64,000 nucleotides of DNA. Origin: Corynebacterium liangguodongii. Its GTDB lineage: Bacteria; Actinomycetota; Actinomycetes; Mycobacteriales; Mycobacteriaceae. This document shows, in pieces, positions 1 to 64,000 of this stretch (within the stretch, counting starts at the first letter, position 1; every line of letters starts with the position of its first letter). The position numbers and the translations under genes were made by a program. Below the pieces are notes generated by a model. It did not search any database. It saw only the letters and a list, made by a program, of their open reading frames with translations, and was not told the DNA's origin. The stretch covers positions 1,302,001 to 1,366,000 of the forward strand of contig NZ_CP026948.1 of the NCBI RefSeq assembly GCF_003070865.1, read 5' to 3'.

Positions 1-504
1 CCCGGCGCCCTCCAGGACGAGCCCGATAAAGGCGACGATGAGGCGCTCGGGCCGCTCGATGAGCCCGCCGACGATGCGCAGGCCCCCGGCCTCGCCGCGC
101 GCCTTGATGTAGCTAATGACCTGGGAGAGGACGAGCACCCCGAGGGCTGCCGCGACGGTGGCCGGGGAGGCGTGGTCGACGTAGACGAACCACGCCACGA
201 TCGCGCCGAAGAGCGCCCCGTCGGTGATGCGGTCGCAGCTCGCGTCCAGGGTGGCGCCGAAGGCCGTGCCCCCTCCCCTCAGCCGCGCCATCGTCCCATC
301 GACCATGTCGAAGGCGGCGAAAAACGCCGAGGCGAGCGCCGCGGCGACGAGGTGGCCGGCCGGGATGAGGAGCACGGAGACCAGGATCGTCGCCGACGTG
401 CCCAGCACCGTGGTCACGTTCGGGGTCATTCCGATGCGCAAAAGGGCCTTTGCCACCGGCTCGACGACGACCGCCGCGGGCTCCCGCCCGTGCACGCTAA
501 GCAT
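1..504 (-). CDS. pgsA: Phosphatidylinositol phosphate synthase PgsA, partial
   Basis: Membrane CDP-alcohol phosphatidyltransferase. In actinobacteria the enzyme at this locus joins CDP-diacylglycerol to inositol phosphate, the first step towards phosphatidylinositol and the mannosides and lipoglycans built on it. The full signature is visible about 60 residues in: DMVDGTMARLRGGG, then G, three residues, D, three residues, D. It supplies the four metal-binding aspartates of the family. Hydrophobic segments surround it. The ATG at 504 overlaps the end of the upstream HIT gene by 8 bases, so translation is probably coupled. The gene runs off the left edge and its C-terminus is missing. The thrS-HIT-pgsA order is the one found in mycobacteria. 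Confidence 0.88.
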   Translation of the reverse strand, partial: MLSVHGREPAAVVVEPVAKALLRIGMTPNVTTVLGTSATILVSVLLIPAGHLVAAALASAFFAAFDMVDGTMARLRGGGTAFGATLDASCDRITDGALFGAIVAWFVYVDHASPATVAAALGVLVLSQVISYIKARGEAGGLRIVGGLIERPERLIVAFIGLVLEGAG

Positions 505-1069
505 TGGCGCTCCCGCCCTCCCCGGTGTGTGCCCAGGCGTCGGCAAGCAGCGCCCGCGTCTCGCGCAGGAGCTGGGGCAGCACCTTCGTGCCCCCGATGA
601 CCGTCATGAAGTTCGCATCGCCTGCCCAGCGCGGAACGACGTGAAGGTGGAGGTGATCGCCGACGGACCCGCCGGAGGCCTTACCCAGGTTGAGGCCCAC
701 GTTGATCGCCTCGGGGTGCGAGACCGCCTTGAGCACGCGCACCGCCTGCTGGGCAAACGCCATGAGCTCAGCCGATTCGGCCGCCGTGAGGTGTTCAAGC
801 TCGGCGACCTTGCGGTAGGGCACCACCATGAGGTGCCCGGCGTTGTACGGGTAGAGGTTGAGCAGAGCGTAGACGGCCTGCCCGCGGGCGACGATGAGCG
901 CGTCCTCGTCGCTCTTGTGCGGCGCTGCGATAAACGGGTCCTCCTCGCCGCCGTCGTCGGGGATGGCGGCGACGTAGCTCGAGCGGTAGGGAGCCCACAG
1001 CCGCATCAGCCGATCCGGCTGCCCCACCCCGGTATCGACGAACTCGCCGCTAGCTCCTGCGCGCTGCAA
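497..1069 (-). CDS. HIT-family AP4A phosphorylase-like protein
   Basis: A 190-residue histidine-triad protein. The triad H139-L-H141-L-H143-V-V is intact, with the upstream [16 protein letters not shown] block that forms the nucleotide pocket in this subfamily. The mycobacterial protein at the same locus, between thrS and pgsA, is a diadenosine tetraphosphate phosphorylase, so the same activity is likely but inferred from family and position. The start is TTG at 1069, lying within the last 20 bases of thrS. It gives an N-terminus ([16 protein letters not shown]) that matches the family, and no better downstream start precedes that block. Its stop overlaps the pgsA start. Expression is probably coupled through all three genes. 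Confidence 0.85.
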
Positions 1070-3125
1070 GGCTTACCTCGCTCGGCTGCTCGTTGATCCG
1101 CTGCGCCACCCAGTCGCAGATCAGCTCGACGGCCTCATCGACGGGCACCCCGTTGACCTGGGTGCCGTCGAGGAAGCGGAAGCTCACCGCGCCCGCCTCC
1201 ACGTCGCGCGCGCCGGCGAGCAGCATAAACGGAACCTTGCCCGTGGTGTGGTTGCGGATCTTCTTCTGCATGCGGTCGTCGGAATGGTCGACCTCCGCGC
1301 GAATTCCGCGGGCACGCAGCTGCTTGACGACGCCATCTAGGTGCCCCGCGAAATCATCCGCCACCGGGATGCCCACGACCTGGTGCGGGGCAAGCCACGC
1401 CGGGAACGCGCCGGCGTAGTGCTCGAGGAGAACGCCGAAGAAGCGTTCGATGGAGCCGAAGAGTGCGCGGTGGATCATCACCGGGCGCTGCTTCGTGCCG
1501 TCGGGGGCGGTGTAGGTGAGGTCGAAGCGCTCCGGCAGGTTGAAGTCGAGCTGCACGGTCGACATCTGCCAGGTGCGCCCGATCGCGTCGCGCGCCTGCA
1601 CGGAGATCTTCGGGCCGTAGAACGCCGCCCCAGCCGGGTCCGGTACGAGCTCGAGGCCGGAGCGCTCGGCCACCGACTGCAAGATGGTCGTCGAGCGCTC
1701 CCAAATCTCGTCGTCGCCGATGTACTTGTTCGGGTCCTTCGTCGAGAGCTCGAGGTAGAAGTCATCCAGCCCGTAGTCCTTGAGCAGCGAGATGATGAAC
1801 TCGAGCACGCTGGTGAGTTCCTCTTCGAGCTGGTCCTCGGTACAGTAGATGTGCGCGTCATCCTGCGTGAAGCCGCGGGCGCGCGTGAGCCCGTGGACGA
1901 CGCCGGACTTCTCGTAGCGGTAGACGGTGCCAAACTCGAACAAGCGCAGCGGCAGCTCGCGGTAGGAGCGCCCGCGGGAGTCGAAAATGAGGTTGTGCAT
2001 CGGGCAGTTCATCGGCTTGACGTAGTAGTCCTGCGGCTGCTTGACCACGTTGCCGTCCTCGTCGACCTCTCCGTCGAGCTTCATCGGCGGGAACATGCCG
2101 TCGGCGTACCAGTCGAGGTGGCCGGACTTGGAAAACAGGGCGCCCTTGGTCACGTGCGGGGTGTTGACAAAGGAGTAGCCCGCCTCAAGGTGGCGGCGCC
2201 GCGAGTGCTCCTCCATGGCCAGCCTGATGATGCCGCCGTCCGGGTGGAACACCGGCAGGCCCGAGCCGAGCTCGTCGGGGAAGGAAAACAGGTCGAGCTC
2301 GTTGCCGAGACGGCGGTGGTCGCGCTTTTCGGCTTCGCGCAGCATGGTGAGGTGGTCCTCGAGGCGCTCCTTAGACTCCCACGCCGTGCCGTAGATGCGC
2401 TGTAGGCCGGCGTTGTTCTGGTCGCCGCGCCAGTAGGCGGCCGACGACCGGGTCAGCGCGAACGCCGGGATGTACTTCGTGGTGGGCACGTGCGGTCCGC
2501 GGCACAGATCGTGCCACTCGACCTCGCCGGTGCGCGGGTTGACGTTGTCGTAGTGGGTCAGCTCCCCCGCGCCGATCTCGGCCGCCTCGTCGGAGGCGGG
2601 GTCGACGTTGCCCTTGTCTTCGATGAGCTCGAGCTTATAGGGCTCCGCGGCGAGGTCGGCGGCGGCCTCATCCGCCGTGGAGTAGACGCCGCGGACAAAC
2701 TTCTGGCCCTGCTTGATGATCTTTTTCATGCGCTTTTCCAGCGCCGCCAAATCCTCGGGCGTAAACGGCTCCGCGACGTCGAAGTCGTAGTAGAACCCGT
2801 CCGTGATCGCCGGGCCGATCCCGAGCTTGGTGCCGGGGAACTCGGCCTGGACGGCCTGGGCGAGCACGTGCGCGCACGAGTGGCGGATCACCGAGCGGCC
2901 GGCCTCGGTGTTCGCGGCAACCGGCATGAAGGTCTCGTCGGCATCGGGAACGTAGGAGAGGTCCCTGAGCGCCCCGGTGGAGTCTTGGACGCAGACAATG
3001 GCGCCCTCGCCCTTGTTGGGGTAGTTCAGCTCTTTCATCGCCGCGCCCACGGGGGTACCCGCTGCGACGTCGAAGGGCTCGGGCTCAACGGAGACGGCGG
3101 GGGCCGCCGGGGATTCGCTGGACAT
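1050..3125 (-). CDS. thrS: Threonyl-tRNA synthetase
   Basis: Charges tRNA-Thr in the cytoplasm. The 691-residue class II synthetase is complete: an N-terminal TGS domain (about 15-80), an editing/second domain with the [10 protein letters not shown] histidine pair, the catalytic core with MNCPMHN (zinc cysteine) and the motif 2 region [14 protein letters not shown], and a C-terminal anticodon-binding domain from about residue 575. The ATG at 3125 has an AAAGGAG ribosome site upstream, at a rather long spacing of about 12 bases. It leads the operon thrS-HIT-pgsA. I see no T-box or other leader structure in the 130 bases between it and the end of the peroxidase gene. Confidence 0.97.
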
Positions 3126-3255
3126 AGTCTTCGGTGCGCTCCTTTGCGCTCACGGCGTGCGACATACCTGGCCGCCAGCCTTGCTATCAACTGCCTTTCG
3201 TGGAATCCGCGCTGTGGCGCCGCCGCGCCGCGAGGATAAAACACTGTTCGAGATC

Positions 3256-4455
3256 CTACCCCCGTGGCGACCCGAAAACTGACTGGCCCCAATACTGTTC
3301 TGACTCGCCGCTGGCGGAGGTCCCCGGCGGCACCCAGTAGACGGCGGAGCCGATGTGGGTGATCCACGTGTTGAGCCTGTCTACCTCGTCGAGGCGCGCC
3401 TGGACGGGGACGAACTGGGCCACCGGGTCTTTTTGGTAGGCGATAAAGATTTGCCCGACGTTGCTCAAGCGAGCCGAGCCCGGCTCGGGCGGCAAGACGT
3501 AGTTGTATGGTCGGCGCTTGAAGCGCTGTTCGGGGTGGTCTGCCGGGGGCATCGCCCGCGCCATGTGGGAGTTTTTGTCAATCACGGGCAGGCCGAAGCG
3601 GTCGGTCGCGCGGAGATCCGGCGCGGTGAATTCGCCTCCGCCGGTGAGCGGGGCGCCGGTGTCAAGAGTGCGGCCGATGACCTGCTCGCGCGAGGCGCGG
3701 TCGAGCAGCTCCCACTCGTCGAGGTGCATGGCGATGCGCCTCACCACCATCGAGCTTCCCCCGGCAAAGCCGGCCGGGCCGTCGGCGAAGACCTGCGCGG
3801 CGTAGTCGTCCTCGCTCACGGGGTTGACAGTGCCATCGACCTGCCCGAACATGTTGCGCGGGGTGGCCTCCCCTGAGGCCTGGGAAAAGCCCTGCTGCAC
3901 CCACGCCGTGGTGGCGTAGTCGGCGGCAGCGCGGGTGAGGTGGCGCAGCGCCCACGCCGCGGTGAGGGGGTCGTCGCTGCAGATCTGCAGGACGACGTCT
4001 GTCTGCCCCCAGGCGGGATCGAGCTGGTCGCGCCGAAACGCCGGGAGGTCGCGCAGCCACGCAGGCTTCTTCTCCGGGGCGGCAATATCAAAGGCGCGCT
4101 CGCCGATACCGCAGGTGACCGTGAGGGCCGCGGGGTTGCGGCTCATCTCCGGCTCGAGGCTGCCCAGTGGTGCCTCGCCGGCGCACAGGGCGCGCGCGTC
4201 CGCGGTGAGCAGGCGCAAAAGGCGGGCGAAGCCGGGGGCGTCGACACGCGAGCGCAGGTTGTAGCCCGCCAAGTAGAGCGCCGCCTGCGTGCGCGTGACT
4301 ATTCCCGCCTGGTGCGCGCCGTCGAAGTCGACGACGGCTGGCACGGTAGGTTCAGCGCGTGCCGCCTCCTCCTCGCCCCTGGCCGCGCACCCGGCCAGGG
4401 CCGCCGCCCCCGCAGCACTCGCCCCGGCGATAAAGGCCCTGCGTTTCAGCTTCAT
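3256..4455 (-). CDS. Dye-decolorizing (DyP) heme peroxidase, Tat-exported
   Basis: EfeB/DyP-type heme peroxidase of about 399 residues acting outside the membrane. The N-terminus MKLKRRAFIAGASAAG has a twin-arginine motif followed by a hydrophobic stretch and LAGC, which could be a lipobox, so it may be a Tat lipoprotein. The DyP signature GxxDG is present in MFGQVDGTVNP, and a probable proximal heme histidine lies in NSHMARAMP. The ATG at 4455 was chosen over a longer reading because it begins the Tat signal and sits 4 bases after the upstream stop. It is the last gene of a CopC-PCuAC-DyP operon. The operon suggests envelope copper or redox handling, but the substrate is unknown. Confidence 0.87.
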   Translation of the reverse strand: MKLKRRAFIAGASAAGAAALAGCAARGEEEAARAEPTVPAVVDFDGAHQAGIVTRTQAALYLAGYNLRSRVDAPGFARLLRLLTADARALCAGEAPLGSLEPEMSRNPAALTVTCGIGERAFDIAAPEKKPAWLRDLPAFRRDQLDPAWGQTDVVLQICSDDPLTAAWALRHLTRAAADYATTAWVQQGFSQASGEATPRNMFGQVDGTVNPVSEDDYAAQVFADGPAGFAGGSSMVVRRIAMHLDEWELLDRASREQVIGRTLDTGAPLTGGGEFTAPDLRATDRFGLPVIDKNSHMARAMPPADHPEQRFKRRPYNYVLPPEPGSARLSNVGQIFIAYQKDPVAQFVPVQARLDEVDRLNTWITHIGSAVYWVPPGTSASGESEQYWGQSVFGSPRG

Positions 4456-4459
4456 CTTC

Positions 4460-5056
4460 CTAGTGGCCGACGTGCATGTCGTGGCCGACCATCTCGCCGC
4501 CTTCACCGTAGGACTCGTTGCCCGGGATCATCGTGCGCACCTCCACGCCAGGCACTACGACGTCGCCGCGGTCGGTCTTCAGCGTGACCTCGACGCTCTC
4601 CCCCGCGGGGATCTCCGGGGCGTAGTCGAGGATCATGAGGTGGAAGCTGCCCGGGGCGAGCTCCACGCTCTCCCCCGGCGGGACGACGAGGCCGCCGTCG
4701 ACCGGGCTCATGGTGCCGTTTTCGGTCTTGTGCACCTCGTAGCGCGCGCCTTCAAGCCCTTCAAGCCCTTCAAGCCCTTCAAGCGAGGTCTCGAAGCCGG
4801 TGACCGTGACCGGCTCGGTGCCGGTGTTGCGCAGCGTGCCGAAGATCGCAGTCATGTCCTTGCCCTGCTCCTTGGCGCGGATGACGGGCGCTTCGAAGGC
4901 GAGCGGCGCCGCCTCCGCGGGCTTGGCCGACGCTGAACTCGAAGGGCTCGCTGCGGTGCTGCCCTGCTGCGGGGCGCTCTCGGAGTCCGAGCACGCGGAC
5001 AGGGAAATCGCGGCGGTCACAGCAGCGGCGAGGACCGGGATTGCGCGGTTGTTCAT
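4460..5056 (-). CDS. PCuAC-domain copper chaperone lipoprotein
   Basis: A 198-residue exported lipoprotein (signal ending LSAC, Cys22 lipidated), then a Ser/Ala-rich tether and a PCu(A)C domain. Proteins of this domain bind Cu(I) outside the membrane and pass it to cytochrome oxidase or other copper sites. Likely ligands are His109, Met116, His139 and Met141 (EVHKTENGTM and FHLMILDY). A C-terminal tail GHDMHVGH adds further His/Met. Just before His109 the protein carries four LEG triplets (residues 92-103), encoded by a 9-bp tandem repeat. The ATG has a strong AAGGAGTACACCC leader, almost the same as that of the copC gene upstream, 41 bases away. Confidence 0.86.
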   Translation of the reverse strand: MNNRAIPVLAAAVTAAISLSACSDSESAPQQGSTAASPSSSASAKPAEAAPLAFEAPVIRAKEQGKDMTAIFGTLRNTGTEPVTVTGFETSLEGLEGLEGLEGARYEVHKTENGTMSPVDGGLVVPPGESVELAPGSFHLMILDYAPEIPAGESVEVTLKTDRGDVVVPGVEVRTMIPGNESYGEGGEMVGHDMHVGH

Positions 5057-5097
5057 GGGTGTACTCCTTGGGATGTCGTGGGGTGTGCGTCAGGGGG

Positions 5098-5733
5098 CTA
5101 GTTGGTCTCGTCGCGCTCCGCGGGCGACTGAGCAGCGGCAGCTTTTCGACGCCCCATTGCCGCCACCGCTACCCCGCCGAGCACGAGTACGGCAGCGACA
5201 CCGGCAAGCACCCACACCCAGGTCGCGGTGGAGGAGTTCTCCTTCTGCTCGGCGGCGTGGTCGGCAGGCGCCGGGCTCTGCTGCCCAGCCGCCGTCTCGC
5301 TCGCCTGCGCTCCCGCGCTCGCAGGCTCGTAGGTAAAGCTCGTCATTCCCTTCGTCGCATGCCCGTCGGAGGAGACGATCTGGTAGCCGATGGTGTAATC
5401 CCCGGGCTGGTCGGCGAGTTTCGCGGCCACGTCGTCGGGCAGGTCGAGCGTGACGAATTGGCCCTCCACGGTCGGCTCCCCGGAGTAGACCACCTCGGAG
5501 CTGCCCGCGTGGGTCAGGGCGAAGGTGTTGAAGCCTTCCTGCACGTGCCCGGAGAACTCGAGGGTCAGCTCGCCGGGGAACGCCTCCACCACCGCGCCGT
5601 CGGCCGGGTTTCCCCCGATCACGGCGTCGTGGGCCAAGGCCGCCTGGGGGTTGGCGCACACGAGCCCGACCGATAAAGCCACGGCGAGTGCTCCCCCGCG
5701 GGCGGCGCGGGCACGGGTGGTTGGCTTCGTCAT
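5098..5733 (-). CDS. copC: CopC-type copper-binding protein with C-terminal membrane anchor
   Basis: A 211-residue exported protein: a Sec signal ending AALA, a CopC beta-barrel domain and one C-terminal transmembrane helix (about 167-192) with a basic cytoplasmic end. After cleavage the mature protein begins with His35. Together with Asp123 and His125 (SSDGHATKG) this recreates the Cu(II) site of CopC proteins. No CopD/YcnJ membrane channel is fused or adjacent. It is the first gene of the CopC-PCuAC-DyP operon, with an AAGGAGTAC ribosome site before ATG 5733. I see no clear CsoR or CopR operator upstream. A GC-rich imperfect palindrome lies around 5792-5808, of unknown meaning. Confidence 0.85.
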   Translation of the reverse strand: MTKPTTRARAARGGALAVALSVGLVCANPQAALAHDAVIGGNPADGAVVEAFPGELTLEFSGHVQEGFNTFALTHAGSSEVVYSGEPTVEGQFVTLDLPDDVAAKLADQPGDYTIGYQIVSSDGHATKGMTSFTYEPASAGAQASETAAGQQSPAPADHAAEQKENSSTATWVWVLAGVAAVLVLGGVAVAAMGRRKAAAAQSPAERDETN

Positions 5734-5863
5734 GAAAGTACTCCTTGGGGTATCGGAAAAGAAGGTCGGATTAATAGTCGGTTAACTCCCCCGGGAAGTT
5801 CCCCGGACGTGAGCGAGGTCTCACATGAACGTGGTGGCGGGTTTTCCCCTACCCCTAGGGTGC

Positions 5864-6970
5864 TTACCCGCAGCCGAGCTCGAAGGTCTCATTAGCCGCC
5901 AGCGGCTCGGAGCTTCGCACCTCGCTGGAGTAGGTCACCTCGAGGGAGGTGTAGACCTCGAGGTTGTAGCCACAGGAGCGCTTCTCGCTCGCGCGGACCT
6001 GCACCGGGAACTTGCGCATGCGCCCGCTGGCGCAATCCGGGTCACACTCATTAATCCACGCCGTCCCGGTCGCCCTCGCCGACTCCGAGTTCCATCCCTG
6101 CCACTCCAGGTCGCTCACGACGTAGTTGTTATCAGCGCAGGCCAGCGAGATCTCCTCCGGGCCCGCCACGCCGGTGACATTGACGCAGCCGACGATTCCG
6201 GCGGCATCGACGGTAGTGGTCACCTCCGGCGCGACAAGCCCGGTGACCGAGACCAGTTGGCCCGTCTCCGGCAGGATCGTCAGCGTCAGGCCGTCGTGCG
6301 CGCGGGAGATGGTGATCGCTTCGCCCTCCCGCTCGCTGCCCCGGGCAATCACCCGGTTGCCGCTTTGCCCGGCGATAAACGCGTAGAGCTCGCTTTGCTG
6401 CTGCGCACCAAGGCCCGGGGAGAGCAGCAAGGTCAACGCCTCGCGCACGGCCTGCGAGCGTGGCTTTTCCCTCAGCTCGCCAACGATGTCTCGCTCCGGA
6501 TCGAGCGGGGTTTGCGTGGCGACGCCCCGCGCGGCCTCCTCCAGCACCTGCGGCAGCTCCCCGCTGGTGTGCTGCTCGACATCGACCGCCCCGCCGGCGT
6601 CGGTGCGCATGACGGTGACCACGCGAGCCTCCCCGCTGGCATCCACGCGGCGGAGGTAGTCCGCGCTGGTCACGCGCGGGGGTTGGGATTTTGCAAGCGA
6701 GGACTCTGACGCCTGCTCGAGCGCCTCCTCCGCCTCTGCCCGGGCCTGCTGCTGGGGTAGCGCGCCGAACCCGATGCCGACGACGACAAGCGCCGCTGCC
6801 GCCGCGCTTAACCACGGCAACACCCGAGGGCGGCGGCGGGTGGGCGGGGCCGCGGTAATGGCGGCGAGGATCTCTTCTGCGCGCGCCTCCTGCTCGGCGC
6901 TCAAGCTGGTATCGAGCACCGGGTTGGCTCGGCGCAGGAGGATAAGGGGATCATCAGGTTGATGTGTCAT
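5864..6970 (-). CDS. Putative membrane-anchored partner of the ECF sigma factor (CU044_5270-like)
   Basis: A 368-residue protein with a short acidic cytoplasmic N-terminus (MTHQPDDPLILLRRANPVLD), one transmembrane helix (about 55-75, LPWLSAAAAALVVVGIGFGA) and a large extracellular domain. The layout resembles the actinobacterial CU044_5270 family, found next to ECF sigma genes and thought to act as regulators of them. I see no zinc anti-sigma motif (HxxxCxxC). The extracellular part has several cysteines near its end, which may form disulfides. The ATG at 6970 overlaps the sigma stop as ATGA, so the two are translationally coupled. Anti-sigma function is inferred from position and topology. 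Confidence 0.65.
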   Translation of the reverse strand: MTHQPDDPLILLRRANPVLDTSLSAEQEARAEEILAAITAAPPTRRRPRVLPWLSAAAAALVVVGIGFGALPQQQARAEAEEALEQASESSLAKSQPPRVTSADYLRRVDASGEARVVTVMRTDAGGAVDVEQHTSGELPQVLEEAARGVATQTPLDPERDIVGELREKPRSQAVREALTLLLSPGLGAQQQSELYAFIAGQSGNRVIARGSEREGEAITISRAHDGLTLTILPETGQLVSVTGLVAPEVTTTVDAAGIVGCVNVTGVAGPEEISLACADNNYVVSDLEWQGWNSESARATGTAWINECDPDCASGRMRKFPVQVRASEKRSCGYNLEVYTSLEVTYSSEVRSSEPLAANETFELGCG

Positions 6971-7449
6971 CTCTTTGCTCCGATGGTGGTGTGGAGACAT
7001 GTGGCGAGGCGGGCGCGCGCCCTGTGGAGGCGCACGCGCGAGGAGTTTTCGGAGATGCCCAGCACGACGGCGATCTCCGCAGGTGTGAGGCCCTCCCAGG
7101 CGTGCAGTGTAAGTATTTCGCGATCGTTGTCTCCCAGCTCGCCGAGGGCCCGCATGATGTCAACATTCGCTGCGGCGCGGGATTCCGCCGAAGGCTCTTG
7201 CAGGTTGTGCTCCCCCACGCTGTCCAACGGCACGGAGACCTGGCGCTGCCGGTAGTGCTCCAGGACCACATTGCGGGCGATGCCGTAGAGCCACGGCAGC
7301 GCCAGGTCACCGCGCGGTGGCCATCCCGACCACGCGCGGGTGAAAACCTCGGCGCAGAGGTCTTCAGCAACGTTGTCGTCAGTGCGTCGCCGCACGTAGG
7401 CAAGCACGCTCGGGTAGCACTGGCGATAGGAGGATTCGAAGCTCAGCAT
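6967..7449 (-). CDS. ECF sigma factor
   Basis: A small sigma-70 family factor (160 residues from ATG 7449; a TTG at 7461 is an alternative). Region 2 is recognisable in YPSVLAYVRRRTDDNVAEDLCAEVF and WLYGIARNVV. Region 4 is the helix-turn-helix LTPAEIAVVLGISENSSRVRLHRARARL. There is no region 1 or 3, as expected for an ECF factor. It lies between a secreted protein gene, which ends about 20 bases upstream of ATG 7449 (7 upstream of the TTG), and the single-pass membrane protein downstream. The arrangement suggests surface signalling, but its target promoters cannot be read from this window. Confidence 0.85.
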   Translation of the reverse strand: MLSFESSYRQCYPSVLAYVRRRTDDNVAEDLCAEVFTRAWSGWPPRGDLALPWLYGIARNVVLEHYRQRQVSVPLDSVGEHNLQEPSAESRAAANVDIMRALGELGDNDREILTLHAWEGLTPAEIAVVLGISENSSRVRLHRARARLATCLHTTIGAKR

Positions 7450-7468
7450 GTGGTCCGTCAACCGGGGC

Positions 7469-7870
7469 TTAACGCGGCGCTTGCGCCTCGTCGTTTCCTC
7501 CCTGCACGAACGCGACGGTCGCGCTCTCGCCGGAATCGCAGGTCACGGTCGCGGTGTGGTAGCCGTCCGCGGGGCCGGGGCCGATCTGCTCGGGCGCGGT
7601 GACGTATCCGACGAGCTCCCCGGCATCCGCCGCCGGAGTCATCTCCGCCGTGGCGCCGAAGGAGGTCTCGAGCGTCGCGTGAGCGTCGCCCTCGGCGCAC
7701 GGGGAGCTCACTGCGATCTCCGCCCCCGGTTTCAGGGCGTCATGGATGGTCACGGCCGCGGGCGCGGAGACCTCGGGGGCAGGCTCTTGCGCTGCCGCGC
7801 CGGCTGCCGGGAGGGCTGCGCCGAACGCTGCGAGGGTGGCCGCGGCGATTGTCCAGTACTTCTTCGTCAT
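7469..7870 (-). CDS. Secreted protein of unknown function, first gene of the sigma operon
   Basis: A 133-residue protein with a clear Sec signal (MTKKYWTIAAATLAAFGAAL, cleavage probably after GAAAQ) and a mature domain of about 105 residues containing two cysteines (SPCAEG and VTCDSG) placed to form one disulfide. No family is recognised. It starts at ATG 7870 behind an AGGAG ribosome site and is followed after 7 bases by the longest reading of the ECF sigma gene, so all three genes probably share a transcript. A secreted product ahead of its own sigma/membrane-regulator pair could be the sensed ligand or a target of the pathway. That is inference from position only. Confidence 0.6.
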   Translation of the reverse strand: MTKKYWTIAAATLAAFGAALPAAGAAAQEPAPEVSAPAAVTIHDALKPGAEIAVSSPCAEGDAHATLETSFGATAEMTPAADAGELVGYVTAPEQIGPGPADGYHTATVTCDSGESATVAFVQGGNDEAQAPR

Positions 7871-8011
7871 AGCGTGACTCCTTACATGGTGTGATCGGCC
7901 CGCAATCCTTTCTGCGGGCGTTCATGATGCTTGTGACGCCACAGCGGCCAGCATTACACGGCGAGGAAAAATTTTTTCGCGGACCCTCTCCCGCTCCCCG
8001 ACCGAGGCGCA

Positions 8012-8052
8012 GAAAACCCCCGGGAGGCGGCATCGCCGTCGTCCGGGGGTTC
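8012..8052 (-). terminator. Rho-independent terminator after tRNA-Val(CAC)
   Basis: On the minus strand, just past the tRNA 3' end, AACCCCCGG pairs with CCGGGGGTT across a loop of about 20 bases that can itself fold. The second arm runs into TTTTCT. Position and T-tract fit an intrinsic terminator for the tRNA transcript. Confidence 0.75.
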
Positions 8053-8057
8053 GTGCT

Positions 8058-8132
8058 TGGTGGTCCTAGCTGGGTTCGAACCAGCGACCTTTCCGGTGTG
8101 AACGGAACGCTCTTCCACTGAGCCATAGGACC
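8058..8132 (-). tRNA. tRNA-Val (anticodon CAC)
   Basis: A complete cloverleaf on the minus strand: acceptor GGTCCTA/TAGGACC, D arm GCTC..GAGC, anticodon stem TTCCG/CGGAA with loop TTCACAC (anticodon CAC), T arm GCTGG-TTCGAAC-CCAGC, discriminator A and an encoded CCA. It reads GUG codons, which complements the GAC isoacceptors in the neighbouring plus-strand cluster. Confidence 0.95.
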
Positions 8133-8294
8133 AAAACCTGTCTCTGTACTCTACACGGCACCTCCCACGCGCCCTAATTGGCAGGTAGGCGAGACAATTG
8201 GGGCGAGGGCGCGCACAATTCCAGGGATGTAATTCGGGGGCGATGGGGGCGTCGATACGCGTGCGCGCATAAATTGCACCCTGACCTTGGCGAT

Positions 8295-8324
8295 TTGTGA
8301 AACGCGCAACCGTGCGGTTAATGT
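8295..8324 (+). promoter_or_regulatory. Candidate promoter of the tRNA cluster
   Basis: TTGTGA (8295-8300), an 18-base spacer and TAATGT (8319-8324) lie about 28 bases before the first tRNA-Gly. The -10 fits the corynebacterial TANNNT pattern. The rest of the 220-base gap back to tRNA-Val shows no gene. Confidence 0.45.
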
Positions 8325-8352
8325 TCTTACACGCACAACACATGTTGTACGT

Positions 8353-8428
8353 GCGGATGTAGCGCAGTTGGTAGCGCATCACCTTGCCAAGGTGAGGGTC
8401 GCGAGTTCGAGTCTCGTCATCCGCTCCA
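8353..8428 (+). tRNA. tRNA-Gly (anticodon GCC), copy 1
   Basis: Acceptor GCGGATG/CATCCGC, anticodon stem TCACC/GGTGA around loop TTGCCAA (anticodon GCC), T arm GCGAG-TTCGAGT-CTCGT, discriminator T and an encoded CCA. It is the first of three identical Gly tRNA bodies in the cluster. Confidence 0.95.
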
Positions 8429-8452
8429 CGGCCCGAAGGGGCCGTATTGCTA

Positions 8453-8524
8453 GCGCGTTTAGCTCAGCGGGAGAGCGCTTCCCTGACACGGAAGAGGTCA
8501 CTGGTTCAATCCCAGTATCGCGCA
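8453..8524 (+). tRNA. tRNA-Val (anticodon GAC), copy 1, acceptor mismatch
   Basis: Anticodon stem CTTCC/GGAAG around loop CTGACAC gives anticodon GAC. The acceptor is GCGCGTT against ATCGCGC, which leaves a U-U mismatch at positions 6:67. Copy 2 of the same tRNA has GCGCGAT and pairs perfectly. The rest of the body is identical in the two copies. No CCA is encoded. It is probably functional but possibly less stable. Confidence 0.9.
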
Positions 8525-8542
8525 CAGGGTCTATGCCCTATT

Positions 8543-8615
8543 GCGGATGTAGCGCAGTTGGTAGCGCATCACCTTGCCAAGGTGAGGGTCGCGAGTTCGA
8601 GTCTCGTCATCCGCT
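8543..8615 (+). tRNA. tRNA-Gly (anticodon GCC), copy 2
   Basis: The body is identical to copy 1 (loop TTGCCAA, acceptor GCGGATG/CATCCGC), but the discriminator T is followed by CTC rather than CCA. This copy therefore depends on CCA-adding enzyme while copies 1 and 3 encode CCA. Confidence 0.95.
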
Positions 8616-8655
8616 CTCAAGTACTTATAGCGTACTTTGGAGGGCACCCCTCCGC

Positions 8656-8726
8656 GGTGGATTGGTCGAGTGGTTAGGCAACGGTCTGCAAAACCGTGTA
8701 CACGGGTTCGATTCCCGTATCCACCT
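8656..8726 (+). tRNA. tRNA-Cys (anticodon GCA)
   Basis: Acceptor GGTGGAT/ATCCACC, anticodon stem ACGGT/ACCGT around loop CTGCAAA (anticodon GCA), T arm with TTCGATT, discriminator T and no encoded CCA. It sits between the two Val-Gly pairs. Confidence 0.95.
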
Positions 8727-8747
8727 CAAGGCCATTTCCTGGCCCCC

Positions 8748-8819
8748 GCGCGATTAGCTCAGCGGGAGAGCGCTTCCCTGACACGGAAGAGGTCACTGGT
8801 TCAATCCCAGTATCGCGCA
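8748..8819 (+). tRNA. tRNA-Val (anticodon GAC), copy 2
   Basis: Same body as copy 1, with a fully paired acceptor (GCGCGAT/ATCGCGC). Anticodon GAC lies in loop CTGACAC. No CCA is encoded. It is followed 20 bases later by tRNA-Gly copy 3, repeating the Val-Gly order. Confidence 0.95.
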
Positions 8820-8839
8820 CAGGCTTTCCCAGCCCTGAT

Positions 8840-8915
8840 GCGGATGTAGCGCAGTTGGTAGCGCATCACCTTGCCAAGGTGAGGGTCGCGAGTTCGAGTC
8901 TCGTCATCCGCTCCA
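8840..8915 (+). tRNA. tRNA-Gly (anticodon GCC), copy 3
   Basis: Identical to copy 1, including the encoded CCA at 8913-8915. The ATG of the next protein gene begins only one base after the CCA, so 3' maturation of this tRNA would expose a nearly leaderless mRNA. Confidence 0.95.
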
Positions 8916-8916
8916 C

Positions 8917-9597
8917 ATGCCCGCCCCCTCGATTGCCGATCTCATCGGCCCGCAGCTGCCGCCCGAGCACCGAGAGCTGCGGGCCATCGCTGTGAGCACA
9001 CTTTTCGGCGCCTTCGCCCGCGAGGGGACCTCCGGCGCGCTCGGAAACGACACCGACTCCGCTCTCCTCCTCGCGCTGCGCGAGTGGGCCGATTGCGTGC
9101 TCGTCGGGGCGGGAACGGTGCGCCGCGAGGGCTACAAGGCTCCGCGCGGGGCCGTCGCGGTTGTCTCGCGCAGCTTGGACTTCGACACCACCTCCGACTT
9201 TTTCTCTGGCACCCCTCCGCTCATCATCGCCGCGCGCGAGGCCTTAAGCGACCCGGCTCTCGCCCCCGCCCGCGCGAGGCTCCGCGCTGCGGGAGCACAG
9301 CTCGTGGACGCGGCCTCGGGCAGCGCGCGCGATGTAGTCGCCGCGCTCCACGCCCGCGGCCTCAACCGCATCGTGTGCGAGGGCGGTCCCAGCCTTTATT
9401 CGGCGCTGCTTGCCGCGGATGCGATCGACGTATTCCACCTCACGGTTGATCCCTCGGTCGGGCCCCTCGATGGGACCCACCTGCCCGCCCTCGGCGGCGC
9501 GGAAGGCGACGGTGGTCTCCGGCGCTTCACCCTCGAAGCGGTTGCCCGCACCGACGATTCCATGCTGTTTTGCCGCTATCGCAGGTCGCGCGGGTAG
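8917..9597 (+). CDS. RibD C-terminal-like pyrimidine/dihydrofolate reductase
   Basis: A 226-residue NADPH-dependent reductase of the RibD C-terminal/DHFR-like fold. The features seen are SALLLALREWADCVLVGAGT (substrate and cofactor site), LNRIVCEGGPSLYSALLAAD (the GGPSL cofactor loop) and a C-terminal FHLTVDP. There is no deaminase domain, so it is not a bifunctional RibD. The M. tuberculosis protein at the same place, just before aftC and msrB, is called ribD and has weak dihydrofolate reductase activity, so the exact substrate here is uncertain. The ATG at 8917 directly abuts the tRNA-Gly CCA and no other ATG or ribosome site is nearby, so it may be translated from a processed or leaderless message. 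Confidence 0.75.
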   Translation: MPAPSIADLIGPQLPPEHRELRAIAVSTLFGAFAREGTSGALGNDTDSALLLALREWADCVLVGAGTVRREGYKAPRGAVAVVSRSLDFDTTSDFFSGTPPLIIAAREALSDPALAPARARLRAAGAQLVDAASGSARDVVAALHARGLNRIVCEGGPSLYSALLAADAIDVFHLTVDPSVGPLDGTHLPALGGAEGDGGLRRFTLEAVARTDDSMLFCRYRRSRG

Positions 9598-9627
9598 CAG
9601 AGCGCCGGGAACGGTACGGTTATCGGC

Positions 9628-10893
9628 ATGCAGTTGCCCAACGTGGAGTCCACCTGGACACAGCCCGCCCCACGACCGAGCGGTCTGAGCCTCGCTCGAA
9701 TCGCCTCCTTCGCCGCCTGGCCCGCGGCGGTGCTCATTGTCATCCACCGCGTTTTCGTGCGCGCATGGACCGGCTCTCTGACTGACGATTTCACCACCGT
9801 GTGGTCGGCGACGCGCCGCTTCGTGGAGCGAGTCGACGTCTATAACGAAAACTACGAGCACGTCGACCCGCACTACCTCTACAACCCCGGAGCCACGCTG
9901 CTGCTCTCTCCGCTCGGGCTCACAGAACACATCGAGGTGGCGCGCCCGCTGTTCATCCTCCTCAACGCCGCCGCGATCATCGCCGCCCTTGCTCTGCTCA
10001 CGCGCCGCAGCGGCTATGCGCTCTCCCACCCCGTCTTCCCGGCGCTCATTGCGGTCGCCTTCCTGACGGAGTCGGTGACCAATACGCTCGTGTTTTCCAA
10101 CATCAACGGCATTTTGCTGCTTGCCCTGGTGGCCTTTTTACAGCTCTTCCTCGGCGCCCGCCCGTGGGCCGCGGGGATCGTGCTGGGCCTGGCCATCGTG
10201 ATCAAGCCCATGTTCGCGCCGCTGATCGTTTTGCCGCTGATGCGGCTGGAGTGGCGCACGGCGCTCACCGCGGCGCTGCTGCCGGTGGCGCTCAACGTCG
10301 TGGCGTGGCCGCTGACGCCTGGGGCGTCCGACTACACGGATAAGGTCGTGCCCTACCTCGGCGTGACCCGCGACTACGCCAACGCCTCGCTCGCCGGGTT
10401 TTCCGCCTACTTCGGCGTGCCGGGCTGGCTGCACGCGCTGATGTTCGCGGTGGTGGCGCTGGCGCTGGCGGTGGCGGTGGGTGGCCTCGCCCGGTTCCGA
10501 TACAGCGACGAGTGGCTGTGGGCGGCGGTGACCTCGGGCGTGCTCATCGCGGGGGTGTGCCTGCTGTCCTCCCTGGGGCAGGCCTACTACTCGATGATGC
10601 TTTTGCCCGCGGTGCTCACGGTGCTGCGCCCCGTGGGTACGAGCCCCATGCATACAGCGCCCATCTGGGTCGGCGTGGTGGTGTGTTTCTCCCCGCTCGA
10701 GTGGGCCTCGCCCCACTTCCCGCACACCGGTGCCGTGCTCGACATCGTGTTGGTGACCTTCGCATGGTCGGTGTTCGTACTCGCGGTCGCGGCGTGGGTA
10801 GTCTCGGTAATAGTCAGCGACAACAAGGAGGCGGCAGATGGCGCAAGAAAATTTCCTCGACTTCAGCGATCAGAAATGGCGCGAGAGGCTTAG
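9628..10893 (+). CDS. aftC: Polyprenyl-phosphate arabinosyltransferase AftC-like (GT87)
   Basis: A 421-residue integral membrane protein with about ten hydrophobic segments, typical of GT-C glycosyltransferases that use decaprenyl-phosphate donors outside the membrane. An acidic loop after the first helix (SLTDDFTTVW) is where such enzymes carry catalytic aspartates. Position directly before msrB and after the RibD-like gene matches aftC, which adds alpha-1,3 branches to cell-wall arabinan in mycobacteria and corynebacteria. TACGGT at 9615-9620, seven bases, then ATG 9628 indicates a leaderless start. Its 3' end overlaps msrB by 56 bases. The family assignment is firm. The branch-specific role rests on synteny. 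Confidence 0.7.
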   Translation: MQLPNVESTWTQPAPRPSGLSLARIASFAAWPAAVLIVIHRVFVRAWTGSLTDDFTTVWSATRRFVERVDVYNENYEHVDPHYLYNPGATLLLSPLGLTEHIEVARPLFILLNAAAIIAALALLTRRSGYALSHPVFPALIAVAFLTESVTNTLVFSNINGILLLALVAFLQLFLGARPWAAGIVLGLAIVIKPMFAPLIVLPLMRLEWRTALTAALLPVALNVVAWPLTPGASDYTDKVVPYLGVTRDYANASLAGFSAYFGVPGWLHALMFAVVALALAVAVGGLARFRYSDEWLWAAVTSGVLIAGVCLLSSLGQAYYSMMLLPAVLTVLRPVGTSPMHTAPIWVGVVVCFSPLEWASPHFPHTGAVLDIVLVTFAWSVFVLAVAAWVVSVIVSDNKEAADGARKFPRLQRSEMAREA

Positions 10894-11257
10894 CGACGCC
10901 GAATACCACGTCCTCCGGCAAGCCGGCACCGAACCGCCCGGCATCGGTGAGTACACCAACACCACCACGGAGGGCGTCTACCGCTGCCGCGCGTGCGGCG
11001 CCGAGCTCTTCCGCTCGACGGAGAAGTTCGACTCCCACTGCGGCTGGCCGGCGTTTTTCAGCCCGCTCGCCGGCGATAGCGTCATCGAGCGCGAAGACCG
11101 CAGCCTCGGCATGGTGCGCACCGAGGTGTTATGCGCCAACTGCCACTCCCACCTCGGCCATGTCTTCGCCGGCGAGGGCTACGATACCCCCACCGACCTG
11201 CGCTACTGCATCAACTCGATCTCCCTGACGCTGGAAGAAGGCCCGGTCGAGAACTAG
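10838..11257 (+). CDS. msrB: Peptide-methionine (R)-S-oxide reductase
   Basis: A 139-residue cytoplasmic repair enzyme that reduces the R epimer of methionine sulfoxide. Two zinc CxxC pairs are intact (Cys50/53 and Cys99/102). The catalytic Cys124 is in LRYCINS, and Cys68 in SHCGWPAF is the probable resolving residue. A perfect AGGAGG lies 6 bases before ATG 10838, inside the end of aftC, so the two genes overlap in different frames. Its stop directly abuts the stop of hemQ on the other strand with no intergenic bases, so there is no room for a conventional terminator. Confidence 0.95.
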   Translation: MAQENFLDFSDQKWRERLSDAEYHVLRQAGTEPPGIGEYTNTTTEGVYRCRACGAELFRSTEKFDSHCGWPAFFSPLAGDSVIEREDRSLGMVRTEVLCANCHSHLGHVFAGEGYDTPTDLRYCINSISLTLEEGPVEN

Positions 11258-11965
11258 CTAGGGCAGCGCGGCGATGATCTCGCCGATGTCTGCAACGCGC
11301 CGGCCGGTCTGGAACGGGACCTCCTCGCGCACGTGCAGGCGCGCCTCGGTGTAGCGCATTTTGTGCATGAGGTCGGAGATCCTGCCCAGGTCATCGGCCT
11401 CGAAGGCGAGCATCCACTCGTAGTCGCCGAGGGTAAAGGCCGTGACCGTGTTCGCGCGCACGTCCGCGTAGTCCGCTGCCGCCCGGCCGTGGTCGGCGAG
11501 AATGCGGCGCCGCTCGGCCGGGTCGAGCAGGTACCAGTCGTACGAGCGGACGAAGGGGTAGACCGAGATCCACTCGCGGGCGGGCTCGCCCATCACGAAC
11601 GCGGGCAGGTGCGCGTGGTTGAACTCTGCAGGGCGGTGCAGACCGTTGCCGATCCACCCGAGCTCAAGCACCTGGCCCAAGGTGGTCTCCCGGCGGAAAT
11701 CTGCCAGTGCCTTCTGGATCTGCTCGAAGCGCTCGGCATGCCACCAGATCATGAGGTCCGCCTCGGGGCGCGTTCCGGTGACATCGTAGACGCCACGAAC
11801 GCTCACCTCGCCTGCGGCCTCGAGCGCCGCGAAAAACTCCTTGGCCTGCGCGGTCGTCTGCGCACGCTCGGTGCCCAACGCGCCCGGGATGGCGCGGAAG
11901 GTCACCCACTGCGAGTAGCGCTGGATCTTGTTCAGGGCCTCGAGGTCGGCCGTGTTCTCTGCCAT
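11258..11965 (-). CDS. hemQ: Coproheme decarboxylase HemQ (ChdC)
   Basis: A 235-residue member of the chlorite dismutase fold that performs the last step of the coproporphyrin-dependent heme pathway, decarboxylating coproheme III with peroxide. The catalytic tyrosine is probably Tyr142 (VRSYDWYLL). The proximal heme histidine is probably His159 (ILADHGRAAADY). The length suits the actinobacterial enzyme. ATG 11965 is preceded by GAAAGG. The upstream 120 bases hold a short dyad GTAAG-N5-CTTAC at 12018-12032 that is too weak to call a DtxR box. In related genomes it lies close to hemE/hemG, which are not seen here. Confidence 0.92.
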   Translation of the reverse strand: MAENTADLEALNKIQRYSQWVTFRAIPGALGTERAQTTAQAKEFFAALEAAGEVSVRGVYDVTGTRPEADLMIWWHAERFEQIQKALADFRRETTLGQVLELGWIGNGLHRPAEFNHAHLPAFVMGEPAREWISVYPFVRSYDWYLLDPAERRRILADHGRAAADYADVRANTVTAFTLGDYEWMLAFEADDLGRISDLMHKMRYTEARLHVREEVPFQTGRRVADIGEIIAALP

Positions 11966-12085
11966 GTGATCGCTGCCTTTCCCACCCGCGGGGGCGCGGG
12001 CGAATCAATCAAAAGTCGTAAGTCAAGCTTACTCCTCCGGCGCGCCTCCACCGCTATGAAGGGCATGTGGTTAGCGTCATAGGGC

Positions 12086-12718
12086 GTGACCAATTCCGAG
12101 ACCCCAGTCCACGCGCGGCAGGCGAGCTCTGGCGATACCGCCGGCGACAACGCCGCCTCGCCCGCGGAATTCCGGGCCGCCGTCGAGTCCATGCACGCGG
12201 CCTCCCTGCGCCCGGAGATTACCCTCGGCACGATCCGACCCCCGCAGCGGCCCGCTCCGTATAGCCACGCCATCGGGCTGGAAATCTCCCGCGAGCACCC
12301 CGCCGCCTCCCCGCTCGATGCCGAGGCCGACGCGTTCGGCCGCCTCATCTTGCTCCACTCCCCCGACGCCGAAGAGGCATGGGAGGGCTCCATGCGCCTC
12401 GTCGCCTACATCCAGGCAGACATGGACGACGCGGTGGCCTCCGACCCCCTGCTCCCCGACGTGGCCTGGCAGTGGCTTGGTGAATCTCTGGAGGAATGCG
12501 GCGCCGGGTACACTAACCTGGGCGGGACCGTGACCTCGACGTCCTCGGTGCGTTTCGGGGAGATTGGCGGCCCGCCGCGCGCCTACCAATTGGAGATGCG
12601 CGCGTCGTGGACCGCAGACGGCATCGATCTCTCCTCCCACGTGGAAGCTTTTGCGAAGGTGCTCGCTCACGTTGCGGGCTTGCCCCCCGAGGGCGTGGCC
12701 AAGCTCGGCGCTCGATAG
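12086..12718 (+). CDS. DUF3000 protein
   Basis: A 210-residue cytoplasmic actinobacterial protein of unknown function. It is identified by its place directly before RNase D and by the family-like core RPAPYSHAIGLEIS and GWASMRLVAYIQAD-type sequence around residue 110. It is largely acidic, with no signal, membrane segment or cysteine cluster. GTG 12086 lies eight bases after TAGCGT (12072-12077), so a leaderless start is likely. The stop is 5 bases before the rnd start, and the two probably form an operon. No role is proposed. Confidence 0.75.
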   Translation: MTNSETPVHARQASSGDTAGDNAASPAEFRAAVESMHAASLRPEITLGTIRPPQRPAPYSHAIGLEISREHPAASPLDAEADAFGRLILLHSPDAEEAWEGSMRLVAYIQADMDDAVASDPLLPDVAWQWLGESLEECGAGYTNLGGTVTSTSSVRFGEIGGPPRAYQLEMRASWTADGIDLSSHVEAFAKVLAHVAGLPPEGVAKLGAR

Positions 12719-12723
12719 GGATC

Positions 12724-13905
12724 GTGGCCGCATTCGAGCTCGTCGCGGACCCGCGCGCTTTTCGACGCGCAGCCGACGCGCTTTCCTGCGGGCGCGGCCC
12801 GTTCGCGGTGGATACTGAGCGCGCCTCGAACTTTCGTTACGACGACCGCGCCTTCCTCGTCCAGGTCTACCGGCGCGACGCAGGGACCTTCCTTATCGCC
12901 CCGGAGGGACACCGGGACGCCGTCAAAGACATCTTCGCCCCAGTGCTCGGCGGCGGCGAGTGGGTCCTCCACGCCGCCGGGGAAGATCTCCCCAGCCTGG
13001 GAGCGCTGGGCCTTTATCCCGGCGCGGTGTTCGACACCGAGCTCGCCGGCCGCCTCGCCGGGTTAGAACGCACCAACCTCGCCGCGGTCGTGCGCGAATT
13101 CACGGGCGTGGAGCTGCAAAAAGGCCACGGGCGCGAGGACTGGTCACAGGTTCCGCTTCCCGACGCCTGGTTGCAATACGCCGCACTAGACGTCGCATAC
13201 CTTCTCGACGTCGCCGAGGCGCTCACAGAATACCTCGATCGGGCGGGCAAGCTCGATGCGCTGCGTCAGGAGCTTGACCACGTCGTCGATACGCATGGCC
13301 CCCATAACCGCCCCACGCCGAAGACGTGGCGCGACCTCAAGGGCGTGTCCCGCCTGCGCCAGCCGGAGAGCCTTGCTGTGGCCCAGGCGCTATGGGAGCG
13401 CCGGGACGAGATTGCCTTCGCTGCCGACGCCTCGCCGCACAGCGTCCTTCCGGGCTCCGTCATCATCGCCATCGCCGCTTCCCTGCCCGCCACTCCCCGC
13501 GAACTCGCGGCCATCAAGGGTTTTCCCGCGCGGCGACGCGGAGAGACCGGGAGGTGGTTCGACGTCGTATCCCAGGCCTACTCCACCCCGCGGGAGCAGT
13601 GGCCGCTTCCCCACGACCCGCCCCCGGGACCACCCAGCAAATCTGCGTGGCAGAGGCATCACCCTCAATCGTGGGAGAGGCTCGTCGCGGTGCGAGAGGC
13701 GCTCGCCTCCCACGCCGCGCGGCTCGACATCGCCCCCGAGGTCCTTCTCACGCCCGCGGTGCTGCGGCAGGTGGTGTGGGAACTGAGCACGCATCAGTTG
13801 AGCGAGACCGATACCGTAGCGCGGGCCCTCTCACATGCCGGTGCGCGCGAATGGCAGGTCGCGGCCGTTGCCCCCACAATCGCCGCACGCATCCGCAGTA
13901 TGTAG
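12724..13905 (+). CDS. rnd: Ribonuclease D-like 3'-5' exonuclease with HRDC domain
   Basis: A 393-residue DEDD-family exoribonuclease. The catalytic acids are visible: Asp30 and Glu32 (FAVDTERAS), an Asp in HAAGEDLPSLG, and YAALDVAYLLDV with the final Asp. An HRDC nucleic-acid-binding domain follows (about 215-290), then a second helical domain. RNase D trims tRNA and other stable RNA 3' ends. GTG 12724 was chosen because it lies 5 bases after the DUF3000 stop and begins the conserved AAFELVADP. A longer reading would run backwards through DUF3000. The gene is followed directly by the palindrome array. Confidence 0.9.
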   Translation: MAAFELVADPRAFRRAADALSCGRGPFAVDTERASNFRYDDRAFLVQVYRRDAGTFLIAPEGHRDAVKDIFAPVLGGGEWVLHAAGEDLPSLGALGLYPGAVFDTELAGRLAGLERTNLAAVVREFTGVELQKGHGREDWSQVPLPDAWLQYAALDVAYLLDVAEALTEYLDRAGKLDALRQELDHVVDTHGPHNRPTPKTWRDLKGVSRLRQPESLAVAQALWERRDEIAFAADASPHSVLPGSVIIAIAASLPATPRELAAIKGFPARRRGETGRWFDVVSQAYSTPREQWPLPHDPPPGPPSKSAWQRHHPQSWERLVAVREALASHAARLDIAPEVLLTPAVLRQVVWELSTHQLSETDTVARALSHAGAREWQVAAVAPTIAARIRSM

Positions 13906-13962
13906 CCCTGCACGGCGGCGCTGGATGGCCCGGGAATACGAGGGGCGCCTCAGTCTTGGTGG

Positions 13963-14341
13963 ACTCTGCAGCTGCGGAGTCGGGGTGTGGGTGGGAAACT
14001 CCGCAATGCGGAGTCCGTAGGAAGGTCACTCCGCCGTTGCAGAGTCACGGCACAACCCGAGAAAGTCCGCAATGCGGAGTCCGTGGGACGGTCACTCCGC
14101 CGCTGCAGAGTCACGGCACAACCCGAGAAAGTCCGCAATGCGGAGTCCGTAGGAAGGTCACTCCGCCGCTGCAGAGTCGGGATGTGGGCGGGAAACTCCG
14201 CAATGCGGAGTCCGTAGGAAGGTCACTCTGCGGCCGCGGAGTCGGGGTGTGGGTGGGAAACTCCGCAATGCGGAGTCCGTAGGAAGGTCACTCCGCCGCT
14301 GCAGAGTCGGGATGTGGGCGGGAAACTCCGCAATGCGGAGT
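13963..14341. repeat. Six-unit tandem array of alternating palindromes (BIME-like)
   Basis: Six repeats with a period of 65-66 bp fill the gap between the 3' ends of rnd and dxs. Each unit has palindrome P1 (18 bp, ACTCYGC-NGCY-GCRGAGT), a 16-18 base spacer, palindrome P2 (17 bp, ACTCCGCAATGCGGAGT or with AGTCC), and a near-constant 13-base linker CCGTAGGAAGGTC. P1 starts are 13963, 14028, 14094, 14160, 14225 and 14290. P2 starts are 13998, 14064, 14130, 14195, 14260 and 14325. Two spacer classes occur: CGGGRTGTGGGYGGGA (units 1, 4, 5, 6) and CACGGCACAACCCGAGAA (units 2, 3). It resembles bacterial interspersed mosaic elements. The flanks 13906-13962 and 14342-14391 show nothing recognisable. 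Confidence 0.93.
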
Positions 14342-14391
14342 CTGCGAACCCCGTCAGCCAGGCCGCCCGTGTGCAGGTATTAAGGGAGGAC

Positions 14392-16317
14392 CTACTGGCG
14401 GTACGCCAAAGTCCATTCGCGCACCTGCGCCTCCACAGACTCGGCGTCAAGCCCGTAGTCCCGCAGGATCTCGGAGCGCGACGCGTGCTCGGGGAAAATG
14501 TCCGGGAAGGCTAGCTGCCGCAACGGCGTGTCAACTTCGACGGCATTGAGGGCTTCACCCAGCGCGGATCCGACTCCCCCGCGCACGACCCCGTCCTCGT
14601 AGACTACGACCATGTCAGCCCGCTCCGCCATCTCGATAAGGGTGGGGTCAATGGGGATGACCCACCGCGGGTCGACGACGGTCACGCGCACCCCGTCAGC
14701 GGCGAGGTTCTCCGCGGCGAGTATGGCGTTTTCGGCGAAGCTGCCCACGGCAACGAGGAGGACGTCGAGGTCGCCCGGCCCTGGCTCGCCGGCGGGCCGG
14801 AACAACACATCGACGCCCGATGGCGTGCGCTCGATGGCCTCGATATCCGCCCCGACGTCGCCTTTGGGGAAACGCACCACGGTCGGACCTGTCTCGTGCG
14901 CAATGGCTTCGCGGAACTCCTCCCTCAGCCGCGCCGGGTCGCGGGGGGCGGCGATGCGTATGCCCGGCACCACCGAGGCGATGGCGAGGTCCCACACCCC
15001 GTTGTGGCTCGCGCCGTCGGAACCTGTCACGCCCGAGCGATCCAGTACGAGGGTGACCGGCTGCTTGATCAAGCCGACGTCCATGAGAAGTTGGTCGAAG
15101 CCGCGGTTGAGGAACGTCGAATAGATGGCCACAACGGGGTGGAGCCCGCCGAGTGCAAGGCCCGCGGCGGAGGTCACGGCGTGCTGCTCTGCGATGCCGA
15201 CGTCAAAAAATCGCGCGGGGAACTCTTCGGCGAAAGGGGTGAGCCCTGTGGGCCCAGCCATCGCCGCCGTGATGGCCACGATGTCGTCGCGCTTACGGGC
15301 GGCAGCGAGGAGTTCTTCCGAAAACACCGAGGTCCACCCCGGTGCCGAGGCGCTCAGTGCCTCGCCCGTGACGGGGTCGATGGCCCCCGTGGAGTGCATC
15401 TGGTCGGCGACGTGGTTGACCGCTGGAGCGAATCCGTGGCCTTTCTCCGTGGCCACGTGGACGATGATCGGCCCGGCGTGGGTGCTGGCGTAGTTCAGGG
15501 CATGGAGCAGCGCCTTGACGTCGTGCCCTTCGACTGGGCCGATGTATTTCATGCCGAGCTCGGGGAACATCTCCGATGGCACGACCTGCGTCTTCACGCC
15601 CTCCTTCAGGGCACTCAGCGCCTCGAAGGCCCGCTCGCCGACCCACCCCATGGATTGCAGAGTGCGCTTGCCGGATTCCATCATCTCGTCGTACTTACGC
15701 TGCATTCGGATCTGCGCGAGCTGGTCGCGCAGGCGGGTGAGGTTTTTCGCGAACCCACCGATAGTCGGCGAATACGACCTTCCGTTGTCGTTGACGACGA
15801 TCACAACGTTGCGCTCCCCCGCCGCGATGTTGTTCAGCGCCTCCCAACACATCCCGCCGGTGAGCGCGCCGTCGCCAACCACGGCAACGACTCGGTCCTC
15901 GCCGCGCCCGGCGAGTTCCTTTGCTTTCGACAGCCCGTCGGCGTAGGACAACGCGACGGAGGCGTGGGAGGATTCGGTAAAGTCGTGCGGGGATTCCGCG
16001 CGGGAAGTGTAGCCGGACAGGCCGCCCTTCTTACGCAGGGTGTCAAACATTCCGGCGCGCCCGGTGAGGATCTTGTGCACGTATGACTGGTGCGAGGTAT
16101 CGAAGATGATCGGCTCGCGCGGCGAATCGAAGACGTAGTGCAGTGCGATGGTGAGCTCTACGACGCCGAGGTTGGGGCCGAGGTGGCCGCCGGTGGCGGA
16201 GACCTTCTCGATGAGCAGCTGCCGGATCTGCCCCGCAAGCTCCTCAAGTTCGTTGACGTCGAGGTGTTTGAGGTCCGCCGGCGACGTGATCGAGTCCAGC
16301 AGGTTCACGGTAAACAC
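14392..16317 (-). CDS. dxs: 1-Deoxy-D-xylulose-5-phosphate synthase
   Basis: A thiamine-diphosphate enzyme that condenses pyruvate and glyceraldehyde-3-phosphate, the first step of MEP isoprenoid synthesis. The 641 residues are full length. Visible motifs are the TPP/Mg site [20 protein letters not shown] with NDN, the catalytic-glutamate segment [21 protein letters not shown], and the C-terminal transketolase domain. Start GTG 16317 has AAAGGAG 5 bases upstream. The leader contains short GTGCCT direct repeats and a small hairpin CTAAGG-GGG-CCTTAG at about 16352-16366. Its stop lies about 50 bases beyond the last palindrome of the array, so the array is its 3' neighbour and may affect its mRNA end. 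Confidence 0.97.
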
Positions 16318-16419
16318 TCGCTCCTTTGTGCCTGTGCCTGTGTCTGTGCCACTAAGGGGGCCTTAGGGCTTCCGTGCCCCGTATCTGGCAAATCTTACAC
16401 GCCGCAGTCTTTTAGCGGC

Positions 16420-17646
16420 CTAAGCGCCGCCTGCGGGTTCGAGAGCGGCGACGACTTCGAAGTGGTGGGTGTTGGGGAAGGCGTCGATAAGCATGAGCCG
16501 CGTCACCGCGTACCCGCGCTCCCCGAAGGTTGCCAGGTCGCGGGCGAAGGTGGCCGGGTCGCACCCGATGTGGATCACCCGCTGCGGCCGCGCCGCCGCG
16601 ATCATCCGTACGACGCCCTCTCCGGCGCCCGTGCGGGGCGGATCGAGGACGACCAGCCCTGGGTCAACAAGCGAGCGGGCCTCTTCGACCGCCATGTTGT
16701 GCACGCTCAGCGGGTATTTTTCAAAGCACGCTTGGTCGCGCCCCGCCGCCGAAGCAGAGATGTCGACCGAATCGATGTGGCTCGCACCACCTAGCGCGCG
16801 GTCGATGGCGGGGACGAACACGCCCACTCCGCCGTAGAGGTCCCACCCGGCGCGACGCTCGTACTCGCCGGCACCCCATTCCTCCACGATGGCGGCGTAC
16901 GTGTCGGGCGCGCGGGTGTGGGCCTGCCAAAACGCCGTCGCAGGAAAGGTATAGGCGTGCGCTCCCACCCGCTCGGTCACGGTGCCCGTGCCTTCGAGCA
17001 CCGTGACAGCCCGCTCGACGCGCTTGCCGCGCGGGGCCTGTGCGGTCTCGACGACGTGGCGCTGCCCGTCGGCGTCGCGCACCGCAACGACCTCTGAGCC
17101 GGGGTTAAAGGTTCGCGCCCGCGTGCCGACGACCCCGTCGAGCAGCCCCGGGACCGCCTGCGTGCAGGCTACCTGGGTCACCAGGTCATTGGAACGGGCG
17201 TGGCGCAGACCCGCGCGGCCACTACCATCAACGCCGAGGCGGACCCTCGTGCGCCACCCCACAACCGGCTCGAGCGCGATGGCGTCCACGTCCTCGGGCA
17301 CCCCCGCCGCGCCAAAGACGCTCGAGCGGCCCGCAAGCGCCCGGAGCTGGCCTATAAGAACGTGCTTTTTAAACTCGAGCTGGTCACCAGCGGCGATGTG
17401 CGAGTAGTCGCAGCAGCCCGCCCCGGCAGCCGCAGCCGGGCAGGTATGCGGGACGCGGGAGGGCGAGGGCGATAAGACGTCGACAAGCGAGGCGCGCGCC
17501 CAGCGCTTCTTCGTCTTGGTCAGCCGCGCCCGCACGGTATCGCCCGGCACGGCTCCGTCGATAAAGACGACCCGCCCGCTCTCGTCGCGGGCGATGCCGG
17601 CCCCGCCGTGCGCGATGGCGGTGACGTCGAGCTCGATCTCGCTCAC
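16420..17646 (-). CDS. TrmA/RlmCD-type RNA 5-methyluridine methyltransferase
   Basis: A 408-residue class I SAM-dependent methyltransferase for uridine in tRNA or rRNA. An N-terminal TRAM domain (SEIELDVTAIAHGGAG, about 1-60) is followed by a cysteine-rich segment (CPAAAAGAGCCDY) that may hold an iron-sulfur cluster, then the methyltransferase core with VVLDPPRTGAGEGVV and the catalytic cysteine in IHIGCDPATFARDL. Start GTG 17646 overlaps the DUF3710 stop (GTGA) and begins the TRAM domain. The long upstream extension of the frame runs through DUF3710 and is not used. Whether the target is tRNA U54 or a 23S position cannot be told from sequence. Confidence 0.85.
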   Translation of the reverse strand: MSEIELDVTAIAHGGAGIARDESGRVVFIDGAVPGDTVRARLTKTKKRWARASLVDVLSPSPSRVPHTCPAAAAGAGCCDYSHIAAGDQLEFKKHVLIGQLRALAGRSSVFGAAGVPEDVDAIALEPVVGWRTRVRLGVDGSGRAGLRHARSNDLVTQVACTQAVPGLLDGVVGTRARTFNPGSEVVAVRDADGQRHVVETAQAPRGKRVERAVTVLEGTGTVTERVGAHAYTFPATAFWQAHTRAPDTYAAIVEEWGAGEYERRAGWDLYGGVGVFVPAIDRALGGASHIDSVDISASAAGRDQACFEKYPLSVHNMAVEEARSLVDPGLVVLDPPRTGAGEGVVRMIAAARPQRVIHIGCDPATFARDLATFGERGYAVTRLMLIDAFPNTHHFEVVAALEPAGGA

Positions 17647-18485
17647 CGAGTTCCCGGTTCCTGCCTGGCGTTTTCTTCCATCACCCTGCCGAGCGCCTCG
17701 CTTAACGACGCCACAGTAGCCTGCTCCGGCCGTGCCCCATCCCCACCCTGCTGGGCGTTGCGGGCAATAACGGCCTGCTGGACCTGCTGGGCGAGCTGAG
17801 CGGGCAGCACCACGGGCAGGGAATTGCCCGCCAGGATGGGATCCGCGCCGCGGTAGATGAAGCTGCGCCCGACGAGCTCGCGGCCGAGCTGCGCGAGCTC
17901 GTCCTCCTTGCCCGTTGGCGCCGCGAGGGTCACGCGGTAGAGCCAGCGCGGGCCCTCCACGCCGATGATCCTGATTACCCCGTTGGTCCCGGTGCCCACG
18001 ACCTCGCGGCCCCACGGCCCGGTCTCGAACCGGACCGGCATTCCCTCCGAGCGCATCCCCTCGGCGATTTCCTCAGACGAGCTCTCCCAGATCCCCCCGG
18101 TGCGAGGCGCGGCAAACGCGACTGGGGTGGCTCGCCCGTGGCGGGTGACAATGTGGACCATCTTCGGCCCGGCCTCGCCCATCTCCACCTGCACCTGGGA
18201 CTCCTTCGGCAGCGGGATGCGCATGGACCCGAGGTTCAAGGTGACGCTGGAGAAGTCGCTGAAGTCGAAATCGTCGATGTTGACGCTGTCTCCATCAAAC
18301 GGGCCGGTCTCCCCACCGACTGCGTCGTGGGCGATGACCACAGGATCGGCAGGCTCGGCGGCCTGCTCCGCCTCCGCCGCGTCGATCCCGGGCTCCTGCG
18401 CCGCGAGCTGCGGATCGTCCTTCTCGGCCGCCGCGTCGCGGGCGGGCTGGGCCGATTTTTTCTTTCCAAAGGGCCAAAGGGCCAT
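17643..18485 (-). CDS. DUF3710 protein
   Basis: A 280-residue cytoplasmic protein of unknown function, typical of actinobacteria at this locus next to dut. It starts MALWPFGKKK, continues with a low-complexity acidic segment (to about residue 65), then a conserved domain of about 190 residues containing VNIDDFDFSDFSSVTLNLGSM and GVEGPRWLYRVTLAAP, and ends with a Gln/Ala-rich helix. ATG 18485 follows a GAAAGGAAG ribosome site. It is coupled to the downstream methyltransferase by a 4-base overlap. No catalytic motif is recognised. Confidence 0.82.
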   Translation of the reverse strand: MALWPFGKKKSAQPARDAAAEKDDPQLAAQEPGIDAAEAEQAAEPADPVVIAHDAVGGETGPFDGDSVNIDDFDFSDFSSVTLNLGSMRIPLPKESQVQVEMGEAGPKMVHIVTRHGRATPVAFAAPRTGGIWESSSEEIAEGMRSEGMPVRFETGPWGREVVGTGTNGVIRIIGVEGPRWLYRVTLAAPTGKEDELAQLGRELVGRSFIYRGADPILAGNSLPVVLPAQLAQQVQQAVIARNAQQGGDGARPEQATVASLSEALGRVMEENARQEPGTR

Positions 18486-18576
18486 GTTCTTCGCCTTCCT
18501 TTCACCACCGCATTCGGGGGGCGCGGGTTGCTTTTCTCTCTCCCCGACTCTAGCGAAGACTCATGCGTTCGCCCCG

Positions 18577-19044
18577 CTAGTGGGTTCCCGTGGAACCGTA
18601 GCCCCCGGATCCGCGCTCGGTCTCATCGAGCGCATCGACTTCGACGACCTCGCAGAGCTCGACCTTTTGCACGACGAGCTGCGCGATGCGCATCCCGCGG
18701 GTGATCTCGATCGGCGTTTCGACGTCGGTGTTGATCAAGCAGACCTTGATCTCGCCGCGGTAGCCCGCATCGACGGTGCCCGGCGTGTTGACAATACTCA
18801 ACCCGCACCTCGCGGCGAGCCCGGAGCGGGGGTGGATCAACCCGACCGTGCCCGCGGGCAGGGCAATCGCGATGCCCGTGCCCACCAGCGCCCGCTGCCC
18901 GGGCTGCAAGGTGAGCTCTTCCACGGAGTAGAGGTCTGCCCCGGCATCGTCTGGGTGCGCTCTCGTGGGCACGATCGCCGCTGGGTCGAGACGCTTGACA
19001 CGCAGGGCGTCGAAAAGCTGGCTATCTCGTTCTGGGGTGTTCAC
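18577..19044 (-). CDS. dut: dUTP diphosphatase
   Basis: A 155-residue trimeric dUTPase that hydrolyses dUTP to dUMP and protects DNA from uracil. The five motifs are present: [45 protein letters not shown] and the C-terminal [13 protein letters not shown] arm that closes the active site. Start GTG 19044 was chosen because TAGTGT lies exactly 7 bases upstream on the minus strand and the protein length then matches the family. Longer readings run into the divergent gene. A leaderless transcript is expected. Confidence 0.95.
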
Positions 19045-19068
19045 GGGCACTACACTACAGTTGCGTGG
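19045..19068. promoter_or_regulatory. Back-to-back leaderless promoters of dut and the DUF3093 gene
   Basis: The two starts are separated by 24 bases. The minus-strand -10 TAGTGT (19052-19057) is 7 bases from the dut GTG. The plus-strand -10 TACAGT (19056-19061) is 7 bases from the DUF3093 GTG at 19069. The two boxes share two base pairs, so polymerase could hardly occupy both at once. Confidence 0.5.
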
Positions 19069-19578
19069 GTGAGCGAAATGCACAACAGCGACGTTGATCA
19101 GATCCGCGGGGCCACGGAGGTGCTCTACCGCGAGCGGCAGTGGGTGCCGTGGTACTTCTGGCTGGCCGGGGCCCTGTTTAGCCTGCTTGTGGCCGCACAG
19201 TTCGCGCTCAACCGCAACGCGTTGTGGTTTTTCGGCCCGCTCATTGTCGTCTGCGCGCTCGCGGGGTGGTTTATGGTGTGGCTCTCGCGCACCGTGGTGG
19301 TAGTCGAGCGCGATGCCTCGGGCACCCGGTGGCTCAGCGTCGACGGAGCGAACCTGCCCCACACAGTCGTGGCCCGCTCGATAGTGGTGCCGGCCTCTGC
19401 CCGGCGCAACGCCCTCGGGCGCCAACTCGACCCCGCGGCCTTCCTCGTCACCCACGGCTGGGTCAAGGAACACGCCCTCATCGTTCTCGACGACCCGGAG
19501 GACCCCACCCCCTACTGGCTCGTATCCTCCCAGGACCCAGCGCGCCTGCTCGAGGCGTTCGTCCCGGCGGAGCGCTAG
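19069..19578 (+). CDS. DUF3093 membrane protein
   Basis: A 169-residue protein with two adjacent transmembrane helices (about 28-45 and 53-72) and a C-terminal domain of about 95 residues, containing [15 protein letters not shown] and ending with [21 protein letters not shown]. This is the actinobacterial DUF3093 layout, and the gene is divergent from dut as in mycobacteria. GTG 19069 fits a leaderless promoter (TACAGT, 7 bases). ATG 19078 is the alternative. Function is unknown. Its role in nucleotide metabolism is not supported by anything except position. Confidence 0.75.
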
Positions 19579-19587
19579 GCGGCTCGC

Positions 19588-19878
19588 CTACTCGCAGTCG
19601 AGGCAGATAGCCACGCCGCCGTCTTCGTAGGCGAGGCGGTTTTTCTTCTGCACGAGGAAGCAGGACCCGCAGGTAAATTCGTCCTCGCGGCGGGGAACCA
19701 CGTTGACGTTGAGCTCCTCGCCCGAGAGGTCCTGGCTGGGCAGCTCGAAGGAGTCAACGATCTCCCCTTCGTCGTCCATGCTGCTGCCGGCGGCCTCCGC
19801 GGCCTTGAGGCCTTCGAGGGAATCGGTTTCAATGTCGTCGTCCACGCTGCGGCGCGGGGCGTCGTAGTCTGTCGCCAT
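19588..19878 (-). CDS. DUF4193 zinc-ribbon protein
   Basis: A 96-residue acidic protein with a C-terminal zinc ribbon: FTCGSCFLV and ICLDCE supply four cysteines. The N-terminal half (MATDYDAPRRSVDDD) is charged and probably unstructured. The family is found across actinobacteria near dut and suhB, and its function is unknown. A strong GGAGGAG ribosome site precedes ATG 19878, and a good sigma-70 type promoter lies about 90 bases upstream, so it is probably well expressed. It ends 10 bases from the convergent DUF3093 stop. Confidence 0.8.
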   Translation of the reverse strand: MATDYDAPRRSVDDDIETDSLEGLKAAEAAGSSMDDEGEIVDSFELPSQDLSGEELNVNVVPRREDEFTCGSCFLVQKKNRLAYEDGGVAICLDCE

Positions 19879-19967
19879 AATCGGCTCTCCTCCAGGACGT
19901 ATCGTGCGATCCAGGCGAGCCTTTGAGGGTAGGTGGAAAGGCCGCCTGCGTGTTCACTTTGAGCGGA

Positions 19968-19996
19968 ATACTAAAGCACGATCGAATCGCTGTCAT
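19968..19996 (-). promoter_or_regulatory. Promoter of the DUF4193 gene
   Basis: On the minus strand ATGACA (19996-19991), a 17-base spacer and TAGTAT (19973-19968) form a near-consensus housekeeping promoter. The predicted transcript has a leader of about 80 bases. Confidence 0.6.
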
Positions 19997-20051
19997 ATTC
20001 GCAGGTAGCAGGCGCGCCCGGCGGAGTTTTCGGGCCGCGCTTGCCCTCGGG

Positions 20052-20894
20052 TTAGCACAGCGGCTCCCACGCCCCGGCATTCTTGAGCAGCGCCGCGAAT
20101 TCCGCCCACACGCCGGGGGCCGCCGCGGCGGTGAGCCGCCCCTGCGCACCTTCGGCGTCGAGCCCCGGGTGGTGGACCGTCGCGCCCGCCTCCGCGGCGA
20201 TGACCGCGCCGGCGGCGTAATCCCACGGGTGCGTCCCGTGTTCGAAGTACGCGTCGACCCGGCCGCAGGCCACGGCGCACAGGTCGAGCGCGGCCGACCC
20301 GGCGCGGCGGATATCCCGCACGCGGGGCAGCACCTCGGTGAGGATCTCCGCCTGGCTCGCCCTGCGCTGACTCGAGTAGGAAAACCCGGTGGCCACGAGG
20401 GAGTGCGCAAGCCGGGTCGCCTGCGACGCGGTGATCTCGCGGGACTTTCCGCCTCGCTGCACGCGAGCGCCGCAGCCCCGCGCGGCGCTAAAGAGCTCGC
20501 CGGTCGCCGGATTGCACACCGCCCCGGCGACGAGCTGCCCGTCGACGGCGACGCCGAGGGAGACGGCGTAGCTCGGGATGCCGTAGAGGAAGTTCACGGT
20601 GCCGTCGATGGGATCGACAATCCACTGCACGCCGGTCGTGCCCGCGTCGTGCGTGCCCTCCTCCCCGACGATGCCGTCCCCGGGCCGCAGCCGGGCGATC
20701 TCTCGAGCGATAAATTCCTCGCTCGCTCGGTCAACCACCGTCACAGGGTCAACCTCGGAGCTCTTCGTCGCCGCCACGGACAGGCCGCCCGCGGCCACGA
20801 GGGCTGCGCGGCGCTGTGCAACCAGGTCGGCTGCGCGGGAGGCGATGTCGGCGGCGAGGGGGAGCAGCGAGGGGGCGTCGTCACGCGAAAGCAT
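20052..20894 (-). CDS. suhB: Inositol monophosphatase family protein (SuhB-like)
   Basis: A 280-residue Mg-dependent, Li-sensitive phosphatase. The metal-site motifs are GIVGEEG, WIVDPIDGTVNFLYG and HPWDYAAGAVIA. Hydrolysis of inositol-1-phosphate would feed phosphatidylinositol and mycothiol synthesis, but members of this family also act on other sugar phosphates. ATG 20894 was chosen because it gives the usual N-terminus (SRDDAPSLLPLA) and leaves 34 bases to the divergent ppgK start. Longer readings would overlap ppgK. Confidence 0.88.
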   Translation of the reverse strand: MLSRDDAPSLLPLAADIASRAADLVAQRRAALVAAGGLSVAATKSSEVDPVTVVDRASEEFIAREIARLRPGDGIVGEEGTHDAGTTGVQWIVDPIDGTVNFLYGIPSYAVSLGVAVDGQLVAGAVCNPATGELFSAARGCGARVQRGGKSREITASQATRLAHSLVATGFSYSSQRRASQAEILTEVLPRVRDIRRAGSAALDLCAVACGRVDAYFEHGTHPWDYAAGAVIAAEAGATVHHPGLDAEGAQGRLTAAAAPGVWAEFAALLKNAGAWEPLC

Positions 20895-20928
20895 GCCGTC
20901 TATTGTGCGCGCCGCTAGACTTGCGCGC

Positions 20929-21696
20929 ATGGCAGCACAGACTAGCCCCGGTGTGGCGCTTGGGATAGACGTCGGCGGGTCCGCAGTCAAGGGTGCGTTG
21001 GTGGATGTGGCTCGCGGCCATCTGCGCGGCGAGCAGGTCACCATCCCCACCCCGCGGCCCGCCACCCCCGAGGCCGTTGCTGAAACCGTCGCGGACATCG
21101 CGAGCAGGCTCGACTGGGCGGGCCCCGTCGGCGTCGCGTTCCCCAGCGTCATCGTCGATCAGGTGGCGCTCACCGCCGCCAACATCGACCCCGCGTGGAT
21201 TGGTACGGGAGCGCGCGAGACGTTCACCTCGCGGCTGGGCACAAGCGAGGTCAGCGTGCTTAACGACGCCGACGCGGCCGGCCTCGCAGAAGTCGCCTTC
21301 GGCGATCCCGCGGCACGCTCCGGCGCCGTGCTCTTCCTCACCTTCGGCACCGGCATCGGCTCGGCTCTCTTCATCGACGGCCGCCTCTTTCCCAACACCG
21401 AACTAGGCCACCTCATGGTCGGCTCCGAACAGGCGGAGCACCAGGCCTCCTCGGCCGTCAAAGACCGCCTCGGGCTTAGCTTCGAGCAATGGGCGCGGCG
21501 TGTCGACGCCGTGCTCGGCGAGTACGAGGCGCTATTTAACCCCTCCCTCATCGTCGTCGGCGGCGGGATTTCGGAAAACGCCGAAAAGTGGGTCGGCCTG
21601 CTCAACACCAGGGCACGGGTGATCCCGGCGCAGCTGCGCAACCGGGCGGGAATCATCGGCGCCGCGATGGCCGCAGTGGACCGCCTCACTCCTTAA
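20929..21696 (+). CDS. ppgK: Polyphosphate glucokinase
   Basis: A ROK-family kinase of 255 residues that phosphorylates glucose using polyphosphate and usually also ATP. The phosphate-binding GIDVGGSAVKGALVD, the second ROK loop VLFLTFGTGIGSALF and the glucose-binding ELGHLMVG are visible. The usual ROK zinc cysteine cluster is absent, as is normal for PpgK. TAGACT (20916-20921), 7 bases, then ATG 20929 gives a leaderless start. Position between suhB and sigA is the conserved actinobacterial one. Confidence 0.93.
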   Translation: MAAQTSPGVALGIDVGGSAVKGALVDVARGHLRGEQVTIPTPRPATPEAVAETVADIASRLDWAGPVGVAFPSVIVDQVALTAANIDPAWIGTGARETFTSRLGTSEVSVLNDADAAGLAEVAFGDPAARSGAVLFLTFGTGIGSALFIDGRLFPNTELGHLMVGSEQAEHQASSAVKDRLGLSFEQWARRVDAVLGEYEALFNPSLIVVGGGISENAEKWVGLLNTRARVIPAQLRNRAGIIGAAMAAVDRLTP

Positions 21697-21725
21697 GCCG
21701 CGCCCGCTTGGTACACTCAGCCTTT

Positions 21726-21754
21726 CTGACATATCAACGTAGTTTGCGTACTGT
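21726..21754 (+). promoter_or_regulatory. Promoter of sigA
   Basis: CTGACA (21726-21731), a 17-base spacer and TACTGT (21749-21754) lie about 55 bases before the sigA start. The -35 has five of six consensus bases and the -10 fits TANNNT. Confidence 0.55.
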
Positions 21755-21808
21755 GGGTTGCCTAGGACATGTGAAGACCCACCATGAGTTTTGAGTGAAA
21801 GGGCGTAC

Positions 21809-23251
21809 GTGGCAGTCAGCGAGAATTCCGAGACCGCGGCGGACCAGGCTGAAGCCGGCGCGCCAGCGGCGCCTGCCCGGAAGGCAGCCAAGCGCACTGC
21901 TAAGAAGGCCACCAAGAAGGCGGCGAAGAAGACCGCTAAGAAAACCGTGAAGAAGACGGCGAAAAAAACGGCCAAGAAGGCCGTCAAGCGCGCCGCGAAG
22001 AAGAACACCGCCGCCTTCCCCGCGGAGGCCACGCCCGCCGAGGACGAGCTCGACGATCGCCTCGACGGCGGCCTTGGCGAGGCAGAGACCGAAGAGTCCG
22101 ACATCGACGGCGAAGACTTCGACGCGCTGATCGACGACGACGAGGAGTTCGGCGGCGATCTCGACGACGAGCTCGGGGACGACGGCGTCGACGGCGTCGA
22201 TGACGAATCCGACGAGAACGACGACGCCGAGGACGAAGACGCCGGCGCCTCCGTCTGGGACATCGAGGAATCCGCCACCCTGCGCCAGGCCCGCAAGGAC
22301 GCCCAGCTCACTGCGTCGGCAGACTCCGTTCGCGCCTACCTCAAGCAGATTGGCAAGGTCGCTCTTCTCGATGCTGAGATGGAGGTCTCCCTAGCCAAGC
22401 GCATCGAGGCAGGCCTCTACGCGCAGCACCGGCTCGACGAGATGGAGCGCGCCGCCGCCGAGGGCGATAAGGACGCCAAGCTCACCCCCGCCGTCAAGCG
22501 CGACCTGCGCGCCGTCGCCCGCGACGGCCGCAAGGCGAAGAACCACCTGCTGGAGGCTAACCTGCGCCTCGTCGTCTCCCTGGCCAAGCGCTACACCGGC
22601 CGCGGCATGGCGTTTTTGGACCTCATCCAGGAGGGCAACTTAGGCCTGATCCGCGCCGTGGAGAAGTTCGACTACTCCAAGGGGTACAAGTTCTCCACCT
22701 ACGCGACCTGGTGGATCCGTCAGGCGATCACCCGCGCGATGGCTGACCAGGCCCGCACGATCCGCATACCGGTGCACATGGTCGAGGTCATCAACAAGCT
22801 CGGCCGCATCCAGCGCGAGCTGCTCCAGGACCTCGGCCGCGAACCGACGCCGCAGGAGTTGGCGAAGGAGATGGATATCACCGAGGAGAAGGTCCTCGAG
22901 ATCCAGCAGTACGCCCGCGAGCCCATCTCCCTCGATCAGACGATTGGCGACGAAGGCGACAGCCAACTCGGAGACTTCATCGAGGACTCCGAGGCCGTCG
23001 TGGCCGTCGATGCTGTCTCGTTCACCTTGCTTCAAGACCAGCTCCAAGACGTCCTACACACGCTGTCCGAGCGCGAGGCCGGCGTCGTTCGCCTCCGCTT
23101 CGGGCTTACCGACGGCATGCCCCGCACGCTTGACGAAATCGGCCAAGTCTACGGCGTCACTCGAGAGCGCATCCGCCAGATCGAATCGAAGACGATGTCG
23201 AAGCTGCGCCATCCCTCGCGCTCCCAGGTCCTGCGCGACTACCTCGACTAG
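21809..23251 (+). CDS. sigA: Primary sigma factor SigA
   Basis: The housekeeping sigma-70 of the cell, 480 residues. Regions 1.2-4 are strongly conserved: [53 protein letters not shown] and the region 4.2 helix [20 protein letters not shown], ending LRDYLD. The N-terminal extension is made of lysine/alanine repeats (about residues 20-65, [12 protein letters not shown]) followed by an almost purely acidic segment (about 75-150). GTG 21809 was chosen over a TTG at 21791 because AAAGGG stands 5 bases before it. ppgK lies upstream on the same strand. Confidence 0.97.
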
Positions 23252-23376
23252 CTCGCCGCCGCAGCCCCGCTGCGCCCTAGTGTGTTGCGTGGGGTTTCGC
23301 GGCGCTGGGTGTTGTTGTTAGAGCTAATAGACCACGACCCCGGCCGCACCCCACGCGCGCACCGGCCAGCCGCGCA

Positions 23377-25080
23377 TCACCAGCCCCGCAGGTATGCAAT
23401 GCGGTCGCGCAACTGCTGCGCATTGCACAACGCCGTCGGCGGGCCCCCGCAGGCCTTACGTACCTCATTGTGGATAGCGCCGTGCGGCCGACCAGTGCGC
23501 CCGGCAACGACGGAGACACGGGTGTTGAGCTCGCGGCGCAGTGCGGGGATGTCGTCAGCGGCCAAAGAACCCGAAGAACCCGAAGACCCAACAGACCCCG
23601 AACCAGAAGACCGACCCCCCGCCTCCCGCGCATCGAGTTGCTCGCTTTGCCGCTTGGCCAAAAGCGTGCGCACTTGCTCGGGGCTAAGCAGCCCCGGTAG
23701 CCCGAGGAAGTCTTGCTCTTCTGCGGAACCGGCGACTGTGGCGGTGCCGTAGGTTGAGCCGTCGAAGATGAGGGAGTCAAGTTCGGCGGACGCCCCGATG
23801 GACTCGTAGCCGGGGGCTTCGTCGGGCTCGCTGACCGTCCGGTTGGCTTGCTGCAAAAGCTCATCCGACCAGCCGGATTCACGGTGCGGTTTGCCCAGTA
23901 CGTGGTCGCGGGAGACTTCCATTTCTTCGGCGAGGCGCAGCAGCACCGGGACCGAGGGGAGGAAGACGGAGGCGGACTCGCCGGGCATGCGCGAGCGGAC
24001 AAAGCGCCCGATTGCCTGGGCGAAAAACAGCGGTGTTGACGCTGAGGTGGCGTAGACGCCCACGGCGAGGCGCGGCACGTCGACGCCTTCGGAGACCATG
24101 CGCACGGCGACCATCCATTCGCTGGTGGAGGCGGAGAACTCGTCGATGCGCTCGGAGGAGCCGGGTTCGTCGGAAAGCACGACGGTGACCGGGGTGGAGC
24201 TTAAGCCTTCGAGGATCTTCGCGTAGGCGCGCGCGGTGGTCTTGTCTGTGGCGATGACGAGCCCGCCTGCATCGGGCATGTTCGCGCGGACTTTCTGCAG
24301 GCGGGTATGCGCGGCGCGCAGCACCGCGGCGATCCACTCCCCTTTCGGGTCCAGCGCCGTCTTCCAGGCGCGCGCGGTCTGCTCGGGACTCAGCGGCTCA
24401 CCGAGGCGCGCGGAGTATTCTTCGCCAGCGGAGTCTTTCCATTGCGCCTCGCCGGAATAGGCGAGGAAGACGACGGGGCGGACGACGCCGTCGGCAAGCG
24501 CGTGCGAGTAGCCGTAGGTGTAGTCGGCCTGGCTGACGAGATGGCCCTCGCCGTCCTCGGTGTAGGTGACAAACGGGATGGCGGAGTCGTCGGAACGAAA
24601 TGGCGTGCCGGTCAAGGCGAGGCGGTGCGAGACGTCGTTGTAGGCCTCGCGGACCCCGTCTCCCCAGCTCTTCGCGTCGCCGGCGTGGTGGATTTCGTCG
24701 AGGATGACGAGGGTGCGCCGCGCCGAGGCGACGGCGTGGTGCTTGAACGGGTGCATGCCCACCTGCGCGTAGGTGACCACGATGCCGTCGTAGGCGGCGT
24801 TGACCGCCGAGGAGTTCGTAAACGCCGGGTCGAGCGAGAGCCCGAAGCGCTTCGCGGCGTCCGCCCACTGGTGCTTGAGGTGCTCGGTGGGCACGACGAC
24901 GATGACGCGTTCGACGTCGCGAAGCTCGACGAGGGTGGCCGCGAGCGTGAGCGCGAAAGTGGTTTTTCCCGCGCCCGGCGTTGCCACGGCGAGGAAGTCG
25001 CTTGGCCGGGTGGCCATGAATGCGTCAAAGGCCTCCTGCTGCCACGCGCGCAGCTGGGGCCTGGGGGACGGAGAGGTCAC
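23377..25080 (-). CDS. DEAD/DEAH-box superfamily II helicase
   Basis: A 567-residue helicase of the UvrB/Res type. Walker A is ATPGAGKTTFA, the DEAH box is ILDEIHHAG, motif III is LTGTPFRSD, and motif VI is AQAIGRFVRSRMPGE. The C-terminal part has a Ser/Gly-rich linker (SSGSGSVGSSGSSG) before a small domain of about 60 residues. No nuclease domain is fused. GTG 25080 overlaps the DUF3039 stop as GTGA and starts TSPSPRPQLRAWQQEAFDAF, the natural beginning of the fold. It probably forms an operon with DUF3039. The substrate is unknown. Confidence 0.85.
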   Translation of the reverse strand: MTSPSPRPQLRAWQQEAFDAFMATRPSDFLAVATPGAGKTTFALTLAATLVELRDVERVIVVVPTEHLKHQWADAAKRFGLSLDPAFTNSSAVNAAYDGIVVTYAQVGMHPFKHHAVASARRTLVILDEIHHAGDAKSWGDGVREAYNDVSHRLALTGTPFRSDDSAIPFVTYTEDGEGHLVSQADYTYGYSHALADGVVRPVVFLAYSGEAQWKDSAGEEYSARLGEPLSPEQTARAWKTALDPKGEWIAAVLRAAHTRLQKVRANMPDAGGLVIATDKTTARAYAKILEGLSSTPVTVVLSDEPGSSERIDEFSASTSEWMVAVRMVSEGVDVPRLAVGVYATSASTPLFFAQAIGRFVRSRMPGESASVFLPSVPVLLRLAEEMEVSRDHVLGKPHRESGWSDELLQQANRTVSEPDEAPGYESIGASAELDSLIFDGSTYGTATVAGSAEEQDFLGLPGLLSPEQVRTLLAKRQSEQLDAREAGGRSSGSGSVGSSGSSGSLAADDIPALRRELNTRVSVVAGRTGRPHGAIHNEVRKACGGPPTALCNAQQLRDRIAYLRGW

Positions 25081-25334
25081 TTCCTGCGCAGCCCCTTGTA
25101 AATGCGCTCGCAGTCGGGGCAGACCGGGGAGCCGGGCTTGGCTTGCTTTTTCACGGGGAACGTCGCCCCGCACAGGGCGACGACGACCTTGCCCGAGATG
25201 GCGGAGTCCACGATCTGGTCTTTCTTGACGTAGTGGAAAAACTTCGGGGTGCCGTCGTCAGTAGTCGACGAGGTGTCTTCCCTGAGGGAAGGGCGTTCGA
25301 GGGTTTTCGTCGTCGTAGTCACATCGTCCATCAT
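25077..25334 (-). CDS. DUF3039 zinc-ribbon-like protein
   Basis: An 85-residue cytoplasmic protein with a C-terminal metal-binding pattern: HYV, then ALCGATFPV, then CPDCERIYKGL. The N-terminus is Thr/Ser-rich and probably flexible. The family is actinobacterial, sits between sigA and sigB, and has no known function. Two adjacent ATG codons (25334 and 25331) are possible starts. The stop overlaps the helicase start by 4 bases. Confidence 0.8.
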   Translation of the reverse strand: MMDDVTTTTKTLERPSLREDTSSTTDDGTPKFFHYVKKDQIVDSAISGKVVVALCGATFPVKKQAKPGSPVCPDCERIYKGLRRK

Positions 25335-25395
25335 GCCCCACCGGCCGTGATTTTTTAAGCCACGGCCGCGGTGCTGCGCGCTACGCTGGGATGTC

Positions 25396-25875
25396 ATGAG
25401 TTCGACGCGGCGAGAGGGCACGACCAATCCCGGCGGAGCGGACGCCGAGCCGCCCACCGTCGACGTTGAGGCCGAGCCCGCCTCGAGGCGGCGCCGCTTG
25501 AGGCGCCGGAGGGGCGAGCTGATTACGGACGCCGCCGTCACCCACGAGCAGAACCTCCGCGCCCGCGAGCGCCGCTACGTGCTCCTGCAGGGCCTGCGCG
25601 TGCCGTTTATTCTCCTCTCCATCCTCGCCGCGTGGACTTTCCATAATTGGTGGCTCGCCGCGGTGTTGTTTGCCGTCTCGGTGCCGCTGCCGTGGATCGC
25701 GGTGATGATCGGCAACGGCCAGGGTGAGAAGCGGGATCCGCGCCGGCGCAATGTCTATAAGCCGGCCCAGGCGAGGGAGCAGGCGCGACGGGCGGAGCTT
25801 GAGCGGCAGGCGCGCCGCGAGATCGCCGATCGGGGAGCCGGGGGCGCTATCATCGACCACGATGAATTCGACTGA
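25396..25875 (+). CDS. DUF3099 membrane protein
   Basis: A 159-residue protein with a basic cytoplasmic N-terminal region (SRRRRLRRRRGELITDAAVTH), two transmembrane helices (about 68-85 and 88-104) and a charged C-terminal helix. ITDA and the PFxxxxxA helix are typical of DUF3099, which is found next to DUF3039 in actinobacteria. TACGCT (25382-25387), eight bases, then ATG 25396 suggests a leaderless start. Its last 14 bases overlap the methyltransferase gene. Function is unknown. Confidence 0.75.
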   Translation: MSSTRREGTTNPGGADAEPPTVDVEAEPASRRRRLRRRRGELITDAAVTHEQNLRARERRYVLLQGLRVPFILLSILAAWTFHNWWLAAVLFAVSVPLPWIAVMIGNGQGEKRDPRRRNVYKPAQAREQARRAELERQARREIADRGAGGAIIDHDEFD

Positions 25876-27412
25876 TCCTTCCCGCTTGTCCGGTATCGCC
25901 GCCGAGCTCGCCGCTGCGCTGGAGTCCGCGTCCTTTACCGCCGACGGCATCGCCGCGCACCTCGGGCCTCACGCGACGGAGGCGCTCTTTCGCGGCGAGC
26001 CCGGAGTCGTGCGCCACGCCTGCGCGGACGGTTCGCGGCGCTCCGGGCTGATACGTTTTCTGTTGCTGCGCGAGCCAGTAGGCGTCAATACGCTGGCGGA
26101 GCTTTTCGGGCCCACGCTCGCGCTTTCGCTTATCGACGCCCACGTTGCCACCCTCACCCCAGCGGGCGACGCCGCCATCGCCTTTGACGTTCGCCCCCAC
26201 GTCATCGCCGGGGCCCACCGAGTCGTCTTCTCCGACCTCGACGCCGCGATGACGCAGCACGTGCCCGGGCCCGACCACGTCCTCGGGGTGGGTTCTGCCT
26301 CCCTCTCCCTGCTCTCCGCCACCCCGCTGACCCCCGTCGATTCGGTGCTCGACCTCGGCTGCGGCTCCGGCGTGCAGGCTTTGGCGCAATCGGGCTGCGC
26401 GCAGCGCGTGGTGGCGACCGATGTCCACCCGAGGGCGCTCGACCTCGCGCGCGCCACCCTCTCCGCCAACGGGGTGGGCAACGTGGAGCTGCGCGAGGGC
26501 TCCTGGTTCGAGCCCGTGCGCGGCGAGCGCTTTGACCGCATCGTGGCCAACCCGCCGTTCGTCGTGGGCACCGGGGAGATCGGCCACGTCTACCGGGACT
26601 CCGGCCTCGACCTTGACGGGGCGAGCGAGCTCGTTGTCTCCCGCGCCGCGGAGCACCTCGCCCCGGGGGGCACGGCGTTCCTGCTCGCCTCCTGGGTGCA
26701 CTCGTGCGACGGGACGTGGCAAAGCCGCGTCGCCTCCTGGCTGCCGCCCACCGGGGTCTCGGCGTGGGTGATCCAGCGCGACGCTGTCGACCCCGGCATG
26801 TACGTATCCACGTGGCTGCGCGACGAATCGATCGACCCGCGCTCGCGTAAGGGCGTCGAGGCCACGATGCGGTGGCTCGACCACTTCGCCGCCGAGGGGG
26901 TGCGCGGTATAGGTTTCGGCTGGGTGTTCATCCGCGACATCGGCGATGCCCCCACCGAGGTCACGGCGGAAGACCTCACCCACCCGTTCGACGACCCGCT
27001 CGGCCCGGAGGTCGAAGAGTACTTCACGCGCATGGACTGGCTGCGCGGTATCGGCCTCGACGATGTGGCGGGCTCGCGCTTCGTGGTGCGACCGGGGCTC
27101 GCCGCCTCAGAGGTCAGCGTCGCAGATTCCCGCACCGGGATGGGGTTTGAGCGCACGGTGGTGCGCGTCAGCCGCACAGAGGGGCCGCGCTTTAGCCACG
27201 ACATCGACGCCACCCTCTACTCGATTCTGGCCGGCCTCAACCCGCGCGGGCTCACGCTGGGGGACGTTGCCGGGCTGTGGGCGGCCTCCCACGGGCTTGA
27301 CGACGCCGCCACCGAGAAGCTCATCTCCCAGGCCGCCGCCGCGGCGGTTGACCTCGTGCGCCACGGCCTTATCCTCCCAGCCGACATCGCGGAACTGGCG
27401 GCGCTGTCATGA
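25862..27412 (+). CDS. Class I SAM-dependent methyltransferase (NPPF type)
   Basis: A 516-residue protein with an N-terminal domain (about 1-140), a Rossmann methyltransferase domain with motif [15 protein letters not shown] (about 160) and motif [11 protein letters not shown] (about 225), and a long C-terminal domain. NPPF is the signature of enzymes that methylate adenine-N6, guanine-N2 or glutamine side chains. The HemK/RlmG group is closest in pattern, but the target is unknown. TATCAT (25848-25853), eight bases, then ATG 25862 fits a leaderless start inside the end of DUF3099. The stop overlaps dtd (ATGA). Confidence 0.78.
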
Positions 27413-27852
27413 GAGCTGTGCTCACGCGGGTCGCTCGCGCCTCCGTCACCGTCGACGGCGAGGTCGTGGGCTCGATCGACTGCCCCGCCACGGGCGGGGT
27501 CTTGGCGCTTGTCGGCGTGGGGCGTGACGACGCAGATGATGCGTGGCGCACCATGGCCCGCAAGATCGCCGAGCTACGCATCCTCGAGGGTCCAGGCGGG
27601 GAGGTCTCCGTCACCGACGTCGGCGCCCCCGTGTTGCTAGTCAGCCAATTCACCCTCATGGGGCGCACCGCCAAGGGGCGCAGGCCGTCGTGGGCGGACG
27701 CGGCGCCCGGGGAGGCGGCGGCCCCCGTCATCGAGCGGATTGCAGCCGAGCTGCGCTCCCGCGGGATCCACGTCGAGCAGGGCCGGTTCGGGGCGATGAT
27801 GGAGGTGACAAGCGTCAACCTCGGCCCGTTTACCGTACTTGTCGAGACATAG
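27409..27852 (+). CDS. dtd: D-aminoacyl-tRNA deacylase
   Basis: A 147-residue proofreading enzyme that removes D-amino acids wrongly attached to tRNA. Both active-site motifs are intact: [10 protein letters not shown] with the catalytic threonine, and the Gly-Pro motif in [11 protein letters not shown] from the partner subunit. It starts at ATG 27409, overlapping the methyltransferase stop by 4 bases. A loose dyad ACATAGG/CCTATGT (27847-27879) begins inside its last codons. Confidence 0.95.
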
Positions 27853-27910
27853 GGTGGCACGCGGGATAATATCCTATGTGACCTGCATGCGAAGCGCCAC
27901 GAATGAAAGT

Positions 27911-27940
27911 GGGAACAATTTCTTATTGTTGGGCGTTTAG
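27911..27940 (+). promoter_or_regulatory. SigH-type (ECF) promoter of sigB
   Basis: GGGAAC (27911-27916), a 17-base spacer and CGTTTAG (27934-27940) match the GGAAY / YGTT pattern of corynebacterial SigH-class promoters. It lies about 30 bases before the GAGGAGG ribosome site of sigB. TAATAT just upstream (27867-27872) may be a second, housekeeping -10. Confidence 0.5.
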
Positions 27941-27975
27941 CGGTTAGACCCGTACCTTTCGAGGAGGCCTCACAC

Positions 27976-28968
27976 ATGACACAACCGGACCAGGTTTTCG
28001 CCGCCGACGAGGAAAACGTCGATCGTGGCAGCCGACGGAACCAGACGAACGACAACCCGTCGGCGGACTTGGTCCGCGTCTACCTCAACGGGATTGGTAA
28101 GACCGCCCTGCTCGACGCAGAGGAGGAGGTAGAGCTCGCCCAGCGCATCGAGGTCGGGCTCTACGCCCAACACCTGTTGAATGACCCGGACACGCAACTC
28201 ACCCGCGCGAAGAAGCGCGATTTGAAGATCCTGGCCAAGGACGGCCGCCGAGCCCGGACCCACCTGCTCGAGGCGAACCTGCGCCTCGTGGTGTCCTTGG
28301 CCAAGCGCTACACCGGCCGGGGAATGCCCCTGCTCGACCTCATCCAGGAGGGCAACCTCGGGCTCATCCGCGCGATGGAGAAGTTCGACTACTCCAAGGG
28401 GTTTAAGTTCTCCACCTACGCCACGTGGTGGATTCGCCAGGCAATCACCCGCGGCATGGCCGACCAGTCGCGCACGATCCGCCTGCCCGTCCACCTCGTC
28501 GAGCAGGTGAACAAGCTCTCTCGCATCCGCCGCGAGATGTACCAGTCCTTGGGCCGCGAACCCACGAACGAGGAACTCTCCGAGGAGTCCGGGATCGACG
28601 AGTCGAAAATTGAGATGCTCCTGCGCCAGTCGCGCGACCCGGTGAGCCTGGACATGCCCGTCGGCGCCGACGAGGAGGCCCCGTTGGGCGACTTCATCGA
28701 GGACGCCGAGGCCACCGACGCCGAGGACGCGGTCGTCTCCACCCTGCGCCACGACGATATCCACGACATCATCGCCGGGCTGGAGCAGCGCGAGCAAGAC
28801 GTCATCCGCCTGCGCTACGGTCTGGACGACGGCGTGCCCCGCACCCTCGACCAGATCGGGCGCCAGTTCGGGCTCTCCCGCGAGCGCGTGCGCCAAATCG
28901 AGCGCGAGGTCATGGCAAAGCTCCGCGTCGGCGAGCGGGCCGATAGGCTGCGCGACTACGCCCTCTAA
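27976..28968 (+). CDS. sigB: Principal-like sigma factor SigB
   Basis: A 330-residue group 2 sigma factor, close to SigA in regions 2-4 ([52 protein letters not shown]) but without the long basic/acidic N-terminus. In corynebacteria it serves general stress and transition-phase transcription. Upstream, GGGAAC-N17-CGTT suggests that it is itself switched on by an ECF factor. ATG 27976 has a perfect GAGGAGG 8 bases before it. dtxR follows 145 bases downstream. Confidence 0.95.
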
Positions 28969-29112
28969 GCCTCGCTTTCAGCGCTTTCAGCGGTGGCGTC
29001 TCCGGCTGCTTGCTAAAGTGTGTGAGGTATTTTTCTCTCCCGCGCGGTAGGGCCCATGCCGGGCCCCGGGCGCGGCGAGGCTGATCGAGCGGGAATGGGG
29101 TAAGTAGAAGGC

Positions 29113-29802
29113 GTGCGTGATCTAGTCGATACCACAGAGATGTACCTGCGAACGGTCTACGAGCTCGAAGAGGAAGGGATCGTCCCGCTGCGCGCGCGCA
29201 TCGTCGAGCGCCTCGATCAGTCCGGCCCGACGGTCTCCCAAACCGTCGCGCGCATGGAGCGCGACGGCCTGCTCGTCGTCGAGGCGGATCGTTCGCTCTC
29301 CCTCACCCCGCTCGGCCGTAAGCGCGCCACCGCGGTGATGCGCAAGCACCGCCTGGCTGAGCGCCTGCTCACCGATGTCTTGCAGCTCGACTTGTCGAAG
29401 GTGCACGAGGAGGCGTGCCGCTGGGAGCACGTGATGAGCGAAGAGGTCGAGCGCCGAGTCGTCGCGATCCTCGAAGAGCCCTACCGCTCCCCCTTTGGCA
29501 ACCCGATTCCGGCGCTCGACGCGCTGGGCGTCGATAAGCGTCCCGCCCTCGAGCCTGGCGAGCGCGCGAGCGATTTGGACTACTCCGCGCCGGTGAGCGC
29601 CACCGTCGTCCAGATCAGCGAGATCCTCCAGCTCAACATGGAGCAATTCCGCAGCCTACAGCGCGCCGGCGTGACCATCGGCGGCCGCGTGCAGCTCGAG
29701 CGCGACGACGACGGCGGCATTGTGGTGACCCCACAGGAGGGCACCGCTGCCGTGCTCCGGCCGGAGGTCGCCCACGCGCTGCGGGTCTTACCCACTGCTT
29801 GA
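29113..29802 (+). CDS. dtxR: Iron-dependent repressor DtxR
   Basis: A 229-residue metal-activated repressor of iron uptake and toxin genes in corynebacteria. The N-terminus [20 protein letters not shown] is nearly that of C. diphtheriae DtxR. Primary metal ligands Met10, Cys102, Glu105 and His106 and ancillary ligands His79, Glu83 and His98 are all present at the canonical positions. A winged helix (about 20-65) is followed by a dimerization domain and a C-terminal SH3-like domain (about 150-225). It starts with GTG 29113. The conserved neighbour galE follows 17 bases later, presumably in one operon. Confidence 0.96.
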
Positions 29803-29819
29803 GTCGAGAAAGGCAATCC

Positions 29820-30806
29820 ATGAAAATCCTTGTCACCGGGGGCGCGGGCTATGTCGGCAGCGTCTGCTCGGCCGTGCTCCTCGAGGCGGGCCACGATGTG
29901 AGCATCATCGATGACTTCTCCACGGGCAACCGCGAGGCCGTGCCCGAGGGCGCGCACCTTGTCGAGGGCCGCGTCTCCGACGTCATCGACGACGTGCTGG
30001 CCGCGGGCGGGTTCGACGCGGTGGTCCACTTCGCGGCGCGCTCCCTCGTTGGCGAGTCGGTTGAGGTGCCGCACGAGTATTGGCGCGATAACGTGGGAAC
30101 CAGCCTCGCCCTGCTCGACGCGATGCGTCGCGCCGGGGTGTCAAACCTCGTGTTTTCCTCCACCGCCGCGACCTACGGCGAGCCCGATCAGGTGCCGATT
30201 ACCGAGGACGCCCCTACGCGCCCGACCAACCCCTACGGCGCGACGAAGCTCTCGATCGACTACGCCATCGGCTCCTACTGCCGTGCCTACGGCCTGGGGG
30301 CGACCAGCCTGCGCTACTTCAACGTTGCGGGCGCCCACGGGCGCGTGGGCGAGAACCACAAGACCGAGACCCACCTCATCCCGCTCGTGCTGCAGGTCGC
30401 GCTTGGCTTCCGCGAGAGCATCAAGATCTTTGGCGACGACTGGCCGACGAAGGACGGCACGTGCGTGCGGGACTACATCCACGTGCGCGATCTTGCCGAC
30501 GCCCACGTGCTCGCCCTCGAAACCAACACGCCCGGCACCCACCGGATCTACAACCTCGGCTCCGGCGACGGGTACTCGGTGCGCGAGGTCATCGAGGCGT
30601 GCCGCGAGGTCACGGGGCATCCTATTCCCGCCGAGGTGGCCCCGCGGCGCGCGGGCGATCCCGCGGTGCTCATCGCGTCGTCGGCCAAGATCACCCGGGA
30701 GCTCGGGTGGGACCCGACCCGCACGACGCTGCGCCGCATCGTCGAGGACGCGTGGGCCTACACCTCCGCGCTCGGGGAGCGCCTAAACGCCGCGCCGAAG
30801 CGCTAG
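29820..30806 (+). CDS. galE: UDP-glucose 4-epimerase
   Basis: A 328-residue short-chain dehydrogenase that interconverts UDP-glucose and UDP-galactose for cell-wall arabinogalactan. The NAD site GGAGYVGS is at the N-terminus. The catalytic Ser is in [10 protein letters not shown] and the Tyr-Lys pair in [14 protein letters not shown] 29820 follows GAAAGG. A longer frame starting at 29799 would overlap dtxR and is rejected. Linkage dtxR-galE is a corynebacterial hallmark. Confidence 0.95.
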
Positions 30807-30810
30807 AGCG

Positions 30811-31926
30811 CTAGGTCGCCGTGGCGGGATCGATCGCCTCCCACGTCATTGCGCACCCCGCCGCGGCGGTTTCCACCAGCTCGTCGTGCATGCCGTTGTG
30901 GAGCATGGTCAACAGCATCTCCGAGAGGCTATGCCCTGGCTCCTCTAGCTGGGCGCAGGTCAGCGCGATGATCGCCCAGGAGCTCAGCTTGCGCTCGGTG
31001 GCGATGATCGCCCACAAAGACAGCGCGTTCGCCCGGATCTCTCCACTGTAGGCCTTGGCCACCCAGGCCAGCGCCGTCGCCGCGCTCAGTGGCGAGGCGA
31101 GCGCGTCAACGATCAGCGCGTCGCGGCCGCAGCGCCGCGAGAGCATCGCGGCGAGCTCCACCCCGTCGCCGGGGCAGGCGAAGACGGAGGCGTCCGCCTC
31201 ACACTCGGTGATCACGGGGCGCGCCATCGCCTCGTGGATGATGGCGCAGCGCTCGGCGAAGTCCTCCCACACCCCGAACTCGCCGTCTCGGTAGGCCGCG
31301 GCAAGCTGGTTGCCGAGAGCACGTGCCGCGGGTGGGTCGTAGTCTGGGTGGCCCTCTGGTTCGGGGTCGAAGGGATCGAAGAAGGCGAACGCCTCCTCGC
31401 GGCCCAGCTCCGGCAGCCCCCCGTTGGAGAGCAGCTGCTCCATGGCGGGAGAGGACGCGACGCTCGAGACCGTTCCTCCCGCCCAATCCTTGCCGAGCCC
31501 GCTCGCTTGTCGCTGCTCCTCGTTTGGCCCGAAGACGAGGGTGTAGGGGGTGCCGTGGGCGATTTCGGAGACGTGCCAGCAGGCGTCGATAAGCGGGCCG
31601 CCCTGCGGGGAGCGAAGCGAGCTGAGCAGTTCCGTCGTGCGCGAGACGAGCTCGGAGTCGGGGATCCGGGTCACGATGACGGCGTAGTAGGCCTCGCACT
31701 GGCCGCCGGGCGTGTGAAGAAGAGCGGGAAGCATGTGGTGGGTGTGGGCGATATCAGCCCGCATGACGGGGCCGAGCACGGCCGAGGTCTTGCCGTTGGC
31801 GAAGGTGAAGCCATCGGAGAGAAGGCCGACGATGACGGTGGATTCCTGAGGGTAGAAGCCGAAGATGCCGGGCAGCGCGGCGATGATGTCTGAGGGTCCG
31901 GTGAGTGGTTGTTGCGACAGGGTCAT
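30811..31926 (-). CDS. DUF4192 protein
   Basis: A 371-residue cytoplasmic protein of an actinobacterial family of unknown function. The family N-terminus is recognisable (TGPSDIIAALPGIFGFYPQESTVIVGL), as is the middle block WVAKAYSGEIRANALSLWAII. There is no membrane segment or catalytic motif. It is convergent with galE, with 4 bases between the stops, and its start faces the PAC2 gene across 234 bases. That intergenic region holds a SigH-like promoter belonging to the other strand. Confidence 0.75.
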   Translation of the reverse strand: MTLSQQPLTGPSDIIAALPGIFGFYPQESTVIVGLLSDGFTFANGKTSAVLGPVMRADIAHTHHMLPALLHTPGGQCEAYYAVIVTRIPDSELVSRTTELLSSLRSPQGGPLIDACWHVSEIAHGTPYTLVFGPNEEQRQASGLGKDWAGGTVSSVASSPAMEQLLSNGGLPELGREEAFAFFDPFDPEPEGHPDYDPPAARALGNQLAAAYRDGEFGVWEDFAERCAIIHEAMARPVITECEADASVFACPGDGVELAAMLSRRCGRDALIVDALASPLSAATALAWVAKAYSGEIRANALSLWAIIATERKLSSWAIIALTCAQLEEPGHSLSEMLLTMLHNGMHDELVETAAAGCAMTWEAIDPATAT

Positions 31927-32075
31927 ACCTCGTTAGACTTGGCGAACCCGCAGCTGGGATCCCCCTCGCCTCGGCGGCGACGGCCCCAGCTGTGGATAAC
32001 CCAGGGCTATCCACAGCCGCGGCGCGGCCCTCTAGCAATTGCCGCGCGCGTCGGGCACAATAGGGGGTTCAACGT

Positions 32076-32103
32076 GGGAATGATGGGACGCCGGGTGTCG
32101 TTG
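32076..32103 (+). promoter_or_regulatory. SigH-type promoter of the PAC2 gene
   Basis: GGGAAT (32076-32081), a 17-base spacer and CGTTG (32099-32103) have the same elements and the same spacing as the promoter before sigB. The AAAGGAG ribosome site and ATG 32161 follow about 45-60 bases on. Confidence 0.45.
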
Positions 32104-32160
32104 CACCTCACAGTGGCAATCGTAGGAAAAACGGTACCAACGAACGCAAAAGGAGAAGAC

Positions 32161-33261
32161 ATGCCGGAGAAGGATCCTCACATGTACGAGCTCGAATACC
32201 CCGCCCCCAAGGTCGGAGGGGATGCGACCGGTCCCACCCTTATTGTCGCGCTGCAGGGCTATGCTGATGCCGGGCACGCCGTGGAGGGCGCGGCCGACCA
32301 CCTCAAGGCCGCGTTAGAGTCGCGCACGGTGGCAACCTTTAGCAACGACGAGCTGATCGATTACCGCTCGCGCCGGCCCATGATTACCCTCTCCCACCAC
32401 GAACTCACCCACGTCGAGGACCTCCAATTAGACATGAGGGTGCTGCGCGATAACCGCGGCGAGTCGTTCCTCCTGCTCTCCGGCCCGGAGCCGGACCTGC
32501 GTTGGGAGGCCTTTAGCGCGGCGGTGGCCGACTTGGTCGAGCGCTTCGACGTGGACAAGACCATCTGCCTCTACGCCGCCCCGATGGGCGCGCCGCACAC
32601 GCGCCCGCTCGTCGTCTCCGCCCACGGCAACGACCGCGACCTGGTGGGCACGATGTTTACCATCGACGGGATGGTCACCGCCCCCGGCTCTGCCTCGATC
32701 ATGATCGAGCGCGAGCTGCACAAGCGCGGGCGCAAGGTGGCGGGCTATACCGCCCACGTCCCGCACTACATCGCGGCCTCCCCCTACCCCGGGGCGACCT
32801 TCCAGCTGCTCCAATCCGTCTCCGACGCCTCGCACCTCCAGTTCCCGCTGCGCGCGCTCGAGGCCGACATGGAACGGGTGGCGCGGCAGCTCGCGGAGCA
32901 GACGGAGTCGTCCTCGGAGATTATGCAGGTTGTCAACGCCCTCGAGCAGCACTACGACACGGAGATGGAGGAGTACCGCGACCGCCACCCCGAGGCGATG
33001 ATGCCGGGCGAGGCCCAGATGCCCAGCGGCGAGGAGATCAGCGAGGCGTTCGAGAACTTCCTCTCCGCCATCGACGACCGCGACAGCGACTCCTTCGGCG
33101 AGCGCGCCCTACCCTCCCGCGGAGAGACCACTACGCGCCTCGCGGACCACTTCTACACCTACCCGGAGTCCAACGACCCGGAATCCAACGCGCAGGAGGG
33201 TTCGGGAACCGACGGCGGCGACGGCGCGGAGGGTGACAAGGGGCGCGGGGATCACTTGTAG
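32161..33261 (+). CDS. PAC2-family protein
   Basis: A 366-residue protein with a PAC2 (proteasome-assembly-chaperone-like, ATP-grasp-associated) fold. TLIVALQGYADAGHAVEGAADHL is the typical N-terminal strand-helix, and MVTAPGSASIMIERELHKRG and HVPHYIAASPYPGATFQLLQ follow. The C-terminal 100 residues are acidic and low in complexity. The M. tuberculosis member of this family sits at the same locus. Function in bacteria is unknown. ATG 32161 follows AAAGGAG, and the upstream extension of the frame is not used. A SigH-type promoter suggests thiol or heat stress control. Confidence 0.8.
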   Translation: MPEKDPHMYELEYPAPKVGGDATGPTLIVALQGYADAGHAVEGAADHLKAALESRTVATFSNDELIDYRSRRPMITLSHHELTHVEDLQLDMRVLRDNRGESFLLLSGPEPDLRWEAFSAAVADLVERFDVDKTICLYAAPMGAPHTRPLVVSAHGNDRDLVGTMFTIDGMVTAPGSASIMIERELHKRGRKVAGYTAHVPHYIAASPYPGATFQLLQSVSDASHLQFPLRALEADMERVARQLAEQTESSSEIMQVVNALEQHYDTEMEEYRDRHPEAMMPGEAQMPSGEEISEAFENFLSAIDDRDSDSFGERALPSRGETTTRLADHFYTYPESNDPESNAQEGSGTDGGDGAEGDKGRGDHL

Positions 33262-33288
33262 TCGCCCGGGTCGGCTACGGTGGAACGC

Positions 33289-35832
33289 GTGACACTTGCC
33301 GATAAGCTCCCCGACCTCACCGATGTCCCCGAATCGCTTTTCGAAGAAGCGGTGTGGGAGACCTTCCTCGCGTGGACGGCCGAGCGCGGCATCTCCCTCT
33401 ACCCGGCGCAGGAGGAAGCCTCCTTGGCTCTTTTGGCCGGCGATAACGTCATCTTGGCCACGCCGACCGGGTCGGGTAAGTCGATGGTGGCCAACGCCGC
33501 GCACTTCATCGCCATGGCGCGCGGGCAGCGCTCGTTCTACACCGCGCCGATCAAGGCGCTGGTGAGCGAGAAGTTCTTCGCCCTGTGTGAGATCTTCGGC
33601 CCGGAAAACGTTGGCATGATGACGGGGGACGCCACCGTCAACGCCCACGCGCCGATCATCGCCGCCACCGCGGAGATCGTGGCTAATATCGCGCTGCGCG
33701 AGGGAAAGAACGCCTCCATCGACCAGGTGGTGATGGACGAGTTCCATTACTACTCGGAGCCCGGTCGCGGCTGGGCGTGGCAGGTGCCGCTGCTTGAGCT
33801 GCCGCGCGCCCAGTTCCTCTTGATGTCCGCCACCCTGGGTGAGACGCAGTGGCTGGAGACCGACCTCACCGAGCGCACCGGCCGCACCACCACCTACGTC
33901 GGCGGCTCGCAACGCCCGGTCCCGCTCGACTTCCACTACGTCTTCACCCCGGTCCACGAGACGATCGAGCAGCTCCTTGACGACGGCCTCGCCCCCATTT
34001 ACGTCGTCCACTTCTCCCAGCGCGAAGCCACGGAACGCGCGCAGGCGCTGACCAGCATGAACTTCGTAAGCGCCGAGGAGAAAGAGCGCATCGCCGAGGA
34101 GATCGGAGATTTCCGCTTCACCACGACCTTTGGTAAGACCCTCTCGAAGCTCCTGCGGCGGGGCATCGGCGTGCACCACGCGGGCATGCTGCCGAAGTAC
34201 CGCAGGCTGGTCGAGCGATTGTCCCAGACCGGGCTGCTCAAGGTGATCTGCGGCACCGATACTCTCGGGGTGGGTATCAACGTTCCCATCCGCACGGTGC
34301 TGCTGACGGGGCTGGCCAAGTACGACGGCACCCGCCAGCGGATCTTGAAGTCCCGCGAGTTCCACCAGATCGCGGGTCGGGCCGGCCGCGCCGGCTTCGA
34401 TACCAAGGGCACCGTGGTCGTTGAGGCACCCGAGCACGAGATCGAGAACGTCAAGCTGCGGCGCAAGGCCGGGGATGACCCGAAGAAGCTGAAGAAGATC
34501 CGCAAGAAGGCCCCGCGCGACGGCGAGGTGTCGTGGTCGGAGAAGACGTTCGAGCGCCTCACCACGGCGGAGCCGGAGGAGTTGACGAGCCAGTTTAAGG
34601 TCTCGAATTCGATGCTGCTCAACGTCGTGGCCCGCCCCGGCGACGGCTACGGGCACTTAAAGCGCCTGCTGCGCACGAACCACGACACGCGGGCGAAGCA
34701 GAACCAGGACATCCTCACGGCGGTGGAGCTCTTTCGCGGGCTTGTCGAGGCCGGTGTGGTCGAGCGGACCCCGGATTCCCCGGCGATGCGCCCGTACACT
34801 CTCACCGTTGAGCTCGATCGCGACTTCGCGCTCAACCAGCCCCTCTCCCCTTTCGCCCTGGCCTTCCTCTCCGTGCTGGATCCGGATTCGCCGACGTATT
34901 CGCTCGACGTCATCTCGACTTTCGAGGCGATCCTGGATGATCCGCGGCAGCTGCTCAAGGCGCAGGAGTCGGCGGCGCGGAGAGAGGAGCTCGCGGCGCT
35001 GAAGGCCGACGGGGTCGACTACGTCGAGCGGATGGCCCTGCTCGAGGACGTCACCTACCCGCAGCCGCTGGGCGAGGAGCTCGAGGCGGCGTTCGAGACC
35101 TTCCGCGAGTCCCATCCCTGGGCTAAGGAGTTCGAGCTCTCGCCGAAGTCCGTGGTGCGCGACATGGTGGAGCACGCGATGACGTTTTCTGACCTCGTTG
35201 CCACCTACGGCTTGGCGCGCTCGGAGGGCGTGGTCTTGCGCTACCTCACCGACGCGTGGCGGACGCTGACGCATTCGGTGCCCGATTCCTACCTCACAGA
35301 CGAGCTCGGCGATATCATCACCTGGCTCGGCGAGCTCGTCCGCCAGGTGGATTCCTCTCTCATCGACGAGTGGGCGCACATGGCCGACGAGGACACCCCG
35401 ATTTCTCCTGAGACGCTTGAGCGCGAGCTGGCCTTCGGGGTTGAAGACCCGACGGCGCTGACCGCGAATCGCCGGGCGTTTAAGGTGATGGTGCGCAATT
35501 TCTTCTTCCGGCTCGTCGAGCTCTTCGCCTTCGAGAAAGAGGAGCAGCTCGACGAGGCCGTAGGCTACCTCGATCCCGAGTCGAGGCCCGTGTGGCCCGA
35601 GGAGCTGGACGGCTATTTCGATGAGTACGACGACGTGCTTATCGACGCCGATGCGCGCGGCCCGGAGTATTTCCGCCTCTCCGGCGAGCAGGGCCGCGAG
35701 TGGAGCGTCGTCCAGGTCATCCGCGACCCCGCAGGCGATAATGCTTTTCAACTACACGGGGTCGTCGACCTCGACGCCTCGGACGCCACCGGCGAGGTTC
35801 GGCTCAGCCGCCTCGAGGTCATCAAGGCATAA
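33289..35832 (+). CDS. Ski2-like DEAD/DEAH RNA helicase with DUF3516
   Basis: A superfamily II helicase of about 847 residues. Motif I is ATPTGSGKSMVA, motif II VMDEFHYYSEP, motif III LMSATLGE, and motif VI FHQIAGRAGRAGF. The C-terminal half corresponds to DUF3516, found with such helicases in actinobacteria. A role in RNA turnover is likely but unproven. Two GTG starts are in frame (33280 and 33289). The second is preferred because TACGGT (33276-33281) lies exactly 7 bases before it, a leaderless arrangement. The frame then has no ribosome site. Confidence 0.85.
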   Translation: MTLADKLPDLTDVPESLFEEAVWETFLAWTAERGISLYPAQEEASLALLAGDNVILATPTGSGKSMVANAAHFIAMARGQRSFYTAPIKALVSEKFFALCEIFGPENVGMMTGDATVNAHAPIIAATAEIVANIALREGKNASIDQVVMDEFHYYSEPGRGWAWQVPLLELPRAQFLLMSATLGETQWLETDLTERTGRTTTYVGGSQRPVPLDFHYVFTPVHETIEQLLDDGLAPIYVVHFSQREATERAQALTSMNFVSAEEKERIAEEIGDFRFTTTFGKTLSKLLRRGIGVHHAGMLPKYRRLVERLSQTGLLKVICGTDTLGVGINVPIRTVLLTGLAKYDGTRQRILKSREFHQIAGRAGRAGFDTKGTVVVEAPEHEIENVKLRRKAGDDPKKLKKIRKKAPRDGEVSWSEKTFERLTTAEPEELTSQFKVSNSMLLNVVARPGDGYGHLKRLLRTNHDTRAKQNQDILTAVELFRGLVEAGVVERTPDSPAMRPYTLTVELDRDFALNQPLSPFALAFLSVLDPDSPTYSLDVISTFEAILDDPRQLLKAQESAARREELAALKADGVDYVERMALLEDVTYPQPLGEELEAAFETFRESHPWAKEFELSPKSVVRDMVEHAMTFSDLVATYGLARSEGVVLRYLTDAWRTLTHSVPDSYLTDELGDIITWLGELVRQVDSSLIDEWAHMADEDTPISPETLERELAFGVEDPTALTANRRAFKVMVRNFFFRLVELFAFEKEEQLDEAVGYLDPESRPVWPEELDGYFDEYDDVLIDADARGPEYFRLSGEQGREWSVVQVIRDPAGDNAFQLHGVVDLDASDATGEVRLSRLEVIKA

Positions 35833-35885
35833 CTATAGGCGGGGCGGCCTACGCTCGTCCAAGAGGGTCAAGTACACTCATAGGT

Positions 35886-36809
35886 ATGGGCAATAGAGAA
35901 TATCGGCCAACACTTGCACAGCTGCGAACCTTTGTCACTATCGCGGAGCACAAGCACTTCGGCACTGCCGCGCACAAGCTCAACATCTCGCAGCCCTCAC
36001 TCTCCCAGGCCCTCGTCACCCTGGAGAGCGGGCTGGGGATTCAGCTTATCGAGCGCTCGACCCGCAAGGTGATTGTCACCCCCGTGGGCCAGGAGCTGCT
36101 CCCGCTGGCCAAGGCCACCTTGGATGCCGCCGACGCGTTCGCTGCGCGCTCCCGCGGCGCGCTCGGCGTCCTCTCCGGCGCACTCAACATCGGCGTCATC
36201 CCGACGCTCACGCCGTATATCCTCCCGGAGTTTCTCAAGCTCTCCTGCGACCACTTTCCGGACCTCAAGCCCCAGGTCGTCGAGGATCGTACGGCGGCGC
36301 TGTTGGATAGGCTGCGCGACGGCGCGATCGATGTGGCGGTCGTCGCGCTGCCGACGAGCCAGGCCGGGTTCGACGAGCAGCAGCTCTTCACCGAGCGCCT
36401 CGTGGCCGTCACCCCGGCATCGCACCCGCTGGCCGGGAGGAAGAACCTCACCGCCGACGAGCTCGGCGAGCTCGACGCCGAGCTCGCCCACCCCTGCCGG
36501 GTGGAACACGCCCACACGCCGACGAGCGCGGCGTTTTCGGTGCGCGCCTCTTCGCTGGCCACGATCATGCACCTCGTCGCCGAGGGCCTCACCGCAACCG
36601 TGCTGCCGGAATCCGCGGTTGCCAGCGAGTGCATCCGCCCGGGGCTGAGCGTGGCCACGTTTGATGAATCGGTGGGGGCGGTGAGGACTATCGGGTTGAT
36701 CTCCCGGCCGTCGTCGTCACGCTCCGTGGAGTATCGCGCGCTCGGCGAGCTGATCTCGCTGGCGCACTCCCGGGTGATCGAGCGGGGCAAGCAGCTCATC
36801 GGGGGCTAG
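35886..36809 (+). CDS. oxyR: OxyR-type LysR regulator with altered redox loop
   Basis: A 307-residue LysR regulator. The N-terminal helix-turn-helix (PTLAQLRTFVTIAEHKHFGTAA) and the hydrogen-peroxide pocket segment IPTLTPYILP are those of corynebacterial OxyR, and the locus (before hrpA) agrees. The usual DDGHCLRDQ loop with the peroxidatic cysteine is replaced by AELAHPCRVEHAHTP. One cysteine (Cys204) remains, and no resolving cysteine follows about 9 residues later. The only others are Cys121 and Cys249. The loop is also about five residues shorter than in E. coli. TACACT (35873-35878), 7 bases, then ATG 35886 gives a leaderless start. Peroxide sensing may differ from the standard mechanism. 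Confidence 0.82.
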   Translation: MGNREYRPTLAQLRTFVTIAEHKHFGTAAHKLNISQPSLSQALVTLESGLGIQLIERSTRKVIVTPVGQELLPLAKATLDAADAFAARSRGALGVLSGALNIGVIPTLTPYILPEFLKLSCDHFPDLKPQVVEDRTAALLDRLRDGAIDVAVVALPTSQAGFDEQQLFTERLVAVTPASHPLAGRKNLTADELGELDAELAHPCRVEHAHTPTSAAFSVRASSLATIMHLVAEGLTATVLPESAVASECIRPGLSVATFDESVGAVRTIGLISRPSSSRSVEYRALGELISLAHSRVIERGKQLIGG

Positions 36810-36824
36810 AATCGTTCCCCAGAT

Positions 36825-39800
36825 ATGAACGATTCCCACAATGCAGCCGCCGAACAGCGCGCCGAGCTCTACCGGCGCCTCGGCTCCGTCGAGATCGCCG
36901 AGGAGCGCCGCTTCAAGCGCCGCCTTGATAAGGCGCGCGCCCCGCAGGCGTTTGCCGCCATTGCCGCAGACATCGATGCCTCCGCCGCGGTCGTCGCCGC
37001 GCGCGAGAAGGCGATCCCGGAGATCACCTACCCCGTGCAGCTCCCCGTCTCCGCGCGGCGCTCCGACATCACGGAACTGATCGCCGCCCACCAGGTCGTT
37101 ATCGTCGCCGGCGAGACGGGATCGGGCAAGACCACCCAGATCCCGAAAATGCTCCTCGAGCTCGGCCGCGGCCGCCGCGGGCTCATCGGGCACACCCAGC
37201 CGCGTCGACTCGCCGCGCGCACGGTGGCCGAGCGCATCGCCGACGAGCTCGGGCAATCCGTGGGCGAGAGCGTGGGCTACGCCATTCGTTTCGACGACAC
37301 AGTCAGCCCCACGAGCGCAGTCAAGCTCATGACGGACGGCATCCTGCTCGCCGAGATGCAGCGGGACCGCTACCTCAACGCCTACGACACAATCGTCATC
37401 GACGAGGCCCACGAGCGCTCCCTCAACATCGATTTCCTGCTGGGCTACCTCAAGCAGCTCCTGCCCAAGCGCCCGGACCTGAAGGTCGTGATCACCTCGG
37501 CGACGATTGACCCGCAGCGCTTCGCCGCCCACTTCGCCGACGCGGAAGGCAACCCCGCCCCGATCATCGAGGTCTCGGGGCGCACGTACCCCGTGGAGGT
37601 GCGCTACCGCCCGCTCGTCGAGGTCGTCGGGGGCAAAGAGGTTGACACCGACATGATCGACGGCGTCGTGAGCGCCTGCGAGGAGCTCATGGGCGAGGGA
37701 GAGGGAGACATCTTGTGCTTCTTCGCCTCCGAGCGCGACATCCGCGATTGCATGGAGGCCATCGAAAAGAAGCACTGGCGCGGGGTGGAGGTCACCCCCC
37801 TGTTCGGCAGGCTCTCCAACGCGGAGCAGCACCGCGTGTTCTCCCCGCACTCCGGGCGGCGCATCGTGCTCTCGACGAACATCGCCGAGACCTCCCTGAC
37901 TGTGCCGGGCATCCACTACGTTGTCGATACCGGCTTAGCCCGCATCTCCCGGTATTCCACGCGCACGAAGGTCCAGCGCCTGCCCATCGAGGAAATCTCG
38001 CAGGCCTCCGCGAACCAGCGCTCCGGGCGCTCCGGCCGCGTCGCAGACGGCATCGCCATCCGCCTGTACTCCGAGGAGAACTTCCACGCCCGCCAGGAGT
38101 TTACTGATCCAGAGATCCTGCGCACGAACCTCGCCAGCGTCATCTTGCAGATGATCTCCCTGCGCTTGGGCGATATCTCCGAGTTCCCGTTCATCGAGCC
38201 GCCGGATCAGAAATCGATCCGCGATGGGCTGCTGTTGCTCCACGAGCTCGGGGCAACGACGGACCGCGAGGCCGGCGGCGCGCCTGTCCTCACCGCGATC
38301 GGCCGCGATATCGCCCGCATCCCGGTCGATCCGAAGATGGCGCGCATGCTCGTCGAGGCCAACCGGCTCGGCGTGTTGGAAGACGTCACGGTCATCGTCG
38401 CCCAGATGACCATCCAGGACGTGCGCGAGCGCCCACTCGAGCAGCAGGCCCAGGCCGATCAGGCGCACGCGAGGTTTAAAGACAAGGAGTCCGATTTCGC
38501 CTCCGCGCTCAAGCTGTGGGACTACATCGGGCAATCGCGCGACGAGCTTACCGGCAACTCCTTCCGCAAACGGATGAAGCGGGAGTTCCTGCACTACATG
38601 CGCATCCGCGAGTGGTACGACCTGGTGCGCCAGCTGAGGGACGTCGAAAAGCAGCTCGGATACTCGCGCGCGGAGGACGTCGCCGGGGAACGCGACCTCG
38701 AGTCCATCCATAAATCGCTGCTCACCGGGCTGTTGTCCAACGTCGGTGCGCGCGAGGGCAATTCCAAGGAGTTCCAGGGCACCCGCGGCACGCGCTTTGT
38801 CATCTTCCCCGGCTCGACGCTGGCGAAGCGCCCGCCGGAGTTCGTCATGGCTGGCGAGCTGGTGGAGACCTCGCGGCTCTTTGCGCGCGACGTGGCCAAG
38901 ATCAAGCCCGAGTGGGTCGAGGCCGCAGCCCGTGATCTGCTCAAGCACAGCTACTCCGAGCCCGTGTGGTCGCGCAAGCGCTCGGCGGCGATGGTGCACC
39001 AAACCTCGCTGCTCTATGGGCTGCCGATCGTGCGCGACAGGCTCGTGCCCTACCATCACGTCGACGCGGAGGCGGCCCGCTCCATGTTCATCCGCCACGC
39101 GCTCATCGCCGGGGATTGGAACCGCCACCACACCTTCATCGAGCACAACGACAAGGCGCTGGCGGAGGCGGCCGAGGTCGAGGAGAAGGTGCGCCGGCGC
39201 GGCCTCGTCGTCGACGAGGACACGCTTTTTGACTTCTACGACTCGAAGCTACCGGCCACAGTAACCACCGCGCGGCACTTCGATTCCTGGTGGAAGAAGA
39301 AAAGGCGCGAGGACCAGCACTTCCTTGACTTCGATCCCGCATCGCTTATCGACGCCACCGTCGACGCCTCCGCGGAAGACTTCCCCTCCACCTGGCGCCA
39401 GGGGTCGATCGACTTTGACCTGCGCTACACCTTCGAACCCGGCGATCCCTTCGACGGGGTGCGGGTGGATATCCCCGTGCCGCTGCTCGCGGGCTTTTCC
39501 GCCGAGGGATTCGACTGGCTCGTCCCGGGCCTGCGCCTCGAGCTTGTCACCGAGCTCATCCGCACCCTGCCTAAAGCGTTGCGACGCTCCGTCGTCCCCG
39601 CGCCCGATTTCGCCGGCCTCGCCATGAGCAGGCTCTCCCCCGGCGAGGGCCGGCTCGTGGACCAGCTTGCAGACGCCCTGCGCGCGCTCGGCGGGGCGGG
39701 CATCAATGCCCAGGACTTTCGCCCCACCGCGCTACCCGCCCACCTGAGGGTTACCTTCGCCGCGATTGACAAGCGCGGCGAAGTCATCGACCACGATAAG

Positions 39801-40745
39801 GACCTCCACGCGCTCAAGGAGCGACAGTCGGGCAAGATCCGCTCCTCGGTGGCGAAGGCCAGCAGGTCGAGCGAGACGACGGTCGCGCGGAAGTGGACGG
39901 CGCAGACCCTCGGCGCGGTCCCCGAAAGCGTCACCACCACGATCGAGGGCAACGCAGTGGCGGCCTACCCCGCCCTCGAGGTCACCCCCGACGGCGTGAA
40001 GGTTGCGGTGCACGCCACGAAGGCCGCCGCCGACGCCTCGATGCTCACCGCGACGCTCACGCTCCTGCTGCGGGAGATCCCGATCTCGCCCGGGCAGATG
40101 ACCAAGGGCCTACCGCTGCGCCAGAAAGTAGCGGTGGAGAACTACCCGCACGGCGGTGCGCAGGGGCTTGTTGACGACGCCCGGGCCGCCACCATCCGCG
40201 ACCTCATGCTCTCCCACGGCGGCCCGGTGCGCACCCCGGAGGAGTTCGATGAGCTGCTCTCCGCCGTAAAGCCCAAGGTTGCCTCCGGGGTGCGCCAGAA
40301 GGTCGTCGCCCTCGCGCCGGCGCTCGTGGCGTACGGCGCTATCGCCCAGGAGCTCGACGCGTGGGAGGGCCCGGCGATTGAGGATATGCGCGCCCAGCTC
40401 GACTTCTTCCTGCCGGAGCACGCCGTGACGGTCCACGGCACCGACCGCCTCGCGCACCTGCCGCGCTACATCGAGGCGATGCGCATCCGGCTCGATGATA
40501 TGGCCATCGACCCGGACCGGGACGCCGACCGCCAAGACGCGGTGGCCTCGTTAACGCAGCGCCTCGAAGCAAAGCTGCGCGCGCTGCCGGCGGCCGCGCG
40601 GAAGTCGAGGGAGGTCAAGGACATCTACTGGCAGCTCCAGGAGCTGCGCGTGAGCCTCTTCGCGCAGAGATTGGGCACGCCCAAGCCGGTGAGCGAGAGG
40701 CGGATCGAGAAAATGATCGACGCCCTGGGCACGGGGGCACGCTAG
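36825..40745 (+). CDS. hrpA: ATP-dependent RNA helicase HrpA
   Basis: A 1306-residue DEAH helicase of normal HrpA length. Motif I is [13 protein letters not shown], motif [12 protein letters not shown], motif [12 protein letters not shown], and motif [14 protein letters not shown]. Helicase-associated and OB domains follow, and the C-terminal third is the DUF3418 domain. HrpA works on structured mRNA and stalled ribosomes in other bacteria. It starts at ATG 36825, 15 bases after oxyR. Its stop overlaps the nrdR stop on the opposite strand by 4 bases. Confidence 0.95.
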
Positions 40746-41200
40746 AAGTCCTCCCGGTCGCGGCGGCGCATGAGCCGGATCTCGGACTCGAAGTCGTCGG
40801 CCGATTCGAAGGACTTGTACACGGAGGCGAAGCGCAGGTATGCAACCTCGTCGAGGGCACGCAGCGGCTCGAGCACGGCGAGGCCGACATCGTTCGCGTC
40901 GACCTGTGAGCTGCCGTGGCTGCGCACCGTCTCCTCGACCTGCTGCGCGAGGCGTTTGAGGGCATCGTCCGAGACGTCGCGGCCCTGGCAGGCCCGGCGC
41001 ACGCCGTTGATGAGCTTGTCCCGGTCGAAAGGTTCGCTCACCCCGTTGCGCTTGACCACCATGAGCACGGCCTTCTCCACCGTCGTAAACCTGCCCCCGC
41101 ACTGTGCGCACTCGCGGCGGCGGCGGATGGCCGATCCAGCGTCGATGACACGGGAGTCGAGCACGCGGGAATGGTCGTTGTGGCAAAACGGGCAGTGCAT
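40742..41200 (-). CDS. nrdR: Transcriptional repressor NrdR
   Basis: A 152-residue nucleotide-sensing repressor of ribonucleotide reductase genes. The zinc ribbon (Cys3, Cys6, Cys31, Cys34; [15 protein letters not shown] then [11 protein letters not shown]) and the ATP-cone ([27 protein letters not shown]) are both complete. ATG 41200 has GAGGAGG about 12 bases upstream. It is transcribed in the same direction as divS, about 70 bases further upstream, and may share its SOS-linked transcript, as the lexA-divS-nrdR cluster is conserved. Confidence 0.96.
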
Positions 41201-41269
41201 GGGATTCGACGGCCTCCTCGTGGCGGGTGCTAACCGCCTCGATGTTACCCGGGGGAGCCTCGCTGCCAG

Positions 41270-41638
41270 CTAGCGGACGCTGGCGATGGAGACCTCCGCG
41301 ACGCCGCCGCCCCCCTGTGTCGAGGCGTCGGTGCCGAAGGCTCCGCCCGCGGCCGATCCCACGATCAGCGCCAGACCGAGGATCACGCCCATGAGGATGC
41401 CGGCACGGTTTTCGTGGCGAGTTTCGAACGCAGGAGTAGCGCTTACTCCCGAGGCTTGCTCGAAGCGTTTTTCACGCCCATAGTTTCGATGCGGAACTCC
41501 TCTCGTTCGAACACCCGACGGGCGGCGAGGGCACCTCGGCGCCGCGGGGATGTCCCACACCTCAGCGGGCAGCACCTCAGCCAGGTGCTCGCGGTAGGCC
41601 GCCTGCGGTGCGTTGTTGCGCTCAATCTGGATGGTCAT
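41270..41638 (-). CDS. divS: SOS cell-division suppressor DivS-like protein
   Basis: A 122-residue protein with one transmembrane helix (about 84-104, LMGVILGLALIVGSAAGGAF), divergent from lexA and followed by nrdR. In C. glutamicum the gene in this position encodes DivS, which blocks septation during the SOS response. Sequence conservation in the family is low, so the call rests mainly on position, size and topology. No LysM domain is seen, unlike the M. tuberculosis counterpart ChiZ. ATG 41638 follows GAAAGGAC. Confidence 0.7.
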   Translation of the reverse strand: MTIQIERNNAPQAAYREHLAEVLPAEVWDIPAAPRCPRRPSGVRTRGVPHRNYGREKRFEQASGVSATPAFETRHENRAGILMGVILGLALIVGSAAGGAFGTDASTQGGGGVAEVSIASVR

Positions 41639-41702
41639 GGCGGTGTCCTTTCGTTGTGTAGCTTCATTCTATGAACGGCCCGGACACGTTCGAACGAACC
41701 AT

Positions 41703-41811
41703 GCGCTCACGTGTTCGATTCCGCACTTCAGTTCGATTTATATCACCCCTGAGCGACGATGTCTACCCCACGCCGCAAAAAGTCGAACACACTTGCCACA
41801 TCTGGTACCTT
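41703..41811. promoter_or_regulatory. lexA/divS control region with candidate SOS boxes
   Basis: The 213-base gap between divS and lexA has two LexA-like sites. One is GCGCTCA-CG-TGTTCGA (41703-41718), with a perfect right half. The other is TCGAACA-CA-CTTGCCA (41783-41798), with a perfect left half and lying just upstream of a TACCTT -10 (41806-41811) for lexA. Each has only one strong half-site, so LexA binding is plausible, not proven. Confidence 0.4.
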
Positions 41812-41851
41812 GGTAGCCACGACCGACCCCACCCGCACCGAAGGAGCACCC

Positions 41852-42535
41852 GTGGCCCGCAAGAAAGACGACACCACCCTCGACCTCAGCGTCCTGTCCG
41901 ACCGCCAACGCCGCATCCTGGAGGTCATCCAGGATGCGGTAGTCCTGCGCGGGTACCCGCCGAGCATCCGCGAGATCGGCGACGCCGCCGGCCTGCAGTC
42001 CACCTCGTCCGTCGCCTACCAGCTCAAGGAGCTGGAAAAGAAGGGCTTCTTGCGGCGCGATCCGAACAAGCCCCGGGCGGTTGACCTGCGCCACCTGCCT
42101 GAGCCGAGGTCTACTCGCGAGCCCGCCCCAAAGGCCCCGCAGGCACCCGAGGACGCCTCCCAGGCGCGCTACATTCCCGTCGTCGGGCAGATAGCGGCGG
42201 GCTCGCCCATCCTCGCGGAGGAAAACGTCGAAAGCTACTACCCGTTGCCCGAGGAACTGGTGGGTGACGGCGAGCTCTACATGCTGCGCGTCATAGGCGA
42301 GTCGATGAGGGACGCCGGTATCCTCGACGGGGACTGGGTCGTCGTGCACTCTCAGCCCGTCGCGGAGGAAGGGGATTTCGTCGCCGCCCTGCTCGACGGC
42401 GAGGCGACGGTCAAGGAGTTCCACCGGGATTCGACCGGTGTCTGGCTGCTCCCCCACAACGACGCGTTTACCCCAATCAAGGGGGAGAACGCGGAGATTA
42501 TGGGCCGGGTTGTTTCCGTTTTCCGCACGCTCTAG
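41852..42535 (+). CDS. lexA: SOS repressor LexA
   Basis: A 227-residue repressor and self-cleaving protease. The winged helix has [31 protein letters not shown]. The self-cleavage site is Ala116-Gly117 ([11 protein letters not shown]), with the catalytic dyad Ser151 (IGESMRD) and Lys188 (ATVKEF). GTG 41852 was chosen because AAGGAG stands 5 bases before it and the length then equals that of related LexA. Upstream in-frame codons to 41759 lack a ribosome site. Divergent from divS, with candidate operators between them. Confidence 0.95.
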
Positions 42536-42555
42536 GGCATACTTGCGCGCGGGCA

Positions 42556-42573
42556 CCACCCCCGTGGGGGTGG
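42556..42573 (+). terminator. GC hairpin after lexA
   Basis: CCACCCCC pairs with GGGGGTGG across a two-base turn, 20 bases past the lexA stop. There is no T-tract, so it may be a terminator-like or mRNA-stabilising hairpin rather than a classic intrinsic terminator. Confidence 0.4.
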
Positions 42574-42684
42574 GTTGGACACGGCCAGCATCCCGCGGCG
42601 CGGGCTTTCCGGGACAATGGTCGTCAACGGCCACCGCGGCCGCCCGGTTTATTCCACCCGCTCACCACCCGAGGAGCGCGACGC

Positions 42685-43470
42685 ATGTACGCAGAAGAAC
42701 GCAGGCGCCAGATCGCCTCTCTAACGGCGATTGAGGGCCGCGTCAACGTCACCGACTTGGCGGAGAAGTTCCACGTCACGGCCGAGACGGTCAGGCGGGA
42801 CCTCGCCGTGCTCCACCGGCAGGGGGTAGTGCACCGGGTCCACGGCGGCGCGGTGGCGAGCCAATCGTTCCTCACCACAGAGTTCTCGCTCGATGCCCGC
42901 TCCCGCTCCGCCTCGACGGCGAAGTCTGCCATCGCCCAGGCGGCGCTGCGATTTGTCCCGGAGCACTCCGAGGGCGGGATCTTTCTCGACGCGGGGACGT
43001 CGATTAGCGCCTTCGCGAAACTGCTCGCCACCGACCCGCGGGCGGCCTCGTGGCCAATTGTGACCAACTCGCTGCCGATCGCGCTCGATCTCTCCACGGC
43101 CGGCCTGCCCCACGTGCACCTGCTCGGCGGATCTGTCCGCGCGATCACGCAAGCCGTGGTCGGAGCGATGGCGCTGCGCTCGCTCGCGCTCATGCGCGCG
43201 GACGTCGCGTTCATCGGCACCAACGCGCTAAGCGTCGACCACGGCCTGTCCACCGCGGACGCGCAGGAGGCGGCGATTAAATCCGCCATGGTCACCAACG
43301 CCCGCATGGTGGTTGTGCTGTGCGATTCGACGAAAATCGGCAACGACTATTTGGTGAGCTTCGCCTCCCTCGACGACATAGATGTCGTCGTGACCGACTC
43401 CGGGGCGCCCGAGAGCATCGTCTCCGAGCTGACCGAGCGCGGCGTCGAAGTCGTCACCGTCGGCTCATAG
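42685..43470 (+). CDS. DeoR-family sugar regulator (SugR/FruR type)
   Basis: A 261-residue repressor. MYAEERRRQIASLTAIEGRVNVTDLAEKF and TAETVRRDLAVLHRQG form the DeoR helix-turn-helix. The sensor domain has IFLDAGTSI, VTNSLPIAL, LLGGSVR and ADVAFIGTNAL, which bind a sugar phosphate such as fructose-1-phosphate or fructose-6-phosphate. C. glutamicum has two such proteins here, SugR and FruR. This window has only one, so I leave the symbol open. It lies 86 bases before the pfkB-ptsF operon and probably controls it and other PTS genes. Confidence 0.85.
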   Translation: MYAEERRRQIASLTAIEGRVNVTDLAEKFHVTAETVRRDLAVLHRQGVVHRVHGGAVASQSFLTTEFSLDARSRSASTAKSAIAQAALRFVPEHSEGGIFLDAGTSISAFAKLLATDPRAASWPIVTNSLPIALDLSTAGLPHVHLLGGSVRAITQAVVGAMALRSLALMRADVAFIGTNALSVDHGLSTADAQEAAIKSAMVTNARMVVVLCDSTKIGNDYLVSFASLDDIDVVVTDSGAPESIVSELTERGVEVVTVGS

Positions 43471-43485
43471 CCCCCGGGTCCCGCG

Positions 43486-43514
43486 TTGACCGCTGCGGGC
43501 GCGCTGGCCATAAT
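43486..43514 (+). promoter_or_regulatory. Promoter of the 1-phosphofructokinase/PTS operon
   Basis: TTGACC (43486-43491), a 17-base spacer and CATAAT (43509-43514) are close to the sigma-70 consensus. It lies between the regulator and pfkB, so the transport genes have their own start in addition to any read-through. Confidence 0.6.
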
Positions 43515-43556
43515 TGGGAGAGTTTCGCTGGGACCGAGCCGGAGGATAGCCGCACT

Positions 43557-44525
43557 GTGATCATCACCTTTACCCCCAACCCCAGCATCGACGCCACGTT
43601 GAGGCTCGAGGTGCTCTCCACCGGTGGGGTGAACCGCACGGTGAGCGCGCAGCGCGAACCCGGGGGCAAAGGCATCAACGTCTCCCACGCGTGCGCGAAG
43701 GCGCGCTGCGATACCCTGGCCATCGCCCCGTGCGGCCCCGCCGACCCTTTCACGCTCATCTGCCGCAACTCCGGTATCCCTTTGAAATCCGTGCCCATCT
43801 CCGGCCCCATCCGCACGAACACCACGCTGACGGAGGCGGACGGGACGACGACGAAGATTAATGAGACAGGACCGCTGCTCAGCGGCCAGGACATCGAGCG
43901 CATCGCCGATACGCTCATTGCCACCGTCGCCGAATCGCGCGCGGACGCCGTGGTCATGGCCGGATCCTTGCCTCCTGGCGCGCCCCCGGAGTGGTACGCC
44001 ACCCTCGCGATGTCCGCGCGCAAGGCCTGCCCGGGTGCGCTCATCGCCATCGACACCTCCGATGACCCGCTGCTCCGGCTCGGCGCGCGCCTCGAGCAGG
44101 CGGCCCCGGATGTGCTCAAGCCCAACGCGTTCGAGCTCGCGCACCTCACCGGGGCCGACGGGGCGCTTCTTGAGTCCCAGGCGGCCCGCGGCGATTTCTC
44201 CCGCGTGGTCTCCGCCGCGCGGGAGCTCACTGACTCCGGGGTCAAGGAGGTGTTGGTGACCCTGGGTGCGGCCGGCGCCTGCCTGGTCACCGCCGAGGGA
44301 GCGTGGGCCGCCTCCCCGCCGCCGGTGGCGGAGGTATCCACGGTCGGGGCCGGCGATAGCGCGCTGGCCGGCTACGTCATGGCCCGGGTGGGCGGCGCGC
44401 CGCCCGCCGAGTGCGTGCGCCGCAGCGTCGCCTACGGCTCTGCGGCGACGGCGATCCCCGGCACCGGCATCCCCGCGCCGGGGGATATTGACTTGGCACG
44501 CACTGAGGTCGTGGCCCTGGCATGA
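43557..44525 (+). CDS. fruK: 1-Phosphofructokinase (PfkB family)
   Basis: A 322-residue kinase that turns fructose-1-phosphate, made by the fructose PTS, into fructose-1,6-bisphosphate. PfkB signatures are EPGGKGINVSHACAKA and the ATP-site VSTVGAGDSALAGYVMA, whose Asp is the catalytic base. GTG 43557 begins IITFTPNPSIDAT, the standard N-terminus, with GGAGG 11 bases before it. The frame continues upstream but into the regulator. The stop overlaps the EIIABC start as ATGA. Confidence 0.9.
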   Translation: MIITFTPNPSIDATLRLEVLSTGGVNRTVSAQREPGGKGINVSHACAKARCDTLAIAPCGPADPFTLICRNSGIPLKSVPISGPIRTNTTLTEADGTTTKINETGPLLSGQDIERIADTLIATVAESRADAVVMAGSLPPGAPPEWYATLAMSARKACPGALIAIDTSDDPLLRLGARLEQAAPDVLKPNAFELAHLTGADGALLESQAARGDFSRVVSAARELTDSGVKEVLVTLGAAGACLVTAEGAWAASPPPVAEVSTVGAGDSALAGYVMARVGGAPPAECVRRSVAYGSAATAIPGTGIPAPGDIDLARTEVVALA

Positions 44526-46303
44526 TCTCCGCTCGCTGCGTTGCCCTCGACGTCGACCTGGGCGATAGCCCGGGGGCGGTAATTTCTGCGTTGACCGGCA
44601 TGTTGGCCGACGAGGGCGCGGTAGCCGATGCCGGAGAGCTCTGCGCGGCGGCTCTGCGCCGCGAGGGCGCATCGGGCACGGGGGTTGCCGGGCGCATCGC
44701 CATCCCGCACGCCCGCACCGACGGCGTGCTGCGCCCCGCCGTCGCTTGTGCCAGGCTTTCGCGCCCGGTCGATTTCTCCGGCCCCGATGGGGACGCGGAC
44801 CTTGTGTTCTTCCTCGCCGTTCCCTCATCCGAGCAGCGCGCCCACCTCAAGGTTCTCTCGTCCCTGGCGCGGGCGCTCGCTCGGGGCGGGCTGGCCGAAC
44901 GGCTGCGCGCCGCGGAATCACCGCAAGACGCCGCAGATGAGATCTCCCGCGCCCTCGGCGGTGCGGGCGCGCCGCGGTCCCCCGCCGCAACCATCGCGGC
45001 GGTGACGGCGTGCCCGACGGGGGTGGCGCACACCTACCTTGCGGCGGAGGCCTTGGAGGCCGCCGCGCGCGAGCGCGAAGGGGTGGTGTTGCGGGTGGAG
45101 ACGCAGGGCGCATCGGGCACGGATGCCCTCGATCCCGGGTTCATTGCCCAGGCGGATGCCGTGATCCTCGCCGCTGATGTCGCCGTGCTCGGTGCCGAGC
45201 GCTTCGCGGGAAAGCCGCTCGTCGAGTGCTCGACGCGCGAGGCGATCGATTCGCCGGGCACGCTTATCGACGCCGCGTTGTCCGCCCCCGCCCGCAATCC
45301 CGCCCGCGAACCCTCCCCCGGCCCGGGCCTCGCGGGGAGGGTGTGGGGCGCGGCGATGACGTCGCTAAGCGTCGCGGTGCCCCTGGCCGTGACGGCTGCC
45401 GCGCTCACGGCCCTCGGCGATGTCACGGGCGCCTGGGGGCTCGTGGCCTTAGGCGCCGCCGCGCACATGGGCCTCGCCCCCGCGCTTTCCGGTTCCATCG
45501 CCTGGGCTCTCGGCGGGCGCGCTGCCGTTGCCCCCGGTCTCATCGGCGGCGTGCTGGCTGCGGGCGGGGCAAGCCCCGTGGCGGCGGTGCTCTCTGGGGT
45601 GGCCGCCGGCGCGTGCGCCGGGTGGTTGAGGGCCCTGCGCCCGCCCCGCGCGCTCGCCCCGCTGGCCCCGTTTTTTACTCTCGTCCTCACCCCGGCGCTC
45701 GGGGCGCTGGCCGTCGGCGCTCTCACGTGGGCTGCGACCGGCGCGCTCGGGGCCGCGCAGGAGTGGCACGTGCCGCCGGGCGTCGCCGTGGGCGCGGGGG
45801 TGCTGCTCGCGGCTGCGTGCGGCGCCGCGATGTGCTACGACCTCGGCGGGCCCGTGAACAAGGCGGCCTACTTCTTAGCCGTCGCGGGCCTCGTCGACCA
45901 GGGCCCCGCGAGTGCTTGCCTCGCCGCGGCGGTAATGGCCGCGGGCATGACCCCACCGCTCGCCTACAGCGCCGCCGCGGCGGTGGCACCACGGTTGTTC
46001 TCCCCCGCCGAACGCGCCGCCGCCACAACGGCCTGGCTCTCCGGCCTCGCCTTCATCACCGAGGCAGCGCGCCCCTTCGGCCCGGGCCCGGCCGTGGTGC
46101 TCGGCGGCGCGGTCGCCGGGGCCGTGTCGGTGGCGTGCGGTGCACAGACGGGCGCGCCGCACGGCGGGGCGTTTGTGTGGTTTACCTTCGCCTCCCCCCT
46201 CGCGTTCGCCGCCGCGGTGGCCGCCGGGGTGGCGGTTGCGGGTGGTGGGATCGTGGCCGCGCGGTGGCGTCCTCACGCACGCGTAGCGCAGACTGGTGCG
46301 TAG
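44522..46303 (+). CDS. ptsF: Fructose PTS permease EIIABC
   Basis: A 593-residue fused transporter that takes up and phosphorylates fructose. EIIA comes first (phosphohistidine His63 in RIAIPHARTDG), then EIIB (phosphocysteine Cys164 in AVTACPTGVAHTYLAAEAL), then EIIC from about residue 275 with about eight hydrophobic segments, including CYDLGGPVNKAAYFLAVAG and ITEAARPF. It is shorter than the C. glutamicum PtsF that I recall (about 690), and the EIIC part is unusually alanine-rich and divergent. Key residues are kept, so it is probably active. Fructose specificity comes from the family and the adjacent 1-phosphofructokinase. Confidence 0.87.
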   Translation: MISARCVALDVDLGDSPGAVISALTGMLADEGAVADAGELCAAALRREGASGTGVAGRIAIPHARTDGVLRPAVACARLSRPVDFSGPDGDADLVFFLAVPSSEQRAHLKVLSSLARALARGGLAERLRAAESPQDAADEISRALGGAGAPRSPAATIAAVTACPTGVAHTYLAAEALEAAAREREGVVLRVETQGASGTDALDPGFIAQADAVILAADVAVLGAERFAGKPLVECSTREAIDSPGTLIDAALSAPARNPAREPSPGPGLAGRVWGAAMTSLSVAVPLAVTAAALTALGDVTGAWGLVALGAAAHMGLAPALSGSIAWALGGRAAVAPGLIGGVLAAGGASPVAAVLSGVAAGACAGWLRALRPPRALAPLAPFFTLVLTPALGALAVGALTWAATGALGAAQEWHVPPGVAVGAGVLLAAACGAAMCYDLGGPVNKAAYFLAVAGLVDQGPASACLAAAVMAAGMTPPLAYSAAAAVAPRLFSPAERAAATTAWLSGLAFITEAARPFGPGPAVVLGGAVAGAVSVACGAQTGAPHGGAFVWFTFASPLAFAAAVAAGVAVAGGGIVAARWRPHARVAQTGA

Positions 46304-46343
46304 ACTGGTATGGAGCAATACTGCAGACGAAAGGTAATTCGAG

Positions 46344-46610
46344 ATGGCTTCCAAGACAGTCAAGGTCGGCTCCACCGTGGGCCTGCACGCGCGCCCCGCG
46401 ACGGTGATCGCGGATGCGGCCGGCGAGTACGACGAGGAGATCATCCTCACCCTCGCCGGCGGCGATGACGACGAAACCGACGCAGCCTCCTCCCTGATGA
46501 TTATGGCGATGGGCGCGGAGTTCGGCGACGAGGTCACCGTCACCTCCGATAACGCCGAGGCGGTCGCGGAAATCGCCGGGCTGATCGAGAAAAACCTCGA
46601 CGGCGAGTAG
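46344..46610 (+). CDS. ptsH: Phosphocarrier protein HPr
   Basis: An 88-residue PTS phosphocarrier with active-site His15 in TVGLHARPATVIAD and the regulatory-serine region DAASSLMIMAMGA. It passes phosphate from EI (whose gene ptsI is not in this window) to all EIIA domains. Start ATG 46344 follows GAAAGG, 40 bases after ptsF. Duplicated TAGACTGGT-like stretches at 46280-46306 may hold its own promoter. Its stop directly abuts the stop of the permease on the other strand. Confidence 0.96.
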   Translation: MASKTVKVGSTVGLHARPATVIADAAGEYDEEIILTLAGGDDDETDAASSLMIMAMGAEFGDEVTVTSDNAEAVAEIAGLIEKNLDGE

Positions 46611-47891
46611 CTAGCGGGAGTACTGGCCCTCCCCGATCGTGCGGTAGGCCCAGCGCATCGCCGGGTAGGCGAGGATCACGCCGACCGAGCCGAGGGCAAT
46701 GCCCCCGAGCTCTACCCCGCCGACGGTGAGCGTGAGGTTGCCGATGCCAACGATGAGGCCCACCGCGGCGGTAAGCAGGTTGACCGGGTTGTTAAAGTCC
46801 ACCCGGTTGTCCTGCCAGATGCGCACCCCCAGCATGCCGATCATTCCGTAGAGGACGAGGCAGGCCCCGCCGAGCACGCCGAGAGGGATGCTCAACACCA
46901 CAGCGCCGAACTTCGGGTTGAAGGCCAGCACGATGGCGAAGGTGGCCGCGACCCAGTAGGCGGCGGTGGAATAGACCTTTGTCGCCGCCATCACCCCGAT
47001 GTTTTCCGCGTACGTCGTCGTCGCGGAGCCGCCGAAGCTGCCGGCCAGAGCGGTGGCGATGCCGTCGCCGATGAGCGCCCGGCCCTGGACGTCGTCGAGG
47101 TTTCGCCCGGTCATCTCGCTCACGGCTTTGACGTGGCCGACGTTTTCGGCGATGAGCACCACAATGACCGGCAGGGTTACCAGGACCGCTTCGAGCCGGA
47201 ACTCGGGGGTATGGAAGGTGGGCCACCCGACCCAGTCGGCGGAGGAGATCGCCGCACGCGCCTCAGCGGGCACGCCGCCGCCCAGCGCGGCGGCGGCCCA
47301 CCCGACAACGACGCCGATGAGGATGGACAGGCGCGAGGCCATCCCGCGCGTGGCCACCGTCACCACGAGGATCGTCGCGAGGGTAACCGCCCCGATCCAC
47401 GGCTGGGCCTGGAAGTTGGCCACCGCGGTCGGCGCGAGGTTGAGCCCGATGAGCGCGACGATGGCCCCGGTGACGACGGGTGGCATTGTGGCGTCGATAA
47501 GCGTCTTGCCCGCCATTGAGACGAGCGCGCCGACCGCGACGAGCGCAAGCCCCGTGGCCACGACCCCGCCGAGCTGCGCGCCCACGCCGCTGCTTTGCGA
47601 CGCCGCAAGCGGCGCGATGAAAGCAAAAGACGAACCGAGGTAGCTGGGCAGCCGGTTGCGGGTCAGCGCGAGGAAGATCATGGTGCCCAGCCCGGAGAAC
47701 AGCAGCGTCGTGTTCACCGGGAATCCGGTGAGCGTGGGCACGAGCAGCGTCGCCCCGAACATGGCGACAACGTGCTGCATGCCGATGCCGATCGTGCGCG
47801 GCCAGCTCAGCCGCTCCTCCGGCGCGACGACGGCTCCCGGCCTCACGCGGCGGCCGTCCCCGTGGAGGGCCCATCCGAAAGTATTGGTCAT
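46611..47891 (-). CDS. NCS2-family uracil/xanthine permease
   Basis: A 426-residue nucleobase:proton symporter with about 13-14 hydrophobic segments. The UraA-like signatures are IGIGMQHVVAMFGATLLVPTLTGF near the N-terminus, GSSFAFIAPL in the third helix region and SFGGSATTTYAENIGVMAATKV, where NCS2 proteins place their substrate-binding glutamate. Uracil is the most likely substrate. ATG 47891 is preferred over a start at 47924 because TAATAT lies eight bases before it, giving a leaderless message. It is convergent with ptsH without a gap. Confidence 0.85.
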   Translation of the reverse strand: MTNTFGWALHGDGRRVRPGAVVAPEERLSWPRTIGIGMQHVVAMFGATLLVPTLTGFPVNTTLLFSGLGTMIFLALTRNRLPSYLGSSFAFIAPLAASQSSGVGAQLGGVVATGLALVAVGALVSMAGKTLIDATMPPVVTGAIVALIGLNLAPTAVANFQAQPWIGAVTLATILVVTVATRGMASRLSILIGVVVGWAAAALGGGVPAEARAAISSADWVGWPTFHTPEFRLEAVLVTLPVIVVLIAENVGHVKAVSEMTGRNLDDVQGRALIGDGIATALAGSFGGSATTTYAENIGVMAATKVYSTAAYWVAATFAIVLAFNPKFGAVVLSIPLGVLGGACLVLYGMIGMLGVRIWQDNRVDFNNPVNLLTAAVGLIVGIGNLTLTVGGVELGGIALGSVGVILAYPAMRWAYRTIGEGQYSR

Positions 47892-48102
47892 GGTCACACA
47901 TATTAGATGGCGTACGGGGTCCAAAAAACGCCGACATTTTTGAGTCTCCAGCAGACCCTACGCAAGGGTGCCGCACAATCACCGACCCCCCCCCATACGG
48001 GTGGCGACGAAAGTACCCACCAAGTGGCAACGCGATGGCGTGCGCTCGTTCGGGGGCTAATATGGATTTAGCAGCAGAGACCTCGAAAGACTGCATGAAT
48101 CG

Positions 48103-48483
48103 GTGCTCGGGAAGCCCGTAAACCTGAGCAGTTCCACGTCGGGTGCGCCCGTGAGTTCAGGTAGTTCGACCGCTTTCGTTGAGTACGCTTATCGCGACGG
48201 CTCATCTGTGTGCTTCGCTCGTGAAGATCTTCGCGTTGGTGCCGGGGCAGCCATCGTAGCCGCGGCTGATGTAGGGCCGGTTGCTTTGGCAGCAGCCCTA
48301 GAAGCCGCAGCAACCGCGTTCGGAGGACCCGTGGGCTCAGCGATCGGCTTGGTACTCGCAGCCATCAGCGCACCGAGCCTGATTGAGATGGGCGGCCGCG
48401 CAGTCACAGCCGTCGCCACTGGACGTGGCCTGAAAATAGGAGTTCAGGCAGACTACCCTTCTGTTTACTCGGACTACTGCTAA
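48103..48483 (+). CDS. Small hydrophobic Ala/Gly-rich protein, unknown
   Basis: 126 residues, no family recognised. A Ser-rich N-terminus is followed by VEYAYRDGSSVCFARED and a long Ala/Gly/Val hydrophobic stretch (about 45-95, two possible helices), then GRGLKIGV and an aromatic end YPSVYSDYC. It has two cysteines. There is no clear signal peptide. GTG 48103 is the only start before residue 17 and has a poor ribosome site. TAATAT at 48058-48063 may be its -10. It is followed at once by a membrane-protein gene. The base composition is lower in GC than the flanks. A bacteriocin-like or other membrane-active peptide is possible but only by general look. Confidence 0.5.
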   Translation: MLGKPVNLSSSTSGAPVSSGSSTAFVEYAYRDGSSVCFAREDLRVGAGAAIVAAADVGPVALAAALEAAATAFGGPVGSAIGLVLAAISAPSLIEMGGRAVTAVATGRGLKIGVQADYPSVYSDYC

Positions 48484-48494
48484 TGGGAGATTTC

Positions 48495-48875
48495 ATGAGT
48501 CAACGCACCACTTTAATTCAAGCCGTTTTCCACATCCTCATCCTCTCGGGGTGCACTCTCTTGTCAACGCATTTCGAGCCAGGGAATACGACGCCGGGCG
48601 ATCAACTGGCCCTAGGATTGATCCCGCTCCTCGCCGGAATAGGCGGAACGGCTTACCTCGCGGTCGTGAAAAGGCACAGAGACAGCTGGCGTTACGGAAT
48701 TCCCACCATCATCTTTTGTGTCGTCGTCTCGGTGTTCTTCCCATCAACGTTTTCCCGAATAATCGTTTTGGTTCTCTTCCTGCTCCTCATCGCCTCTACC
48801 GCATGGAAGGCTCAGAAATCTCGAGCTGGGACCGCCACGACACCCCATTCCCCGCCAGGCACCCCCGAGCGTTGA
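48495..48875 (+). CDS. Small multi-pass membrane protein, unknown
   Basis: 126 residues with about four hydrophobic helices (roughly 7-24, 40-57, 67-82, 84-101) and a basic, proline-rich C-terminal tail. No family is recognised. ATG 48495 has GGGAG 5 bases before it. An alternative ATG at 48483 overlaps the previous stop as TAATG. Either way it is tightly coupled to the hydrophobic-peptide gene. In the first 60 bases (48481-48540) only 25 are G or C, far below the surrounding genes, which suggests later acquisition. If its partner is a membrane-active peptide this could be an immunity protein. That is speculation. Confidence 0.5.
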   Translation: MSQRTTLIQAVFHILILSGCTLLSTHFEPGNTTPGDQLALGLIPLLAGIGGTAYLAVVKRHRDSWRYGIPTIIFCVVVSVFFPSTFSRIIVLVLFLLLIASTAWKAQKSRAGTATTPHSPPGTPER

Positions 48876-49216
48876 GAAGAGACGCTTCCCGAGACCCGTG
48901 GTGTGCTTTCCCACTGAGACCCTTGTACCCCCGCTGCGCAGTGCCATCGATAGGATCGAGGCAGACGTCCCACGCCTGACAATCGCCGAACTCGAGAAGG
49001 ACGCGCGGGTGTGCATCGGTTCTCACACCCGCCCCGCCTCGGTCTCGCCGTCGGCACTCAGCCGCGCTGAACACAGCGAGCTCGGGGCTACTACTGTCGG
49101 GACCATAGGCTACCTGGTGGGGCACGACAACAACTCGCGGCCGGAGCCGTAATCCCCGGCTGCGCCGAGCTCTCCGTCTTCAGTGCTGATACCTGATCTA
49201 CAGCCGAAAGGACAAC
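48876..49216. other. Gap before nagB without a supported gene
   Basis: Open frames exist on both strands (for example 48898-49152 plus, 48796-49125 minus), but none has a ribosome site, recognisable domain or clear coding character. No tRNA or repeat is seen. GAAAGG just before 49217 is the nagB ribosome site. Confidence 0.5.
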
Positions 49217-49932
49217 ATGGAAATAGTTATCCGCCCCAACGCGGAGGAGGTGGCCACCACCGCCGCCGACATCCTGGAGGGCTACGTCCGCGACGGTGCC
49301 ACGCTTGGCCTGGCCACCGGGTCCACCCCTACGCCGACCTACCGCGAGCTCATCCGCCGGCATCGCGAGGAGGGCTTGAGCTTTGCCGAGTGCCGGGCAT
49401 TTCTTCTCGACGAATACATTGGCCTCCCACGCGAGCACGAGCAGTCCTACTACGCCACGATCCGCCGCGAGTTCACCTCGCACATTGATATCGACGACTC
49501 CGCGGTCCGCTCCCCCGACGGCACCCACCCCGACCCGGAGGCCGCCTGCCGCGACTACGAGGAGCTCCTCGTCTCCGAAGGCGGTGTCGACATCCAAATC
49601 CTCGGGGTCGGCGCCAACGGTCACATCGCGTTTAACGAGCCCGGCAACTCGTTCGACTCCCTCACCCACGTCCAGGACTTGCACCCCCGGACGGTGGCGG
49701 ACAACGCCCGCTTCTTCGAGCGCGAGGAGGATGTGCCGCGCCGGGCGCTCACGCAGGGCCTGGGCACGATCATGCGGGCACGCCACCTGCTCGTCCTAGC
49801 CACAGGTGAGGCGAAGGCGGAGGCCGTGGAGGCGATCGTGCGCGGCGAGGTGAGCGAGCAGTGGCCGGGATCGATCATCCAAAGGCACGACAAGGTCGAC
49901 GTCATCGTCGACCGTGCCGCGGCGGCCAGGCT

Positions 49933-49936
<4 letters not shown>
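49217..49936 (+). CDS. nagB: Glucosamine-6-phosphate deaminase
   Basis: A 239-residue aldose-ketose isomerase/deaminase that converts glucosamine-6-phosphate to fructose-6-phosphate and ammonia in amino-sugar use. Motifs are [12 protein letters not shown] (phosphate site), [10 protein letters not shown] (general-base Asp) and [15 protein letters not shown] with the active-site His. It is somewhat shorter than the 266-residue E. coli enzyme, mainly at the C-terminus, as in other enzymes lacking the allosteric tail. No nagA lies next to it. ATG 49217 follows GAAAGGAC. The stop overlaps the hflX stop. Confidence 0.92.
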
Positions 49937-51444
<1,508 letters not shown>

Positions 51445-51546
51445 TGAGTCCTTAGTCTAGCCAGTCCCTGCGTATCAGGGTGATCAGTGCAACGCTGCGC
51501 GCGGTGGAATTCTTCCCTTCAATTGCGCGGGGGTAGGATGCGGCCC

Positions 51547-52299
51547 ATGAGCGAGACCGTAGAGAAGGACCTCTCCAGCATCGGCTTGGGATTTGCGCAG
51601 TGGCAAGACGCCGTTGAGGCGGCGATTGCCTCCGGCCGGCTCGACGTCACAGGCGAGGTCCGCGGCGGCCAGCTTGTGCAATACGCCGACGCCTCCGGGG
51701 CGCGGCTCAATATCTTGGCCGTCGAGCCGTATGCCACCTTCGCCGGCTTTGACACGCTCACGCGCGCATTCGGGCACGTCACCATGCTCGATGACGTTGT
51801 CGCCCTCGTCGATATCGTAGACCCCCACGGCCGCGTCATCACCACCGTCACCCTCAACCTCGCGCAGGGCCCCCTGCTCGTGGATTCCCCCACGCTGACC
51901 TGGCAGGAGCTGGGTATCGCCGCGCTTGCGCTGCACGTTGAGCGCTTCGCCGGCATCGAGGCCTTCCACGCCGCCCATCCCGGGCGCGTCGTCGGCGAAA
52001 TCGACTCCCCCGGTGCCGCGGCTGTCGCCTCCTCGGCTGCCACCTCGCCCGACGCGGGGGCGCGCTTCTCCGCCCGCGTGCTCGAGGCCGAGTACCGCAC
52101 CTCCGAGCTCACCGGGCAGCGCTTCATCCACGTTTCAGTCGACGGCGCCTTCCCGTTCGAGGTGTGCCTGCCCGACGGCGAGTTGCCGCAGCGCAACTCC
52201 GTCATCGCAGGCACCGCGGTGCTCACCGGCTCCATTCCCGCCCCCGCCGGCGGCGGCTGCGGGGGGTGCGGCGACTCCTGCGGTTGCGGGGGCCATTAG
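51547..52299 (+). CDS. Unknown protein with a Gly/Cys-rich C-terminal tail
   Basis: A 250-residue soluble protein without signal or membrane segments. The body (about 1-230) reads as an alpha/beta domain and no family is recognised. The last 16 residues, GGGCGGCGDSCGCGGH, contain four cysteines and a terminal histidine, a pattern that could hold zinc, copper or an iron-sulfur cluster. TAGGAT (51534-51539), 7 bases, then ATG 51547 gives a leaderless start. ATG 51538 is the alternative. It lies divergent from hflX and runs into a small membrane-protein gene 6 bases later. Confidence 0.65.
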   Translation: MSETVEKDLSSIGLGFAQWQDAVEAAIASGRLDVTGEVRGGQLVQYADASGARLNILAVEPYATFAGFDTLTRAFGHVTMLDDVVALVDIVDPHGRVITTVTLNLAQGPLLVDSPTLTWQELGIAALALHVERFAGIEAFHAAHPGRVVGEIDSPGAAAVASSAATSPDAGARFSARVLEAEYRTSELTGQRFIHVSVDGAFPFEVCLPDGELPQRNSVIAGTAVLTGSIPAPAGGGCGGCGDSCGCGGH

Positions 52300-52305
52300 G
52301 GAGCC

Positions 52306-52821
52306 ATGAACGCCGCGAACCGGGACCTCGTCCGAGCGCTCGCCGCCGGCCTCGTCATCGCCGCGGCCGTCGCCTTGACGTTTGCGCTCAAGCTCCCGGG
52401 CCTCATCTTGGCGCTCGCGCTGGCCGCGGCGGTGCTCACACTTGCCCACCGCGTCGACGTCAGCCCCGAGGTCGCCTCCCTGCGCGCCTCCCTGGCGATC
52501 TCGCGCGACGACATCGCGGAGACGCTCTCGCTTTTCGACGACCTCCTCACCGGCACCTCCACCGACGCCATCGCCGCCCGAACGCTGTACTTCCCCGCGC
52601 TGGCCGACATGGGTACCACCGATCCCGTGATCCAGGACTTCCACCTCCGCGCGGAGGCGGCGCGCCGCTTCATCGCGCGTGTCGATACCCTCTTAGCCTC
52701 CCCCGATCTCGACCGGCCGCAGCTAGAACGCCTCGTCGCCGTGGCTGATGAGCGAGCCCTTTCCCTCGTTGCCTCCTGGCAAGACGCGCGCCGGGTAGCG
52801 CGGGAGATCGGACCTGGTTAG
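52306..52821 (+). CDS. Small membrane protein, unknown
   Basis: 171 residues: two closely spaced transmembrane helices (about 10-28 and 30-47, LIAAAVALTF and LILALALAAAVLTLA) followed by a cytoplasmic helical domain of about 120 residues rich in Ala, Asp and Arg. No family is recognised. It starts at ATG 52306 with GGGAG directly after the previous stop, so the two form an operon. It is convergent with dapF, with 10 bases between the stops. Confidence 0.6.
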   Translation: MNAANRDLVRALAAGLVIAAAVALTFALKLPGLILALALAAAVLTLAHRVDVSPEVASLRASLAISRDDIAETLSLFDDLLTGTSTDAIAARTLYFPALADMGTTDPVIQDFHLRAEAARRFIARVDTLLASPDLDRPQLERLVAVADERALSLVASWQDARRVAREIGPG

Positions 52822-52831
52822 CCGCTTGTTC

Positions 52832-53638
52832 CTAGACCGGAAGCGTCACAGTCCCCCGGGCGACAATGCGCGATGGCCCAGTCATGAGCGCCTCGCCGTC
52901 GGCAAGCTCCACCTCGATGGCGCCGCCGGGAACGTTGACGGTGACGGTGCCGTTCTCGATCCCGGCGTCCGCAAGCGCGGCGCGCGCCGCAGCGACGGTA
53001 CCGGTGCCGCAGGAACGTGTCTCTCCGACGCCGCGCTCCCACACGCGCATGTGCACCTGACCCTCAGCGAGCTCGGTGAGCACCTCAACGTTGACGCCGT
53101 CGGGAAAGAAGTCGTGGTCAAAGGCGGGCTGTTCAAAACGCATCGAGGAAAGCTCCTCCGCGGAGAGGCCGGGAACGACGGCCGCCAGGTGCGGGTTGCC
53201 CACGTCCACGCCGAGCCCGGCGAAGGCAAAGGACCCCATCCGCGCGGTGGATACGCCGGTGACCTCGACCGACCCCATGCCAACGCGCACGCGCGCCCCG
53301 AAGGAGTCGGCCTCGAGTACCTCGATGTGCTTGAGCCCTGCCCGTGTGTCCACGTCGAATTCGCGCTCGGTGACCAACCCCTCGGCCACGAGGACGTGGG
53401 CGAAGACGCGCACCCCATTGCCGCACATCTCCGCGATCGAGCCGTCGGCGTTGCGGTAGTCCATGAACCAGCGCCCGTCGCGCTCGACCACGCGCAGCAG
53501 GCCGTCGCCGCCGATGCCCGCGCGGCGGTCGCACAGCGCAGCGACCTGGGCCTCACTGAGCGACAGGGAGTCCTCGGGGTCGACGATGACCACGAAGTCG
53601 TTCTCGGTGCCGTGTGCTTTGAGAAACTCGATATTCAC
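52832..53638 (-). CDS. dapF: Diaminopimelate epimerase
   Basis: A 268-residue PLP-independent epimerase that makes meso-diaminopimelate for peptidoglycan and lysine. The two active-site cysteines are in [13 protein letters not shown] and [12 protein letters not shown]. Substrate-binding segments such as [10 protein letters not shown] are present. The ATG at 53638 overlaps the miaA stop (ATGA), so the pair is translationally coupled. Confidence 0.96.
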
Positions 53639-54537
53639 CCCAGCGAGTCTAGCGCCGCATCGGCTACGGACTCGTCAGCCGCGTCCAGCCAGGTGATGCG
53701 GGGGTCGCGGTTGAACCACGAGCGCTGCCGTCGCACGTAGCGCCGCGTCCCGGTGATCGTCTTCTCCAGCGCCTCGGCCTCGTCCATCTCCCCGGCCAGC
53801 AGGCCCAGCACCTGCGCATACCCGATGGCACGGCCCGCGGTGGAGTCTGCGACCAGGCCCTCGCCGACCAGCCCGCGCACCTCGTCGATGAAGCCGTGGG
53901 CGAACATCAGCTGCGCGCGCAGCGCGATGCGGGGATTGAGCCAGTCCGGATCTGTGCGCAGCCCCAGGATGCGGGTGCCCCAGCGCGGCGGGGCGTCCTT
54001 CGGCGGCTGGGAGGCGGCAAAGGGCTTGCCCGTGAGCTCGATGACCTCGAGTGCGCGCACAGTGCGCCGCGGGTCCTTGTCCTCGATCACCGCTGCGGCG
54101 GCCGGGTCCACCTGTGCCAGCTCCGCGTGCAGGGCGTCGACTCCGATCTCGGCAAGGCGGGCCTCGTACTTCGCGCGGACGGCGGGGTCGGTCGGGGGGA
54201 AGGCGAAGGCGTCGATAAGCGATTGCACGTAGAGCATGGAACCGCCGACGAGCACGGGGACCTTGCCGCGCGCCATGATGTCTTGAACCGTGGCGACCGC
54301 GAGGGACTGGTACTCGGCCACCGAGGCCGTCTTGGTCACCGGCCAAATGTCGAGCAGGTGGTGCGGAATGCCGCCGCGCTCGGCGGGTGGGAGCTTCGCC
54401 GTGCCGATGTCCATTCCCCGGTAGAGCTGCATGGAATCGACGTTGACCACTTCCCCGCCGAGCTCTTGTGCGAGGCTGATGCCGAGGGCTGACTTGCCGG
54501 AGGCGGTGGGGCCGACGACGGCGATGGGGCGGATCAC
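53635..54537 (-). CDS. miaA: tRNA dimethylallyltransferase
   Basis: A 300-residue enzyme that adds the isopentenyl group to A37 of tRNAs reading UNN codons. The P-loop is [13 protein letters not shown], followed by [18 protein letters not shown] and, near the end, [13 protein letters not shown] for tRNA binding. Start GTG 54537 has TAGGCT exactly 7 bases upstream on the minus strand, a leaderless arrangement. The gene uses dimethylallyl diphosphate from the MEP pathway, whose first enzyme Dxs is also in this window. Downstream it is coupled to dapF. Confidence 0.95.
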
Positions 54538-54556
54538 GGTTAGTAGCCTAGCGGGG

Positions 54557-55327
54557 CTAACTCCTTGTCAGCTTTGCCACGTCCGTTTCTGGGCACGCCC
54601 ACCCTGTCGGGGCGGGCATACCGTACTCCTCCACAAGCACCTTCAGTGCCACCTCGGGACAGTCGCGCACAACCGCAGCGGTTTGAATCTTGCGCCAATC
54701 TTCCCTCGCCCGCTTGAGCTGATTTGCCCAAGCACCGTTTTTGACATCCAGGTCAAATTCGACACGCAGGACCTCAAGGATGTCTTCCATGCACGGCCGA
54801 AACCTATGGCCCCCGGTGGGAAAGTGGAACGAGGACAGCTTTTTGCCTTTTTTAAAGTAGTCTTCAAGCTTGCCCTGTTTCTCCACGTCCACCTTTGCGG
54901 CGAAGCTCATGAGATGGGTAAATTCATCCCGGTGCGCATGTACGTGAAAATGCGAGCTGGGTCGATATTTATTTGAGCCCCTTACGTACTCGACACGGAA
55001 TAGGGGCTCCTTCGTCACTTCATCGTAAGGATGAACCGCAAATGAGGACTTCTCTACGGCGAGGAACCGACTAGCGGAATCCCACGTACAGCCGATTGTC
55101 ACCGCCAAGCTCAATACGCCCTGCCCGCGGGATTTCAGTAACAGCGCGCCCGGCGCTTCCTCGCTTTGATCGAACCGGATGTTGACTAACTCGCGAGTCT
55201 GGGACGAATTCACCACAGTCGTTTTAAATGGCGGGCACTCCCCCGCAAAGGCATTCAGCGACCTAGTGAGATCGCCGACGAACTTATCAACGAGTTTTTC
55301 CAGACTCGCTTCGCCGTGCTCACTCAC
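54557..55327 (-). CDS. Accessory protein of unknown function, second gene of a cassette
   Basis: 256 residues, no family recognised. It is soluble. Notable features are [17 protein letters not shown] (about residue 125-140, an HxHxH cluster plus a further His), [15 protein letters not shown] and a C-terminal helical part with [15 protein letters not shown] 55327 overlaps the stop of the preceding small gene by 8 bases. Codon use and base composition are less GC-biased than in miaA next door. The pair interrupts the otherwise conserved order between miaA and the following conserved gene, so it was probably inserted. It could be the effector of a toxin-antitoxin or defence pair. This is inferred from size, order and operator. 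Confidence 0.6.
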
Positions 55328-55508
55328 GACCGAGAAGCCATCTCAACTCGCTGATTCGCTCCCACACCCCTCGTTCACGAGGGGAGAGCTCATAGCGGTA
55401 TGCGCGCTGCTCAAATCTTTGAATCCCACCGTCGACCGACGCCTCAAGTTGGGCCAGCTCACGCTCCGCCTGCTCGGGGGTCAACCGTTGCATCGCCGGT
55501 ACAGTCAT
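55320..55508 (-). CDS. Small charged protein, first gene of the cassette
   Basis: 62 residues from ATG 55508, chosen because GGAGG stands 5 bases before it (a longer reading from 55526 has none). It is a helical, charged protein (LTPEQAERELAQLEASVDGG, then [21 protein letters not shown]). The size and coupled overlap with the larger gene recall an antitoxin or small regulator ahead of its partner. No helix-turn-helix is visible. About 75 bases upstream stands an SOS-like operator beside a TATAAA box. Confidence 0.6.
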   Translation of the reverse strand: MTVPAMQRLTPEQAERELAQLEASVDGGIQRFEQRAYRYELSPRERGVWERISELRWLLGRE

Positions 55509-55578
55509 ATTCTCCTCCTTCACCACTACGTCTTACCTTGCCACACATTATGCATTGGCGAAGGACATCCCCGACCAA

Positions 55579-55597
55579 TTTATAGAACAGGTGTTCT
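55579..55597 (-). promoter_or_regulatory. SOS-box-like operator and -10 of the two-gene cassette
   Basis: AGAACA-CC-TGTTCT (minus strand, 55597-55584) contains the full core GAACANNTGTTC of the corynebacterial LexA consensus TCGAAMANNTGTTCGA, with only the outer pair of bases on each side different. It runs directly into TATAAA (55584-55579), a probable -10. LexA bound there should block the promoter. Confidence 0.5.
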
Positions 55598-55609
55598 CTT
55601 GCTTACTAC

Positions 55610-56182
55610 TCACAACGTCCACTCCGCCACATACGCCCCCACGCCCAGCGAATCATCGGTATCCACCAGGCGCTTGTCCGCCTCCAACGCCGCAAGCTCG
55701 AGCCACAGCTGCTTCTCGACGACCCCTTCCAACGACCCCGGAAACTCCCCACCGCCGAGGAACTCTTTGAGCCCCTCGTGGGCCTCCGTCGCCCCCTCCA
55801 CGAGCGCGAGCGGGGCGCACTCGGTCAGCCCCGCCGGGCCGTCGACGACAACGACCGTCAGCGCATCGGTGTCAATAGGCTGCAGGTGTTCGCGTGAGTC
55901 GGCGACGTCCGGATCCTCGACCGCGTAGCGGGCGACGAGCTCCGGCAGGTAGTTGCCACCCTTGAGCGTGACCTGCGGGGCTCCCCACGCGGCGAAAGAT
56001 CCGGTGTGTGCGGTGTACCAGCGCTTATCCCGGCTGCCGACGATGTGGATCGGGCGCGGCGGGTAGCCCGCAACCGTGCGCCGGATGGTTTCCGCAAGGC
56101 GGCGCGAAGGGCCGTGCGCTGGGGAAAGTTCTCGAACTAGGGCCGGTGAACCGGGGAGGATGAGCAGATTGGGGGCGGTCAC
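55610..56182 (-). CDS. Conserved actinobacterial protein downstream of miaA
   Basis: A 190-residue soluble protein. It begins TAPNLLILPGSPALVRELSP and contains PRPIHIVGSRDKRWYTAHTG, GNYLPELVARYA and TVVVVDGPAGLTECAPLAL, a pattern I recall from the conserved protein that follows miaA in mycobacteria and resembles class III extradiol dioxygenase-like folds. Function is unknown. GTG 56182 was chosen because TAGGGT lies exactly 7 bases upstream (leaderless). The frame extends further to 56263 but without such support. The 62/256-residue cassette separates it from miaA. Confidence 0.65.
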   Translation of the reverse strand: MTAPNLLILPGSPALVRELSPAHGPSRRLAETIRRTVAGYPPRPIHIVGSRDKRWYTAHTGSFAAWGAPQVTLKGGNYLPELVARYAVEDPDVADSREHLQPIDTDALTVVVVDGPAGLTECAPLALVEGATEAHEGLKEFLGGGEFPGSLEGVVEKQLWLELAALEADKRLVDTDDSLGVGAYVAEWTL

Positions 56183-56350
56183 GGGCTCTACCCTAGCTTT
56201 CTCGCCCTGACCGGCTAAGACCGGAAGGGCAAGCATGACGCACATACTGCCCAGAATCCGCACCCCTCAATGTCAGTTCTACAGACGAATGGAAGCCGTC
56301 ACGTCTTCAATCCAAAATCCGCCGCACCTGTCTGAGACAGGGGCGCCAGC

Positions 56351-56677
56351 CTATGTAAGAGCTTCACGGTAGTTCTCCGAGTCAGCGTCGTACAGTCCTA
56401 GAGCAGCGGCCTCGGATGTGAGATCCCGGAGCGCCGTTCGGCGCTGAATCCGCTTGCGCTCCTGATACCCAATCGCGTCTGCGAGCCAAACCTTTCGGTG
56501 CCGTCCCCCTGTCGTCCGCTCAAAGGCGATCTCCCCTTCCTCGAGGAGCTTCACCAGGGTGGGTCGGCTTATTCCGAGGAAGTTGGCTGTCTCCTGGGTC
56601 GTCATCAGTTGGTCAATTGGCGCCACGGTGATCGCTTTGCCCTCCTGCATGGCGTCGACGACATTGGCAGCCGACAC
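56351..56677 (-). CDS. Excisionase-type HTH protein, orphan antitoxin-like
   Basis: A 108-residue DNA-binding protein. A MerR/excisionase-like helix-turn-helix is evident: MTTQETANFLGISRPTLVKLLEEGEI, then RTTGGRHRKVWLADAIGYQERK. This family normally stands directly before a PIN-domain (VapC-like) toxin and serves as its antitoxin. Here the next bases downstream (56350-56183) contain no PIN gene, only the start region of the next conserved gene. GTG 56677 follows GGAGG by 7 bases, and ATG 56650 is an alternative. It may be the remnant of a toxin-antitoxin locus or a free regulator. Confidence 0.7.
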   Translation of the reverse strand: MSAANVVDAMQEGKAITVAPIDQLMTTQETANFLGISRPTLVKLLEEGEIAFERTTGGRHRKVWLADAIGYQERKRIQRRTALRDLTSEAAALGLYDADSENYREALT

Positions 56678-56796
56678 TCCACTACCTCCACCCGTTACCA
56701 CCCGCAACCCCACCAACCGCACTACACTGACCAACCAGGAAACGCTCAGGCAGCCGTGCCGCGCGGCAAAGTAGACGCAAGAAAGGACCTTCCACG

Positions 56797-58125
56797 ATGA
56801 CGCAGAACTCCACCCCGGCACCGGGCCCCCGTATCCCCACCCCGGGCGCTCTTGCCAAGAGGAAGGCCGCGCCCGCCCCGGCGACGCCGAAGCCGACACC
56901 GACGAAGGCGGACCCGTCGACGTTCGGCCGCATCGCCGAGGACGGCACCGTCTACCTCACCTTTAAGGGCACCGAGCGCGCCATCGCCAACTGGCAGGCC
57001 GGCACCCCAGAGGAGGGCCTCGCCCACTACGGCCAGCGCTTCGACGACCTGGTCACCGAGGTCGCGCTGCTGGAAACCCGCCTGTCGACCCACCCGGAGG
57101 ACGCCGACTCCCTGAAAACGCAGGCCCAGAACATCAAGGACACCCTCGACGAGCAGGCCGTGATCGGCGACCTGGATGCCGTGGACAAGCGACTCGACGC
57201 CATCATCGACAACTCCACCAAGGCCCGCGAGGCCGCCAACGAGGCGAAGCAGCGCAAGCGTGAAGAAGCGATCGCGCGCAAGGAGGCGCTCGCCGCGGAA
57301 GCCGAGGACCTGGCGGAGAACTCGACCCAGTGGAAGGCCGCGGGTGATCGCATCCGCGAGATCTTGGAGGAGTGGCGCACCATCCGCGGCATCGATCGCA
57401 AGACGGATGACGAGCTGTGGAAGCGCTACTCCCGCGCACGCGACGGTTTCAACCGTCGCCGGGGCGCGCACTTCGCCGAGCTGGACCGCGGCCGGGCCGC
57501 GGCGAAGAAGGCGAAGGAGGATCTTGTCGCCCGCGCAGAGGCGTTGAAGGACTCCACCGAGTGGAACGAGACCGCGCGGGCCTACCGCGATTTGATGGAC
57601 GAGTGGAAGGCTGCCGGCCGCGCCCCGCGCGACGTGGACGACAAGCTGTGGGCACAGTTCCGCGCCGCCCAGGACCACTTCTTTAACGCCCGAGATGCCG
57701 TCAACGCCGAGCGCGACCGCGAATTCGAGGCCAACGCCGCGGCGAAGGACGCGCTGATTGCGGAGTACGACTCCCAGATTGATCCGGCCAAGGGTCTGGG
57801 CGCGGCGAAGTCGAAGCTGCGCGAGCTGCAGGATAAGTGGGAGGAGATCGGGTTCGTCCCGCGCGGCCAGGTGCGCGAGTACGAGGATAAGATCGCCGCG
57901 CTGGAAAAGCGCGTGGCGGATGCCGAGGAGTCGCGTTGGCGCGCCCACGACCCTGCGGCGCAGAAGAAGGTCAACCAGTTCCAGGCCAAGGCGGACGACC
58001 TGACCAAGCAGGCCGAGGAGGCCGCGGCGAAGGGCAACGAGAAAAAGGCGGAGCAGCTGCGCGAGCAGGCCGCGCAGTGGCAGGAGTTCGCGGACGTGGC
58101 GGCCAAGGCGGTCAGCGGCAGCTAG
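56797..58125 (+). CDS. DUF349 coiled-coil protein
   Basis: A 442-residue cytoplasmic protein made of repeated helical DUF349 units, each with a W-x-E/D-W-K pattern (WRTIRGIDRKTDDELWKRY and MDEWKAAGRAPRDVDDKLWAQF). It is rich in Ala, Lys, Glu and Arg and ends in a coiled coil (QFQAKADDLTKQAEEAAAKG). The proline/alanine-rich first 45 residues are probably disordered. The same family lies near miaA in mycobacteria. Function is unknown. ATG 56797 follows GAAAGGA. The stop shares a G with the start of the acetyltransferase. Confidence 0.85.
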   Translation: MTQNSTPAPGPRIPTPGALAKRKAAPAPATPKPTPTKADPSTFGRIAEDGTVYLTFKGTERAIANWQAGTPEEGLAHYGQRFDDLVTEVALLETRLSTHPEDADSLKTQAQNIKDTLDEQAVIGDLDAVDKRLDAIIDNSTKAREAANEAKQRKREEAIARKEALAAEAEDLAENSTQWKAAGDRIREILEEWRTIRGIDRKTDDELWKRYSRARDGFNRRRGAHFAELDRGRAAAKKAKEDLVARAEALKDSTEWNETARAYRDLMDEWKAAGRAPRDVDDKLWAQFRAAQDHFFNARDAVNAERDREFEANAAAKDALIAEYDSQIDPAKGLGAAKSKLRELQDKWEEIGFVPRGQVREYEDKIAALEKRVADAEESRWRAHDPAAQKKVNQFQAKADDLTKQAEEAAAKGNEKKAEQLREQAAQWQEFADVAAKAVSGS

Positions 58126-59153
58126 TGCTCTCTCCGCTTATCGCCGCCAGCGACGAGGCGGTCGCGGCGTATGCGTTCTCGGCGACGCTGGCCGTGCAGG
58201 ACATCACGGGCCTTGCCGCCTCCGGGGTGACGGCGTCGCACGTGGCCAAGCGCCTGGAGGGCTCGGCCGAGTCGAGCTCGTACCTCTTCGCGCTCGCGGG
58301 CCGCCACGCCCCGCGCCCGCTAGGTCCGCTCGGCTATCCCGTGCTCACGCAGGAGGATCTCTACGACGTCCACGCCTGGGTGTTCGTCTCCCTGCCGCTA
58401 CTCGAAGACACCGGTGTCATCGAGGCCAACGTCACCCTGGACGCCGCAATCGCGCCGCTGCCCGGCGAGGAGGCCCCGCGCGAGCCCTGGGAAGGAGCTC
58501 TTTCGCTTATCGACGCCTTATCCAACCGCCTCACCCGCCCCATCCGCCACCTCTGGGTCACCCACGCGGTCGGCGCCCCCGCCCCACCAGCGGTCGAGCT
58601 CTCCGGCTACTCCCCCGCCTACGTCGAGGCCCAGGGCATGTTCCCCGTAGCAGACCTCCCCGCCGGCACCTGCGACGTGGTTGAGGGCATGGCGTTCTCG
58701 CGTGACGACACCCTCTCCCTCCAGCACATCCTCACCTCGTCTTCTGCCCACTACCCCCGCGGCGAGCTCACCCTCGACACCGTGACCTGGGACGCCGCAC
58801 GACTGCGCGACGCCCACGCCCGGCTGAACGACCGCGGCGGCACCCAACTCACCGCGCTAGCCCGGGATGACGATGGCCGCGCGGTCGGTTTGTGCGAGGT
58901 GGTCCACTACGATTCCGACGCCGAGGAGGTCTGCGAGCTCGGGCTGGTCTACGTACTGCCGGAGCACCGGCGCCAAGGCCACGGGATGGATATGCTGTGC
59001 TCGGCGCTCGCGGCAGCCCGGGAAAAGTGGCCGAAGGTGGAGACCTGTTATTGCTCCTATCCTGCCGGCGATGAGGCGGCGGAGACCGTGGCCCGTGCGC
59101 TGGGGGTTGATGTGGTGTCGGGGTCGACGGGGTGGCAGCGGATCCCGCAATAA
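58125..59153 (+). CDS. GNAT-family N-acetyltransferase
   Basis: A 342-residue protein with two GNAT-like halves. The C-terminal one keeps the acetyl-CoA loop in ELGLVYVLPEHRRQGHGMDML (Q/R-x-x-G-x-G/A). The N-terminal half is degenerate, as in tandem GNAT proteins such as the mycothiol synthase type. The acceptor is unknown. GTG 58125 overlaps the DUF349 stop (TAGTG) and begins LSPLIAASDEAVAAY. No other start is close. The gene is the last of the pair and is followed by a 346-base gap. Confidence 0.75.
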   Translation: MLSPLIAASDEAVAAYAFSATLAVQDITGLAASGVTASHVAKRLEGSAESSSYLFALAGRHAPRPLGPLGYPVLTQEDLYDVHAWVFVSLPLLEDTGVIEANVTLDAAIAPLPGEEAPREPWEGALSLIDALSNRLTRPIRHLWVTHAVGAPAPPAVELSGYSPAYVEAQGMFPVADLPAGTCDVVEGMAFSRDDTLSLQHILTSSSAHYPRGELTLDTVTWDAARLRDAHARLNDRGGTQLTALARDDDGRAVGLCEVVHYDSDAEEVCELGLVYVLPEHRRQGHGMDMLCSALAAAREKWPKVETCYCSYPAGDEAAETVARALGVDVVSGSTGWQRIPQ

Positions 59154-59499
59154 TAGGAGGTTTCATTCCTATCGGGCGGGTGCTATCTTAGGACCAATCG
59201 TTCAGCCCGCCTCGACCGCAGTCGAGAGCGGGCTGGATCTCTGTTCCCGGGAGCATGAGAGGAGAGGTGCCATGTCGCGGCGCCTCACAACTACTTCTTC
59301 GATGCCCGGCCGGATCCAAGTATGGCGCTCTCACGTCATCGCCGTCGGCGTAGACCGCGCGCGACACTCATGGGCAAGCGTTTTCTTGTTTCCATGCTCG
59401 AGCTAGTTTCGGGGCGAGGCGGCGGGTAGGCACTCTCGACACCCCGAATCGCACTACAAAGACCAGCAATGCTCAAAGACATAGGCCATAATGTCCCAC
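59154..59499 (+). other. Gap with a strong hairpin upstream of the restriction gene
   Basis: The gap holds a small dyad ATAGGA/TCCTAT (59154-59172), a possible -10 TATCTT (59184-59189) and then a strong nested hairpin at 59203-59234: CAGCCCGC, CTCGAC, loop CGCA, GTCGAG, A, GCGGGCTG. No T-tract follows, so it is not an ordinary terminator. A short ORF with a good ribosome site comes next (59272-59406). I could not match the structure to a known riboswitch. The right end holds the promoter CATAAT (59487-59492) of the restriction gene. Confidence 0.5.
59272..59406 (+). CDS. Possible 44-residue leader or small protein
   Basis: An ORF of 44 codons (MSRRLTTTSSMPGRIQVWRS onwards) starting at ATG 59272 with AGGAGAGG 5 bases upstream. 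It ends in FLFPCSS. It has no recognised family and is not clearly coding by composition. Its interest comes from the good ribosome site just after the nested hairpin, an arrangement seen in leader peptides. It may equally be the broken start of a lost gene. Confidence 0.3.
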   Translation: MSRRLTTTSSMPGRIQVWRSHVIAVGVDRARHSWASVFLFPCSS

Positions 59500-62400
59500 A
59501 TGTCTTCGTTCGCTCAGGTCATGGATCAGCTGCGGGAGAACCAACCCGCGGGCAAGTACGGTTCCGCATTCGAGAAGCTCATGGTGAACTTCTTCCGTTT
59601 CGATCCGGTCATGGCCAACGAGTACGACGAGGTTTGCCGCTGGGTGGATTGGCGCTACAACGGAGGCAACGCGGACACCGGCATCGATCTGGTAGCCCGT
59701 CGGCGTGAGGACGGTCGCTGGGCGGCCATTCAGTGCAAGTTCTACAAGGAATCCACTTACCTGCAGAAGAGCCACCTGGACTCCTTCTTCGAGGCCTCCG
59801 GCCACAGTTTCTCCACTGAGAATGGCCCGGAATCCTTCGCCAACCGCATCGTCATCTCCACCACTGACAAGTGGTCCGCCAACGCCGAGAAGGCTTTAGA
59901 GAATCAGGTCATCCCGACTAGCCGCATCGGTTTGGCCGATATCTCCCAATCCCCCATCGACTGGGACGTCGCCTTTCCTGGCTCAGAAATTCAGGTTAAC
60001 CTCTCCCGCAAGGAGACCTTTTCGCCGCGTCCTCATCAGCAGACGGCGATTGAGAAAGCCATCGAGGGGTTTGAAACCTCAGACCGTGGCAAGCTGATCA
60101 TGGCGTGCGGCACCGGCAAGACCTTCACCGCGTTGCGCCTGGCCGAGCAGGTTGCTGAGAACAATGGTGGCAAGGCGTGCGTGCTCTTTCTCGTGCCATC
60201 GATTTCTTTGCTCTCGCAGACGCTGAAGGAATGGACGGCGCAGGCACGCCTGGACCTGCGCTCTGTTGCGGTGTGCTCGGATTCGAAGGTGTCAAAGAAA
60301 GCCGAGGACATCGCCTCCTACGACCTTGAAGTCCCCGTCTCCACCAACGGTGCCGAGATTGCATCCCGGATGAGCTCCGGCAAGCGCAGCAGCGGTTTGC
60401 ACGTCATTTTCTCCACGTATCAGTCGCTGCCTGCGATTCATGACGCCCAGGCAAGCGGCCTCGACGAATTCGACATCGTCATCTGCGATGAAGCGCACCG
60501 CACCACCGGTGTGACCCTCGCCGGCGAGGAGGCCTCGAACTTCACCAAGGTGCACGACGCCGACTACATCAGGGCTGACAAGCGGCTGTACATGACCGCC
60601 ACTCCGCGGCTTTTCGACGACGCCGTCAAGGGCAAGGCCGCCGAGCACTCCGCCGAGGTCGCATCCATGGACGACGAGGCAATCTTCGGGCCGGAGTTCC
60701 ACCGCCTCGGCTTTGGCGAAGCGGTGGAGGCGGGCCTTCTCACCGACTACAAGGTGCTGGTTATGACGGTGGATGAGGACATCGCGGCGGACACCCTCGC
60801 CCGGGGCGATCAGGAGATTAACCTTTCGCTCGCCTCTGCCATGATCGGCGCGTGGAACGGCCTTGCCAAGCGTTCCGGCAAGGAGCAGGGAACCAAGTCG
60901 GGCTTCGAGCACGGTGCTGATCCCATGCGCCGCTCGGTAGCCTTTGCTAAGGACATCAAGACCTCAAAACAGATCGCCGAGACCTACCCGGCGCTGATTG
61001 CAAACTACCAGCAGTCGTTGCGCGAGGCATCGGCGGTAGGCGATATCTCGGAGCTCAACCTTGAGCTCGATGTGGAAGCGCAGCATGTCGACGGCTCCAT
61101 GAACGCCCTGGCCCGCAACAACCGCATTTCCTGGTTGGAGTCCTCCTTCACCGGTACCGAAACCCGCGTGCTCACCAACGCCCGCTGCCTCTCAGAAGGT
61201 GTGGACGTCCCCGCGCTCGACTCCGTCATCTTCTTCAACCCCCGCAATTCCATGGTCGACGTCGTCCAGTCCGTCGGCCGCGTGATGCGCAAGTCGGAAG
61301 GCAAGGACTACGGCTACATCATCCTGCCGGTGGCCGTGCCCCCGGGGAAGTCCCCGTCGGAGGCGCTCAACGACAACACGCGGTTCAAGGTAGTCTGGCA
61401 GATCCTCAACGCGCTGCGCGCCCACGACGACCGCTTCAACGCCGTGGTTAATGCAGTCTCGCTCAACGAGGGCAAGCCCGACGCCCTACCCATCGATGTC
61501 GTACACGTCGACGACCCCTCCAAGAAGCTCGACGAAAACTCTGGCGACCGCACCGACCCGCCGGCAGAGCGGGAAGATGAACTTTCCTCCCAAACCCTCG
61601 CCCTGTTCTCCCTGGAGCAGTGGCAGGAAGCAATGTACGTCAAGATTGTGGACAAGGTCGGCACCCGCACATACTGGGAGGACTGGGCCGACGACGTCGC
61701 GGAGATCGCCCAGGCCCAGATCACGCGCATCAACGCAATCCTGACCAACGCCAACCCGACGCTGCGCCGAGAGTTCGACGCGTTTGTTGATGGCCTGCGC
61801 AACAACCTCAACGACTCGATCACACCCGAATCGGCCGTGGAGATGCTCTCCCAGCACCTGATCACCGCCCCGGTGTTCAACGCGCTGTTTGCGGAATACG
61901 ACTTCGCCGCCCATAACCCCGTCTCGAAAGTCATGCAACGCATGATCGACGCGATGGCGAACAACCACCTCGACGCGGAGACGGAGAAGCTGGACAAGTT
62001 CTACGAGTCGGTGCGACTGCGCGCCGCCGCGGTGACTTCGGCCTCCGGCAAGCAGCAGGTGATCAAGGAACTCTACGAACGCTTCTTCCGCAAGGCATTC
62101 AAGAAGCAGGCCGAGGCACTTGGCATCGTCTACACCCCCGTGGAAATCGTGGACTTCATCCTGCGCGCGGCGAATGACGCCTCACTTGAGCACTTTGGCC
62201 GCGGGCTTAGCGACGAAGGCGTGACCATCCTCGACCCCTTCGCCGGAACCTCGACGTTCATGGTCAGGCTGCTGCAGTCGGGGCTCATCAAACCGGAGGA
62301 CATGGCGCGGAAGTACGCGAGTGAGCTTTTCGCCACCGAGATCATGCTGCTGGCCTACTACGTCTCCGCGGTCAACATCGAGACTACCTATAACGCCCTG

Positions 62401-64000
62401 CAAGCAGAGGAAGCGCTGCGCCGTGGCGAGCCCGAGCCCGACTACGTGCCGTTTAGTGGCATAGCCCTCGCGGATACCTTCCAGATCCACGAGGACGGCG
62501 ACATCCCGGACCTGAACATTTTCCGGGAGAACAACGCCTCGATCGAGCGGCAGAAGAAGGCGCGGATCAACGTGGTCATCGGCAACCCACCGTATTCCGC
62601 TGGTCAGACTAGCGCCAACGACCTCAACGCCAACCTGAAGTACCCCAGCTTGGACAAGCGCATCGCTGAAACGTATGCGGCCCTGTCCACCGCAACGAAT
62701 AAGAACTCGCTGTACGACTCCTACCTGCGCGCCTTCCGCTGGGCCACGGACCGGATCGGTGACCAGGGAATCGTTGCATTTGTCTCCAACGGCGGCTGGA
62801 TTGACGGCAACACCGGTGACGGCGTTCGCTTGTCGATGGAGAACGACTTCACCGACATGTACGTGTTCAATCTCCGGGGCAACCAGCGCACTGCTGGTGA
62901 GCAGTCACGCAAAGAAGGCGGCAAGGTGTTCGGAGCGGGCTCACGCAGCACCATTGCCATCACCGTCGGCATCAAAGACCCGCAGCGTTCCGGGTTCGCT
63001 CTGCACTACCGCGACATCGGCGACTACCTCAGCGCCGAGGAAAAGCTCGAAATCGTCAGCCGAAGCACCCTGGAAAACATCGAATGGCAGTCGATTGAGC
63101 CGAACGATTCCGGCGACTGGTTGAACCAACGCAGCGAAGACTTCGGCACATGGCCTGTGGTCGGCGAAAAGAAGGGCTCAGCAATGAAGTTTTTTGAGGC
63201 TTTCTCCGCTGGTCTTCAGACTAACCGTGATGCGTGGACCTACTCCTATTCCTCAATGAAGCTGGACGACCAAATCAAGGTTCTTCGAAAGTCCTACGTA
63301 AATGCGCTCAGCGCAATCGGTAATGATGAGAAAGCAAATGATTTCTTGAAAGCCAATCCGCAATATGCTGATCCGCGCAGTAGCAAGTGGTCATCTAGCC
63401 TGGAGGCTGACCTCGGGCGGGGAAAGCCCGTCTCAACTGAAGGCACGATAACGACTTCGCTTTATCGCCCATTCAATGCCCAGAAAGTGTTTTATGATAG
63501 GCAGTTCAACCACCGCCAGTATCAGCTCCCATCAATGTTCCCAACTCCGAACCATAGGAACATTGGCGTAGGAGTCTGTGCGGCTTCTCATCGAACCCCG
63601 TTCTCAGTCCTTGGACTTGACATTCTTCCAAATCTGGGTTTGTTCATGGACCCCGTACAATTCTTCCCCCGCTTCACCTGGGCACCTATCGACGCTGATG
63701 GGGGTCTGTTCGGTGAAAGGAGCGTCGTCACGAAGGCCCCTGAGCTGAGCGAGTACGGCGAGATCAGCGAGGTCGTCGATGGATACGTACGTGTGGACAA
63801 CGTCACCGACGAGATCAAGATGATCTACCGCGAAGCCCTGGGATCCGACATCACCGGGGATGACATCTTCCACTTTGTCTACGGCAAGCTCCACGACCCC
63901 GCCTACCGGGGGGCGTATGCGGCAGACCTGAAGAAAATGCTCCCCCACATCGAGACGCCTGCCACGCGCGAGGAGTTCGACAAGTTCGCCGCCGCCGGCC
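59500..64000 (+). CDS. Type ISP-like single-polypeptide restriction-modification enzyme, partial
   Basis: An uninterrupted frame of 1500 codons that runs off the right edge. The order of domains is that of LlaBIII/LlaGI-type enzymes: an Mrr-like nuclease (Asp63, Gln78-Cys-Lys80, in TGIDLVAR and AIQCKFY), a superfamily II translocase (Walker A MACGTGKT at about 201-208, DEAH at 330-333, QSVGRVMRKSEG), a helical coupler, an adenine-N6 methyltransferase (motif I LDPFAGTSTF at about 912, NPPY at 1029-1032) and a target-recognition region. One protein would thus cut and methylate. CATAAT, 7 bases, then ATG 59500 gives a leaderless start (ATG 59491 also in frame). The recognition region (63301-63360: 26 of 60 bases G or C) is AT-richer than the rest. 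Confidence 0.9.
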   Translation, partial: MSSFAQVMDQLRENQPAGKYGSAFEKLMVNFFRFDPVMANEYDEVCRWVDWRYNGGNADTGIDLVARRREDGRWAAIQCKFYKESTYLQKSHLDSFFEASGHSFSTENGPESFANRIVISTTDKWSANAEKALENQVIPTSRIGLADISQSPIDWDVAFPGSEIQVNLSRKETFSPRPHQQTAIEKAIEGFETSDRGKLIMACGTGKTFTALRLAEQVAENNGGKACVLFLVPSISLLSQTLKEWTAQARLDLRSVAVCSDSKVSKKAEDIASYDLEVPVSTNGAEIASRMSSGKRSSGLHVIFSTYQSLPAIHDAQASGLDEFDIVICDEAHRTTGVTLAGEEASNFTKVHDADYIRADKRLYMTATPRLFDDAVKGKAAEHSAEVASMDDEAIFGPEFHRLGFGEAVEAGLLTDYKVLVMTVDEDIAADTLARGDQEINLSLASAMIGAWNGLAKRSGKEQGTKSGFEHGADPMRRSVAFAKDIKTSKQIAETYPALIANYQQSLREASAVGDISELNLELDVEAQHVDGSMNALARNNRISWLESSFTGTETRVLTNARCLSEGVDVPALDSVIFFNPRNSMVDVVQSVGRVMRKSEGKDYGYIILPVAVPPGKSPSEALNDNTRFKVVWQILNALRAHDDRFNAVVNAVSLNEGKPDALPIDVVHVDDPSKKLDENSGDRTDPPAEREDELSSQTLALFSLEQWQEAMYVKIVDKVGTRTYWEDWADDVAEIAQAQITRINAILTNANPTLRREFDAFVDGLRNNLNDSITPESAVEMLSQHLITAPVFNALFAEYDFAAHNPVSKVMQRMIDAMANNHLDAETEKLDKFYESVRLRAAAVTSASGKQQVIKELYERFFRKAFKKQAEALGIVYTPVEIVDFILRAANDASLEHFGRGLSDEGVTILDPFAGTSTFMVRLLQSGLIKPEDMARKYASELFATEIMLLAYYVSAVNIETTYNALQAEEALRRGEPEPDYVPFSGIALADTFQIHEDGDIPDLNIFRENNASIERQKKARINVVIGNPPYSAGQTSANDLNANLKYPSLDKRIAETYAALSTATNKNSLYDSYLRAFRWATDRIGDQGIVAFVSNGGWIDGNTGDGVRLSMENDFTDMYVFNLRGNQRTAGEQSRKEGGKVFGAGSRSTIAITVGIKDPQRSGFALHYRDIGDYLSAEEKLEIVSRSTLENIEWQSIEPNDSGDWLNQRSEDFGTWPVVGEKKGSAMKFFEAFSAGLQTNRDAWTYSYSSMKLDDQIKVLRKSYVNALSAIGNDEKANDFLKANPQYADPRSSKWSSSLEADLGRGKPVSTEGTITTSLYRPFNAQKVFYDRQFNHRQYQLPSMFPTPNHRNIGVGVCAASHRTPFSVLGLDILPNLGLFMDPVQFFPRFTWAPIDADGGLFGERSVVTKAPELSEYGEISEVVDGYVRVDNVTDEIKMIYREALGSDITGDDIFHFVYGKLHDPAYRGAYAADLKKMLPHIETPATREEFDKFAAAG

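What the first reader, a model, noticed from the sequence alone, without database searches (positions are those of the whole stretch)
13963..14341. Tandem array of alternating palindromes between rnd and dxs
Six units of 65-66 bp, each with two different palindromes that share the arms ACTCYGC/GCRGAGT, are separated by a constant 13-base linker and two interchangeable spacer types. The order of spacers (A, B, B, A, A, A by class) shows that units were shuffled or copied, not only slipped. The layout is that of BIMEs, which in enterobacteria act in transcription termination, mRNA 3' protection or gyrase binding, and are moved by RAYT transposases. The array lies exactly between two convergent 3' ends. 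I know of no described element of this sequence in Corynebacterium.
Basis: partly seen in the sequence, partly recalled or inferred. Interest (0 to 1): 0.75.

Follow-up and report, generated by a model that had tools for sequence, protein, structure and literature searches.

The report
Palindrome array paired with HNH nucleases
Between two ordinary genes of a Corynebacterium sits a repeated array of two DNA palindromes, and each palindrome kind also lies just in front of a different DNA-cutting (HNH) enzyme gene, which suggests a family of spreading DNA repeats with their own nucleases.

Summary
The array is real: six 65-66 bp units, twelve palindromes, of two kinds: B (18 bp, ACTCYGC-N4-GCRGAGT) and A (17 bp, ACTCCGC-N3-GCGGAGT). 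The genome holds 71 exact palindromes at 11 places (reversed-pattern control 1). No RAYT (Y1) gene was found. Two of the 11 places lie directly upstream of two divergent DUF222-HNH endonuclease genes: B before one, A before the other. The pairing recurs. Of 94 such genes from 48 Corynebacterium genomes, 52 have long perfect palindromes within 350 bp upstream (9 of 86 downstream; 3.4 expected in shuffles). Palindrome sequence follows the HNH tree (19 changes; shuffles 31-42), yet labelled paralogues within a genome differ in 23 of 23 pairs. Another palindrome seen upstream of HNH genes (ACTATGC-N-GCATAGT) is repeated in 16 of 201 genomes, 15 of them HNH carriers, mostly away from the gene. Distant DUF222-HNH genes in other genera also have palindromes, some on both sides. 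The rnd-dxs site is empty in 6 of 6 relatives. Best reading: a tandem, dispersed cluster of recognition palindromes of two resident HNH nucleases, REP/RAYT-like with an unrelated enzyme. Recognition and mobilisation are inferred, not shown.

The parts
13963..14341 (.). whole array: six 65-66 bp units, B palindrome / 17-18 nt spacer / A palindrome / 13 nt linker
   Evidence: TRF; read
13963..13980 (.). palindrome B1 ACTCTGC-AGCT-GCGGAGT
13998..14014 (.). palindrome A1 ACTCCGC-AAT-GCGGAGT
14028..14045 (.). palindrome B2
14064..14080 (.). palindrome A2 (hybrid, AGTCCGC arm)
   Evidence: 1 mismatch
14094..14111 (.). palindrome B3
14130..14146 (.). palindrome A3 (hybrid, AGTCCGC arm)
   Evidence: 1 mismatch
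14160..14177 (.). palindrome B4
14195..14211 (.). palindrome A4
14225..14242 (.). palindrome B5 (centre GGCC)
14260..14276 (.). palindrome A5
14290..14307 (.). palindrome B6
14325..14341 (.). palindrome A6
12607..13905 (+). flanking gene, ribonuclease-D-like (rnd); the start codon is the longest-ORF choice and unsure
   Evidence: Pfam PF01612, PF18305, PF00570; NCBIfam rnd matched below its cut-off
14392..16317 (-). flanking gene dxs
   Evidence: Pfam PF13292, PF02779, PF02780; NCBIfam dxs above cut-off

Best explanation
The array is a tandemly amplified, dispersed cluster of the recognition palindromes of two HNH nucleases encoded elsewhere in the same genome. Palindrome B (4-nt centre) belongs to the HNH gene at 299.7 kb beside menA; palindrome A (3-nt centre) belongs to the HNH gene at 631 kb beside thiO. 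Each nuclease is thought to recognise its own palindrome (inferred from position and co-variation). By nicking or cutting at or near it, it would provoke repair that copies palindromes and their linkers into new intergenic places and lengthens them in tandem (inferred). Because both nucleases would act in one cell and A and B share arm sequence, mixed B-A units could arise and be copied together (inferred). In effect this works like REP/BIME elements with RAYT transposases, with an unrelated HNH enzyme in the RAYT's place. Shown: the two palindromes, their dispersal, the gene-palindrome pairing, the co-variation, and the empty site in relatives. Not shown: binding, cutting, movement.
For: (1) Pairing in this genome: of 4 DUF222 genes two have these palindromes upstream, B before L031's gene and A before L033's; the other two (L206, L207) have none of this plan. 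(2) Across species: B lies upstream of the clade-1 HNH in 5 of 5 genomes (L031, L195, L201, L094, L187) and ACTCC-type A upstream of the clade-2 HNH in the 4 loci first inspected (L033, L205, L196, L044), which had been fetched because of palindromes. In 201 genomes the five clade-1 orthologues score 592-1035 bits, the next hit 420, and these five genomes have the highest counts of the 47 in which single palindromes were counted. (3) All 9 tandem-pattern carriers of 201 have an HNH gene with the matching palindrome upstream. (4) Enrichment, in genes fetched by protein match: 52 of 94 upstream, 9 of 86 downstream, 3.4 expected. (5) Co-variation: half-site 19 changes against shuffle mean 36.9, minimum 31, 0 of 500 reach; spacing 7 against 18.7, minimum 13 (57 rows). 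(6) Private specificity: 23 of 23 within-genome pairs differ. (7) Array content matches the resident HNH types: this genome has A-type CTC/CTC 8, hybrid 10, GTC/GTC 0; G020 has 0, 8, 8; each agrees with its own HNH gene. (8) ACTATGC palindromes, first seen upstream of HNH genes, occur at least twice in 16 of 201 genomes, 15 among the 55 HNH carriers; 110 of the 145 copies lie away from the fetched HNH genes. (9) Mobility: rnd-dxs site empty in 6 of 6 relatives; the array at L034 is an inverted homologue, 76.8% over 272 bp; G148 holds three 96-98% copies of HNH gene plus palindromes. (10) 93 of 94 enzymes keep HH-N-LCxxCH.
Against: No binding or cutting was tested. 42 of 94 HNH genes show no perfect palindrome (arm 8 or more) within 350 bp upstream; some have shorter ones and some none. 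Only 2 of the 11 array places in this genome touch an HNH gene. Upstream position fits an operator as well as a mobile unit. The HNH genes beside menA (5 species) and beside thiO (3 of the 4 loci) keep their place, so the gene itself is not moving there. The B carriers may be close relatives, so genome-level correlations are partly shared ancestry. Half-site labels were defined after seeing the data, and 36 of 94 genes got none. Three of 16 ACTATGC genomes (G083, G108, G158) show no exact copy upstream of a fetched HNH gene, and 3 of 7 genomes with a single copy lack an HNH match. No target-site duplication or excised product was looked for. A search for nuclease residues that follow the palindrome gave no clear DNA-reading surface.
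Confidence: 0.6

Rival explanations
1. Operator and decoy model: the palindromes are binding sites through which each HNH protein (or a partner) controls its own promoter; arrays elsewhere are spare or regulatory binding sites and the enzyme does not move them.
For: The nearest palindrome ends a median of 128 bp before the start codon, 55 of 58 labelled genes between -82 and -265 (start codons chosen by script). Palindrome arms near orthologous clade-1 HNH genes persist although the linkers look unrelated and the proteins are only 62-65% identical, which suggests selection for binding.
Against: It does not explain insertion of an array between unrelated genes (empty rnd-dxs sites), tandem growth, or palindromes right after the stop codon in other genera (L308, L318, L319, L322).
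Confidence: 0.2
2. Association by ancestry: the palindromes are ordinary intergenic repeats of some Corynebacterium lineages that also happen to keep these HNH genes; there is no functional link.
For: The B carriers may be close relatives; some array places persist by descent (L038 and L194).
Against: Labelled within-genome paralogues carry different palindromes in 23 of 23 pairs while clade mates in other genomes share them; enrichment is on the upstream side; ACTATGC repeats fall in HNH carriers (15 of 16); genes in other genera show the same arrangement with another palindrome.
Confidence: 0.07
3. Canonical BIME moved by a RAYT (Y1) transposase.
For: Alternating palindromes in extragenic arrays; GTAG occurs in 4 of the 5 A-to-B linkers of this array.
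Against: 0 PF01797 matches in the complete genome; GTAG is not kept as a foot of the palindromes in the other arrays printed.
Confidence: 0.02
4. The array acts as a two-way transcription end or mRNA 3' stabiliser for rnd and dxs.
For: Convergent 3' ends; RNA fold z = -6.35.
Against: No terminator-like site; six relatives have no array there; places such as those upstream of the HNH genes and of aspS are not 3' ends. It could be a by-product without being the cause.
Confidence: 0.06
5. Self-marking or restriction-like system: the HNH enzyme cuts unmodified copies and the chromosomal palindromes are protected by modification.
For: The HNH domain resembles McrA-type modification-dependent restriction enzymes in Foldseek (6ghc, 5zmm; weak, best E 0.026).
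Against: Amplification of a cut site is unexpected for restriction. Methylase genes were not searched for.
Confidence: 0.05

Closest known systems
REP / REPIN / BIME elements with RAYT transposases (REPtrons)
   Same: Short extragenic palindromes, paired units, tandem arrays, several palindrome families per genome each with a cluster beside its own enzyme gene, proposed co-evolution of enzyme and palindrome (REP features from passages of PMC3116915 and PMC3733652).
   Different: Enzyme is DUF222-HNH, not a Y1/HUH tyrosine transposase; no conserved GTAG tag; copy number is tens, not hundreds (REP numbers recalled); palindromes mainly upstream of the gene in Corynebacterium.
REP13E12 (13E12 repeat family) DUF222-HNH genes of mycobacteria
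   Same: Same broad protein family (REP13E12/HNH endonuclease/DUF222 as named in PMC10589994, passages); multi-copy; reported as gene-conversion hotspots that lack a defined function (PMC13061034, passages).
   Different: No palindrome arrays are mentioned in the passages read; these genes were not examined here at sequence level.
CGTC-type REPs
   Same: Palindromic repeat family described as apparently lacking a dedicated transposase (PMC3733652, passages).
   Different: Other tag; here a candidate enzyme is present.
HNH homing endonucleases (recalled, not searched as a family)
   Same: HNH chemistry; spread through break repair would be a similar logic.
   Different: Here the presumed target is a repeated palindrome beside the gene, not an allele that lacks the gene.

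Membership tests
REP/BIME with RAYT | extragenic palindromic repeats of about 20-40 bp | tested here: met
   17-18 bp palindromes (slightly shorter), 71 exact at 11 places, by simple ORF calling between genes
REP/BIME with RAYT | RAYT (Y1, PF01797) gene in the genome | tested here: not met
   0 matches in G000; positive in 5 of 14 control genomes
REP/BIME with RAYT | conserved GTAG tag at the palindrome foot | tested here: not met
   GTAG in 4 of 5 A-to-B linkers of this array but not kept in the other arrays (read by eye)
REP/BIME with RAYT | alternating or inverted pairs of palindromes (BIME/REPIN) | tested here: met
   B-A alternation here; inverted A pair at L033
DUF222-HNH (13E12) proteins | HNH domain with HH-N-H and CxxC pairs | tested here: met
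   PF01844 2.7e-10 and 5.2e-09; motif in 93 of 94 homologues, the exception L205 truncated by a stop
DUF222-HNH (13E12) proteins | DUF222 (PF02720) domain above cut-off 24.4 bits | tested here: inconclusive
   30.5 bits for L033's protein; 23.0 for L031's as a protein, 24.7 with neighbours in the six-frame search
Intrinsic terminator | stem-loop followed by a T run | tested here: not met
   0 sites in 13850-14450 on both strands
CRISPR array | unique spacers between repeats | tested here: not met
   spacers are themselves repeated; Cas genes not searched
Rfam-described structured RNA | match to an Rfam family | tested here: not met
   0 matches at E up to 1 in 13700-14600

The most novel reading that the evidence does not exclude
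Across the order of Corynebacterium and its relatives, DUF222-HNH nucleases form a large family of enzyme-palindrome pairs: each enzyme reads its own palindrome (half-site A-S-T-M-Y-GC with a 3- or 4-nt centre in Corynebacterium, GTTCC-type in other genera) and uses HNH cutting plus host repair to copy palindromes, or itself with them, around the genome. This would be an independent, non-Y1 invention of the REP/RAYT way of life, and it would give the 13E12 repeat family a function.
Probability: 0.45. Interest if true: 0.92.

Novelty: categorically new. Interest (0 to 1): 0.85.

Why it matters
DUF222-HNH ('13E12 repeat') proteins are widespread in actinobacteria (recalled; here 55 of 201 Corynebacterium genomes and 25 of 150 order genomes matched these enzymes), and the mycobacterial preprint says REP13E12 regions lack a defined biological function (PMC13061034, passages). 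A private palindrome beside each gene gives an immediate, testable target for dozens of them. If recognition is real, this is a set of naturally orthogonal HNH nucleases with 17-18 bp palindromic sites, a second origin of REP-like mobile palindromes, and a possible cause of gene-conversion hotspots. Such arrays may also disturb assembly: several sit at contig ends in C. lipophiloflavum (G021), though rRNA operons lie beside similar arrays in G020.

Tried and rejected
RAYT origin: rejected by the PF01797 search. Terminator, promoter and Rfam readings: nothing found. CRISPR: spacers repeat. IS ends as the source of palindrome A: IS21-like end sequences and IS256 copies lie beside some arrays, but I saw none beside the window array, so dropped. 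Structure: the AlphaFold model of the clade-1 enzyme has mean pLDDT 73.7 and pTM 0.37; Foldseek gave no hit at E below 0.001, and the plausible ones match only the HNH part, so the N-terminal helical domain remains unassigned. Residue covariation with half-site gave no clear surface; a cluster at residues 267-287 for arm position 4 is a weak lead only. Two of my own steps were wrong and replaced: the upstream lists used the wrong side for minus-strand loci; searches are the corrected versions. That genome-level correlation is mere ancestry could not be excluded fully; the within-genome test was made for that reason. Of its 23 pairs, four involve the label TAT, which may be a promoter element rather than a cognate palindrome; without them it is 19 of 19. 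Row L224 got the label GAC although its main palindromes are ACTATGC. Of 109 HNH matches, 94 were fetched (48 of 55 genomes) and 15 were not; 36 of the 94 had no label and are outside the tree test, among them most of the near-identical copies of G083 and G148. Copy number between strains could not be tested: one genome per species is held. Paper searches listed no paper that, from title, abstract or the passages I opened, links DUF222/HNH genes with palindromic repeats; most listed papers were not opened and the library lacks most subscription journals.

Full report
OBSERVATION. The array is as described. TRF reports 13963-14342 with period 65 and 5.8 copies. It consists of six 18-bp B palindromes and six 17-bp A palindromes in strict alternation, a constant 13-nt A-to-B linker, and two B-to-A spacer types in the order 17,18,18,17,17,17 nt. 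It lies between the convergent 3' ends of a ribonuclease-D-like gene (stop at 13905) and dxs (stop at 14392).

ELSEWHERE IN THE GENOME. The window is G000:C1:1302001-1366000 of a single-contig 2.36 Mb genome. The arm pattern ACTCYGC-N(2-6)-GCRGAGT has 71 places against 1 for the reversed control, in 11 clusters: 192, 269, 300, 336, 631, 899, 1066, 1278, 1316 (window), 1717 and 1918 kb. Linkers differ from cluster to cluster; B recurs at most clusters and A at several. Some arrays are copies of each other including linkers: the 899-kb array (L034) matches the window array in inverted orientation, 76.8% over 272 bp (alignment). By simple ORF calling the neighbours are convergent at five places (L029, L030, L037, L038, window), divergent at three (L031, L033, L036), co-directional at one (L035) and unclear at two (L032, L034).

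OTHER SPECIES. A tandem version of the pattern occurs in 9 of 201 Corynebacterium genomes; the reversed control hits 1. In the GTDB r220 scan 8 of 109 stretches are Corynebacterium: C. lipophiloflavum, C. urinipleomorphum and three unnamed species (Marseille-P3884, Marseille-P4321, p3-SID1145) (rows beyond the listed ones). That scan may leave out the window's own genome, and the other 101 stretches, mostly single hits in unrelated taxa, were not pursued. A protein hit on a contig of G058's length is named C. qintianiae. At rnd-dxs, 6 of 6 relatives examined (five of them tandem carriers: G020, G021, G075, G058, G137; and G016) have 24-127 bp between the ends of the two protein matches and no A, B or ACTATGC palindrome in the locus. 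The window array is therefore most simply a gain in this lineage.

NOT A RAYT SYSTEM. The genome has no Y1 transposase match (PF01797: 0; the same search rang in 5 of 14 control genomes). There is no terminator-like site and no Rfam family.

THE KEY LEAD. Comparing array flanks between species, the same gene kept turning up: an HNH endonuclease with a weak or clear DUF222 domain. In this genome two of four DUF222 genes have these palindromes just upstream: the gene at 299.7 kb beside menA has two B palindromes, the gene at 631 kb beside thiO has two A palindromes (menA and thiO named by NCBIfam). The other two DUF222 genes have none of this plan; L206 has one unrelated inverted repeat about 395 bp upstream of its open frame. 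With an assumed 2150 genes, two such neighbours among 22 would have p about 6e-4. In relatives the menA-side (clade 1) HNH has B palindromes in 5 of 5 genomes, and A palindromes lie before the clade-2 HNH in the four loci first inspected. Of 201 genomes, five have a close clade-1 orthologue (592-1035 bits; next hit 420 bits). These five (G000, G020, G075, G021, G058) have 71, 26, 24, 18 and 17 palindromes, the highest of the 47 genomes in which singles were counted. The other four tandem carriers (G051, G087, G130, G137) have A-type palindromes upstream of an HNH gene. So 9 of 9 tandem carriers have a matching pair.

GENERALITY IN CORYNEBACTERIUM. Of 109 HNH matches at 1e-40 in 55 genomes I assembled 94 genes from 48 genomes. 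Perfect inverted repeats with arms of at least 8 and loops of at most 5 lie within 350 bp upstream of 52 of 94 genes (88 repeats), downstream of 9 of 86 (9 repeats), and in 3.4 of 94 genes in shuffled upstream sequence. Most labelled ones share one plan: half-site A-S-T-M-Y-GC (206 arms: A 176; C 126, G 60, T 20; T 194; C 104, A 78, G 18, T 6; T 102, C 98, A 6) and a 3- or 4-nt centre. This plan was built into the labelling search, so it describes rather than tests. The nearest palindrome ends between -82 and -265 in 55 of 58 genes.

CO-VARIATION AND PRIVACY. On a tree of 93 HNH proteins, the half-site label of 57 rows needs 19 changes; 500 label shuffles need 31-42. The centre length needs 7; shuffles need 13-24. 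Within a genome, labelled HNH paralogues differ in palindrome in 23 of 23 pairs (19 of 19 without a doubtful label). Array contents agree: this genome, whose A-type enzyme has half-site CTC, has A palindromes CTC/CTC 8, hybrid 10, GTC/GTC 0; G020, whose enzyme has half-site GTC, has 0, 8 and 8; G075, with both enzymes, has 7, 16 and 20; G058, whose CTC copy is broken by an early stop, has 1, 13 and 5 (loci chosen by the ACTCYGC pattern, 9, 5, 7 and 3 loci).

A SECOND PALINDROME. Palindromes with arms ACTATGC were first seen upstream of HNH genes (correct side). In 201 genomes the pattern occurs in 23, at least twice in 16; the reversed control hits 2. 15 of the 16 are among the 55 HNH carriers (hypergeometric 1e-8), 13 have a copy upstream of a fetched HNH gene, and G083, G108 and G158 do not; of 7 genomes with a single copy 4 are HNH carriers. 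Many of these 13 were known beforehand from the upstream regions; the new information is that 110 of 145 copies lie away from the fetched genes, for example 15 of 17 in G205, and that the other genomes have almost none.

BEYOND THE GENUS. In 150 genomes of the order, 25 match the HNH alignment at 1e-20. Of 26 distant genes examined with corrected orientation, 15 have a palindrome with arms of at least 8 upstream and 8 have one within 400 bp downstream; in four (L308, L318, L319, L322) a GTTCC-type palindrome lies on both sides, starting 4-48 bp from the first base of the stop codon. No shuffles were run for this set. GTTCCCGCGGGAAC occurs in 33 of 150 genomes, up to 12 times, with 29-bp tandem copies in G229; the reversed control hits 5 genomes once each.

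MOBILITY OF THE GENE. G148 has three near-identical copies (96-98%) of HNH gene plus upstream palindromes at separate places; two of them share the same 3' edge just after the stop. G083 has five close copies (about 90-96%), with arrays of roughly 45-bp palindromic units upstream in the three I read. The two genes of the window's genome, by contrast, sit at places kept in relatives.

ENZYME. 93 of 94 proteins keep HH-N-LCxxCH. The AlphaFold model has a confident N-terminal helical domain and a fairly confident HNH domain, but low pTM (0.37). Foldseek links only the HNH part to ScoMcrA, a Geobacter HNH nickase and similar, all weakly.

MECHANISM. Best supported: each nuclease recognises its palindrome. 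Orthologues only 62-65% identical keep the arms while linkers have turned over, which argues for selection on recognition. The next step, that cutting or nicking at palindromes drives copying and tandem growth, is inferred from dispersal, empty sites and copied arrays. The report that REP13E12 loci are gene-conversion hotspots of undefined function fits (PMC13061034, passages; the link REP13E12/HNH/DUF222 from PMC10589994, passages). The main rival is autoregulation with spare sites.

COMPARISON. The closest known system is REP/REPIN-RAYT, where three RAYTs of one Pseudomonas each have their own REPIN cluster beside them (PMC3116915, passages). The window array works like that system but is not a member: no RAYT, no kept GTAG tag. 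I rate it categorically new because the enzyme class differs and no described family has this pairing in the listings I searched; a stricter reader could call it a new variant of the REP kind.

Noticed in passing
L029:3502-4961 and L037:3276-4735 (G000 190.5 and 1715.1 kb): Two of seven near-full-length copies of an IS256-family element (Mutator transposase, plus four partial matches) lie about 50-140 bp from palindrome arrays, in the same orientation.
   Followed up: partly
L186, L199, L202 and the edges of L029, L035, L037: IS21-like end sequences (gggctacttttcg...; family name recalled, not searched) lie right beside palindrome arrays in several species; the arrays may be insertion targets.
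   Followed up: no
L188, L189, L190 (G020): Three arrays sit just downstream of 5S rRNA at three rRNA operons.
   Followed up: partly
L191 and L192 (G020, G075): A segment beside an array, with a cation-efflux gene and part of a GmrSD-type restriction gene in L191, is 98.5% identical over 3.0 kb between two species whose dxs proteins are each only 83-84% identical to the window's: possible recent transfer.
   Followed up: no
L038:4951-5272 and L194: At the 3' end of the same extracellular-nuclease-like gene two species have tandem arrays of 9 and 12 units with the same palindrome arms but different centres (CGCT and AGCG) and differing linkers.
   Followed up: partly
L091 (Oligoflexia MAG contig), start: Seven matches to the ACTCYGC tandem pattern at a contig start in an unrelated bacterium.
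   Followed up: no
L289, L291-L294 (G148): One genome has five HNH matches, three of them near-identical copies each preceded by GATGCACGTGCATC palindromes (2 to 8 exact copies in the 1 kb upstream).
   Followed up: partly
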